Both the position numbers and the translations under genes were made by a program. A stretch of DNA of 64,000 nt from Henckelia pumila (taxonomy: Eukaryota; Streptophyta; Magnoliopsida; Lamiales; Gesneriaceae): contig NC_133123.1 of assembly GCF_033568475.1 (NCBI RefSeq), positions 3,162,001 to 3,226,000 on the forward strand. Reading direction: 5' to 3'. Under the pieces are notes generated by a model. The model was not told the DNA's origin, searched no databases, and worked only from the letters and a program-made list of their open reading frames with translations. This document shows positions 1 to 64,000 of the stretch, in pieces. Each line of letters opens with the position of its first letter. Positions within the stretch are counted from its first letter, which is position 1.

Positions 1-786
1 TACACTACATCTGGTGAAACTTAATGTTATTTATAATTTGGCATTTAAAAACCATATTGTGGACAGTTACGCCATATTAATCAAATGGACCATTAGCAGC
101 TAACTCATTAAATCTCTATTGATTTCAATATATAAATGTGGAGGAAGCCATGTTATGTTAATATAGAAGAGTCAGGTCCAGTTTCTAATGAAAGAAAATG
201 ACTCGGCCACATGTTAGTTGTTTATTATTATTAAATTAATCCTTTTTCAAAGACTTTTTTTCATGGTGGACGAATTTAAGTCATTTTCTGTGGGGAAAGT
301 TATGTTACTGTACCAAGAATGAGATACTCATTTCAAAGACATCTCGTCAAGTTAAAAGGTGTTCATAATTTATTACTGAATGTGGAATATTTTAATTACA
401 TATTATACATGGTTAGACATGTCTTGAAGGCACAAAATTCAGGTGGGTTTTACCTTTTCTGCATAGGTGAAAATGTTGGTATTAAATATTATAGTTGCCC
501 TTCTGCAGTTTTTGGTTGATATTTCTTTTTTTTTTCTAAAAATATATATATATATATATGAGGTCCCTATGATAAAGTTATAAGTCGGGTTAAGTGCAAG
601 TGTGTTCAGATAAGATTCAAGGATTAATTAATAAAGTTTTTCTCCTGGTCATGGTTGGCCACATCCAATAATAATTTCGATCCAATCCAAAATACATCGT
701 CACTAATGATATATGCCAATTGCCATAAAAAGTGTATAATTTTAAAAAGAAAACCAAATTTGTAAATAATTTTATTCGTTGTCTTG

Positions 787-1146
787 TTAGTTCGGTTGTT
801 TATCGGAAGATGTTTGTCGATTTTTCATCAGATTCAAGAATTTTAGTGACAATCGATTACCATAAATACTTAGGACATTGAAGAATTTTAGTGGCAATCG
901 ATTACCATTAATTCTTAGGACATTGAAGAAAATCATGAAATTTCTCGAAAATACCTGTAGCTTCCTTTCTTTTACCATGTCAAAATTGCATTTCTTGCAT
1001 ATAGTGTGGATTTGCATCGTCCATGTTAATATTTCTTGACCTCTCATTTTATCGAGATACGTTTTGTGAAAAAAGTGACCATTAAAATAATAAAGTTTTT
1101 TCCCCTTTTTTCTCCCCTCTAAATAAGTTTTGAAGGCTACATGCAT
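787..1146 (-). other. unrecognised 119-codon open frame
   Basis: An ATG-started frame of 119 codons, basic and rich in Phe, Lys and Asn, in an otherwise AT-rich region. I do not recognise a family. Its C-terminal third holds two tandem copies of a 15-residue unit, produced by the 45-bp repeat at 836-925. The repeat length is a multiple of three, which keeps the frame, but that alone does not show coding. It could be a decayed exon or a chance frame. Confidence 0.15.
836..925. repeat. two tandem copies of a 45-bp unit
   Basis: The units 836-880 and 881-925 differ at only about four positions. Both contain the segment CAATCGATTACCAT and end in TTAGGACATTG. A partial third start (AAGAA) follows at 926. 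Confidence 0.85.
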
Positions 1147-1266
1147 TTCGTCACTTAAATCAAAAGTGTCTGAAGCAGGTAAAACAAGATTATTTTAGTG
1201 GTCTTTTAATATGGGCATATCAACTTTAATTTGAAAACAAAACCCACAATTATCAAGTTGCATGCA

Positions 1267-1308
<42 letters not shown>
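1267..1308. repeat. (AAT)n microsatellite
   Basis: About fourteen uninterrupted AAT units are visible. Confidence 0.95.
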
Positions 1309-3072
1309 CAAATTCTTCGAAAAATAAAGCTATACATATACACACAAAATATAATATTTATATATAACTTTATACACGAAGTGTGTGCGCTGCGGCTAGT
1401 ATGAATTAGTGATAGATGGGATTTGAAACAGTGTAATTCGTAGAACGTGCCATGTTGTGACCCCCCATTTCATGTCATGAAACTTGAAAGGTAAATCAAT
1501 TTTTTTATAATTTGTGGTGTCAGTGGCATGAAATGGCACATGAGGAGGGATCAAAGGATTAATTTCTTGTTTGTGTATATTATATAATTATTAGGAGGTT
1601 AATCGAATCATCAGCATTCGAACAGCCAGCTAATTTCTATATTATACCCTTGTGTGGTTTCATGCAGTCTCAGATATATATGTCACCGGAATGTTCCCGA
1701 GGGACTGAGGAGCCACATGATAAGGAGATTGTAATATAACTATTCTCATAAAATTTATAAATCGAGCATTTACAAACGGTAAAATTCAACCTAGCATATG
1801 AGTATTACCTCAATGATAGATTTAATGTCACATGATTTGTTACGACAACAATATATCATTAATTACGCATATGTGTAAAAATACGATCAAATGCATGATT
1901 TTGGTATTATCCTTAGTGTATGATCTCATTAACCCATTCAAAGATTCACAATTTTTAATGGTTGAAAACTATAATTTCAACGCCTTTCATTTGATTGGGT
2001 TGCTATCTTTAAGAACACCTTCACGTATACCAAACCTACTGACATCATAAACTAACATATATGTATAACGACTAATTTGGCTCCAAATGATTGTTTGTGT
2101 TTGCTGAATCTGTATCAAGTGGATTTTGGGAGTTTATGCTTATATTTTTTTCTTAACAACAATATATCTTTCGCTATCTAATGATGTCTTCTTTTTTTTT
2201 TTGGCATAAAAACTGGGATTTGTCTAGTCTAAGCTCCAAAGTATATGCCGAATCATTGTCTCCCATGAAGGTCGGCTGTCACTTTCATTCCTTGGATTGG
2301 GGATTTTGCCTAACAAATCCCCTTTTTGCTCCAACTATTCAAAGATACATTTATTATTGATTTTTGGTAGGAAAATTATTTCTTATTCCCGCGAGCTGCT
2401 ATTTCTTTTGCCTCACAAATAGAAATGGACCATTGAAATTGGAAATAAGAAGGCTGAAGTTAGGACTTAGGAATTGTCCCACGATTTTGCTTACTACTTG
2501 AAATCCTAGTACTTACTGAAAGGAAAATCACAATTTCAATGGAATTTTATCAACTAAAAAACAAAGTATAATCACAACCGTTAATTATCGAACCATGAAA
2601 TTTTCAGCGAGCTTACTATTAAGGACAAAAAAAATCATTGTTTTATACTGCCAGTGTTCGCAACTTCTTGTATAGAAATCCCTTCGCTTCGAAAATGCAT
2701 CCATCCAATTCCATCATTAGTGTTAAGAACTAAATTCACCATAGGTAGGAGACATGCAAGGAGTTAGGAGAACAAGAAGTTCATAACCTCATATGTAAGT
2801 ATTTCTTTCATTTAAGGGGAAATGAGAACGATGCCAATTTCACAGTTCAAATCCCAATATTAGTTAGATTAGATAGGAAATTCCCAACACCAGACCAGTG
2901 TACATGAAAAAAATGATGTCAATTTCCAAAATCAAATGTCATGGGAAACCCGAGTCCCATCATACATCTCTACAAAGTTGGCATGCTCTCTCACTTAGTC
3001 TATATGGTATTGCTAAGAAAATTTTGACATTAAGCATCAGTGAACAGTTATGCAAGAGTTCGGTTGTAGGTG

Positions 3073-4929
3073 TCACCTGCCAAAGCACTTCATAATAGAA
3101 GACGTCAAATACGATAAAAGAAACTTCATCCCAGAAGATCCACCAGGAAAGTAAGAGATAGCATAGTATGCTAGTGCCAGGACCTACAATATAACATCAT
3201 TTCAAAATTATGTAAAAATCAAATTTTTTATGTATAATTAAGCATAAAAACTAAACGAATTAACATCTGAAGCTCACACTAGAAAGGAGTTAATACCTGA
3301 AACAAAGAAAAGGACAGAGATAGAAGATAACTATGAAGTACCATAGAGACATAAATGGTCCCAACCATGCAGCCAATGAATGCTAACGTAAAAGGAAGCC
3401 TCTGACAGAAAAATGCAGATGCATTAGAAAAGTTTCAACTCCAGGTGACAAAATTAAATTTTTGTACACAGTAATTTAGCACACCTCCTTTGATGTCATG
3501 TGGTCAAACTGATTCTTTGGACCTTTGAGGGCAAAAAAGGACCCGATGATGAAGGCACAACCAATAGTAAAACAGATAGCAAACTTCTGAGGCACCAACG
3601 CAATGACCGGAAGAAATAAACTGAATGCTATGAACACAAAGAAGACTCCACTAGCCAAGAATAAGCCAAAATACACGAGTGCTTTCCCTGAAGGGATGTA
3701 ACTAGTGGCGGACTGGAAATTTCCTGGTATATCTCTTACTCCTTTAGAAACCCTGTACAGAAGATTGCACGAATGATCAGATGACAAAATGAGTCAAAAT
3801 GTTCTTCCTAGTTCCTCAGTGCTAATTTATGTTTTACACTGTAAAAGCTAACATTTAAACTCTTGACATTGAAATTCCAATTTATACAATCCTTGAAGAA
3901 TCTATTCAAACACTCGCATCCCAGAACTTGTTGCACCCTTGGCACATAATTTCCACATCCCAGAACACCACAGTTTCCAAGAAAACGGATAGCTGAAAAT
4001 CCATCTCAAATTATCACGCAAACACAATATGATTATGGACGACTCGATCAGCCACATACCGATTATATGAATTTATAATCAGATTCGAACCATATATAGA
4101 CAAACAGAGGTTCCTCCAACACTTGCTTGACATGCCTTGTCAAACTTAGCTGTCCAATGACCAATCCATCTGTCTCCTCATCATCGGCTTTCAATGAAAC
4201 TTATAACTGATTTAATGATTAAAATCCTACTTTCTAATACCTCTAGTGATTAACAGGCTGCAAATGGGATTCGATATCTGTAACCAAAACGCTAGAGTGA
4301 TAAGTTTAAACAATTGGATTCTACACTTATCTAGTGGATTTGTTCTCCAACCACACTGTAACCTGCGAAGTCCTGGAAAAACAAGCTATCATCATCTCAA
4401 ACCGGTCTAAGCATTACTTTTTATGGAAAATTGAAGCCCGATGCCAACAAGAGTGTACTTATGTTTGCACTCTGTTGGCTATTCGATTCTGAAAGTAGTG
4501 AAACTAAATGAAGCATTCCCACGGTCGTGTTTAATTTACAATCAGATGTTCAGCCAACCAAATTGTCATTGATATGAAAAAAACGGCGTGGCAAAGACCA
4601 ATCCTAGCTACAAATCACATAAGCTCGAGCAAATGACTGAATCGAAAAATAAATAAAGGACGAATCGACACAAAACCCGTGATAAACCCTGCGACGGATG
4701 ATAAGACTCCTGAAAGCAAGGAAGCTTACACACTGAAGGTGCCGGAGACGGTGTCGTTAGCGGATCTGACAGCGGATTCGATGTCGAACACACCGACGAG
4801 AGAGCCGCCGCTGCTACTCTCGTCGGGGGATTTGGAGGCTGCGTACGAATTCCAATCCGCCAGCAGAGAGGAGGAGGGCTTCTGCTGGATTTCATTCTCA
4901 CGAACACCCCCTGAAAACCAATTCTGCAT
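3073..4929 (-). CDS. SFT2-like vesicle transport protein (Got1/Sft2 family)
   Basis: Four exons read on the minus strand: 4929-4730, 3752-3485, 3401-3297 and 3183-3073. Phases match and give 227 codons plus a stop. The start is the ATG opening MQNWFSG; no earlier in-frame ATG is present. The first ~65 residues are hydrophilic and Ser-rich. The rest has four hydrophobic segments: about residues 90-115 and 118-140 in exon 2, one spanning exon 3, and one at the start of exon 4. Family marks are VSKGVRD, IPSGKAL, GCAFIIGSFFALKGPKNQ and a C-terminus ending KCFGR. In yeast Sft2 acts with Got1 in fusion of endosome-derived vesicles with the Golgi, so a Golgi tetra-spanning protein is expected. Length and four-helix topology fit the family. 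It resembles Arabidopsis At4g26550. The large nested element block starts about 0.3 kb upstream of this gene and may have displaced distal promoter sequence. Confidence 0.92.
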
Positions 4930-5244
4930 TGTACTACGGATCCGCTTTCGGAGATCAGAATCCGCGTTCAAAAATGTTTGATACAATAACTGGAAGCAGA
5001 TCGCTTGGTCTATCCCTTAAGCCTTAAGATTGGATATTTGGATTGTGTTCAATTTTGGTTTTTTACGCAGGATAATTAATGATTATAACGGTTCCCACAA
5101 ATATACTGACACCTTTTTTTTTTTTTTTTTGGACAATACGTCCCTCTTTTTATAAAAAGTTTTTATGATATGTACTCCAAACTAAAAATTTTTTATATTA
5201 TCCTTATATTAATATTTTGTTTAAACATTTCTCAATGGCTAAAA

Positions 5245-5256
5245 TAGTATCGAAGC
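5245..5256 (+). other. degenerate initiator-tRNA-Met primer-binding-like site
   Basis: The 12-mer TAGTATCGAAGC matches TGGTATCAGAGC, the tRNA-Met primer site that opens caulimovirid genomes, at 9 of 12 positions, and all three differences are transitions. It lies at the expected left end of the caulimovirid copy. The element could start somewhat further left. Confidence 0.4.
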
Positions 5257-8200
5257 CTAGGTAATTTTTTTCAGACTTTATATTATTCATTAATTCATAC
5301 TTTTCTTTGTTGAGGGAGAGACTTTCAACAAACCATGGATTCAAACGAGAGTTTGAACCAGAAGGATTTCATTTATATAAAATTCCAAAAACAAGTGAAT
5401 CTATTTAAAATAGATTCTTTACAAAACTTAAAGAGACTTAGGTCTTATATACTCTTTGAAGAAATTAATAAATATGATTTCTAATTCTCAATTTTTTGAG
5501 ATCACGCCAGATTCCTCTAAACTCTCCAGAGATCTTAGAGAAATTCAAAAGACGATGCAATATTACAGTAATCAGCTGTATGAAATACCTCAGCAGATTG
5601 GAGAAATCCTTAAGAAATAAGAAGAAATTCTTGTAACTATAACGGATCTTCAAACCAAAATCTTAAATCTAGAACACACTTCTAGTTCTAGAAAGGGAAA
5701 TACAGGAGGAAGGTTACCACTCTCGTTTGGTACCGAACCTCTGTTGTATCAGAAAGGTAAAACCAAAATGATTCAAAAACCTTTAACTGATGATGAAATG
5801 ATGATTAATCTTATAAAGGAAGTATCATAGAAAAACACTATCTGATGACTACTTTAGAAAGATTAAATCTCGAGAATCTACAATATCTTGCGGATTCTTT
5901 TGAGAATCTCAAAGTAGTAGATCTAAAAATAAATTTCTCTGAGGGTGAACAACCCATAGGGAATCCCCTTAGATATGTGGTTAAAACAGAAGAACCACAT
6001 TGTGAGTTACATGTTTGATAAAATTCACATCCAGCCGGAACCAGATCAAGAAGGAGTAATATACCAATACATCAAACTCCTTATGGAAAAACTGTTTTAG
6101 ACCCGATACATCCTTATGGGGTTATGTTAAACCTGGATGTTCTGGACTTCAAAAACAGATAAGATCTTATAGATGATTGGACATCAGATATTAGAATAGC
6201 AGCAGGAACTTTAGATATCAATAAAAAAGGATTTATCAAACTTCTGGAAATGAGTCTAATGGGATCTGTCAAGATAGCTTGGGAAATGACCATGCCAGAA
6301 ACCAAGGAATCAATCTTAGAAGGAGAATCACTTAGCGAGATTGGAGGAAGAATGACCACCCTTTTTAAAGCACAATTCATAGGGGTAGACTATTTCAATA
6401 ATCAAGATACAGAGAAAAAGAGAAGATATACTCAAGCTTTGTATAGCCTCGAGTTACATGATATTTGTTTAGTTGATGAATATATTATGTTATTCACCAA
6501 ATACAGATGAAATTCGGGAGTTGAAGAAAATGTAGTCATTCAGCTATTTTTCGCAAAAATGTCATGCCCCTGGAGAGAAATGCTGATAAAAGAATACGTT
6601 CCAGGTAATCTTGATACATTGGCAAGACGCGCCTCCTTTTTGAAAGGTAAATTGGTGGAATGGTGCCATATGACAGCATTACAGAAAAATTACAAGAAAA
6701 TAAGGGGTGTTAATAAGCATACTCCTTTATGTTGTAGAGAAAATGATCTCCCTACGGTTATAGGGAATAGATCACAGGGATTTAAGAGGAAGAAATTCAG
6801 AAATAATCCCTACAATAAAAGAATGAAAAGTTCTTGGAAACCAAGAACATTTTGGTCCAAACAAAAGGCCAGAGCCTATAGATAAGGTAGAAGAAGTGGA
6901 CCTACACGAGCATCCCCAGCAACAAACTCATCACAAAGCAGAGGAAGAACACCATCTAGAAGAACTCATACGAGAGCAAGTGAAAGTTTCAAGGATTGCA
7001 ATTGTTGGACATGTGGAGCTAGAGGCCATATATCTACAAACTGTCCAGAAAATGAGAGAAAAAGAGTTAAACTCTTTGAAGCAACACCAGATATGGATGA
7101 CGCGGTCTTCTTTCAAGATCTAGTCCAAGTATATCAATTTGAGGATATCCCCTCAGATGAAAGTATATACGAAGAAGAGATATTGTTTAACCAAGATGAA
7201 TATGAAGATGAATCAGAATCAGAATCAGAATCAGAATAAAGAAGAAGTGTTTCGACATGAAACACATGAGAGTTTGGCTGGTTTTTTTAGTCAAACCACG
7301 ATATCTCATAATATGGACCAAAGGATTATGAGAGAAAATCCAACATTACAAAAGTACCAAGGATTTTCGGCAAGACGAGTAGAAAGAGTCTTAGGCAACC
7401 TAGGGCTTAGACAAAGAAGACATCATTTGATTTACAAAGTATCCAGAAGAGAAATGGCAATCCCTATAGAGTTAACAAGTAATCAAATAGAGATGCAGTT
7501 AATTCCTTTTGAAGAAGTAAGAGAGGAATTGCAGAAGCTAAAAAGTAAGGTAGCAAGAACGATGTCTTGGATTCATATTGAAGCAATCCAAATAATGATC
7601 AAGGCAACTTTTAAAGAAGGAATAGATTCACCCATAGATATCGTAGTATGTGATAAAAGAATGGAGAATATCCAAGATGCTGTTCTGGGTACGATCTCAA
7701 GAAATCTATGTGCAGGGAAAATTGTAGGAGTTATTTATCCAAGAATAGCCTACAATTTAGCTGACAGAGACTTTAGTCGAGCTTTGATGTTGCATCAAAA
7801 CTTCAAGAAAAAAGATTAATGAAGGAAGATAATAGACCATATTCTATTACTTATCAAATTTCATATGTTCTTTTTAATACTCATCATTCTGAATTATTTA
7901 TTAGAAATGAGTTTATTGAAATTCCAGAAATCTTTGGGAAAGTTGCTCAAGCAATATACCCGGAAAAAATCGAGTTTCCTTTAATTCAAGAAACAGACAT
8001 TCAAATACAAGATAAACAGGTTCTATACAGAGATCTTAAAATAGAACCCCGTAGGTTATCTTTCCAAGGTGACCGAATGACAAGTTGAAGGTGGGAAAAA
8101 TCTCCTATTCAGGAAATTCCACCAGAAGAAAAAGGAGTTTTCGATAATAGGAAAACTTAGATCTCCAGAAGGATGAAAAGAAGTCAAAATAGTATTCGAA

Positions 8201-9621
8201 ATTACAAGTCACATGAACCAATTTTTTTGTAACTCGATTTACTATTTAGAGCAGCAGGTAACAGGAACTTACCAAGCATTGATAAATATTGGAGAATTTG
8301 AAGTTCAAATATGTGGAATTCCAGAAAAAGAAGTGGATCAGCTCATTCTTGGCCTAGAGTATCTGGAGGACCATAAACCATGGAAACGCCTTGAAAAAGG
8401 AATAGAGTTTATGGCAAAAAAAAAAGACTTGGAGGATTCAATAAGAATTCTACGAGATGGAAACCAAGACAATTGGATAAGGGACAATCCCTTAATCAGA
8501 TTTGAAAACTCTGTTCACAAACTGAGGAAGAAGCAATTGTTGAAATTAGTAAGTCATGAACATGATTTACTAGAACGCATAGTAACCATACTCTACCTTC
8601 TGAAGCCTTAGGAAAACTAAAGGTGAATAGTCTTAATCGGATGACTAAGGTACAACATAGTCTATTAAAAATGGCGGGGCCATTTAGTAATCCCTTTAAA
8701 AAATAACGACAAGTCCTTTCTCCATATACATTCCGATTGGTATATTGTATGAACAATATAAGGCTGAATACTTTGCAGCTTATATTGACCCGGGAGCAGG
8801 AATTTGTACAGCAAAAAGGGGAGTCTTCCCTGAATAATGTGAAGAAGAATTGCCAAAAATTGCTGGACGAGATTTCTCTCGAAGAATTTTAATTCTTTGC
8901 AAAGGAATAAAACAAGCAGAGATCCTTATGGGAGGAGCAGGTCAAACACCCTGGTACAAGATAAAAACACCACCAATATATTTCCATGATACAGGAGCAG
9001 ACATCCTGTTAGGAAATAACTTCTTACAAATGTTTAAGAAGTACACACAAGACAACGAGTCAAGAAGACTTATGTTCACTATAATTTGTGACCATAAAAT
9101 TATCGTTCAACGACTCAAGGTTGCTTTTTATCGACAATTGCCGATAATATTTCGCAGCCAGCATGGTGATAAAGAACAACTTTTTCACCCAAAATGAAAG
9201 ATCCAAGAAGGTTTGGAGAAACCATGTTGAAAATAAAAACATAACAAGAACTTCAAACAGAGGATATGGAGATTCTCAAAGTAACTCTAAATCACAGAGA
9301 TATAGAGTTAAAAAATAAGGTATCCCTTGAAGATGTCAAAAAGAGGCTCAAAGAAAGTTACAATTAGCATCATTTGGCATGGTGGGATAGAAATCAACTC
9401 AAAGCCAATCTTACTCTAAAGGAAGGCAAAGAGTATGAATTCGTCAGATATAAGCCTATCCCAATGAACATAACAGATCAAAGGGATATGAGAATGATTA
9501 TCAAGGAACATTTGGACTTGGTCTAATCAAAGAAGGAGTTTCACCATATAGCAGCCCAGGTTTTCTGGTCAGAAATCATGGTGAAATAAAAAGAGGAAAA
9601 CCCAGGTTAGTTATTAACTAC

Positions 9622-9626
9622 CAAGG
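9622..9626. repeat. target-site duplication CAAGG, left copy
   Basis: CAAGG directly precedes the Cassandra 5' LTR and recurs at 21018-21022 directly after the Tekay 3' LTR. Neither element has a matching pair of flanks by itself. Confidence 0.85.
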
Positions 9627-10006
9627 TGTGACGCCCGGGGCTGAAGAGGCAGGGAGTGATCGCCGGTGCCAAGAGGTTGCACGGACAATGAGCGGCTCCT
9701 GGTAGGCTTCTAGGCGGAGGGAGACATGAATGAACCGATCCCGTGCCGGAATGAGAGGGGATTCTGAGACTGTGTAGGTATGGGACTACATAGTTGAGGA
9801 GGGATTAAAAGATTTCATATGTACTGCTCATATCAAGAAGGTGCATCTTCTTTTCGGAAGCTAATCACATAAGAACTCCAAAGTTAAGCGTGCTTGACTT
9901 GGAGCAATTATAGGATGGGTGACCCCCTGGGAAGTTTTCCAGGGTGCGTGTGAGTGAGGACATAAGCACGCTGAAAAGACCCGTCTTGATACAGTGGGGC
10001 GTTACA
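9627..10006 (+). repeat. Cassandra 5' LTR
   Basis: 380 bp, starting TG and ending CA, with short inverted ends. No difference from 10077-10456 was found by eye. Confidence 0.92.
9866..9934 (+). promoter_or_regulatory. 5S rRNA-derived Pol III promoter block in 5' LTR
   Basis: Contains AGTTAAGCGTGCTTG (5S A-box region) and GGATGGGTGACC followed by CCTGGGAAG (intermediate element and C-box region) in the 5S rRNA order and spacing. The stretch between them differs from 5S rRNA. Confidence 0.88.
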
Positions 10007-10076
10007 AATGGTATCAAAGCTGACCTCTCTTAATACGGTATGGTTCGGGGACGAACCAAGCGGAAGCTGGTGGGCA

Positions 10077-10456
10077 TGTGACGCCCGGGGCTGAAGAGGC
10101 AGGGAGTGATCGCCGGTGCCAAGAGGTTGCACGGACAATGAGCGGCTCCTGGTAGGCTTCTAGGCGGAGGGAGACATGAATGAACCGATCCCGTGCCGGA
10201 ATGAGAGGGGATTCTGAGACTGTGTAGGTATGGGACTACATAGTTGAGGAGGGATTAAAAGATTTCATATGTACTGCTCATATCAAGAAGGTGCATCTTC
10301 TTTTCGGAAGCTAATCACATAAGAACTCCAAAGTTAAGCGTGCTTGACTTGGAGCAATTATAGGATGGGTGACCCCCTGGGAAGTTTTCCAGGGTGCGTG
10401 TGAGTGAGGACATAAGCACGCTGAAAAGACCCGTCTTGATACAGTGGGGCGTTACA
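10077..10456 (+). repeat. Cassandra 3' LTR
   Basis: Second copy of the 380-bp LTR, offset 450 bp from the first, with its 5S-like block at 10316-10384. Confidence 0.92.
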
Positions 10457-10463
10457 AATAAAT
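10457..10463. other. 7-bp junction between Cassandra and Tekay ends
   Basis: The seven bases AATAAAT join the Cassandra 3' LTR end to the Tekay 5' LTR start. The first two (AA) equal the two bases between the Cassandra LTR and its primer site (10007-10008). The last three (AAT) equal the bases just before the Tekay 3' LTR (18151-18153). No target duplication is present here. Confidence 0.75.
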
Positions 10464-13324
10464 TGTAACACCCGGTATTTTTAAATACGTAAATCCGCCT
10501 GCATAATTAGGATATTTAATTATTTAAATTTATGATTTATGGGTTAAATAATTATGTGAATTATTTGTGCATGATTTAATTTATTTTTAAGCATTTAACC
10601 CATAATTAGTGATTTTTATGATTTTTAGTATTTTTATTATTTGATCGCGTAGACGGGACCGTGGACGGACGAGATGACAACTTTCCACCCAAATTATTTT
10701 ATGAACCTTTTTAGAGCCTTAAAATATTATTTTGAGTTTTATTATCTCAAAATTTTTAGTATTTGATTTTATATAATTTTAGGAGTCCTTTTTATCCAAA
10801 ATTAGCCAAGATAATGACTTTTAATCACTTTTAAAATTCCCTTAAACTATAATTTCGAGATTTTATTTTTAGTTATCAGATTTTAAATTTTTAATTAGGA
10901 GTTTAAGTTGTATATTTGATATTTAAAACCTTTTATCTTTATTTAATTAACCTATATTTTTTTAATTAACACAACAAAAATCAAAACCTAATCTACCCCA
11001 AACCCCACACACACACGCCTCCATCACTCCTCAGCCGACACCCCAATCCACCTCCATAGTCATTTTCTTCACCTAGCAAGCCAAGGAAGAACACCATAGC
11101 CACACTTTTGAAGGTCCAAAGCTCGTTTTCGTCGCCCCGTCGTCCCGGAAACGTCCTACGTGCGTTCTAATCGACTTCTACGGTGAAAGGCATGATTTTC
11201 TCTTTATTTTTAACATCATATCAGTATGTATTATGTAGGTGAAGTGTATGCATCGAAACTTCTTATTATTTTTTCAGAAAATGTTTTGGCTTTATTGTTT
11301 GCACCTTGTTCATGTGTTTGCTCATTCATCTCACAATTTCTTCAAGCATGGCTCGTGTATGGCTGCTGGGCAAGGTTCATGGTTGTCTTAAGGTCCCTAG
11401 GGTCGAATAACTTGGGTGGTATGAGCCATGAGTGGTCTGAAACAAAGTTATTCTTTTCTGTGCATCAATTCGCACAGATTTGGGTTCTGTGGTAGAAGTC
11501 TTCGTTCTCCCTCTTCAGGCCACGGTTTGGTGTGAGGTCTAAAGGGTTTGAACCTCCTAGATGTTGGCTAGGATTGAGAAGTGGTTTCACTGAAAAATAT
11601 GGCCGGAGTAGGGAGAACGATTAGATTTACGGAAGCCGCGCAGGCTGGACGCGAGCTGGAAAATACAGCAAGTTGTAAGGCTTCGTTCTCTTTCCTCGGA
11701 CCACCGTTTGGGCTGGTTCTTAGCTTGTTGGAAAGGTCTAGAGGTGGGCTAGCTAGTGGGGTTGTTTCTCCGGCCAGGGAGTGACCGGAGCTGGCCGGCA
11801 ACAGGCCACAAAGCCTGCTGCCCGCACAGCCGAGAAGAGAAGGGGGAGGGAAGGAGGGGCTACGGGTTTGGGGTTTTGGAGAGTGGATCCGGGTCGGGTC
11901 TGTGGATCCGGGTCGGGGCAGTAAGTCATGGGTTATGTTAGTTGGTCCGGGTCCGGGTCAAGTTAGTCGGGCTCGGGTATTTTTATTTTTAAGTTTTAAG
12001 TTTAATTAAGTGTTTAATGGGCCTAATTAAATCTCAAAATTTATTTGGGCTCCATTTAATTATTTTGGGTTGAGTTTAATTATTTTGGGCTTAATTAAAT
12101 TAATTAAGTGAGTCCATTAATTTTTATGGGCCTTGGGGGCCCATGGAAGTTATTGGGCCAGCCTTTGGGCTTTTGGGCCCATTGGGCCAGAATAGGTTGT
12201 TATTGGGCCAGAAATGTTTTAATTGGGCTTAGAATAATTAATTGGGCTTAAAGTTTAAGATATTGGGCTTAAGAATGTTAATGGGCCAGATTTAAGTTAA
12301 TGGGATTGAGTATTAGGGCCAGCAGTCCAGAACCATCCATGAGAAAATATGCATGTGTCCTGAATATATATTTAATTATTTTTATGCATTTAAGTTATTT
12401 TAATATTTATATGTTAGTAAGAAAATTAAATTAAATATATATGAAGGACACACATTTTATTCAAGTACATGCATTCATGAAATAATATTTTATGCATGAT
12501 TTAATGTTTAAGTTGAGCAATAAAAATATTTTATGTTGGAAGTTGAAGTAGTGTGACAATTTAAGGGGGACTTGTCCCCATATGATTGAAGGGCAGTTTA
12601 CTGCCAATTTAAGAGGTGATTCGTCACCGGCCACGTACGTAGGTTTCCACGCTGATCAGTATTTAATGTATGATTTAAGGTTACACTACGGATACAACCA
12701 TGCTATGTTAGAAAATGAATTGCTCAATATTGTTATGTATTATGTTATTTATGTTTATTTAAGTAAGTTATGTTATGAAATTTTTAAGCATGCTCATTCA
12801 TGTATATGTATGTATTAGTATTAAATTGATTTAAATTATTTTAAACCCTTGCTATGTTAGCATGTTGGGCCTCTAGGCTCACTACACTGGTATGGCGCAG
12901 ATGAGTACGTTGGGGATGACATTGTACCCACCGGAGGCGAGGACGTATGAGCAGACATGTAGCAGTGGCCCCGTGACCGTGACAGCTTCTGAGTCACCAT
13001 ACATGTTGTTTTATGATACATTTTAAATATTTTCGAGGGTTGAGGTTTTTGAATATTTTATTAAATATTTTTAGTGCATGCACACTTTTTATTCATTTTA
13101 TTTATGCAGTATATTTTTAATTATAGGGTTGACTCTGATATTTATTTATTTTAAAGAATGCATTTTACTTAAGTATTTAATTGTTTATTTATTTAGTCAT
13201 GTATTTATTTTAAATATTTTATTCTGTGCATATATGTATGGGCATATATGTACATATTTTATTAAGTAGTATAAAAAAAAAAAATTTCCGCATATTTATT
13301 TATTATAGAGTTAGGGTCGTTTCA
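10464..13324 (+). repeat. Tekay-like 5' LTR
   Basis: 2861 bp, starting TGTAACACCC and ending GGTCGTTTCA. The central part is rich in TTGGGC/GGGCC motifs. A conserved block near 12.86 kb (GGGCCTCTAGGCTCACTAC) has a relative in the solo LTR near 47.67 kb. Small open frames inside it recur in the other LTR and are not genes. Confidence 0.95.
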
Positions 13325-13326
13325 GT

Positions 13327-13338
13327 TGGTATCAGAGC
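13327..13338 (+). other. tRNA-iMet primer binding site of the Tekay-like element
   Basis: TGGTATCAGAGC, two bases after the 5' LTR, is a perfect match to the plant tRNA-iMet primer site. Confidence 0.92.
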
Positions 13339-13472
13339 ACGGTCCTCGGAGGGGTCATTACTGCTATGCGAGCTCAGAAATCCACGCTACCGGTCTGTAA
13401 GTTTTAAATGTTTATAGCATGATTTAATTTCTAGAATTTAAGTTAGCATTAATTTTAAACACTTAGTTATGC

Positions 13473-14546
13473 ATGGCGATTTACGTAAATAAATATGTGG
13501 TAATGCCTCCCAGACCAGTGAATAGACGTGGGGGACCTCCACCTCCACCTCCACCGCCACCTCCGCAGAACCCTATGACAGCATTGGAGCAGGCCAGTGC
13601 TACGATGATGGCGGGGATTACTGCTCTGTTGGAGCAGCAGGCTGCACGTCCCAGACTATCCCATGAGGAGGACGTGGCTGAGAGGTTCCAGAAGAAGGGG
13701 CCTAAGGAGTTTATTGGGACCACCGATCCTTTGGTGGCTGAGGGATGGATTCGCTCTCTTGAGTCCATCTTTGATTACATGGGGATCACAGACACCGACA
13801 GGGTGAACTGTGCGACATACATGATGAGAGGGGATGCAGCCCTATGGTGGGAGGGTGCAGCTAGGGGAGTTCACTTGCCCACACTGACGTGGACGGAGTT
13901 TAAGCGTATCTTCTACGCCAAGTATTTTACTGAGGATGTGCGCAGCCGCATGATCCGTGAGTTCATGAGTCTCCGTCAGGGGGACAGGTCTGTTGTGGAG
14001 TATGTGAGCCAGTTTGAGAGGGGCTGTCACTTTGTGCCCATGATTGCGGACAGTCCGCAGGAGAAGATGCGACAGTTTGTGGAGGGCCTGAAGGCTGAGA
14101 TCAGGCATGATGTGCGTATGGCAGATGTCCTTACATACGAGTCTGCAGTGAGTAGAGCCTTGCGTTCCGAGGAGGGTCGGAGAGAGATCCAGAGGGAGCA
14201 GCAGGGGAAGAGGCAGTTTCAGGCTGCATACCAGCGTCCATCTTCGCAGCCTCCTGCGAAGAAGCAGTATACAGGGCCGGCTAAGGGCCCGAATCAGCAG
14301 CAGAGGCCGCAGCAGCCGAGGGGCGGGGCCCCTAATGCCACAGCTCATCCTACTTGCCCGAAGTGCCAGAAGATGCATTCGGGACCTTGCCTATTGGGAG
14401 CAGGAGTTTGCTTCCACTGTAGAGAGCCGGGGCATCAGATAGCTAACTGCCCCAGGAAGAAGAACACCGCTGGTAGGGTGTTCGTGATGCAAGCTGAGGA
14501 GGTAGATCCAGACACCTCCTTGATCACCGGTACATCCTATCCCTAG
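13473..14546 (+). CDS. gag of the Tekay-like element
   Basis: 357 codons. A proline-rich start is followed by the retrotransposon gag domain (about residues 75-200; WIRSLESIFDYM, ALWWEGAAR, F-x-R-I-F-x-A-K-Y) and a basic Gln/Pro-rich linker. A CCHC knuckle lies near residue 315 (CFHCREPGHQIANC), with an extra C-x2-C pair before it. Gag packages the element RNA. The gag and pol frames are in the same phase, separated by about 0.22 kb. Confidence 0.93.
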   Translation: MAIYVNKYVVMPPRPVNRRGGPPPPPPPPPPQNPMTALEQASATMMAGITALLEQQAARPRLSHEEDVAERFQKKGPKEFIGTTDPLVAEGWIRSLESIFDYMGITDTDRVNCATYMMRGDAALWWEGAARGVHLPTLTWTEFKRIFYAKYFTEDVRSRMIREFMSLRQGDRSVVEYVSQFERGCHFVPMIADSPQEKMRQFVEGLKAEIRHDVRMADVLTYESAVSRALRSEEGRREIQREQQGKRQFQAAYQRPSSQPPAKKQYTGPAKGPNQQQRPQQPRGGAPNATAHPTCPKCQKMHSGPCLLGAGVCFHCREPGHQIANCPRKKNTAGRVFVMQAEEVDPDTSLITGTSYP

Positions 14547-14740
14547 TGTTTTAATAATTTTTCCTTTGGTTGAAAATTTAGTCTTTAATTTGGAATTCTT
14601 GTTATTTGGGTTATTTAACTGCATGTTAGAATAGGAAGCATGTTTTACTTATGATTAGAGTTAGGAATTTGTAGTGACTCGTTGGGGAAGATTAAGTAGT
14701 GATATGAAACTGTTGGGAATTTTCTGCGTGCAGGGAGAAT
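14530..14740 (+). other. gag-pol spacer, intron-like
   Basis: AT-rich spacer of about 0.2 kb. Its left edge resembles a plant splice donor (GTACAT) and its right edge is a pyrimidine-containing TGCGTGCAG acceptor. Ogre/Tat Ty3-gypsy elements are known to use a spliced intron between gag-side and pol-side coding regions. A similar device here is an inference; read-through or internal initiation are alternatives. Confidence 0.45.
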
Positions 14741-14768
14741 TCTAGTTGGAGACAACTCCACGTTTGCG

Positions 14769-17700
14769 TTGCTAGATTCAGGGGCTACGCATTCGTTTAT
14801 CTCCCTGGAGTTTATCAGGCGGGTAGGCATCACACCTGAGAGTAGCGACAGTGGGTATAATGTTACTATGCCGTCAGGGCAGATTATTTCTACCTCGAAG
14901 GTTATTCGAGGACTGGAGTTAGAGCTGCAGGGACATTCCATTCGAGCAGATGTAGTAGTTTTGCCTTTGAGTGGTTTTGATCTCATTTTGGGTATGGACT
15001 GGTTGACAGTCAATGGAGCTTCGATTGATTTTCGTCGGAGATCAGTGTCAGTGAGACCTGCAGTAGGCGACCCGTTCACTTTTCATGCATCTCAGAGCAG
15101 TGATTTTCCTCAGGTGATATCTCTTATTCAGGCGAGGAAGTTGTTGAGACGGGGTTGCCAGGGGTTTCTAGCGAGTATTGTCACGACTACAGAGCCATCT
15201 AGCAGATCATTATCAGAGATAGAGGTGGTTCGTGACTTTCCGGATGTCTTTCCGGAGGATGTTGCTGGAATTCCACCAGTGAGAGAGGTGGAGTTCAGTA
15301 TCGATTTAGTGCCAGACACCGTGCCTATCTCTAAGGCACCGTACAGGCTTGCTCCTACCGAGATGAAAGAGTTGAAGGAGCAGATTCAGGAGTTGTTAGA
15401 GAAAGGCTTTGTTCGACCTAGCTTTTCTCCTTGGGGAGCTCCGGTGTTGTTTGTGAAGAAGAAGGATGGCAGTATGAGACTGTGCATTGATTACCGAGAG
15501 CTTAACAGGGTCACAGTGAAGAACAAGTATCCATTGCCGAGGATAGAGGATTTGTTTGACCAGTTGCAGGGAGCATCAGTGTTCTCCAAGATCGATCTGC
15601 GATCTGGTTATCATCAGTTGCGTGTTAGAGATGCAGATGTGTCCAATACTGCTTTCAGGACACGATATGGGCATTACGAGTTCTTAGTGATGCCCTTTGG
15701 GATGACCAATGCTCCAGCGATTTTCATGGATCTCATGAACCGAGTCTTTCAGCCGTATTTAGATCAGTTCATCATAGTCTTTATTGATGATATCTTGATC
15801 TATTCTAGGAGCATTGAGGAGCATAGACAGCAGCTTCAGACGGCCTTGCAGACCTTGAGGGAGCATCGTTTGTATGCCAAGTTCAGCAAGTGCGAGTTTT
15901 GGCTTGAGCAGGTGGCATTTCTTGGCCACACTATTTCGAGAGATGGGATTGCAGTTGATCAGTCTAAGGTTGAGGCAGTGCAGAATTGGGGTATTCCGAA
16001 GAATGCTTCAGAGATTCGCAGTTTCTTGGGTTTGGCAGGGTATTATAGGAAGTTCATCAAGGGTTTTTCCTCTATTGCAGTACCCTTGACTTCCTTGACC
16101 AAGAAGAATGCGAAGTTTATCTGGAGTTCAGACTGTCAGAGGAGCTTCGATCAGTTGAAGGAAGCACTCACTACTGCACCAGTGTTAGCGATGACAGTAC
16201 CACACGAGGAGTTAGTGGTGTACACCGACGCGTCTAAACTGGGTTTAGGCGCAGTGCTTATGCAGTGTGGTAAGGTTATTGCGTATGCGTCGAGGCAGCT
16301 AAAGATTCACGAGCAGAATTACCCGACGCATGACTTGGAGTTAGCAGCAGTGGTTTTCGCTTTGAAAATCTGGAGGCACTATCTGTATGGCGAGAAGTGC
16401 AAGATTTTCACAGACCACAAGAGTCTCAAGTACTTCTTCACACAGAAGGAGTTGAACATGAGACAGCGCAGATGGTTGGAATTGGTGAAGGACTATGATT
16501 GTGACATTAGCTACCATCCGGGTAAGGCTAATGTAGTGGCCGATGCTTTGAGTCGGAAGTCATCAGTGGTATCATGTTTGACTGTGCAGTTACCACTACA
16601 GACCGAGATTCAGAGATTTGGATTGGAGTGTTATCCGAGTGGCCATGCACCGAGCTTGTCAGTGTTGACGGTGCAGCCAGTTCTGCGAGATCGGATTAGA
16701 GAGGGACAGTCCACTGATGAGGAGTTACAGCGATGGAGACAGAGAGATGAGGCTAGAGGTAATCTCTTGTATACAGTGGAGGATGGCATCGTTCAGTATC
16801 GTGGGAGGGTGTGGGTACCGAACGTCGATCAGCTGCGAGCTGAGATTTTGACAGAGGCTCACGCATCTCCGTACTCCATTCACCCCGGAAGTACGAAGAT
16901 GTATAAAGATTTGCAGCTATTGTATTGGTGGCCAGGGATGAATAGTGACATCGGGAGAGTGGTGTCAGAGTGCTTGACTTGTCAGCAAGTCAAAGCAGAG
17001 CATCAGCGTCCAGCAGGACTTCTTAGACCTCTCCCTATTCCGGAATGGAAATGGGAGAATATTACGATGGACTTTGTGGTTGGCTTACCGAGGAGTACCA
17101 GAGGGTGTACAGCGATTTGGGTGATTGTGGATAGACTCACCAAGTCAGCTCATTTCTTGCCGGTAAGGACTACTTATACTTTGATACAGTATGCAGAGCT
17201 TTACATCAGAGAGATTGTTAGACTGCATGGAATACCAGTGTCTATTGTGTCAGACAGAGATCCGAGATTCACCTCAGCGTTTTGGAAGAGTCTGCACACA
17301 GCTTTGGGGACTAGACTTTTGTTCAGTACAGCATTTCATCCCCAGACAGATGGTCAGTCCGAGAGAGTGATCCAGGTTCTCGAGGATCTTCTGAGAGCTT
17401 GTGTCATCGATTTTCGAGGATCTTGGGAGACTAGACTGCCATTAGTGGAGTTTACCTATAACAACAGCTTTCAGTCGTCTATAGGTATGGCTCCTTATGC
17501 AGCACTTTATGGGAGGAGATGCCGATCTCCGGTGCATTGGGATGAGGTTGGTGAGCGGATTTTGCTGGGTCCTGAGATTGTGCAGCAGACAGCTGACATT
17601 GTGACGCAGATTCGAGATAGGATGAGGACTGCGCAGAGTCGGCAGAAGAGTTATGCAGATGCCAGACGACGAGATTTGGAGTTCGCTGTAGGTGATCACG

Positions 17701-18107
17701 TATTCTTGAAGGTGTCACCTATGAAGGGAGTAGCGCGTTTTGGACGAAGAGGCAAGCTTAATCCGAGGTATATAGGGCCATTCGAGATCTTGGAGCGAGT
17801 TGGCACGTTGGCCTATCGTTTAGCTCTACCTCCAGGGCTAGCGGCAGTGCACAACGTTTTCCATGTATCCATGCTTCGAAGATATGTCTCCAACCCGTCG
17901 CATGTGTTGGATTTCGAGCCCTTACAGTTGCCACCAGATCTTGTGTACGAGGAGAGACCAGTGCGGATCTTGGCTACGGAGGAGCGGAGGCTTAGGACGC
18001 GGGTCATACCGATGGTCAGAGTCCAGTGGCTGAATCACTCGGAGGAGGAAGCCACTTGGGAGACCGAGGAGGATATGAGGACTCGCTACCCGGAGTTGTT
18101 CAGGTAA
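14769..18107 (+). CDS. pol of the Tekay-like element
   Basis: 1112 codons from the first ATG; the natural N-terminus may lie slightly upstream. Order: aspartic protease ([10 protein letters not shown] near residue 2), reverse transcriptase (about residues 200-400; [20 protein letters not shown]), RNase H ([13 protein letters not shown] near residue 487, later HNL-type site replaced by TDHKSL), integrase zinc finger (HPGSTKMY, then C-x2-C) and core ([17 protein letters not shown], and the [10 protein letters not shown] site), and a chromodomain-like end ([14 protein letters not shown]). The integrase-last order is that of Ty3/gypsy. Confidence 0.94.
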
Positions 18108-18138
18108 GTACTTTAATTTCGAGGACGAAATTCAATTT

Positions 18139-18150
18139 AAGGGGGGGGAG
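18139..18150 (+). other. polypurine tract
   Basis: AAGGGGGGGGAG, three bases before the 3' LTR, is the expected plus-strand primer. Confidence 0.88.
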
Positions 18151-18153
18151 AAT

Positions 18154-21017
18154 TGTAACACCCGGTATTTTTAAATACGTAAATCCGCCTGCATAATTAG
18201 GATATTTAATTATTTAAATTTATGATTTATGGGTTAAATAATTATGTGAATTATTTGTGCATGATTTAATTTATTTTTAAGCATTTAACCCATAATTAGT
18301 GATTTTTATGATTTTTAGTATTTTTATTATTTGATCGCGTAGACGGGACCGTGGACGGACGAGATGACAACTTTCCACCCAAATTATTTTATGAACCTTT
18401 TTAGAGCCTTAAAATATTATTTTGAGTTTTATTATCTCAAAATTTTTAGTATTTGATTTTATATAATTTTAGGAGTCCTTTTTATCCAAAATTAGCCAAG
18501 ATAATGACTTTTAATCACTTTTAAAATTCCCTTAAACTATAATTTCGAGATTTTATTTTTAGTTATCAGATTTTAAATTTTTAATTAGGAGTTTAAGTTG
18601 TATATTTGATATTTAAAACCTTTTATCTTTATTTAATTAACCTATATTTTTTTAATTAACACAACAAAAATCAAAACCTAATCTACCCCAAACCCCACAC
18701 ACACACACGCCTCCATCACTCCTCAGCCGACACCCCAATCCACCTCCATAGTCATTTTCTTCACCTAGCAAGCCAAGGAAGAACACCATAGCCACACTTT
18801 TGAAGGTCCAAAGCTCGTTTTCGTCGCCCCGTCGTCCCGGAAACGTCCTACGTGCATTCTAATCGACTTCTACGGTGAAAGGCATGATTTTCTCTTTATT
18901 TTTAACATCATATCAGTATGTATTATGTAGGTGAAGTGTATGCATCGAAACTTCTTATTATTTTTTCAGAAAATGTTTTGGCTTTATTGTTTGCACCTTG
19001 TTCATGTGTTTGCTCATTCATCTCACAATTTCTTCAAGCATGGCTCGTGTATGGCTGCTGGGCAAGGTTCATGGTTGTCTTAAGGTCCCTAGGGTCGAAT
19101 AACTTGGGTGGTATGAGCCATGAGTGGTCTGAAACAAAGTTATTCTTTTCTGTGCATCAATTCGCACAGATTTGGGTTCTGTGGTAGAAGTCTTCGTTCT
19201 CCCTCTTCAGGCCACGGTTTGGTGTGAGGTCTAAAGGGTTTGAACCTCCTAGATGTTGGCTAGGATTGAGAAGTGGTTTCACTGAAAAATATGGCCGGAG
19301 TAGGGAGAACGATTAGATTTACGGAAGCCGCGCAGGCTGGACGCGAGCTGGAAAATACAGCAAGTTGTAAGGCTTCGTTCTCTTTCCTCGGACCACCGTT
19401 TGGGCTGGTTCTTAGCTTGTTGGAAAGGTCTAGAGGTGGGCTAGCTAGTGGGGTTGTTTCTCCGGCCAGGGAGTGACCGGAGCTGGCCGGCAACAGGCCA
19501 CAAAGCCTGCTGCCCGCACAGCCGAGAAGAGAAGGGGGAGGGAAGGAGGGGCTACGGGTTTGGGGTTTTGGAGAGTGGATCCGGGTCGGGTCTGTGGATC
19601 CGGGTCGGGGCAGTAAGTCATGGGTTATGTTAGTTGGTCCGGGTCCGGGTCAAGTTAGTCGGGCTCGGGTATTTTTATTTTTAAGTTTTAAGTTTAATTA
19701 AGTGTTTAATGGGCCTAATTAAATCTCAAAATTTATTTGGGCTCCATTTAATTATTTTGGGTTGAGTTTAATTATTTTGGGCTTAATTAAATTAATTAAG
19801 TGAGTCAATTAATTTTTATGGGCCTTGGGGGCCCATGGAAGTTATTGGGCCAGCCTTTGGGCTTTTGGGCCCATTGGGCCAGAATAGGTTGTTATTGGGC
19901 CAGAAATGTTTTAATTGGGCTTAGAATAATTAATTGGGCTTAAAGTTTAAGATATTGGGCTTAAGAATGTTAATGGGCCAGATTTAAGTTAATGGGATTG
20001 AGTATTAGGGCCAGCAGTCCAGAACCATCCATGAGAAAATATGCATGTGTCCTGAATATATATTTAATTATTTTTATGCATTTAAGTTATTTTAATATTT
20101 ATATGTCAGTAAGAAAATTAAATTAAATATATATGAAGGACACACATTTTATTCAAGTACATGCATTCATGAAATAATATTTTATGCATGATTTAATGTT
20201 TAAGTTGAGCAATAAAAATATTTTATGTTGGAAGTTGAAGTAGTGTGACAATTTAAGGGGGACTTGTCCCCATATGATTGAAGGGCAGTTTACTGCCAAT
20301 TTAAGAGGTGATTCGTCACCGGCCACGTACGTAGGTTTCCACGCTGATCAGTATTTAATGTATGATTTAAGGTTACACTACGGATACAACCATGCTATGT
20401 TAGAAAATGAATTGCTCAATATTGTTATGTATTATGTTATTTATGTTTATTTAAGTAAGTTATGTTATGAAATTTTTAAGCATGCTCATTCATGTATATG
20501 TATGTATTAGTATTAAATTGATTTAAATTATTTTAAACCCTTGCTATGTTAGCATGTTGGGCCTCTAGGCTCACTACACTGGTATGGCGCAGGTGAGTAC
20601 GTTGGGGATGACATTGTACCCACCGGAGGCGAGGACGTATGAGCAGACATGTAGCAGTGGCCCCGTGACCGTGACAGCTTCTGAGTCACCATACATGTTG
20701 TTTTATGATACATTTTAAATATTTTCGAGGGTTGAGGTTTTTGAATATTTTATTAAATATTTTTAGTGCATGCACACTTTTTATTCATTTTATTTATGCA
20801 GTATATTTTTAATTATAGGGTTGACTCTGATATTTATTTATTTTAAAGAATGCATTTTACTTAAGTATTTAATTGTTTATTTATTTAGTCATGTATTTAT
20901 TTTAAATATTTTATTCTGTGCATATATGTATGAGCATATATGTACATATTTTATTTAGTAGTATAAAAAAAAAAAAATTTCCGCATATTTATTTATTATA
21001 GAGTTAGGGTCGTTTCA
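18154..21017 (+). repeat. Tekay-like 3' LTR
   Basis: 2864 bp, the same ends as the 5' LTR. The 3-bp length difference is explained by one CA-repeat unit and one extra A in a poly-A run. Confidence 0.95.
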
Positions 21018-21022
21018 CAAGG
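21018..21022. repeat. target-site duplication CAAGG, right copy
   Basis: Matches 9622-9626; caulimovirid sequence resumes here. Confidence 0.85.
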
Positions 21023-22109
21023 TATTAATAAAATCCTGGAGTTTGATGGGTACTTTATACCCAGTAGAGAACATCTAATTAGTTGTGTACGAAATGCTAA
21101 AGTGTTCTCAAAATTTGATTGTAAGTCTGGATTCTACCAGATTCGAATGGAAAAAGGCAGTAAAAAATTCACAGTCTTCTCTACACCACAAGGACATTAT
21201 ATCTGGGAAGTTATGCCTATGGGATTGACTAATGCACCCCAAATATTTCAAAAATAAAAATGGATAATCTTTTTAAAGATTATTTCAACTTCATGTTTGT
21301 TTATATTGATGATATTCTTATAGCATCAAAAAACATAGATGAACATGTTAAACATTTAGAGATTTTCTCTAAAATTTGTAAACAAAAAAGACTGGTTTTA
21401 TCTGAAAATAAAGCAGTCATAACAACAAGAAAAATTGAATTCCTTAGGATTGAGATTGATGAAACTGGAATAATTCTACAACCCCATATTGTGGAAAAAG
21501 TAAAGAATTTTCCAGATAAACTCAAAGATGTAAAACAACTCCAAAGTTTTCTAGGAGTAGCTAATTTTGCAGGAATGTTCATAAACAATCTGGCAATGTA
21601 CAGAAAGGTGTTCAGCCCTTTGTTAAAAAAGGATGCAAGGTTTATATGGACCGATTACCATACTAAAGGGGTGAACCAATTAAAGGAGATATGTAAGAAT
21701 CTTCCAAAAATGACTATAAACGCGGATGAAGATGATCTGGTGTTATTTACGGATGCTAGTGATGAATGGTGGGCAACAGTGCTTACTAAGATCACTCCGG
21801 ATGGAAAAATACCATGCAGATACTGTAGCGGTCTTTTTTCAGAATCTGAAGCTATCAGATGACATATCAACGAGAAGAAATTTTATGCAGTTAAAAGGGC
21901 TTTCAAAAAATGGCCATTATTTTTACTTGCTAAAAAATTCACTTTGAAGGTTGATAACACTCAGGTAAAAGCTTTCTTAAGAAATAAGATTGAATCTAAA
22001 CCTGAGAAAGCTAGGTTATTAAGATGGCAAGCTTTATGTCAAAATTATATTTTTGATATTGTTATTATTAAATCTCATAAAAATATTCTTGCAGATTTCT
22101 TAACAAGAG

Positions 22110-23650
22110 ATGGAAGGAAGTGACGTAGATTCCATCATGAAAATGCAGAGGCATCTCAGGGAACACCTTGGGCTGATTCAAACCGAGTTCAACCAGCTTG
22201 TCCTAAGTGCCGATATGGCGGGCATGTTACAACAAGCTGATCGGATCAAAGTATCCAATCGAATCACAGGATGTATGCAAGCTCAAACTCAACTATGGGT
22301 TGCTATTCAAGGGCCAATTATGCGTGCCATAGAAAAACCACTGGTTTCTAAAAAACAAGAAATGTTAAAACCATTGGTTTTACAAGAACAAGAAATACAG
22401 CCACCGGTTGTAAAACAATATGTTGAGGATTCTAATACTCAAGAAACAAGCGCTAATCTATCATCAGCTTTTGATGATCTAGATAAAGCAACAATTGATG
22501 ATGATAACTCATCAAGTCAACCCTCCGCCTCTGGGATAAAAGAGAAAGAGATCAATCTTAGGCCCCACACCGACAAGGGCAAATCTAAGATCGATACTAA
22601 CCCAACTGTAATTTCTCCATTTCAGGTTTATCAACAAAGATGGGAGAAATTAAGCACAAGAAGTGAAATCAACCCGATCACTTGCAGGGTTGATGTTGCA
22701 GGAATATATCCAAGGGTTTGACTAAAAAACAATGTCAATCCTAAGGATGTAAAGCTATGGTATGAATTTGGGGCTCTAGCCTCAGTTTATACAACTTCAC
22801 CAGGCTTCCAAGAAATATCACAACTACCAAAATGGATTCAGGAAGCAGTCCAAGAAACATGAGAAAATAATGATCATTTGTCCAGAGGAGATGTGCTCGA
22901 GTTATACTTCTTTAGTGCAGCTCCAGAACCAACAGGAAAAGGATCACACGAGCCCTTTCATTTCATCAAGCTAAGGAGACCTGACATGAATAATCAAAGA
23001 TTTATCAAGGATCTTATATCTGAAAAAATATCATTGGTGTCCACTTTTGGAGAAAATGAAATTTCAACCAGAAGGGCATGAGGTATTTGGGTTTGTCTCA
23101 CCGAGATGGATAAGGTCAAGTTTTCGTTCAAATTTTATCAAAATTATGTGAACAGATCATTCCTGTTAAACACAATAACAGGAAAAACTACGGCTTTTGT
23201 GGAAAAACTCTTCGAAAAGAAGAGGAACTTTTTGTGGAACAACAAGCTGACGGGGAGTAAAGAAACTCGCCGAAAAATTTTGTAACATGACTCATATCGG
23301 AAGATGGTCAAAGAATATCTGCCCAAAATGTCCAAACCAGAAGGAGCCAGAATTCGAAAAAACCTTCAAACCCCGAACGGATCGAAAAGATTTTTTCGAG
23401 ACAAGCAAAGGTGGACAAGGACCACCAAAACCGCGTTTTCCCAGGGGCCCACTGCAAAAAACAAAATATGCCCCGACAACAATAAAGAAGGCATGTGAGG
23501 AGAATAAATCCAAAAGAAAAAGTCAAGCATGTGACTCCTCCACTAGTAAAAGATGTCATCGGGCATATGACTCTCCCACTAGCAAAAGATGCCATCAATA
23601 ATGGCATACAAAAATTAAAGACAGCTGTAAGATTCCCTGAAGTTTCTCGG
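22110..23650 (+). pseudogene. TAV-like (transactivator/viroplasmin-type) region of the caulimovirid
   Basis: About 1.5 kb of caulimovirid coding sequence just after RNase H. Position and size fit the last gene of solendo- and cavemoviruses (about 50 kDa, inclusion-body/translation transactivator). The first ~200 residues are Gln/Glu-rich with a helical start, and a basic Lys/Arg/Pro tail follows. I infer the identity from position more than from motifs. The region is broken. Confidence 0.5.
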
Positions 23651-24376
23651 TGAAACGAGTGGAACTTCGGCAATAAATACAGGATTTTGAGGAAGCTGAA
23701 GACATCGATCATTCCCTTCAGTTTTCTTACGAAATAAAAATTATTGTAATATTTCTCTTTCTGAGTTTGTGTTAAATTTCTATTTTATGTATTTCAAGAA
23801 CAATGTTACTATGAGTAGCTAAACTAGTTATCTCCACCTTTTCAAAAGAGGTTGATTTATGTAATAATATGTTGTCTGAATAAATTTCCTAAGTCTTTTG
23901 TTCATCCATGCTTATATTTTATAATTAATTTTATATACCATATGCCTTAAAGTAGAAAATGAATTAAAGCTGTGCTGGGTGTCGTTGAAGGAGCTTGTGC
24001 AGAAACCATCTGTTGCGACTGCGTGGTTGAGTGTGAGGAGCACTTCGTAAAACTCGGCAAGTATGACCCGACGACACTATGGTCAAAGAGTTATTTAATT
24101 TTAATTAATCTTACGGAAGCATGATGAGCTTATGCATAACTTTAATAAAATTGGGAAATAAAGGGCAGAATAGGTTATTATCTAGTTTCAATGACATGTT
24201 CGAGACACTTTTTAATTGAAAAGGGATATTTTCAGGATACGAAAAACAAAAGGGATATAATTGGCTCAATAATGAAACTAGAGGGATATATTTAGGAATT
24301 ATCTCTTTTACGCACGATTTGTTGCTAATGACAATTTCCTTTTTTCCTTTTTTTTTTTTTTTTACAAAATATTAAT

Positions 24377-24634
24377 CTCTCCGTTCCAATTATATTGTCC
24401 ACGTTTTCTTTTTTATTTGTACCAAATATATAGTCATATACCATATTTAGTAATATTTTTTTACACTTCTTTATTAATATACCCTATTAACTACACCTTG
24501 AAAATTGTGCATTCATTTTTTAATACATTGAATATGGATAAAATATGAAGTTTATTTAAAATTTGTTTTCTCAATACATTTTTCTTAATATGTGTGAAAA
24601 TCTAAAGAAGAAAATATATATGGGACGAATGGAG
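24377..24634. mobile_element. Stowaway-like MITE (Tc1/mariner)
   Basis: The left end CTCTCCGTTCCAATTATATT and the right end TATATGGGACGAATGGAG are the classic Stowaway inverted termini (CTCCGTCCCA type) with several mismatches. TA flanks the right end and TA/TAA the left. About 258 bp and very AT-rich inside; no coding capacity. Confidence 0.78.
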
Positions 24635-24650
24635 TATTATTATTATCAAG

Positions 24651-25033
24651 GTACCGTTTGATGCGATTATTATTAGTCCATACATAACTTATCCAATCCA
24701 ATCATGTTTTCTTATCGTTATACTATTTATCCACCAATTAATTATTTATTTTACATGAATCAAATTATTAATCATTTATCTTACGTCAATCAAATCATTG
24801 AATTTAAATAATTATATTACCCTTATAAATAATATTATTCATATTTTATTTATTCATAAAAGAACAAAATGGTAATTTATCATTTTTATATAAAATTTAA
24901 TCAATCAAACCAAATAAACTATAATATATCAATCAACTCAAATATTATATTAACTATCATTTTTTCTTTATTTTATATTACATTATATAATTTTTAAAAT
25001 GTATTATTCATCTCATCAATCGAACCAAACGGT
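24651..25033. mobile_element. Harbinger/Tourist-like MITE, family A, copy 1
   Basis: Ends ACCGTTTGATGCGA and CGAACCAAACGGT are inverted. The interior (TCAATCAAATCATTGAATTTAAA, read as two overlapping halves, and AATTTAATCAATCAAA) recurs in the copies at 42541-42926 and, inverted, at 50618-51005. About 383 bp, non-coding. Confidence 0.8.
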
Positions 25034-25454
25034 TTAATATATGAAACTACCCTCCGCCTCCTATTGCAATCCTTCAATTTGAATTGGCTAGACTCAATGT
25101 AACAAGACTAACGTAATAACGCGCAAATCATGTTAGTTATGTAAACTCAGCTGTGCAAATTTGTGCGACAAACTCACTCAAAAAAATGTCGATAATGAGA
25201 ATTGATAGTAAGAATTGAACTTATGATCGTTGATCAGTGCTTAACTATTCCACCAAACAACTCAAGAGGGTGCGAATGATAATGAATTGTTTCGTCCAAT
25301 GTTTGGCACGATTATATATCTTCGTTTAATCCAATATTCAAGTCAATTTTTTTTTAAAAAAACAAGAATTATAAATGATTATATTATTCATAATGTATAG
25401 ATTTATCATTCATATATTATACATCTTTCATCGTATGATTGCAATAGTGTCTTA

Positions 25455-26105
25455 GAAGGTGTTTGGCTAAACTTATTAAAAACAACTTATAATCTTCTAG
25501 AACTTATAAGTTGTTTTAAGAGTTTATAAGTTGTTAGGTCTTATATTAAAAATAAACAGTTAAAGTGTTTGAATAAACTTATTTTAAACAACTTAAAGAT
25601 GTTGATGTGTTTGATATTTTAAGATCTTTTTATTGACAAAATTACCAAAAGGGTATAATATTATTAATGTAATGAAATTGTTATATATATATATATATAT
25701 AAACAAATGAAGTAGTTTTACACTTTTATAAATAAATGTTAAACTTATATATATAATTAAATCTATTTTATATTTTAATTTAGAAAAACTAAAAAAATAA
25801 ATTAAAAATTTAATGTATCATTAATATTTCAAATAAAAATTGTAGATAAATACTATTCAATACTATGTCAGACATTTTTTAAAAAAACTCATAAGAAAAA
25901 AAAATAGAAACAGTTAGAACAAAAACCTTATTAGGAAAAGAAGTCGCGGCGTAGAGAGAGACTTGTTAGGTTTGTAAATTCTGTGGAGAATAAGACAATA
26001 ATTAATAAAAATATAGAGGGATATTTTGGAGAAGAGAATTATTAAAATAAGACCAAACAAAATTGTGGAGCTTATGAGAGCTTATAAGCTCAGCCGAACA
26101 CCCAC
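25455..26105. mobile_element. Harbinger-like MITE, family B, copy 1
   Basis: The left end GAAGGTGTTTGGCTAAACTT and the right end AGCTCAGCCGAACACCCAC are inverted repeats; TTA (within CTTAG) flanks both sides. The interior has ACTTATAAGTTGTTTTA-type palindromes and a TA microsatellite near 25.69 kb. About 650 bp and non-coding. A second copy at 43946 shares its left third. Confidence 0.78.
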
Positions 26106-26674
26106 TTAGTTACGCTACAAATTATATCATATTCTTATTTTAAATTGTATTACTCATGTTATGTTATAGTTCATAAAATTAATTTTTGAAGTGGTATACA
26201 TATTATATAACCCAAAAAAAATTGCAATAACACCATTTTGAACTTTTTAGGAAAGAATTGAGCATGATGTTCACCATTTTCATCTATAAAATTACCATTT
26301 TCATCTATTATATCTATATTTACATTTTTGTTCATTTCATTCAAAATAAACTCCTCATGTGATGATTTAAAATTACCATTTTCATCTATTATATTTAGAT
26401 ACTAAAAATACAACAAATATAATGTATAATCATATTCACAACCTCTCTCTCTATATATATATATAAACATATGCTAATGCGACAAGTGTGTCTTTGGATG
26501 TTAGTTTTAATAATAAAGGAAACATAATAAACAATGCTTTCATCCACGTGTTAGAATGGATTCATATGTTAACCAATCTCCCAGATCAATCCTCCGTTAA
26601 AGAATCGAGGAAAGAAAGAAAAAACGCAGTGAATTGAATAATTACAAGAAGACTTCTCGAAGCGATGCATGAAA

Positions 26675-29072
26675 TCAGAGAACTTTTAAAAGTTGGACTT
26701 CAAAAACTAAAGGCTCCTTTGCATGAGACAAAAGGCTCCGGCGAGGACCAAACTGCAACCAAACAACCAACAAGCACGAGCTTAGAGCACGAGTCATCCG
26801 AGAAAATGTTAACATGAACAAGTCCAACAGTTTTTTCTATGGAATGTCGTCTCGAGTCATCAACACATCATACCATAAAGATCAAGAATAGCGAAATTCA
26901 TTACGTCTAGTCTAAATGTAAATGTGCAATAGAATGTATTTCCATGCAAAACTAGAATGGATTAGGTGAATACATCCAAAAGAAAACTGAAAAACACAGG
27001 ATGGAAAGTTCATAGAGCAGAGATATATACGAACCTCTTCTGGAATCGGTTGTAAAGTCTCGCTAACATATCCTACAGAAGGAGGAATCAAAGCTCTTCT
27101 CTTTCCTGAAGAATTGTCAATATAATTCCAGGAGATGTGTACATAATATTTATAAGAAACATCAAATGTAATGTTACATGTCCATTGAGCTTCTATAACT
27201 ATTTTTTGCAATAAAAGTTTGAACCGACCTCCAACCTTCATGCCAATCAAAACCTCCTTCAAACCTTTTATTATCTGTAATCACATTCAAAAGCAAAATG
27301 TTATATGCAAGAGACACACAAAGATAATGGACCAGGATGTTTAATGTGTGACATTTTCTCCCACAAATTCATTCCACTCTTACTATTAAAGCATCAATCT
27401 AACCTGCTTATCATCCAGAGGAAGTATGACAGGAGAACTCTCTCCACTGAATTGATCAACAGAGCTAATGGAAAGTAACGAGCATCAAAAGTTCAAAATC
27501 ATGATTTATGCAAAGAGAAACAAAAGTCAAAGGGGATGAATAAAGCAAAGCAAATATCAATAAACCTTACAAGAAAAGACAGAATAATTAAAGTATAACT
27601 CCATTTAAAACTTCCTAACATGCAATCATACCTATGAACAAAGTATCCATTTGACCGCCTGCATACATAATTAAACTCTACGAGATCACCTTCACTGGCT
27701 TCCCGACCTTGACCTTCAACAACGTCTGCAACAGATATCAAGAAACTTAATTGGCGACAGAAGTAATGTTTAATGCAAATGTTTATTTCCCTGCACCGCT
27801 TCCAACCTGCCAACCTAGATTTCTTGGGCACATTGGTTAGGTAGCTTTATTCACCATCCCATGACATATACTCTTCAAAATAGAAAAAAAAACTTGAATG
27901 TGACATGCAGTTGAATAATCATTTTTAGATGTACACAGGAAGATAGACTGAAGTTCAAATCACATTTCATATGATGAATTTATATTGTTTTTTCTAAGAA
28001 TTACCCTAAGCCCCCACTACTATATTCGTACTCAAGAACCCATAGAAGTATAGAACAAAAGTTTTGGCCCTAAACACTCAGACGATTTTACCTTGTATTC
28101 TCACTCCACTAGCGAGCTTCAGAATCCTGCAGGCTTCAAAACATAGTAGCCATCACAAAGGAACCAGTTACAGTACTGAGTACTGAACTACAGGTATATG
28201 CATTGTGTCTCTTTGCTGAATAATATCAGAGAATAAAAGAATTTCAAACAGCATTTACCTCAGCATCTCTGGTTCTTTCAATTCCTTCACAGGAGCAGCA
28301 AAAACAGCACAGACATTAGCGAAGATCATATTAACTCCTATGAGTGGCAGAATCGCTCTTCTCGGCAATTTCTGGGCTGCAATCGCTGGAAATCCACCCT
28401 TCCATTGTTTTTGTGCAGCAACCTTGAATTCTTGGATTCTCCTGATACTGTAGTCTTCAAAACATAACTGAAACTCAGGGTTTTATACTCAGAGCACACA
28501 ACCAAAAAACATCAGTAAAAAGCTATAAACAACTTGGATCGAAATCACATGTAATGCAAAAAGTACTAAGTTGTCGTTGACACCATGCCTATAGTCGATT
28601 CTTGAAAATGTTAATAAGCAAGAGTTGGTTTTATTATGGCCACATCGATCCAGAATCCAATGAAAGATGATCATAATGATTAAAAAAATGCAGTAAATTG
28701 AAAGTTTCTTAACAAAATGTATTATCTCTAATTCATTTAAACTTCCCGAACATATGATGTCATCAATGTGAGACAGAGCGCATTATGAACTTATTATGAT
28801 TGTCAAGATTGAAGAACTAAACACTGCCAGCTGCTGTTTAACTCCACAAAAAGGGGAAAAAACAATAATTTCCAAACTCAAAAAACACAAACAACATAGA
28901 AAGATTTTCAGAATGGTAATATACCAAATGAGCAGCATGTCCCAATACTATAATTTAAATTTCAAACCAAGAAAAACGAAACATAATTGATTACTAACGA
29001 AAATGGATTTCACCTTGCAAAACCGGAGAGCTTGAGAAATTGGACACGGAATTGAAGCGCAGGAGGTTCCAT
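26675..29072 (-). CDS. FKBP16-1: FKBP-type peptidyl-prolyl isomerase, thylakoid lumen (FKBP16-1 type)
   Basis: Eight minus-strand exons: 29072-28995, 28467-28259, 28126-28092, 27725-27632, 27464-27404, 27274-27229, 27105-27035 and 26752-26675, giving 223 codons plus a stop. The exon 1 donor is the least certain. The better-looking site after 29014 gives the wrong phase, so I used GTTA|GTAATC at 28995. Residues 1-60 look like a plastid transit peptide. RR at 62-63, a hydrophobic stretch and AVFAAP near 80-85 form a Tat-type lumen transfer signal. The FKBP domain follows (GREASEGDLVEFNYVCR, FSGESSPVILPLDD, GMKVGGKRRALIPPSVGY), ending FEVQLLKVL. It should assist protein folding in the thylakoid lumen. 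It resembles Arabidopsis At4g26555. Confidence 0.9.
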
Positions 29073-30726
29073 TGTTGGAGACGTTTGGACTAGAATTGCT
29101 TGAGCGAATCCAGTTTTTCCCGGGTCGAAGCTATAGCCCGACCCCTTAACACTTGCGGTCTCTGCCTAGTGCGGAGTCGGATCGGGTATTGTTATCGCGA
29201 ATTTGGGCTTTGTTTATGAGCCCATTTGGAGTTTGGACGGATAAAAAACCTTTTTTTTTTAATAATATATATATATATTTCTTAAAATTTACAGTGCTTG
29301 GTTATAAAAGTAGTTTTAAATGGGTTTAAAAAAATATTTTTAAAAGTTATAATCTCTAGATTTTGAGTTTTTGCTTTTAACTACATAAAAAAAATAAAAA
29401 CAAATGTATTTTCAACGTAACCCGAATGTCAAACTCGTTTCTATTTTTTTAAAAAATAAAAACATTTAAAAAACCGAATTTATTTAATTATTTTTAAAGT
29501 TACAAATTCTAAATCCAAACTGGTTCCATGTAATTTTGGAAAGATGCATAAATCAATATTTTTTTTGAATCAGATGTTCATAAAAATATCTTGTATAAAC
29601 CACACAAGTAGCATAGACAAAACAAATTGATGGTATTGTTCTGTCCAAACATATCTCCAATTTTAAAAAAAAAAAACTTTTTGTTTACATTTTTATAGTT
29701 TGTATGTAGATCAGATATCTTCAATTGGATTTAATGTTTTCTTTGATAAATATTGTCTCATAATTTTCGAAATGCATTTTTTCAAGAATATAATCGATTG
29801 AGACAAGCTTTTAAATGTTTGAGTTTAATTAAATGATCGAGTCGAACTCAAATTTTGTTTAACAAATATATCAATAAGTCATAAGATTGTTCGAACCTAA
29901 ACGAACTTAAAAAATATGAATTACACATTTAGATATTCATATAATTTATTAAAAACTAAATCATATATTTAGGTAAAAATAAAATATAATAATTTTTTTA
30001 AAAAAAATTTAATTTTATTATGATAGATAAATTTAATAGATATTTTTATATTTGTCATAAATAAACCTTATAATCTATAAATTAAATATCAAAATTATGT
30101 TTTTTTTCGGAGAACTGACTTATAAGCTCACAAGACAAATATTGTAAAATTTGAGTTCCGTTTGTTTATCATAATGAACATCATTAAACAATCTCAAACA
30201 AAGTTTTATTGAATCGAGCTCAGAACAACTCACTAAAGTCTTGTTTAATTTAGGTCCCTATTTTTTTCCATCCCTTTATTTTCAGATGAGTTGAGAATTT
30301 TTTTTAGAAATTTATAATCGAATTCTATGGGAAATTTGAAATTCATCGTTTTGGGTCATTATAAAGTTTGTTATCTATAAGTATCATACTTCTTGTCAAT
30401 AGTAAAAGAATTCTTTTTTTAAAAAAATTGTAATAGCATTAATATATTTTTTTAAATAATACATTATATTTGATAGTTTGATGTTCTTATTAATCTATGC
30501 ATTATTATCCGAGAAGTTGATCGCCACTGTCCAATCAATAGTACGCTCTTCCTGTTCCTTTTTCGTGGCCAAAATCGAATCGAAGGTGCTAAAAACCCTA
30601 ACTTCTTCAATCAAGTTGCAATTTCAGCTACGCGTTTCTCTCGTATATTGGTATCTCCTCATCGCATCTTGATTAATTTGCTGCAATTGCTTTGAATTTG
30701 GATACCCAGCGATCTAGGGTTTCGAT
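29073..30726. promoter_or_regulatory. shared upstream region of FKBP16-1 and CWC15
   Basis: The two genes are divergent, with starts 1.65 kb apart. The middle is AT-rich with poly-A/T runs and a short TA repeat near 29.27 kb. I see no gene or clear transposon here. Both promoters must lie in it. Confidence 0.5.
30593..30601 (+). promoter_or_regulatory. telo-box upstream of CWC15
   Basis: AAACCCTAA, about 125 bp before the ATG and probably in or near the 5' UTR. Telo-boxes are common in promoters of plant housekeeping and RNA-processing genes active in dividing cells. Confidence 0.6.
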
Positions 30727-32799
30727 ATGACGACCGCCGCTAGACCTACATGGGCACCCGCTAAAGGAGGAAACGAACAAGGGGGCACTAGGATTTTTGG
30801 ACCATCTCAAAAGTACTCTTCGAGGGATATCGCTTCTCACACTACCTTAAAGCCTAGGTTTGTTCTTCGCTCCCCCTCCCTTTCCTTGGTCTATCAATAC
30901 TGCGGTGTTACTTATCGTTCAATTTTATTTAATGATTCTATGTTGTGATGAAGCATATGGTTAATTTGGTTTTGTTTCTTTTTTTGTTTTAATCAATTGT
31001 GCAAATGAATGAACGGTATCTTAAAGCTTGGTCCTTTATCATGTTGCGCAAGCTTGGCTTTTGGTTGCCTTTCTTCATTGTCTGGATGAAGAGACGACGA
31101 TGACTCTGAAATCATTTAAAAAGGATCGTTGGATTCGTGTTAATTTTTATCCTTTTCATTTTTCAGTCAGTATAGTATATGAATGCGGCTTAATTAACAG
31201 GTGGTAAGTTTATGCCACCTCTAACATTGAATGGGGAGTTGAATTCGTCATCTTTTTATGTCATTTCTGTGCCTGAGCTCTTTGGAACCTTTAATGTTTT
31301 TATCTCAATGCCTGGACACAGAAAGGACGGACAAGACACTCAGGATGAGCTGCAAAGAAGGGATCTCCGAGATGAATTGGAGGAGCGGGAGAGAAGGCAT
31401 TTCTCATCTAAGGGTTAGTTTATTGAAACTTCTTGTCCTACCATCTTTGTGTATTCGTTTATGTTATCACACTTCATTTATAATGTTGCAGAGGATCGAG
31501 AACGTCGAAAGGGAGGTCAGCTACTTCTTGAAGGTAAATGATACCCTGTAGCTTGATTTGGAGTTTCAAACAAAATACTGAATTTATTTATTTTTATTCA
31601 TTGCTTTAATGACATGACGAGGCACCACAATTTGCAGGGTCCAAGAGAGACATCGAAGATCGTATTGTTCCGCGAAGTGTTGATGCTGATGATGCTGATG
31701 TGGAAGATCAGTCTGATGATGAAAGGTTTGTGCTTCTGACCATTCTCGTTTACTCTTTTACTAATTTTTCATCAGTAATGTACTTGAGAACTTTTGTGGT
31801 TTTCCTTTTTCACTCTATTTTATATTATCCTTTTGGGTCTTTTTTAAAATCTTTTTGCCACCTTTTAACTATTTTTCTTGCCTTACATTTTTGTTGTGAA
31901 ATGTCCCAAATTGTACTGGATAATGATTACTGTTTTCTGTTGCTAGTGAGGATGATGACGACGACGACGGGGATGATGAAGAAGCACTTTTGGCCGAGCT
32001 CGAACGTTTGAGGAGAGAAAAGGCAGAGCAGAAAGAACGAGAAGTGAGTTCTATGTCAGTTACATTGTATCATGATTTTACTCTGTAGTCGGCTCTATTT
32101 CAAATCATTGTTAATGGTGTTTGTCACAGTTATGGAACTTGTATTTATGTTTAAACAAAAACGTTTTTCTCCCATGCAGTGTGTGCTTTAATGTTCCATA
32201 CACTGGACATTCTAGCATTTACAGGCCACCTCGGCACCACAAAATTTGAGCTCTGCATCTTAGTGCAAATTACTCTGTTGCATTATGATATTTTTGGTTT
32301 TAGATCATTTCCTTTTGCATGATTGATGTGTTTGTATTTAGATACAAGCGCTTTAAGTGCTTACTTCCCTTGATATATCTGTTTGACTCTTATATTTGAA
32401 TCGGGTGGTGCTGCTTACTGTCTCAATTCCTCATAGTGCATGTATAAATAATTACTGTTGAATTTTTGGCAGGAACGACTACAGCAAGAAGAGGAACTGA
32501 AAGCTAAAGAAGAGCAGTTGCTACGTGGAAATCCGTTGCTAAATAACGCGACTTCCTTTAGCGTGAAGAGAAGGTATCATGAACTGCCTATTAGAATTTA
32601 TATACTCTTTCGTGTCACAATGATGTTGTGTTTGCTAACATCTCAAGAAGTCCTCCCAACTCTCTATTTGTTCAGGTGGGATGATGATGTGGTTTTCAAG
32701 AACCAAGCTCGTGGTGAGTCTAAACCAGCGAAGCGCTTCATCAATGACACTATCCGGAATGACTTCCATCGAAAATTTCTTCAGAGGTACATGAAATAA
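30727..32799 (+). CDS. CWC15: spliceosome-associated protein CWC15 (Cwf15 family)
   Basis: Seven exons: 30727-30857, 31322-31413, 31492-31533, 31638-31725, 31947-32043, 32473-32573 and 32676-32799, giving 224 codons plus a stop with all phases agreeing. The N-terminus (TTAARPTWAPAKGG, FGPSQKYSSRD) and C-terminus (SVKRRWDDDVVFKNQARG, FINDTIRNDFHRKFL) are the two invariant Cwc15 blocks. Between them lie an RDELEERERR helix, the segment RDIEDRIVPRSVDADDAD, a run of Asp/Glu near residues 113-128 and a Glu/Lys coiled coil. Cwc15 belongs to the Prp19-associated complex and sits in the active spliceosome in the nucleus. Length is usual. It resembles Arabidopsis At3g13200 (an embryo-lethal locus). 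Confidence 0.95.
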
Positions 32800-33851
32800 C
32801 ACAGCATGATAGATTTTTGGTTCAAATACCCGGTGATGTGAACCTTATGTAGGCTCTTTTGACTGTAAACACCGAAGTTATGTTTCGTTGGTCTGACTCT
32901 TTCAATTTCCAAATGTCGGTGATTGATGTTTTCTTGAAAAATGTTTTCAGATTGTAATATACACGTGTATTAGCTGGTTGTTTTGCCTAGTGCTATGTTG
33001 ACAGTACATTATTGGTGCTTAAAATTGTGAAGTGGTTGCAAATCTTTCAAGTCTCTGTTTTTGTGCTAGTACTGAAACACAATATCGACCATTTGTACTT
33101 AATAGATCAAAATGTATTTAGTGAGGATTAAAAGACATAAAATTTAATCAAATGTCTTTTCAACCTGCATCTTCCTACCTACTTTTGGGACCGCATTTTC
33201 TATTATACCCTCGTGATCCTCTCTCAAGTATTTTATTACTAAGCCACAAATGTTTAATAATTGATGCAATTTAGTATGGATCAGAATTACGTATTTTAAA
33301 ATTTTACGCTCGAAATTTGATTAAAAAATTATTATTATTATTATCTATACTATTAATACTATTAATAAAGTAAGAGGGATGAATAGTAACTGTTTTTTTT
33401 GTGAAGCTTTTTTTCTTAATTTCAAATCTATCTTTTCATATATTAACTCTTGAACATATTTAATTTTGTAGTGATGCTTAATTTCTTATATTTTATGTAA
33501 AGAATTATCTTATTAAATCTTATATCATATTTATTTTTGTACAATATGATAATTAAATTGTAATTTTCAAAAAAAATAAATGTACAATCATATTATGTTT
33601 CACTCACGTGCTCAGTTGCTAGTTATTAATATTATTATTATTGGACAACTCGTCCGCCACTAGCACGAAATGAATAACCTGGACAGGCAGAAAATGAAAT
33701 CCAAAAGCCAAGGGACGATTGGTTGTTCTCTTAATTGGGCATAAAATGAAAATTTTCAATAGGAAAAAATCATTGATTTAGTTTTTTTTTTTTTAAATGA
33801 AAATGTAAACAAGACTTGACAATTTCGAAATTCAGTCGTACTTTCTGCCCT
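32800..33851. other. convergent 3' region between CWC15 and ABCG26
   Basis: Holds the 3' UTRs of two convergent genes and, from 33.34 kb, a short Helitron-like insertion. I see no further gene. Confidence 0.55.
33344..33622. mobile_element. short Helitron-like element
   Basis: Starts TCTATACTATTAATA, close to the TCTCTACTATATTATTA start of many plant Helitrons, and ends CTAG. The host base before it is A and the base after it is T, as expected for A/T insertion without duplication. The 3' hairpin usual before CTRR is weak here (only CACGTG stands out), so the call is tentative. It is 279 bp and non-autonomous. Confidence 0.45.
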
Positions 33852-36691
33852 TCAAATGTGGTACGTATCTACTTTGCTTCGCAAGCAAATGTAAGCAAAG
33901 AACCTGTAAACCAGTGCCATCCCCAACAAAATCCAAACTTCTTGTAATCCGCCATCCAAGTTCACCGTGTCAAATGACGGCGAACTCTGCAATCTTCGGC
34001 AACCGACCCTGCTTTCGCAATCGTACAACTGATCCCCCGAGTACTGCACCTTCAGCAGCAGCCTGAAGCCGTAGTACATGAAAGACACGTGCTTGAGCCA
34101 TCGCATGAATTTCGGTATGTGCTGCATCGCATGAAGTAATTGATTGAGACTTGTGAGTTCCAGATCATATATGGGTAATCAATTGGTTGTGCCATGCACA
34201 AGTTTTGAACGTTTGCTCATTCAAATTTTACTACCTGAACATAATAGCCACCTGTGAGAAGAAACAACATTAATACAAGGGAAGCAACCATCCCTGCCCT
34301 TTTGATGCTCATTACTGCAGCTCCAAATAGTTCTCCTGCTCCCTATTCACCCTCATTATACATCAAAATTTAGCATAGGAAATGGTCGAAATTTTAACAA
34401 ATAATTGCTGGATTAAGAAAATGTTTGTTTTTTGACTTACTTGACTGGTTACAGCTATCAGTAGTATTGCAGCTAAGGTGAAGGAGAAGCATTCCACTGT
34501 TCTCTTGAATCCAGCCATGAAATACAAAATGGACATGAAGCAAGTTGGATACAGAATGTGGGCTAACATGTCACTTAACGTGCTGCAAGCATAGTAAACA
34601 CTCAATCTGTACATGTCTGCCTTTCTTTCTTTCACCAAATATATCTTCTCAAATGGGAAGACGTAAACTGCCCCGAATATGGATGAAGAAGTCCAGAAAA
34701 TACAGATGTAGAACAGCAAACCAATCTGCAGTTGGATGCAAAAATACGTTTTTTGTTTAAGATAAAAGGGTGAATTTATAACTGGATATATACAGAGGAT
34801 GAAGAACGCTGACGCAACCTGATCTCTGAGTTGAGCCTCTGTTGCAGTATTGGATTTCCACCAAAGAAGGCCTAGAAGAAAAGCCACTCCAAATGCCTGA
34901 AGTAGCCGAAGATGATCAAAATAATCTCTCCATCTCTCTTTAAATGTTCTCTTGAATATTATCCTGAACTGTTCACACCAAGTCAAGGTCCAATCTTTCT
35001 TCACTTGAATAGCTAACTGAAGACGCTCTGGAGCCTTTGGCATCCGATGTATCTCTTCCATTTCTTTTGGCTCCAATAAAACTTTGTACTTGAGTTGCAG
35101 ATACTGTCATAAGACAACTGTTACTAGAAAATAGTTGGAACATAAAGGGAAAAGCTCTGAAAAATGTCTGGAAACAGATGCGAGTTCACGCTCACTCTTA
35201 TAACAAGTTTTTCGTATTCTTGACTCCCCTGAGATGCCAACAGTTCATCTGGAACCTTGATGTCATTCACTTGTCCTGTTGCTAAATCCAGCAAGAATTC
35301 TGAAGGGTTCATTGCTATCTCAGGAGTAAATGTTAACGATGAAAAATACTGCATCGAATCTCTGCCCTTCCCATAGTAGATCGGATACCCTTCTGATATC
35401 AGCAACACCTTGTCGAACATGTGAAACATCCGGCTTGAAGGTTGATGGATAGTTATAATAACTGTCCTTCCTGCCTATTGGTTCGAAATGATTAAGTAAA
35501 ACTTTATGTTAGTAATTTTGCGGGTTCGTTATTTCATCATAGGATCATTACAAAAACAGTTGAAGATGGACGCTCTGTAGAGTATGTTATGTACCTTTGC
35601 TAGATCTTGAAGCATTTGGAGTAGTTTTGTAGCTGAAGTTGAATCAAGGCCTGAAGTTGGTTCGTCAAGCAACAACAATGAAGGATCTACCAGTATTTCA
35701 TGCCCGATACTGGTTCGCTTCCTTTCTCCACCAGATATCCCTTTAACAAAACCGCCACCAATTCTTGTACCAAGACATCTACAAACAGTTGCGATTGATA
35801 TAATCATTTTCAGTGCATCTCAAGAAAGATCAGGATGAAATTGAGACATACCTATCAAGGCCTAACTGCTTTACAATCATCGCTACTCTTTGGTACTTTT
35901 GATGATGACTCATGGTGCTAGGAAGTCTCAAGAAAGCTGCAAAAACCAATGTTTCTTTCACTGTCAATTGTGGGAAAAGTACATCATCTTGTGTCACAAA
36001 ACCAATCCTGCAAAAAACGAGAAAACATCGGCTGAACTGAATACGATTCTTGATTCTCCTCTTGCTAATTCTTTCAGAGAGAAATCAGTTCAAACAACAG
36101 CTGATTTTTAAGTTTACCTCCTCTTTAGAGCTGGATTATACAAGATATCATTGTAAGTAACAGTTCCTTTAACATTTTCCCTCAGTCTGCCGCCTAATAT
36201 CTTTAACAAAGTAGTTTTTCCACTTCCAGAAGGCCCCATCAGAGCTAGGATCTCCCCGGGGCCAACGCTTCCCGTTATTCCTTTCAATATATGCTTGTAT
36301 CTATCTTGTTCACTTTTCGAACGGAAGCTTAACTTGGACACAACAGCCTTGACTGGATTAACAGAAGAAGGATTCTGAATTTTTACCTTAAACTGAACAC
36401 CTGAGAACTTCAGGAAAAAATAAAAAGTATTAAATGATTCATCTTAGTAACCAATCACAAACAATTTTCAGAACAGCGGGGAAAAAAAGAACTTAAAAGA
36501 CTAAGAATTGCCTTGAGAAAAATGGGGATGGTCCTTTCTAGTCTTGTGCTCGACATTTCTTCATCGATATCGATTTCTGAACTATTTTTTCTATGACAAG
36601 TTTGAGTGGTGAACGCCGAGTTCTGCATGGAAATCATGGTTGGAGGGGCAAGTGACAAATCTTCGATTTCGTTTTGTATCTGAGTTTCCAT
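33852..36691 (-). CDS. ABCG26: ABC transporter G family, ABCG26-type half transporter
   Basis: Nine minus-strand exons: 36691-36512, 36407-36118, 36007-35852, 35778-35595, 35474-35196, 35103-34819, 34725-34441, 34342-34235 and 34121-33852, giving 678 codons plus a stop. After a polar N-terminus, the nucleotide-binding domain has Walker A (GPSGSGKTT, about residue 118), the signature SGGERKR and Walker B ([12 protein letters not shown]), then the H-loop (IITIHQPSS). The membrane domain follows, with about six hydrophobic segments. It ends with a Cys-containing loop (CESRVGC) and a last helix. Intron 1 is GC-AG (CTCAAG|GCAATT). In Arabidopsis ABCG26 (At3g13220) exports sporopollenin precursors from the tapetum to pollen exine. 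I infer the same role from close similarity through the C-terminus; ABCGs act as dimers in the plasma membrane. Confidence 0.93.
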
Positions 36692-36751
36692 TTGATCTTC
36701 TAGCAGTATTCATTCATAAAACAGCTATACTTGAGCTAACGAAATAAATGT

Positions 36752-36759
36752 TTTTTATA
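36752..36759 (-). promoter_or_regulatory. TATA-like box of ABCG26
   Basis: TATAAAAA on the minus strand, about 60 bp before the ATG. It would imply a short 5' UTR. A candidate only. Confidence 0.4.
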
Positions 36760-37513
36760 CAGTAAACTAAACTGTAACAGACCAAAATCCTGCCTAGATA
36801 TCGTGAGAAATAACGAAAACTGTTGAGCAGCAAGCTTTCTATGGCCAACTACAGAGTTAGATGACTTGTTTTTTAGTTACCCATAAACACATTTTTTGGC
36901 AACAATTTGACTTTGATTCCATTGAAAGAATTACTAGTGAAAAGTTAAAATGAACAATACTCCTTTACAAAAACTGTTTTACAGAACTAAAAGCTAAAGA
37001 TAATATCCATATGGAAAACATATCAAACCTTTATTTCATAGAAACATTAAAGCACAGCTCAATTATAGTTAGCGACATATAAAATATAAGTACTAATCCT
37101 TAATGAAGACCAATTTGTTCAAAAGGACGAAGAATAAATCAACTGGTGATCATTAAAATCCATGGTGATGGGTTCGTTGAATTGAAACGTAAGCAAATAA
37201 ATGAATACCCATTGCATTGGTCGATATATATAATATACATTTTGATTGCAGTTTCATTAAATTTTGAGAGCAATATTATAATAAGCATCTCTTTTCTTTT
37301 CTTTTTTAAATTATGTACAGAAGTCATGAACCCTTTATTATTACACACCTATATTGAAATTGAAATTTCATTTGATCAAATAATAAATAATTGGAAGTAC
37401 TTCTAATCTTAGTCCAACGATACGAATGCTAAAAATCGAAAAAGAAAAAGGCAAACTGTATGTACAATGCGAATAATATTAGGAGGACTTTGCATGCATG
37501 GAATACTGAATGG
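36760..37513. other. spacer between OPT 3' end and ABCG26 promoter
   Basis: AT-rich, with no gene seen. The two flanking genes are in tandem on the minus strand, so this holds the distal ABCG26 promoter and the 3' UTR of the transporter gene. Confidence 0.5.
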
Positions 37514-40411
37514 TTAATGAACAGGACATCCTTTAGCGACGACACCAGGAGCAGTGGGGCATGAGGCCAACGGACAGTGATCATCGGCGTCAAGTCCCCA
37601 CCATTCCGGCCCATTAACGTCGTACGACTGCAGCGTAAAGAACAGCAACACGCCCATGAATGCGATCCCGGCATTCAGAGCAGCAGCCAAGATGTATGCA
37701 TGCCTAGCCCACCATTTCTTGTGCACCCTGAAGATGTATATGTTGAAGAAGATTCCAGCAATACCCCACATGATGTAGTTCACCGCCCTCGCGGGCGGCA
37801 TACTCATCGTAGCTCCCAAGATGAGGGGAGCGTTGATTAGCCTGATCCACTTCTTCTCGGGGAATTTCAGCGTCAACAGGTAGATTGGCACGGGTGCTAG
37901 TGCACCGGCTACGAACCACCAGTTCATTGCTCCGTAAACTCCGTGGCTAGTGAACATTCGGAGGGGTCCGATGACTCCCCATATGATGGAAGCGTTGTAG
38001 AACACGTCGTCGCCAGGGCAAGTCCACGGGCTACCGTCTGGAAGCAGAGAAGGGTCGCAGATGTGCTCGATCGACGTCAGGAGCCACCAAGATGTGTTGA
38101 AGCACACGCATGATGCAACTACGGTTCCTGCCAACTGCCATTTCGAAAAGAGATCAGGTGGATAAGAGTTTTCGTCGATTCATGAGTTGTTTGTTGTTAC
38201 TTGTTAGTACAAAGTTTGTGTTTTTTTTTTACCTGAACGATGAACATGGATTTTGGAGGAATTTTCATGTAATGGCCTAGCTTGAAATCACTCAAGAACC
38301 CAAGTGCTTGTGTCATGCTAATGTAGCCGTAAGTCTTGAATGCAACATTTGCCAGAGGTCTTCCAGGGTAGAGATAACCGATAACCATCTCAGTTATAAT
38401 ATTTAGCCCAATTTGCTGCACAACATTAGCATAATGGAATGAGATTCTTTGCTATATTAAATAAAAGTTAACTTGTGGGGGATTTTGTAAGAGAATTCAA
38501 TGTACCTGATTTGTTGTGGCTTGTATGATTCCGACCGGCAAAGTGAAGAAGAAAGCCATTCCACAGGCCCCTATCAGCCCCCACCATGGGAGTTGGAGCT
38601 GCTTGTTAAAACCTTCACAAGCATACAGACTAAGGCAAAATACTGAAGCCAAAATGGCATAGAACCACCAGTTCGGTACTTGTTCGTAGTTCTGCTTCAT
38701 CAACCTCGTGTGCACATCCACTTTCCCGTGCAGGTTGTCCTTCGCCTTTGACCACATCGACCAAATCGTTCTGATTACATAAAGTTCGACTTAAGGTAAA
38801 CACAAGTGACAGAATCAGAAACCAACTTCAAAACAGAAATGTTAAAAGTTTTCTCACTTTCCATGGAAGAGTCCAACATGTGATATGGTAGCTGCCAGAC
38901 TCGCAAAGCCGAGGCCATAAGTGAAGGCAAAGAAAACACTAAGATACAGTTTGCTGTAACTTTGATAGCCACCCATGTCGAGGTCAAAAGTCAGGGGATT
39001 GAGCACGCGAGAGATGTTATAAGGCTTCCCGGAGTGATCAAAGGTGTGTGAAGAAAAGATTGGGAATTTTTGGGCGTCATAAGCATTAAACCAATATATC
39101 AATGGGGTCATGACATACATAACCAAGAAAAATCCAACAAGGGTGTTGATGATGGCGAATCCAGGAGCCGAGATGGGATTGCCTAAGAAGCTCACAATTG
39201 CAGACCAATCCAAGGAGAAGGAGCCGATTCCCAGACCGTGCAAACCAGAGCCGATTTGTTGAGCCCGTATGGAATTCGTCCAAATCAAACACACAATAGA
39301 GATGGCAGAAATTGAAGGGAAGAAATAGGCTGGGATTATGTAGTACGCAAAGCTCGCCACAAAGACCGCAAGAAAATATTGTTGCTTCGAAAGACCTCCC
39401 TTTGGTCTTTTTTCTTTTTCATGCAGTGCTCTAAAAAAGTGGCAAAGAACAGGTCAGATCAGATTCCTCTCTGTTAAATAAAATGAATGACATAAATGTA
39501 TATGTGTGTGTGTGTGTGTGCATATATAAACCACCTGAATAAAGACACAGCAATCATGTTTTCAGGCCACCACATGAAAGGGGAGTCCACCAAAATCTTC
39601 CTAAACAATCCAGCCCAGCCATATCCAAGCATCTGATCGATACAAATCCGAAACAAATTAACATCAGTTCAACATATATAGAACGAACCCCCGTTCATGC
39701 TAAAGGCAACATTAGTTACCTGCGTGGTTTGGACCAAAAGCCATGCGGCGAATGGATGGAGCTGACGGTGGTAAAAGGCCTTAACAATGGTAATGATACC
39801 GACAGCATAAACACCAGACGAACCGCAACTCGCGAATATAGTGATCAAGACATGCTCTTTAAGATGGAAAGGCCCTGGGTTCAAAGAAAACGACCATTTT
39901 GTCATCGGCACATGAAAAGTCCTTGTAGGCAGCACTCTTGCCATGAACTTTCCCATCGGGAGAGTGACAATCTGTGCAGTTACTGCAGAAATGTAGAGTT
40001 GGTTCTGTCTATAACCAAAGAACTGGTTTACAAAGGCCAGCAGTACACATGCGATTAGGCCAAGAAACCATGTCCTGAATGTCAGTGCCGGCGCTGTCGG
40101 ATCATCGGTTGCCGGTACTGTCAGCCTCACTTGCTCAATTGGGCAGTAATCTTCATCTGCATCTGCATCATTTGTACGTACAACATTACTATATTAGATT
40201 ATAGGCTATAGCTACCTCCTCAAACAACCAACACTAGCATGCATGAAACAATATCCTTATCTTCCGTCTTCCAGCATATAGGATTTGATCATTATAACAT
40301 AACATATAATGGATGGCATGATTAGAACATACCAGTCACTTGAAGATTTGTGTGATGCTTCTTGGGTGATTCGTCGCCTTGAGGGAGCGTGCCACCGTCG
40401 ACGCCGGCCAT
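37514..40411 (-). CDS. oligopeptide transporter (OPT family)
   Basis: Seven minus-strand exons: 40411-40333, 40162-39720, 39632-39535, 39430-38858, 38770-38506, 38415-38233 and 38134-37514, giving 753 codons plus a stop, the usual plant OPT length. The start is the ATG opening MAGVDGGT. A short acidic cytosolic N-terminus containing [14 protein letters not shown] precedes about 14-16 membrane segments. OPT marks include [38 protein letters not shown], the KIPPKSMF motif, [16 protein letters not shown] and the Cys-rich end [13 protein letters not shown]. OPTs are proton-coupled importers of tetra/pentapeptides, glutathione or metal chelates at the plasma membrane. I cannot assign the substrate. 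The nearest Arabidopsis group may be OPT1/OPT5. Confidence 0.93.
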
Positions 40412-40492
40412 TTCTTGCTTGATTTTCAAACAAATTAGAAAAGCGAACAGCCAATGTGAATCCCTCAAATATCCAATGATCCCTCAGCCTTG

Positions 40493-40500
40493 TTATATAG
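40493..40500 (-). promoter_or_regulatory. TATA-like box of the OPT gene
   Basis: CTATATAA on the minus strand, about 82 bp before the ATG, a suitable distance for a short leader. Confidence 0.5.
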
Positions 40501-41130
40501 TGTTTTTCACAACATACATAAGCGGTTCTTGTTGTTTTTGATTCTCCACCTCCTCCATTGATTATATTGTCACAAGTCATTTATTGGTTGTGAATTTCTT
40601 TTCTAAATATGGTAAATTGCTACCTATATTCAATGTTTGACCCCCCAAGAAAAACGGAATGAATTCTTTGAATACCATTATTCTGTTGGATGCATTTCAA
40701 AATTTCAAGATTCTTTTTTCTCTGAATCTTTGATTTGTTTGTTCACCATGTTTCCTTATTTGTAATTGTAGGCCAATAATCTTTCCTTATTTTGTACACC
40801 ATATAATGTATATTGCAGCCTGGCCTTTCCTTCTAATTATAATGATATAATTATCTATTAATATCATTCCTCTTCCATAATCATATAATTTACAAAAATA
40901 GATAGTCAAATCATTATAAATCCGCAAAATATTTCCCTACGATTCAATTAAAACCAACTAATTTAAAGCAAATCCAAAAACATATCACTAGCAAAATTCA
41001 AACGACAAAAAATGGCAAAACGTGATAAATAATAAGATTCACATACTGGAACTGAATTTGGATTCAAAATTGAACCAAGTGCAATCCTCTCTTACTTTTT
41101 ATCATCAACCACTAACATTTATTTCACTTA
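40501..41130. other. upstream region of the OPT gene
   Basis: Non-coding and AT-rich, with no recognisable transposon. The distal OPT promoter is expected here. Confidence 0.4.
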
Positions 41131-41560
41131 CGGTGTGTTTGGAACGTAGGATTTTTATGGGATTTGATGGGATTCGAAATTACAAATACCAGTGTTTGGT
41201 AAAATAGGATTTCGAAATAGAACTAGTATTTTATGGATTTTATGGGATTTCATTTAACTAAATGAAATTCTTATAAAATTGATCGGATTTCGTGAGATAT
41301 CATAGTATTTGATTTTTAAAATTTATAATAAATTTTTTAAAAATTATATTTATATAACTTAATTGTAGATTTCAAGTTTTCTTTGAAAATTTTACAAAAT
41401 ATCATTTATCTAAGAAATTATATTATCAATTCACTTACTATATTTTAAATTCTTACCCAACACCAAAACAAAATTTCAATTCCGCGAATTCCAAATTCAA
41501 ATCCAATTCTAAATCCAATTCCAATTTCAAATCCCATTTTTTATAAATCCAAACACATGA
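41131..41560. mobile_element. MITE, family C (Tourist-like ends)
   Basis: The left end GGTGTGTTTGGAACGTAGG (running on to ATGGGATTTGA) and the right end TCAAATCCC...AAATCCAAACACATG form an imperfect inverted repeat of about 30-35 bp. TTA lies immediately left (41128-41130) and again at 41564-41566. The interior is palindrome-rich and non-coding. Confidence 0.7.
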
Positions 41561-41660
41561 CTATTAGTACTTTTATTATAATCAAGAGTTGATGAAACTA
41601 TAAAGAGATAATCAAAATTAAATTCAAAATTTTTGTTTTAAATAAAAAATTTATTTTTAT

Positions 41661-42975
41661 AAAATAAGATTTTATGATATTTTTCATATTTTGTAAATTT
41701 CAGTTGGTGTTAGAAAGTCGAACCTATAAAATATTTCATATTTCATTTATATACATTAGATGGATTATAATTTTATATACTTTTCATATTAATTAACTAT
41801 TATTTAATATAAAAACATTTTATACGGACTGTATGCATTTAATGTAACATCAGTGATCTAAATTAGATTAACATTTTTTTATATTATATTATAACCTTTG
41901 AAATAATTTATCATATTTAACATAATAACTAAATAAGAACATTTGAAATAATTGCATTATTATGAGAAAATTATAAATTTGATAAAATAAGATTTTATGA
42001 TATTTTTCATGTTTTGTAAATTTCAGTTGGTGTTAGAAATTCGAACCTTTAAAGAGTTTCACACATGTGTAGATAGTAGATAGATTATAATTTTATATAC
42101 TTTTCATTTTAATTTTTTATTTAATATAAGAACATTTTATATTTACTGTGTGAGTTTAATGTAATCTCATCTTAACAAATTGTTAGTGATCTAAATTAGA
42201 TTAGCGTGTTTTTATATTATATTAGAACATTTGAAATAATTTATTATATTTAATATAAGAACATTTTATACTAATATAAGAACATTTGAAATAATTTCAT
42301 TATTATGAATAAATTATAAATTTGATAAAATAAGATTTTATGATAATTTTCATGTTTTGTAAATTACAGTTGGTGTTAGAAAATCGAATTTTTTTAACTT
42401 ATAAAGGATTTCATATATATATATATAGTAGATAGATTATAATTAATATATTTTTCATATTATTTTTTTATTATATTTAATATAAAAATATTTTATACTA
42501 ACTGTATGATTTAGTTTAACCATGTCTTAACAAACTGTTAGGCTATGTTTGGTTGGATTATTAATAATCCTTGTATAAATTTATCCTGCCTAATCTTACG
42601 TTCTTCTCACCATATTATTTATCCTTCTATTAATTATAATTTTATATAAATCAAATCATTAATTATTTATCTTACATCAATCAAATCATTGAATTTAAAT
42701 TACTATATTAACTCCTATAAATAATATTATTTATATTTTATTTATTATTAAAAGGATAAAATAATAATTTATCATTTTTATATATAATTTAATCAATCAA
42801 ATCAAATCAATTATAATCTATCAATCAAATCAAATATTACAATCACTATCATTTTTTATTTATTTTTTATTACAATACATTGCTTATCTATATATTATTT
42901 ATCACATCATCCGTACCAAACATAGCTTAGTGATTTAAATTAGATTAGCATTTTTTATATTATATTTTTCTACCT
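41661..42975. repeat. three tandem ~330-bp repeats, third one interrupted by a MITE
   Basis: Units begin at 41661, 41984 and 42327 with AAAATAAGATTTTATGAT, followed by TTTTGTAAATTTCAGTTGGTG or a close variant. Each ends with a segment like GTGATCTAAATTAGATTA. The third unit is split by the MITE at 42541-42926. The repeats are non-coding and diverged, so the amplification is not recent. Confidence 0.85.
42541..42926. mobile_element. Harbinger/Tourist-like MITE, family A, copy 2
   Basis: The ends GGCTATGTTTGGT and ACCAAACATAGC are inverted, with TTA on both sides (42538-42540 and 42927-42929). The empty-site sequence is preserved in the neighbouring tandem unit (TTGTTAGTGATC near 42.18 kb), with one TTA only. 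This confirms both boundaries and the 3-bp duplication. Confidence 0.92.
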
Positions 42976-43462
42976 TGCTATATCAATTTAAAAAATAACA
43001 AAATTTATTTTAACATTTAAAATTTTTTATTTTATATTTTTTGTATATAGAATACAAGTAGTGTATTTGTCAAATTTATAATAATTGGACAAATTTTTTT
43101 TATAAAAATAAACAAAATTTTAAATTTATAATATTTGAAATGATATTTAAATTTTTTCGCAACAAATCAAAACAAAACACCTGCAATTAATTTTTTTTTT
43201 TGAGATTTCAAACTTAATATGCAGAAAAAAAATAATCAAGAAGAAAAAATATTCATCGAAATATAATTTTTCCCTCCTAATATGTACAAATTAAAAATAA
43301 ATAAATAGTCAAAAGCAGCATGAAACAAATGTTATAAAAAAATCTACACACTCGTGACTATATACTATTTTAAAAAATAAAATGTTAAAAGAATTTGAAA
43401 AACAAAAAAACAACATATTTCTAGATCTTTGTTATTCTATATATCATGGTGATTTTTTGGTA

Positions 43463-43529
<67 letters not shown>

Positions 43530-43945
43530 ATAATTATTATTATTTTTATTATTGTTAATCAAATTTTGTATGAATATTTATTCCAATAAATACATTATTA
43601 TTTGACATTGTCAATTTGTCTCATGTGGGATTTATTTTGAGTAGCTCGATGTTCGTCATGATCCGTTGTATCTAAAGTTGCGAATCACATGGATATGAAA
43701 ATGTTGAATCTCAAGAATCTTCAAATTTTGACATGTGGTGGTGATAACAACTAGAAAAAATTCAACGATAAGTATTGTATCATGAAATTTTTCATCATTT
43801 TTATTTAATTTTTTTTCTAATATAATAAATTAGGTTTCATTGAGATCGTGTCATTTGTAATATAGGGATTTTGACTTTATTTTCGTTGTTAAATAACTTC
43901 AACAATTGAAATTCAAATCAACCTCATACTTACTTTCACTCTATA
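42976..43945. other. gene-free AT-rich stretch with ATT microsatellite
   Basis: Nothing coding. The main feature is the (ATT)n tract at about 43462-43556, some 30 units with minor interruptions at the right end. Confidence 0.6.
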
Positions 43946-44148
43946 GAGTGTTTAACTAAACTTATTAAAGAGTTTATAATTTGTTTTAGGAGCTTTTAAT
44001 CTGTCAGGTCTTATTTTAAAAATAATTCGTTAAAAAATTTGCATAACCTTATTTTAAACAACTTAAAAATGTAGACTTATTTGATATTATAAGATATTTC
44101 TGTTGCCAAAATTACCAAAAATAGTATAATAATATGAAGATAATAAAA

Positions 44149-44189
<41 letters not shown>

Positions 44190-44439
44190 CACAAAAAGTT
44201 TTAGAATTCTATCATAAATGTTTATATTAAAAAGTAAAATTAATTTTGTTTGAAATAAAAAATTATATTATTTTATATCTTAGTTTAATGTGAAAAATTA
44301 GCAGAGAGCATTTAAAAAAATATATAAGGATAATATAGGAAAGTAAGAGTTTAGTAAATTTTAAAAAAAACATCTTATAAGCAGTCAAACAACGTGTAGC
44401 ACCTAAAATCCAATCTATTAAATCACATGCATTAAATTA

Positions 44440-45180
44440 AATAAATATTATGATTATTATTTTTAAGTTTAATCGATTTAAAATTCTTTATCTTAATTAT
44501 TTGTTAATGAAATATTAATTATTTATTTAAATATTTTGTTGTACTAACTATTTAATTAATACTTTTAATTGCTTAAGTTTAATTGCCAAAATGATTTTTA
44601 TTGTGCAACTTATTTGTTTTAAATATTTTAAAGGTTTAAGTTTGCTTAATTAAATGATTTTAATTATTTAGTTTATTCGTTTAAATGATCCTAACTGTCC
44701 CACTCATTTATTTAAAATAATTTAAGTTTATTGGATAGTTATTTAAATGATTTTAACTGTTAAGCTTATTTATTTAAATATTTTTGGATGATCCAACTTA
44801 TTTGTTTTAAATAACTTAAGTTAGCGGTTAGTTATTTTAAATCATTTTAATGTCTAGCTTATTTATTTAAATGCTTTCAATTGTCCAAGTCTTTTTAAAG
44901 ATTTTTATTCTGCTTGTGTGTTTTATTTAAATGACTTTTAAACAATCATTTCGTTTATTTAAATTATTTTAATCGCTCAGTTTATTATTTAAACATTTTA
45001 TTTAACATTGTAACATCAAAATAACTAAAGTATTGATTTTAATTTCTAAGTTAGTGTTTAAATTTCCTCAAACGTTTATTTGTTTTTGTGATGCCTAAAT
45101 TCTATAAATTAAATTGCATGCCTAAATTAGTTTTAAGGTTTAAAATTCTAAAATTCATGGTAATTTAAATGATTTAAATC
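44440..45180. repeat. degenerate ~50-bp repeats in the solo LTR
   Basis: Many diverged units built on TTATTTAAAT...TTTTAA...GTTTA follow one another through the left part of the solo LTR. Confidence 0.5.
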
Positions 45181-47279
45181 TCCTTAAAATTTAATTTGTA
45201 TGATATTAAAAAAATTAATTGCTTAAATTGCTTGTATTGGGGACTTCCGGCTTCGGCGCGCGGCAAAGGCGGACACGGCAAGGAAAATCCTTCATTTTAA
45301 ATATAGATGACCTAAATTTCATGAGAGGTGAAGAAAATAAAATAAAATCTTTATTTTTAGATTTATCATTTAAGAAAAATCGCGTAAACACATTTTCGCG
45401 CGTAATTATTTAAAATTTCCAAATTAGCCTTTTTGGACCCGAACAAATGAAATTTCATTCTTGACATTTAAATTTAAATATTCTAGACTTAGAAATTTAA
45501 AATAGGGGCAATTCTACAAGCTAAAGTTTAATACTTAAACTAGCACCTTTATGTAGTACAAAAAAAAAACACTTTTAGACTTGCCCTACTCTCACACACT
45601 TACACCTATACATACATATACTTATTATAGCGCACCACAACTTAAACCCTAGCTCTTTAATTCCCATCTAGCCGCCACTCACCTCCATTTTTCCTCTCCC
45701 TCACGCTATTTCACATTTCCTCTCCTTGAAGCTCACGACCACTCCTTCCCCTTACCCTCTAGCCGCCGGCCGCCCCTCCCTGTCGTCCAGCCGCCGTGGA
45801 GGTACCATAGGAGGTGTGTCCAGCTGCTAGCCGTGGAGTTTGAGTGCCTAGCCGCCCCATTTCTCTTGTTCTTCTAAGTTGAGGCAAGAATTTCCCTTCT
45901 TGTTTTTTTTTTAAACCCAAGCATAGAATATAGAGTTCTTGATTCTTTTCTTGAGTTAGATTTTGAGCAGGTTTTTACATGTTATTATGTGTGTGTATGC
46001 ATCGGTTCCAGCAGGGTTTGGGCATGGGGTGATCCTTTTTGTGTAAATGCATTTTCTAGCTTACAATTTGAAGTTTTTGAGTAATTTCTTGCATCTAAAT
46101 GTAAAGTTTCATGGCTTGAACGAAAAATCAGAAGATTCCCTGTTGTGTTTGACCCTTGTTCATGTATGTTTGATTGTATTTAAGCCTCACATGGTGTTAG
46201 GCAAGTCACATTGTATTATGTTTTGAAATGTTGCGAAATGTATTGAGTTTGCGGCGTTTGAATCAAAATTTTTGTATGATTGGATGAATGGAGTTGAGGG
46301 GCTGCCATGGGGTGATCATGAGGTCAAACTTGTGTAATTGGATGTGTTTGAGGAAGGTTATAGGGCTGGTCATGGAGTAATTAGGTAGGGTGTCGGTTAG
46401 TAGAAGTTTTGAAGTCGTTGGGCTAGCGGTTTGGGCAAAAGGGAGAAGTAAGGTAGTGTCGGGCTAGAGCCTTGTCCAAGGGCCCTAGCTGGTCACCTAG
46501 GCATGTTTACTAGTTGTTCTCATGGATTTTTGAGGTGCCATAGGTTGAGAGATGAGCTCGGGAGTCCATAGTTGTAAGTTGTCCAAAACATAATTTTTTT
46601 CATCGAGTATTGTCTCAGGAAAATGGGTCTGATAGGGTTGGTTGCTGAGGTATGGACAGGGGTTACCTCTGATTTTATTAATGTATGTGATGTTAGGATC
46701 GTGTCGGTGTAAATTGGGCATAGTTTGAATAAGAATCGATTAAGTTATGTACGTTTTAAGTTGGAGTGTCGTGAGCAGATTTTTTCTATTGACTATGGGC
46801 TGTCCGGGAGTCTAGATTGTTGGGTTTGTTTGGGCCATTATAAAAATATAAATTCTGGTCATAGGAGTATTTTAAGGTGTGTTTGAGGTGCCGGTTCAAA
46901 CAGAAAGTCTTTTGAATTTTAATAAAATGGGTTATGGATTTTATGGGTTAACCGCTCGAGTTAGGCCCTTGTGAGCGTAAACTTAAGTGGAAGGAGAAAA
47001 ACCGTTAAGGTGAGAGTGCTCCCCTACACTCCAATCATCCATAAAATTCACGTCATGCCATCTTTTGAGTTTTTGTCATTTAAATTATTCAACGCCCATT
47101 TATTCGCGTGTGTGACTTCAAATTCATTTATAGTCTAGTCCCGAAGTCTTATTTAAAGAATGCTTGTAAATATAAATGTTGAAATAAGTTGAATGAAAGG
47201 AAAATTTAAAGAATGAAGTGGGTTGATTGTGACTTAGACGTGCAATGATGAGTCAGGGGATGCCCAGGGTCACTTGCCA

Positions 47280-47400
47280 AAATGAGACGTGTAGATCGGG
47301 GTCGGGAGACATCTCAGCTTCCCTAACAAATTAGACGTGTAGATCGAGGTTGGGAGAAATCTCGACTTCCCTACCAAATCAGAGGGGCAATGTGGGGCCG
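47280..47400. repeat. ~50-bp tandem repeats in the solo LTR
   Basis: Two close units begin AGACGTGTAGATCG (47286 and 47333), each followed by GGGAGA-ATCTC-G/A-CTTCCCTA. A third, more diverged unit (CCGAGAAGAACTCGG) follows. Each unit can pair internally (GAGA...TCTC). Confidence 0.7.
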
Positions 47401-48185
47401 AGAAGAACTCGGTTTCCTTGCCGGCATTGTATATACTATAGATATTAATCGATCAAATCCATAGTTACAATCGATGATCCAAATTCAAAAGTAAAAGTAA
47501 ATGATGAATGATTCATGGATGTGTTTTTCATCGCATATTGCTATTGTTCTTACTTCGGGCATGTTATGACTATTCCCCTTTCGTGAAAGATTCATAAGTG
47601 TATTGAGTACTATTTTTAGTATTATGCATTATTTGAACCCTTGCTGTATTATTTAAATCTTGCTGGGCTTTTAGGCTCACTACTATGCTTGGTGCATGAT
47701 GTACTTTGTTGAGATCGAAGGACATGACTGTCGAGTGGACTATAATGCGGGCACGACACATCCCTCCGATCTATGCTATTTTTTTTCCGCAGAAGTGTAT
47801 TTAAACCTAAATGTTATGAAGTATTTATTTTGTTTATTTGGAAAATGTAAATGAAATGATTTTTAAGATTTGTTTCTTGGTTTGTAAGGATTAAATTATA
47901 AAATTTTTTATGTTTGCGATGTTGAACATTTTCCCCTGGTTTCTCTTTCAATTATTCTGGTCTAGTATTTTTGTGTTGTCGGTTGCTTTTGTTGTTTGCT
48001 GTCTGTGCCAGGTGGATTTTAAAATAAATAGATGGGTCATGCCGGAATTTTTTAAAAAAATTCGCATTTTTATTTAAGTTTATTTAAAGTAGAAGTTTAG
48101 GGTCGTTTCACAACGCTTATAAACTGTTTTTTTAAAAAAATTACAAAACAAATTTAAATAGCTTATAGCTATGTCAAGTATTCTC

Positions 48186-50199
48186 TAATTACAATGAATA
48201 TCAAATGATTCCAATATTTTAAAGATTTGAAATCTATTGTGATTAGTTTCATATAGTGTAAATAAATACAAAAATGAATGGATTTTTTATGTGTAAATTA
48301 TCTAAACAAAGAAGATACGTTTAAATTCATGGATTTCAAATCCTTTCATACAAACTCAACCTTTTATTTGTACTTTAAGTATTTATTCAAACTCAAACAC
48401 CCATACTAATTAATTTTTATCACTACGTAAAAAATAACACTTCATGTATCGCACAAATGGAATACTAGTACACACACATATATATATTATAAATATAGAT
48501 AAGATTATGATATTAAAGGTTGTAAATAAATGAAAATTATTTAAAGTAACAATTTCTATTTAATAAATTTAATTATATATCAATATTTCCATAAATATTA
48601 GACACTCTTGGATTATAATAAAGGCAAGAAGTGAAAGCAATGTTAGTGGTTAATTTGAGTAATATTTAATGTAAGATATTTCATTGTTAAATTTAAATAT
48701 ACACGACAATATGGGGGAGTTGATTTGAAGTAATAGTTAGATTTTTTATTATTATTAAAAATGATGTGAAGTAATAGTTAAGATATTTATATTTATAGTT
48801 ATAGTTATTTAAATATACCCGACAATATGTAGGAGAGGATTTGAATGGATCAATCATTTTTATAGGACTAAGGCAGTGTTTACTAAAGTGAAATTAATTA
48901 TATATAGATAAATATACTAAGATTATTAAGCTAATTTCATAGGATGTTGAATAATGATGTATAAACAATCACATGTTTATTTTGATGGATCAATTTTGTG
49001 ATTGATATAATTATGAATAAGTGACGAGTTACAATTTTGCCCTTTGTGTATAATATATAATCTTATTTTAAGTTTTTAATTGTAAAATTGAGATTGTGAT
49101 TTTTATTAAAAATATAAATTATTATTAATCCACATGTAAATTATTTTAATTGACCAAAATTATTGACTATAAATATTATTTATTTTTTAAAACAAAAATT
49201 AATAAATTGATTTAAATTTTTTTCCATGAATAAGGATAAAATCTAATTAAATTTATTAATCATATATTAAATTATTAGAATTTTTATTCATCTTTTATAA
49301 TTTTTAAATGGATCTTTCGTATATTAAAATCAAATAAAATGTATTAATATATCTTAAATTATTTGAAATTTATATCAATGTTATATAAATTTTTTTTAAA
49401 ATGGGGTTTTCATATATATATTATTTTTTTTTGGAAGTAAATTAAGGATATTAGTGTAATTTTTTTTTCAATTGGAAACTTAATTAGTGAAAAATGATTA
49501 TTTATCACACTATTTATTTGTGATAAATAATAAAGGTTTAACGTTTAAATTAGGTAAATATGAATGAACTTTATGAGTTAATACGAGCCTCAAAAAATAA
49601 ATAAATATGTGATTGCATAAGATTATTAATATATCATAAAACCTTCTAGAAAAGATAAATTAGCTTTTAAGTCCTCCATTTTTAAAATAATAAGCTCATG
49701 AAAACCCCTTACGTAAGAAATTGGGGTAACAAGCGCTTATAATACACAGTTGATCATTTTTTTTTTTTTTACTTTTATTAATCGAAATGACTGAAATACC
49801 ATCAAGTCTTTAAAATATAATATATTTTTGATGGGATTTTCCTTATATCTGTGTTAACCCAAATGACATAATGTATCAACAAATGCAATTGGTCATACTT
49901 TTTCTTTAAATAAAGTGAAAAAATACCACTTTGTGAAACACTATACACATAACACAATAGAGGTACTAAATAAAATATATATAATTGTGAAATTAATTTA
50001 AAAAATAAAATTCGTATACAATTTTTTTTTAAAAAAATCCAACAACAATATATGATTGATTTGGAAAAACTAAAGTGAGAGTTATAGAAACAAATTAATA
50101 TTTTTTTATTTGGTTAATAAATTGAATACGTGATGACGGTGTTAAATATCAAATAAAATCAAGTAAAACAAATTTATCAACATAAAAAATTTGAGTAGA
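48186..50199. other. gene-free AT-rich stretch
   Basis: No gene or RNA recognised. Long A/T runs and microsatellites, probably old repeat remains. Confidence 0.5.
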
Positions 50200-50346
50200 T
50201 ATCTTGTGAGACGGTCTGACAAGTATTTATTGCGAGAAGAGTTAAACATGTCTATAACTATAATAAAAAATAAAATTTTTTTATGAGTGAACCAAATAAA
50301 AGATTAACTCAAAAAATTGATTGACCCGTGAGACTCTTACAAGACT
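50200..50346. mobile_element. small MITE with GTGAGACGGTCT-type ends
   Basis: The left end TCTTGTGAGACGGTCTGAC and the right end GACCCGTGAGACTCTTACAAGA are imperfect inverted repeats. The GTGAGACGGTCTCAC-type terminus is widespread in asterid genomes. About 150 bp. Confidence 0.5.
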
Positions 50347-50617
50347 TTTTGTGTTTAAATTTTTTGCAGTTTTATTTTTTTTAGTCTTTTTGTCACATGT
50401 CACTGACATGCATTGATATACAGCTATGTATATAGTGTCACATCAATATTCCTTAGAAAAAAATAACTGAAATTGAAAAAAAAAAATTTGAAAGAGATTG
50501 GACTACAACTAAAATTGTCAAAATCGCAAACAGACAAATATATAAGACCAAAAGACAAAAATTGCAAGGTTTTCAAGCATAGCTCTTTTTAAACGAAGAA
50601 CACTCGACTTACATTTA

Positions 50618-51005
50618 GGCACCGTTTGGTTTGAGGTATGATATAAGTAATATATAAATAAATAATATAATGTAATAAAAAATAAATAAGAAATGATAGT
50701 TAAAATAGTATTGGATTTGATTGATAGATTATGATTTATTTGATTTAATTGATTAAATTTTATATAAAAATGTTAAATGACTATTTTGTCCTTTTAACAA
50801 TAAATAAAATAAAAATTATATTATTTATAAGGAGTGATATAGTAATTTGAGTTCAATGATTTGATTGATGTGAGATAAATAATTAATAATTTGATTGATG
50901 TAAAATAAATAGTTAATACATGAATAAATAATATGATGAAAAGAACGTGAAATGGGATGAGAGAAATTATACGTATATTAATAATATGATGAACAGAACG
51001 GTGTC
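50618..51005. mobile_element. Harbinger/Tourist-like MITE, family A, copy 3 (inverted)
   Basis: The ends GGCACCGTTTGG and CAGAACGGTGTC are imperfectly inverted, with TTA duplicated at 50615-50617 and 51006-51008. The interior is the reverse complement of copies 1 and 2. It lies about 310 bp downstream of the stop codon of the plant mobile domain gene. Confidence 0.88.
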
Positions 51006-51315
51006 TTACTTGTAGTTTTTCATCCGTTTCTATCACCACCTGTAAAAATACCGCAAATGACTGTACCACCTAGCACTAGCAGTACCTACCAAGTACCAAG
51101 ACTTCTCTATCCATATTCCCATCAAGGTTAAATAATGAATTGTCCGATTTATTAACACCGCAGAAAATATTGTTTCCCCAAAATAGAAGGCACCTTGAAT
51201 AACACTTAACCATTCATGAAGTAGCATCAGTGTATAGGATGAGATCATAAATTCATAGCAATCTATCTTCACATTTAACATAGGATTGAAAAGAGAGACG
51301 CCACAAAAGGAATGT

Positions 51316-54300
51316 CTACTGCCGGTGCTTTGGTGCAGAACGCCTTTGTCTCTTGTACGTCTTCTGGCCATCCTCTTTGACTGAGAATGGTTCTGCATGG
51401 GTAACTTGGAACTCGCTCTCAAGTGAAGGTTTCAAAGCTGATTTACCTATAGCACTGGGATCAGGTGAACTCACAACTGTTTCAAGTGTTTGACTCGAAT
51501 CATCAGCGGCATGCCCTTTCCTTTTACCTCCAGCACCAGTTACCACTTCATCAGAAACCATATGTAACGCTGGATTTTGATGCTTTGGTGAAGGCGGTTC
51601 AGGAATATTTGTATCACCATGCAGAATGGAGGGCCTCGAGTCTTCCTTTGCAGGGGTAGTAGAGCCTGACGGTATTGGAATCTCAGGATCAGGGGGCACC
51701 AACACATGTGGCTTAGACATAGAACAGTAATCAGGGTCATTAACCTCAGTCTCCACCTCATCGCAGTCTGGGTGGACAGGTGACAAATTAGGCTCCTGCA
51801 ATGGATGCTGACTGGCATTGTGGTCAATCGGAGGAGCGGGAGGAGTTTCACCGCAGTTGGCAGGGTCACCATGATCTAGCTGTACTGGAGTCTGTATATC
51901 TTCTGATACAGCATGGTCAGCATTGGATGGCAAAACTTCCATCCCTCCTCTGTTCTTTTCTTCTCCCGTGTTCTGTGCTGTAGTGTCTGCAGATTCTGTT
52001 GGCAATGGCCCAATATCCCCCAAAAAATTGGCTTCTGTACCCGTTGGAAGAATTGGATTTTCATTGACGGGTGGAACACACGGAAGATCTAGCATAGATG
52101 TGTGGACAGATGATGGTGAAGCTTCTCTACTTCCAGTTATAGTATCCAACTCTATCATCTCGGACTGCAAGTTGTCTTGTAGTTCTGGCAATGGGGAGTA
52201 GCTTGAGAAGGGTGTAACCAATGGTTCAACATCCTGTCCAGATATATCATGGGGGAGGGAAGGAGAACCATCAGGTCCCAATGAAACAGACGGTGTTGGG
52301 GATGACGGTCCAGAGGTGTATGGATAATACGAATTGGCCCCTGCACTTACACCACCGAAAGATCCACTCATTCCACCTCTCCTCCTTGGCTTGCAACGTT
52401 TCGTCTTTGGGCCAACCAGAATCATATCCTGCGTTGATAGTATGGCCTGGTTTCCATTACTCATTCTCAAAGCAACAGAACAAATACCTTGAATCTTGAC
52501 GAGGGCCTCGAATATTGGATTTGTGGTTTCTGCACAATTTATTCAGAATGACAAAATTCATAATTTGATTCAAACAATGAGCACTAAGAATGTATTGTTC
52601 AGCTGTATGAAAATTCGATGTGAGAATGTAAAATTTAGAGAACGGTGGACAAGCAACCTCACCTGTAGCTTCAGGATCCAATTTCATTACACTATGATCT
52701 GTTACATCCATGTATTCAGGTGCACTCAGGGAAGAATCCCATGTCTGAGGTGTCTCTGGGAGTTCAAGATTTGAGGATAGAGGAGAATGTGACATGGCCA
52801 GAGAGGTAGAAAACATTCCTGGCATGTTTAAACATCTTTTACGGCTCTCAGCCAATAATCCACCAGCATACCCACCCCTTTTTTTGGGCCTGCCTCTCTG
52901 TCCTTTAGGTGGAATAAATGGGGTTGCAGCTGGAGATGGTGCACAAAAATCCGGGCGAACATTGAGACGATGATCCTCATGAGCTACCCTCAGAGAATAT
53001 TCACATATATCCTGGATTTCCTTAAGGACATGTTCCCCCAAGGCTTCATGGCCTTGGTGCATGGCATCACTGGCACGATGGTATATTTTTTGCAAGCTCT
53101 GTGCCTGGACACATAGACAAACTAAAAGATCAACAAAAGTGATAGGAACATGGTAATTAATTAGATCAAAGTAATATACCATTGCCTCCATTGCTCCTCC
53201 AACGCCCTGGTATCCTGTATTTGGTCGAGAAGCAGGATTACCAATCAACAACCGAGTAATTTGCCTGTACCATATCATGTATGGATCACTCTGATCCATA
53301 GGAGACTCAATGGGAGGCGCGGATACAATTCGAGCACAGCGGTCTGTCCACATATCAACGAATTGCCTGTGATGTTGGGCCCAATCATAATTCTGTCTCC
53401 CACGACGATCAGTCAAATGGATGTCGGGGATTGTGTCACAAACTGCAGGTATGGTTTGTCGCTGGCCAAACTGACGCAAGACACGGTCGGGATGGTGGAA
53501 CTCAACCACATCGAAACAAATGAGAGGAGACACTGTCTGCCAAATTCTTCTTCCAAATAGGCAATAATCTGGGAGACTGGCCAATACATCGACAGGATAT
53601 GGTTCCCATACAAACTAAAACATGAAATGGCTCTCAAACACTAGCTATGAAATTTAGTATAAACTTCGTGTTCTATTGCAGGTAAATGCAAACATAGACA
53701 AACAATAACCTGGTCATCCTTCATATTGTCTAGCTGGTCTCTATATAAGACTAGTACATGTGTGCCAACGCTTTCGAGCTTGAAACCAACATTCCACCTG
53801 CAAGCAACAATTATTTACCATAAAATCAAGATAATGAGAATCGGATGAACATTTCAAGCAAGTTGTTATAATGTTTTCATCAATACCTAGAACCATAGGG
53901 GGCTGCAGGCAAAGGGTACTCTCCTGAAACCCTGTCAGGTGATGTATGCTCTCGTGGTGCTATTCTCCCAGGACGGACAAAAGGCACTCTCTCCCACGCC
54001 CATATCTGATTAATAACCATAAAACCAAGAATCTCTCCACGTTCAGCTTTGTTCTTCAAATATTAAACACAAATGTAAGCAAGGAAACTATCTGCATAAG
54101 GCTAGACATACCTGCAGAAGTACAAGTGGACCACATATATCTGATGTCTCAGGTTTGGTTGCCCGGCACAAAGCACGGTAAAGACAAGCAAGGACAGCGC
54201 TACCCCAGCTTAGCCTACCAGCTGATTCAAAATCCCTTAGGAGTGGCAAGTACATCAACTTGACCTTATTATTGGACATGTCTGACAACAACTGTCCTCC

Positions 54301-54873
54301 GAGCAACTGCAAAATGTATGCTCTAGCATAAAACTTCACAATATCCTCTGATGCACCATCAGGCAGTGTTTTAAATCTCTCTTGCAAGCATCGAATCTTA
54401 AGACGACCACGATCAAAGTCCTCCGGAGGTGGTCTAAATCCCAATAGCTCATTACAAATGTCCTGCCACTCATCCATTGACCGATTGGTATCTACACCTG
54501 TAATAGGTTCACCATCCACTGGGAGACCCCATAACACAGAAATGTCCTGCAGTGTGACGGTAGTCTCACCAACCGGTAAATGGAAGGTATGTGTTTCTGG
54601 TCGCCATCTCTCAACCAGTGCAGTGATCAAAGCATGATCCAGCCTTATACGACCAGCCATGCAAACTCCATAAAAACCTGCTTTCAGCATCATTTGCTGC
54701 ACACAAGGGTCCAAGGCACCCAAGCGCCAAAAGTGTCCATCACATCTCCTACATGTCAAAGGCTCAAAGTCTTGACCATTCCATATATCTGTAGATCGGT
54801 GATGATCTTGTAAGGTAAGCACAGAGTCATCAATGGGTCCAGGATGCAATGTGTGACCAAGTCCAGCATCCAT
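51316..54873 (-). CDS. plant mobile domain protein, MAIN-like, with AT-hook
   Basis: Six minus-strand coding exons: 54873-54112, 54005-53887, 53797-53710, 53614-53180, 53104-52663 and 52529-51316, giving 1019 codons plus a stop. Residues about 35-470 form the plant mobile domain (WRPETHTFHLPVGETTVTLQD, WGLPVDGEPITG, LLQIWAWERVP, LICFDVVEFHHPDRVLRQFG). RGRPKKRGG at about residues 538-546 is an AT-hook. The remaining ~450 residues are Pro/Ser-rich, disordered, with a basic end. The similar PP7-long-form proteins add a phosphatase domain; none is present here. Arabidopsis MAIN/MAIL proteins are nuclear, keep meristem cells alive and silence transposons. The domain is shared with plant transposons, so it is a domesticated family. 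The exact function of this member is unknown. Confidence 0.88.
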
Positions 54874-54887
54874 ATTTCCTCGAGCAC

Positions 54888-56014
54888 CTAAAATGGAGAG
54901 TTATAGTTAGTAATAAAAGAGTTAACTATTAATGAGCTTGGCAAGCTCCCATGTCACTGAAGCAACGCCGTACAAAATAAACATCAAAGTTATATGCACA
55001 AAAATTTAAAAAAATTTATATTTCTCAGAAAATGCGTCCTCTGGACCACATGAAATGAAATGAAAATGCGTCCTCTGGACCACATGAAATGACATGAAGT
55101 TCTTACTTCTGCAATTGTTGGGTTTCTCATCAACTCTGTTCACTTTTCCTAAATATTAAACCCTCATTTACCCATCCTCAAGGCAAGACAAGAAATCAAA
55201 TCCTGATCCTTGTATTGAGAAAGAGAAGGGGTGAGGATGAGAAGGATAGACTGTCGTAAACTTTTAAAGGTTACTAATGATATTTAGCCCGTGCGGCTGC
55301 TTCTGCAAGTAACAGGGTTCAGACGAAATGGGATTTTAGCAGAATAAATAGCAAGGAGATTTCCATATGAATAAGAACAGAAAAGGGTGACTGTATCATG
55401 ATTTAAGGAATAGCTACAGAGGAACTAATAGGATCAATCAAACTCCATGAAAGTTTGTTTAATCCTGTCAACTAAAGTAAAGGACAACCAAAAACTTTAT
55501 TTGCCAATGGTAGTAGTTTTATCATTATCCACTAACCAGGGGAGTATCTTTCATGTGATTCATAATTCTTCAACTTGAAAGATACAATTATACATTCATT
55601 CCTCTTAATAGTTTACTCATTTGATTCGTTTCTCGGTGCTACTCAACATAGGTAAAACTTCTACGCACTATCATCAACTCATTATCTGCCTAGAAACATT
55701 CTGGGAGAGAGTACAAGAAAAATTATAGCCAAAATCCAGTATTTTTCAGGCTGCAAAACTTCCTCACTATCTTCGGCATTACAATTCAATGTTAAAGAAA
55801 CATGTTCGACCTACCCCCATGGATCTACCACCAAGTCTTGAAAGATTTCAAATGCAAATTTGGTCCAAGAAAACTTGTCAAGTTCTTACTTTTTTAGACT
55901 TCAAACGGCATCAGATTCCCGACGAAAAATTACACCAAACATCATGCCATTGAAAAAATGCCCCCACAAATACATGGAAATGTAAAAAAAAAAAAAAAAG
56001 AACAGAACTCTTAC
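54888..56014 (-). other. 5' UTR intron of the plant mobile domain gene
   Basis: Donor CACGAG|GTAAGAG (exon edge 56015) and acceptor TTTTAG|GTGCTCG (exon edge 54887) enclose 1127 bp. The upstream exon stays open in the coding frame but has no in-frame ATG, so translation most likely starts at 54873. Within the intron, a short direct repeat (TGCGTCCTCTGGACCACATG, twice) lies near 55.03-55.09 kb. The leader exon runs upstream to about 56.2 kb. Confidence 0.7.
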
Positions 56015-56229
56015 CTCGTGATGAAGACCCAAAAGCTCCAGTATCTTCACGGGACAAAAACAGAGCACTTGAATCCCTCAGAAAATAAAAAACCAAATGT
56101 ACGCACACATGCGCATGAAACTAATCCAAACCCAAGAAAAATCAAAATTTTAGAAAAATATTAATGGGTTTTGGACAGCAAAGAACAAAAAAAGGAGGGA
56201 AGAGAAGAGTGAGAGTGTGCGCAATTCCA

Positions 56230-57468
56230 ACGGCTATTCAAATCGGTGTTCTGCAAGAGAAATCTCCATTAGAAACGCGACTTCGCTTGTCTGCACGCTT
56301 TGGAAAAAAGAGAAAGTGCTAGGGTTTTTGTATTGTAAGCGTTCCCAATTTCTTCACAGATCCGCGATTTGCTTCTCTCATCTTCATCCAAATATATATA
56401 TATATTTTTTCTTTTTAAAAACAAAAAACAAAAAAAAAACTTGTGAATACAATGATGAAAAAATTATTTTGATTTTTCGAAAATATGGATATGAAAAATT
56501 TGTGGTCTTCCAACGCGCTTATCTCTTACTATATTATTAAAGTAGAAATATAATAATAATATAGAACATCAAATTTATCTCTCGTAATTATTTCGAATTT
56601 CAAACTCTGATTGTATATTATGAAATTAGAATGCGAAAAATTATGTAGTATCTGTATAACTGTATTTGTGATTCGAGCAATTATGATATAATATAGTATA
56701 ATATCCAACATCGGGATATAGATTTTCTACTATGTTGGGATCGAATAAATTGTCGTATCTGTATTCGTGATTCGAGCAATTATGATATAATTCGATGTAG
56801 TACATTTTTTTATTATGTTGGGATCAAATAAAATGATTTATTTTTCGGCACCTTAAAGTTTTAGAAAATACCTATTGATGTTGTGTATATCAATTAGTAT
56901 GTGAATATGTCACTGAAGTAGTAATTAGAATACTACAAATTTTATAAAGAAAAGTTTATGATCATTTTCTTTTAGGTATTTCAAAACACTATCAGAAATA
57001 ATATAACTCGACTCTAACATGGTGCATTTATAAAGTTTCAAATTTTTTAAAGTACTTATATATGTGTGCATGTGTGCATGAAGTCTCGATTTATAATTTA
57101 AAATTTTGCAATCTAAACAACAAAGGCCATAATCTAAGGAAAGAATTTGTGCCACCAAATACTTATAATTGCCAAAAGAATTACGTTTGATTTTTCAAGA
57201 GGAATTTGATCTTTATATATATTACATAATCTAACACGCCAAATCCACCAAAACAATTACTATTTAAAGTGGTGAAAAGGTATGAACTTGGGACACTGAA
57301 TTTGTCACATAATTTTTTGGTATACTAGGAGAGAATTTGTGATTATAAATTAAATTATTCTAAAATTCGTTCTCAAAAATAATAATTAATATTTTGCTTA
57401 TTTTACCCCCAACAAAATCACCACATTTGCCACCTTCCTTTTGCACCTCTGGACTCATTTCTCAGCTC
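56230..57468. other. shared upstream region between the mobile-domain gene and NF-YB
   Basis: The two genes are divergent. The stretch is AT-rich with short TA repeats. A Helitron-like start (TTACTATATTATTAAAGTAG) is seen near 56.53 kb, with no clear matching 3' end. I see no gene. Confidence 0.45.
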
Positions 57469-57476
57469 TATAAAAT
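57469..57476 (+). promoter_or_regulatory. TATA box of the NF-YB gene
   Basis: TATAAAAT within CTCTATAAAATC, 101 bp before the ATG at 57577; a good consensus box at a normal distance. Confidence 0.65.
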
Positions 57477-57576
57477 CAAAGCCGAATTGCTCCATATCTC
57501 AAGAAAAGTTCATTGTGACATTTGTAAGTTAACAAAAGGCATACACATTTGAAGAGAACACCAAAGCTGTTTGAAG

Positions 57577-57679
57577 ATGGAACAAACTGGGATGCCCAAT
57601 GTGTGCTCTACTGGTTCAACCACAGATACAAATTTTGGTAAATTTCTCTCAAGTTTTAACATTCGATTTATATATATAT

Positions 57680-57738
<59 letters not shown>

Positions 57739-57876
57739 GTTTCCCTACACACCAGTGTGCAGGGATTTTGTGTGCACCCTGTGATGTTTGCGTGAACATC
57801 TGATTTTTTTTAGATGTTCGCGCGAACATCCCGCGGTGCACACAAAATCCCTGCACGCTGGTGTGCAGTGGATCAT

Positions 57877-57932
<56 letters not shown>

Positions 57933-60025
57933 GGAGTTGCAGCAAAATCACATGCGAAATATAAAAAATGTGTATTTTATCTTTATGAAAATTAAATATG
58001 CGTCTAAACCCTTGATCTTTTATAAAAAATTACACGATCTAATCATGCTAACGCGATTTCTTGAGCGCATGCTTGTGTTGCGACTAAGAAACCAGCACTC
58101 AATGCACAAGAAAATCATGAAATCTTGCTCGAAGATTTCATGTTTTCTAGCCAAAAAAAAGTTCCATGGTTTCTTACTCAACCTTTATGTGTGGATGCAT
58201 AATATATATTTCAATGGTTGTATTTTGTAGATTTGAAAAGTATATAGATCAATAAATGACTATTTTTTTTATAATATTATTAAAATTTTGGTTTTTTAAG
58301 GTGAGAGTATGTTCCAAAAATCACATTAACAAAGGTAAATCATGTAATTTTTATAAAAAGTCAAGGGTTTGAGAGTTGAGAGTCTTGAGACGCCTATTTA
58401 ATTTTATGAGGTAAAGTACGTTTTTTATTCACATGTGGTTTTGATGTAAATAACTCTTGTTGTTTTATTATTATTGTTATTGTTGTTGTTTTTTTTTTTT
58501 TTTTTTTGAAGAGTAACTATTGTTTTAGTCAAATGAAAATGGTTCTTTTCCCCAAAATCTATCTGATTTCAAGTTGAACTTATAATTGTGTTTGGATAGG
58601 TAAACTTCATATTAAAAGCACTTTTATATTTTATAAAAAAAAATATTTTAGAATATAAATTATTTTCTATCTAATCTAATCTATCTAAATAACTATAATT
58701 ACTAATCTAAATGGGATTTGAACACAAGACTGGATTGGATCTAGGGACCTCACTAGTCACTTCTACCATTAGGTCAAGATATCATTGGCAATAAACGATA
58801 TTTGGGGTCAAAATTATGCTAAAAAAATCTTCCAAAAGTCAGAAATAATGCTTCCAACATTTGTTTCAGTTTTTCTCTTCCAAAAAAAATTTTGTTTTTA
58901 TCATTAATCTAAAGTCAAAATATATTTCTCATTGTTAAAAAAACTTAAAGAAAATATTAACATTGTTTCTCATTTTAAAAATCACTTAAATATGAAGCTC
59001 AATGAAACGTTTCTTAATGCGTTGCTTATATATTACTAATACATATGGCACTACATATTAAACAGAGCATTGAATTTTACCATTCTGTTTTTAGAGTGAC
59101 TTGCCATATTTCTTAAAATAAAATTTTATTTTATTTTTCTACTCACAATTTTTTTTAAAAAAAATAAAATTTATTTTCTAAGCTGAATTGTTACAATTTA
59201 CAAATACGGTCCCCTGACCCCCCCTGTCTAAATTTGTTCGCACCATATTATGGGCCACATGTTACCAAATTTTAAAAAATGGACTCGTATTTGTACACTG
59301 AATTTGGGCCACGAAAGCCCAACTTCTGACAGGAAAATGACCTTCGGCCCATTTTGGTAGATATTGTTTCAGATATGATGGCTACACAAGATGCAACCGG
59401 CTCTAGGGACATTGCGATCGACACTAATCATATAAACTTGAACCAACCGTTCAAACGCAACCCCGACGAATACCTTCCGATTCCGAACGTGATCAAGATC
59501 ATGCGCCAAGTCCTCCCGCCTCACGTGAAGATCCTAGACGAATCGAAAGAGATCATACAAGAGTGCGTCTCCGAATTCATCGCCTTTATCACCAAAGCGG
59601 CTAATGAAAATTGCCATCGAGACTGTCGCAAAATCATTAAGCCGGAGGACATATTGTCAGCTATGGAGTCGACAGGGTTCGGTAACTATATTGAACCTCT
59701 CGCGGTTTTCTTAAATAAATATCGGAGTAGTTATAACTATTCTGATCAGCCTACTCCGAACTATGTCCAATCCCCCCCTGCTCCGGAGGCAATGAACCTC
59801 GTCTATCAACCTCAACCTCAGTCTCAGCCTGCTGTTTTTCGGCCCGAGCCTCGTGTGATTCAACCAACAACGACTTTTAATCATGCGATGCCTTCGACAT
59901 TATGTCAGCCTAATGCAGATGAATTGTCGCAGATTCTCGACTACTTTATGAGCGATCAAAGCGCTCAAGGTGAAGGCTCCTGCGGCGGCTCATTCTTTGA
60001 CCCATACAATAGATCAATGAATTGA
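57577..60025 (+). CDS. NF-YB transcription factor subunit, divergent LEC1-type
   Basis: Two exons, 57577-57637 and 59361-60025, with matching phases give 241 codons plus a stop. A start inside exon 2 (ATGATGGCTACAC) is the alternative. The histone-fold domain spans about residues 56-148: YLPIPNVIKIMRQVLPPHVK, then D80 in ILDESKE, then IIQECVSEFIAFITKAANENC and IIKPEDILSAMESTGFGNYI. D80 aligns with Asp55 of Arabidopsis LEC1, the residue that marks the LEC1 type (Lys in ordinary NF-YBs). Several positions usually fixed in LEC1 proteins differ (PIPNV for PIANV, CHRDCRK for CQREQRK). The tail is Pro/Gln-rich. NF-YB pairs with NF-YC and NF-YA to bind CCAAT boxes; LEC1 types direct embryo and seed maturation. 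The 1.7-kb intron holds a TA-embedded hairpin element. Confidence 0.87.
57669..57927. mobile_element. hairpin (fold-back) element inside a TA microsatellite, in the NF-YB intron
   Basis: Two arms, about 57743-57803 and 57812-57870, are near-perfect reverse complements (shared cores CAGGGATTTTGTGTGCAC and GTGAACATCT/AGATGTTCGC) around a tiny loop. (TA)n runs flank both sides (57669-57733 and 57880-57927). No coding capacity. The layout matches MITEs that insert into TA repeats. Confidence 0.78.
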
Positions 60026-60812
60026 AAAGTGTGGTTTTGCATGGAAAAAACATACACATTAATTGTTGTTTCTTTATTCTAAGAGATCATGCCATGCAAA
60101 TTTTCATTTGTTTGTGTAGTTTGCTTAGATGGTCGAATTTCCGAGTTATTTAATAAATTAGTACGAAACATTGTGCTTTTGATTTAGTAACGAATTTTAA
60201 TTAGAGTTAATGCATCTAAACTAACGAATTTTAATTGATTTAGTAAAATTTTATTTAAATTTATAGGGGTTGAAACGAGCAAAAGACCACACACAAAATA
60301 ATATTTTAAAAAAAACAATAGATGAGCAATCATAGCCTACACATACAATGATTGTGAGATATTCAATAGTAAAGATAATTTTTAAAAAACATAACACAAA
60401 ATTTGCATAATAAACTATTAAAACATTTTTGGCTTGTAAGATGTGATTATGAAAGATGAAATTAGACGTGACAATAAGTTGAGTTTAAATTCGACATTAA
60501 GTGGATCTAAACTCGGTCAAATGAGTTATAGATTGGGCCTAAACTCGACAATAGATCTAAAACTAGGTCCTAGACGGATAATGGAATTTTATAGAAATAT
60601 ATCCAATGCAGACGAATTAAAAAGTTATTAAAATATATGATATATCATTTACAATCCTCATGTGCAGCGTTATACATCTCATGAATTATTGTAAAACTTG
60701 TTCTCAACTTAAAATGAAACATAAATATTGAATCTCCTTATTCTTCTTTAAAACTTCACAATCAATCACATGCTTGAACAAATTACAAGACAACTACATC
60801 TTCATTTTAGAT
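60026..60812. other. NF-YB 3' flank
   Basis: Contains the NF-YB 3' UTR. I find no further gene; the sequence is AT-rich and unremarkable. Confidence 0.5.
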
Positions 60813-61526
60813 GCTGAAATTAGGGCTCCCGACCCTTTCCGATTTTCAACTTGTTCTCGACCCGAATTTTTTTTCGTCTCGAACTTTTTTCGACCCGAAT
60901 GTTCGGAATTTTTCCCGATCCTATCAATTTTGGGATCGGGATCGGGATCGGGATAGACAACTTTACCCGACGGGATTTTCGACCCAAATATATTAATAAT
61001 TTTTTAAAATTAAAAAATAAATTTTTTTTATAATCTTATGTTTTAATATTAATGTTTTATAATTATCTATCATATAATTATTTTTAATATTTATATTTTT
61101 TAATATTAACATTGAGTTATAAATTTTTATTTTGTTTTTTTATTATTATGAATAATTATATGTTTTTATTGTATTAATCAAGTAGTTTTTTTAGTTTATT
61201 TGTAATGTACTAAGAAGATGTTTTAGTTTTTAATAGTTATGTACAAAAAAATTTTAATTTATTTGTAATGTACTAAGAAATTCTTTGAGTTTCTTCATAA
61301 TTTTTTTAAAAGAAATTCATAAATTTTTTTTAAAAAAATATTGTGGGATTTTAATTCCTTCTCCAGGCCCGACGGGATCCTGAATGTTCGGAATCTCGAG
61401 CATTCGAGTCCCGACACTTCTCGGGTGCGAGATTGGGAGAAAAAAATATCACAATTCTTATCGAAACAAGAATCGGATAAGGGGTTATGGAACAGGTCCC
61501 GACCAGATACCATCCCTAGCTGAAAT
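60813..61526. mobile_element. non-autonomous hAT element with exact 8-bp duplication
   Basis: The element proper is 60821-61518 (698 bp). The 8-mer GCTGAAAT stands immediately on both sides (60813-60820 and 61519-61526). Its ends, TAGGGCTCCCGACC and, inverted, TAGGGATGGTATCTGG, are the TAGGG-type termini common in plant hAT elements. Subterminal regions are full of CGACCC/GATCGGG motifs, including a (GGGATC)n run near 60.93 kb, which may serve as transposase-binding repeats. The middle is AT-rich. No transposase is encoded. Confidence 0.92.
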
Positions 61527-61549
61527 GGTCAGGTTGATTGAAGTCACAC

Positions 61550-62028
61550 AATATATATATATATATTAGTTTTTTTATGTTGTACACCAACCGTGCTCAC
61601 CTCTGTGCATATCATTTATGTGACACTCAATCATTGGATATATAATTCATCACATCCAATAGATGAGTGACACCTCATAATGTGCACAATTAGTGAACAC
61701 GTTAGGTGTGCATCATAATAAAATTACGTGTGTGTATATATATATAGAGAGTTTTGTTATGCTGTTCAACAACTGTGTCAACTTCTTTGCCCACCATGTA
61801 CAATAATTAAGTGCTTTATACATGGTGGGAACATAGGTTGACACGGTTGGTTGACAACAAAATTATATATGTATATATATATATATATAGTTTCTTTCAA
61901 GTGCCCACCTATCATGCACACCATCATGTCCACCAATGATGTGACACTATTCTATTAGATGTGATAATTGTAGGTACAATAGAATATTGCCACATCATTT
62001 GTGGGCATGGTAGGTGGGCACTTGAAAG

Positions 62029-62075
<47 letters not shown>
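61550..62075. repeat. three hairpin elements in a chain of TA microsatellites
   Basis: Hairpins at about 61568-61725, 61751-61866 and 61891-62031 are each an imperfect inverted repeat. Arm examples are ATTGGAT...ATCCAAT, GCCCACCATGT...ACATGGTGGG and TTTCAAGTGCCCACCTA...TAGGTGGGCACTTGAAA. They are separated and flanked by (TA)n tracts, and all carry a CACC-rich arm, suggesting one family. The third has the best-preserved arms and is probably the youngest. Confidence 0.8.
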
Positions 62076-62076
<1 letters not shown>

Positions 62077-62630
62077 TCTCCATTATCCAAGAAATGATAG
62101 AAAAATTGGGACCATATGCCCATGAATCCCAATTAAGTTTTAGACAACATTTGATAACCGAAATTAAGATAGAGTGACCACGAAAATGGTGGAAAGAAGG
62201 GCAAAGAGGTCCCTAACCTAAATCAATGTAATATACATATATATATAATATAAACAACAAATTTTTTTTTGAGATTGCCTCTCAAATATTAGTTTTACGA
62301 GATAAATCTCCACTTGACTCGATCACTTGAAAAATTATTATTAACATATTACTTTTAACAATATATGAATCAATTCGTATAAATATAATCAATAAATATC
62401 ATCGGTCTTCCGCTGCCCAATATATAAGTATGAAATGAAATGGAAAGGCGAGGAGTCCCAACTTCCAAGTTCCAAGCATGAGGGACAGCTTCAACAGTTG
62501 GGAGGCCCACATGTTTATTCAGAGCTTTGTGTAAGTGACAAAATTCATTGAAATTATTGAACATGTAAAGAGACTGCATTGGTATCGGCGTAGCTCGCGG
62601 GCCCAGGCCAGTCACCCACTCAAGGGGGCA
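62076..62630. other. upstream region of the gene at 63.7 kb
   Basis: Non-coding. A segment near 62.27-62.33 kb (GAGATTGCCTCTCAAATATT) may be a decayed relative of the MITE at 50.2 kb. Confidence 0.35.
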
Positions 62631-62639
62631 AGAGTCAAT

Positions 62640-62712
62640 ACTCATCTCCCTCTCTCTCTCACACAGCATTCTCAAAGCTTTTTCTTTCACTTTTTTTCTC
62701 CATTATTTACTA
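62640..62712 (+). promoter_or_regulatory. pyrimidine-rich (CT) tract at the likely transcription start
   Basis: Runs of CTCTCTCTCTC and CTTTTTCTTTCAC before the long leader resemble the Y-patch/CT-rich core promoters of constitutive plant genes. The leader to 63.70 kb probably contains an intron, with a GTTGTGGCTAACCTGCAG-type acceptor around 63.59 kb; I could not fix the donor. Confidence 0.45.
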
Positions 62713-63702
62713 CACACAACTTGGTTTCTGGAAGAGGAAAAGAGGTGGGTTTGAGTCATTTTATTGTTTTCCTGTGTGTGTAGTTGAGGGCCTTACTTTG
62801 ATGAAATTGTGAGCGGCTAAAGTTTCGATCTTCGTGACTTCAGGTTACGTCTTTTTGGGTAGGCTGTTCTCCTTGCTTTGCTTTTGAACTGATCTAGTGG
62901 TATGCTTCGTGGGTTCTGCTTTTCTGCGTTTCTTGGTTTTGTTTGTGAGTTTTCGGGGGGTTGATGGATCCATCTTGGTGGGGTTTTACATAATACAAGT
63001 GGTGGGACATCGGTCAAGATCTGTGTTTTTTTCACGCACCTTTCCTTTTTTCTCGCTGTTTTTCTCCTGAACTTGTGCTTATCTTCTGGTATGTGGTAGG
63101 ATTTGACTGTGAGGCGTGTTCGAGGGACTGCATTTTGTTTTGCGGTTTAACCGAGTCTCTTTTGTTGCAATTCAGTGGTGGTTTGGAGAATCTTTACTTT
63201 TCTAATCAAAAAATTTGATTTCTTGAGGTGATATGGTTGTATTTTGAGGTATCAATTGATGGAAAGTTAGACGCTTTGTTGCTTTTCTGCGCATTGTATG
63301 GATCTGCATCTGCATCCAATTTTTCTTCCCGGCTCCGAACTTAACCGAGTTTTACTTTTGGGTCGGAGAAATATGAACTATGCTCCCTGCTACCCTTTTG
63401 TCACCAGATGCTGATTTTTTTATATATTTTTTTTTAGTTTTGGTTATGACTACGATCTGTATGGTAGCTATATGGACTTTGCTCGATGTTTTATCCTTTG
63501 TTCAAATTTCCCTTTACATGTTCATCTATATTAGTTAAATCACTTGTACTCTCCATATTGTTAATTCTGTGCAGTGTCTTGTGGCTAACCTGCAGATGTG
63601 GATTCAATTGTAAATGATGGTGCCTGCTTATGGTATTGGATGCGGATACGCTTTCATTTGGTCTTGAGAGTCTGATTAATCTACGGAGTCTGTAATCTTG
63701 TA

Positions 63703-64000
63703 ATGGCTTCTGATTCTTTCACCAAGGATTCCTCAGAAAAGCAAAGCAAAACTAATGGAGGGCAAGTTATTGAAGGGAATCCTCGGAAGGCTTGTCCCAT
63801 CCCAAATCCCAAAGTGGGGAAATTAGACCCCTCTGCGAAAGAAGTGTCTAGAACTGTTCAAAATTCGGCCTCAAAGGAACTAACCTCTGAAACTTTATTA
63901 GAAACAAAGTCTGTTAATTCCTTAGCTGGTAAAGTGGATTCAAACTTACATTTGGGTAGCACAAAACAAGTGCAGACACTCAATCGCGATAAGAAAACAT
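63703..64000 (+). CDS. N-terminus of an unidentified protein, possibly a D6PK-like AGC kinase (partial)
   Basis: The ATG at 63703 opens a frame that stays open for 99 codons to the window edge. The visible part is polar, Ser/Lys/Asn-rich and disordered (MASDSFTKDSSEKQSK at the start, later KELTSETLLETKSVNSLAGK and NLHLGSTKQVQTLN). It contains no domain. The composition and order of short blocks resemble the variable N-terminus of D6PK-like/PVPK-1-like AGCVIII kinases, which phosphorylate PIN auxin exporters. The kinase domain would lie beyond the window, so this assignment is tentative. The gene itself is well supported by the long leader, CT-rich start and open frame. Confidence 0.6.
   Translation, partial: MASDSFTKDSSEKQSKTNGGQVIEGNPRKACPIPNPKVGKLDPSAKEVSRTVQNSASKELTSETLLETKSVNSLAGKVDSNLHLGSTKQVQTLNRDKKT

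What the first reader, a model, noticed from the sequence alone, without database searches (positions are those of the whole stretch)
9622..21022. Cassandra TRIM and Tekay-like element inserted as one joined unit with a single 5-bp target duplication
CAAGG lies directly left of the Cassandra 5' LTR and directly right of the Tekay 3' LTR. Neither element has its own pair of matching flanks: bases after the Cassandra are AATAA, and bases before the Tekay are AAAT. So one integration event seems to have inserted both, head to tail. Cassandra has no proteins and must borrow a partner's machinery. A Cassandra cDNA joined to a Tekay cDNA would be direct physical evidence of co-packaging with this chromovirus. 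Shared end sequences (TGTRACRCCCGG) and the shared tRNA-iMet primer site fit such a partnership.
Basis: partly seen in the sequence, partly recalled or inferred. Interest (0 to 1): 0.88.

Follow-up and report, generated by a model that had tools for sequence, protein, structure and literature searches.

The report
Two mobile elements inserted as one

Summary
Confirmed. CAAGG flanks one unit made of Cassandra (9627-10456), a 7-nt join AATAAAT and a chromovirus (10464-21017); neither element has its own target duplication. The join keeps bases that integrase normally removes (AA after Cassandra, AAT before the chromovirus), as expected if two unprocessed cDNA ends were joined before integration. 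It is not a one-off: the same 885-Mb genome holds tandem and inverted Cassandra-chromovirus joins, heterodimers recombined at the shared primer-binding site (PBS), and a hybrid with one LTR from each. Of 14 composites whose outer ends I could compare, 13 carry a perfect spanning 5-bp duplication and one matches 4 of 5; 0 of 156 cross-pairings match among 13 of them. At least 18 more could not be tested. In a census on one contig, 6 of 100 Cassandra LTR-PBS junctions lead into another element: four Tekay-type, one second chromovirus, one further Ty3-type. Best reading: Cassandra RNA is reverse-transcribed in chromovirus particles; strand exchange at the PBS and end-joining of cDNAs leave these fossils. 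Tekay-type elements are the commonest partner seen, not the only one. Papers of 2020 and 2024 call the helper unknown.

The parts
9622..9626 (.). left copy of the 5-bp target duplication, CAAGG
9627..10006 (+). Cassandra 5' LTR; weak full-length 5S rRNA match at 9839-9952
   Evidence: Rfam 5S 23.7 bits, below gathering
10007..10008 (+). AA between Cassandra LTR end and PBS
10009..10020 (+). Cassandra primer-binding site TGGTATCAAAGC (initiator-Met type; type recalled)
10069..10076 (+). Cassandra purine-rich stretch GGTGGG followed by CA before the 3' LTR
   Evidence: role inferred
10077..10456 (+). Cassandra 3' LTR, identical to the 5' LTR
10457..10463 (+). join AATAAAT: AA of untrimmed Cassandra end, TA filler, AAT of untrimmed chromovirus end
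   Evidence: reading of its parts inferred
10464..13324 (+). chromovirus 5' LTR
13325..13338 (+). GT linker and primer-binding site TGGTATCAGAGC
13473..14546 (+). gag open frame
14769..18107 (+). pol open frame: protease, reverse transcriptase, RNase H, integrase, weak chromodomain at the end
18141..18153 (+). polypurine tract and AAT before the 3' LTR
   Evidence: role inferred
18154..21017 (+). chromovirus 3' LTR
21018..21022 (.). right copy of the 5-bp target duplication, CAAGG

Best explanation
The unit is one integration product. An unprocessed Cassandra cDNA end was joined to an unprocessed chromovirus cDNA end; an integrase then processed the two outer ends (Cassandra U3, chromovirus U5) and inserted the chimera, duplicating CAAGG. 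Shown: anatomy, spanning duplication, untrimmed bases at the join, the same signature in other composites. Inferred: Cassandra RNA is packaged and reverse-transcribed in chromovirus particles, where strong-stop DNA of one element primes on the other at the shared PBS. This gives C-T-C and T-C-T heterodimers and one-LTR-from-each hybrids, while end-joining of finished cDNAs gives tandems and inverted joins. Chromoviruses, mostly Tekay-type here, would thus be Cassandra's autonomous partners.
For: Single spanning duplication in 13 of 14 comparable composites, 0 of 156 cross-pairings among 13 of them; predicted duplication found. 13 Cassandra-chromovirus end joins among 30 fetched places. CA, the untrimmed Cassandra start, in 8 of 13 joins against 0 of 27 ordinary copies; AA, the untrimmed Cassandra end, in 4 of 5 joins. 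PBS-exact hybrids at independent loci with different duplications. Six of 39 best-matching Cassandra copies are joined to a chromovirus. Cassandra's start agrees with the Del U3 attachment sequence at 8 of 10 positions.
Against: No reads, particle or RNA data. Partners are not one family; one LTR partner (L163) is unidentified. Preference for chromoviruses over other equally abundant families with this PBS was not measured. At least 18 fetched composites could not be tested for the duplication, one of 14 matches only 4 of 5, and outside the window only ends and junctions were read, not interiors. End joins alone do not need a shared particle.
Confidence: 0.76

Rival explanations
1. The two cDNAs came from different particles and were joined end to end in the nucleus, then integrated as one unit; no shared particle and no special partnership.
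For: End joining of retroviral cDNAs in the nucleus is known (recalled). The join looks like an end-joined two-LTR junction. Joins occur in several orientations.
Against: Does not explain hybrids recombined at the PBS with a single outer duplication.
Confidence: 0.14
2. PBS hybrids arose after integration by recombination or single-strand annealing between the short PBS repeats of joined or neighbouring copies.
For: A joined T-C unit could lose the stretch between its two PBS copies and keep its outer duplication, giving a one-LTR-from-each hybrid.
Against: The shared PBS is only about 12 bases. C-T-C and T-C-T forms that keep both internal regions between like LTRs and one duplication need more than a deletion.
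Confidence: 0.05
3. Cassandra and the chromovirus inserted separately side by side, and the inner duplications were lost by deletion or conversion.
For: Nested and adjacent insertions are common in plants (recalled); ordinary Cassandra copies inside chromovirus sequence with their own duplication exist, e.g. L015.
Against: Independent insertions have different duplications, so outer ends should not match; they match in 13 of 14 composites. The inner join holds untrimmed ends.
Confidence: 0.03
4. Assembly artefact at the join.
For: Repeats are where assemblies fail; no reads were available.
Against: A false join would not give matching 5-bp ends 11.4 kb apart, and 13 other composites show the pattern, one at 4 of 5. 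The contig is 233.5 Mb long.
Confidence: 0.02

Closest known systems
Template-switch complex LTR retrotransposon insertions (Sabot and Schulman 2007, PMC1950507; passages and the Results and discussion section seen)
   Same: Three-LTR complexes flanked by one 5-bp duplication, explained by strand switching between co-packaged RNAs.
   Different: The cases given (Angela, Squiq, Opie) join related copies of one family; here a protein-less TRIM and unrelated chromoviruses are joined, at the PBS or end to end.
Tandem LTR retrotransposons in plants (2025, PMC11899658; passages seen)
   Same: Tandem structures with 5-bp duplications; Tekay lineage over-represented in rice.
   Different: The passages seen deal with tandems of like elements, not with a TRIM joined to a helper.
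Cassandra tandem arrays (Kalendar 2020, PMC7215508; passages seen)
   Same: Same element type; template switching discussed; partners called unknown.
   Different: Arrays of Cassandra with itself; the passages seen name no autonomous partner.
Cereba/Quinta autonomous and non-autonomous pair in einkorn (2024, PMC11302176; passages seen)
   Same: A non-autonomous element paired with a Ty3-type helper.
   Different: Paired by shared LTR, PBS and purine-tract motifs; Quinta descends from Cereba and encodes GAG, Cassandra encodes nothing and shares only short end motifs and the PBS.
TRIMs with putative autonomous relatives (Gao 2016, PMC4717578; passages and section 18 seen)
   Same: Search for the helper of TRIMs.
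   Different: Found by LTR similarity for 11 of 289 subfamilies; the text seen names no helper for Cassandra.

Membership tests
Cassandra TRIM | short LTRs, tiny internal region, no coding capacity | tested here: met
   380-70-380 bp; no open frame of 120 aa or more listed there
Cassandra TRIM | 5S rRNA-like sequence in each LTR | tested here: inconclusive
   Rfam 5S model matched over 1-120 in both LTRs at 23.7 bits, E 0.031, below the gathering score of 38
Cassandra TRIM | methionine-type PBS and 5-bp duplication in ordinary copies | tested here: met
   TGGTATCAAAGC after the LTR; 26 of 39 elements behind one search have a 5-bp pair; methionine PBS as hallmark per PMC10853983 passage
Ty3-type chromovirus | Ty3 gag and pol in the order protease, RT, RNase H, integrase | tested here: met
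Ty3-type chromovirus | chromodomain at the integrase end | tested here: inconclusive
   Pfam Chromo E 1.4e-4, 22.1 bits, cut-off 25.1, at residues 1066-1110 of 1112
Tekay/Del lineage | Del U3 attachment sequence TGTAACACCC | tested here: met
   10 of 10 in both LTRs; that Del and Tekay name one lineage is recalled
Tekay/Del lineage | place in a reverse-transcriptase tree | not tested
   no reference set was built
Template-switch complex element | one duplication flanking two elements | tested here: met
   13 of 14 perfect
Template-switch complex element | both RNAs in one particle | not testable with these tools
   inferred only, from PBS-exact hybrids

The most novel reading that the evidence does not exclude
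Chromoviruses, chiefly Tekay/Del-type, are the autonomous elements that replicate Cassandra in plants. The two exchange strands inside one particle at the shared primer-binding site, so that Cassandra repeatedly swaps LTRs and internal regions with its helper, and the genome keeps a readable fossil record of the partnership.
Probability: 0.66. Interest if true: 0.9.

Novelty: new variant of a known kind. Interest (0 to 1): 0.82.

Why it matters
[quoted passage not shown] Sequence similarity does not reveal the helper because the LTRs differ. Chimeras with a single target duplication link helper and passenger physically, so any good plant assembly can now be asked the same question, and the method could serve for other non-autonomous elements. 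LTR swaps at the PBS might also explain elements in some Asteraceae that share Cassandra's internal region but not its LTR (PMC10853983, passages; this link is my inference).

Tried and rejected
Side-by-side insertion and assembly error were weighed and judged unlikely (see rivals). I first expected an exclusive Tekay partnership; the census disproved that (L145/L166, L142, L163). Of the 32 places, 30 were fetched: 13 Cassandra-chromovirus joins, 7 Cassandra with Cassandra, 2 ordinary Cassandra copies with their own pair, 8 without Cassandra. One search's 60 exact rows are mostly not chimeras: of 20 fetched, 6 begin in a Cassandra LTR. Unclassified Cassandra ends: L005 and L010 (one 3.38-kb stretch, 99.8% identical, at two places), L013, L026, L129/L130. 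Far ends not found or too rearranged, so not counted among the 14: L017, L039, L042, L044, L049, L050, L053, L054, L057, L060, L071, L089, L092/L093, L095, L096, L098, L100, L117. Windows that missed the end sought: L082, L106, L109. In one search I left out the gap-free head-to-head hit and two of the four hits (both of these two have AA after the Cassandra end). Literature searches gave no paper that I saw to name Cassandra's helper; of ten papers I saw passages or single sections, none whole. Kalendar 2008 was not held.

Full report
OBSERVATION. CAAGG stands at 9622-9626 and 21018-21022. Between them lie a Cassandra element (LTR 380, internal 70, LTR 380 bp; 9627-10456), seven bases AATAAAT, and a 10,554-bp Ty3-type element (10464-21017) with gag and pol open frames. 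The bases right of Cassandra (AATAA) and left of the larger element (TAAAT) do not match CAAGG. The Cassandra LTRs are identical over 380 bases; the larger element's LTRs differ by 6 substitutions and 3 gap columns over about 2860. At that rate about 0.8 substitutions are expected in 380 bases, so the ages are compatible (arithmetic).

THE JOIN. In Cassandra the LTR end GTTACA is followed by AA and then the primer-binding site TGGTATCAAAGC; in the larger element the purine tract is followed by AAT and then the LTR start. Integrase normally trims such bases (established for retroviruses, recalled). At the inner join they are kept (AA-TA-AAT); at the two outer ends they are gone. End joining of two unprocessed linear cDNAs before integration predicts this.

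NOT ALONE. The window lies in an 885-Mb plant genome of 133 contigs. A pattern for an LTR end within 30 bases of an LTR start gave 32 places (reversed-pattern control: 2). Of 30 fetched, 13 are Cassandra-chromovirus joins: Cassandra to chromovirus, chromovirus to Cassandra, and head to head. One search gave two head-to-head places, one of them new; one search gave four tail-to-tail places, none fetched.

PBS HYBRIDS. A second class is recombined at the primer-binding site (C Cassandra, T chromovirus). C-LTR / T-internal ... T-LTR / C-internal / C-LTR: C1:2.70M (L018, L019) and C1:84.67M (L085, L086), with shorter forms at C2:32.04M, C2:49.26M and C2:87.3M; at C2:32.04M the chromovirus part rests on short matches of 31-58 bases. 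T-LTR / C-internal / C-LTR / T-internal ... T-LTR: C3:58.97M (L087), C4:33.38M (L088), C66 (L089, far end not found). One T-LTR / C-internal / C-LTR hybrid: C3:87.84M (L099, L111, L112). One with an inverted Cassandra LTR at the far end: C4:226.8M (L097, L107). Only ends and junctions of these were read, not interiors. Such exchange is what transfer of strong-stop DNA at a shared PBS would give if both templates sat in one reverse-transcription complex (inference from the retroviral scheme).

SINGLE DUPLICATIONS. Both outer ends could be compared for 14 composites. Thirteen have a perfect 5-bp pair: CAAGG (window), CCAAC, AGTGG, ATTAC, CACTG, GATGC, ATGAG, CAAAA, ACCTC, ACATC, CACTT, TCTTG and TGGGG (L078/L185). 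One has ACAAA/ACAAG (C2:87.3M). Among the 13 composites tabled, 0 of 156 cross-pairings match. For C4:152.01M the left half was not fetched: the predicted CACTG plus LTR start was found 2.68 kb upstream of the join, one of 3 hits genome-wide; what is left there looks like one LTR of each element. Eighteen further fetched composites could not be tested (listed under Tried and rejected).

UNTRIMMED ENDS. The two bases left of the Cassandra start are CA, the bases between its purine tract and LTR, in 8 of 13 joins, against 0 of 27 ordinary copies (P 2e-7 under 1/16). AA follows the Cassandra end in 4 of 5 joins on that side (joins left out are named under Tried and rejected). Some joins keep more: part of a PBS (L041) or of a purine tract (L117; C77:6416469 by its matched text, not fetched).

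ORDINARY COPIES. The best matches come from 39 elements: 26 have an ordinary 5-bp pair, 6 are joined to a chromovirus (window, L006, L012, L017, L018/L019, L117), 1 is an inverted Cassandra pair with its own duplication (L121/L122), and 6 are unresolved (L005, L010, L013, L026, L129, and C1:52141061, not fetched). This sample is of copies closest to the window's own Cassandra.

CENSUS, first 100 rows of each list, all on contig C1. (a) Cassandra LTR-PBS junctions (512 in the genome): 79 continue into Cassandra, 2 into the chromovirus; the other 19 were fetched: 15 Cassandra variants, 2 Tekay-type (L156, L158), 1 family X (L145), 1 other Ty3-type gag family (L142, L182). (b) Junctions of PBS with the Cassandra internal region (667): 77 are preceded by GTTACA (three of these have a GT linker and were not checked). 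Of the other 23, 16 have a Cassandra LTR, variant or truncated, 4 a Tekay-type LTR, 1 family X (L166), 1 an unidentified LTR (L163), 1 is unclear (L171). Lists (a) and (b) share loci: C1:2.70M, C1:84.67M, C1:42.607M (X) and C1:120.23M. Genome-wide 15 exact Cassandra LTR-PBS-chromovirus junctions exist; the 10 of them that I fetched begin in a Cassandra LTR. Family X has a chromodomain-like end (E 4.7e-4, below cut-off) and pol pieces 46-79% identical to the window element; the gag of L182 is 49% identical over 205 residues. So the partners identified are several Ty3-type families, with Tekay-type seen most. I did not measure their copy numbers; one search counts 1692 LTR-PBS junctions of related type with up to one mismatch.

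ENDS. The Cassandra start TGTGACGCCC agrees with the Del U3 attachment sequence TGTAACACCC at 8 of 10 positions, including positions 3, 6, 9 and 10 that PMC4029996 names as most conserved (passages; comparison). The window and C3:87.84M show integration with one end from each element.

SHOWN AND INFERRED. Shown: single integration of joined units, cDNA-end signatures, PBS-exact hybrids, more than one chromovirus-like partner. Inferred: co-packaging, which integrase acted, and that chromoviruses are Cassandra's normal helpers. Not shown: preference over other equally abundant families with this PBS, and generality beyond this genome.

LITERATURE. See Why it matters and Closest known systems. 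In the listings and the passages read I saw no helper named for Cassandra; subscription journals are largely outside the library.

Noticed in passing
window 7139-9621 and 21023-22721: The insertion sits in pararetrovirus-like sequence: a viral movement-protein frame (7139-7819) and reverse-transcriptase/RNase H pieces (21260-21862) match Pfam.
   Followed up: partly
L031, L032 (C1:24.72M): Cassandra array in which full units are separated by the same 9-bp join AATATATAA, like a repeated two-LTR junction.
   Followed up: no
C3:96029737-96030727 (L121, L122): Inverted Cassandra pair with its own duplication GGATA, perhaps a self-integration or strand-switch product.
   Followed up: partly
C2:116.3M (L043, L081): The chromovirus-Cassandra composite is itself inserted in the internal region of another copy of the chromovirus, duplicating AGTGG.
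   Followed up: yes
L141, L149-L152, L154, L155, L157, L159, L054: A second Cassandra subfamily with LTR start TGTGACACCCG and its own internal variant.
   Followed up: no
C1:42.607M (L145, L166, L181): X-Cassandra-X arrangement with a second chromovirus-like family X.
   Followed up: partly
L005 (C4:140.40M) and L010 (C1:109.84M): A Cassandra LTR plus truncated internal region in a 3.38-kb stretch 99.8% identical at two places.
   Followed up: no
window 34363-60025: Other frames: ABC-2 transporter piece, OPT transporter piece, plant mobile domain, NF-Y-type histone fold.
   Followed up: no
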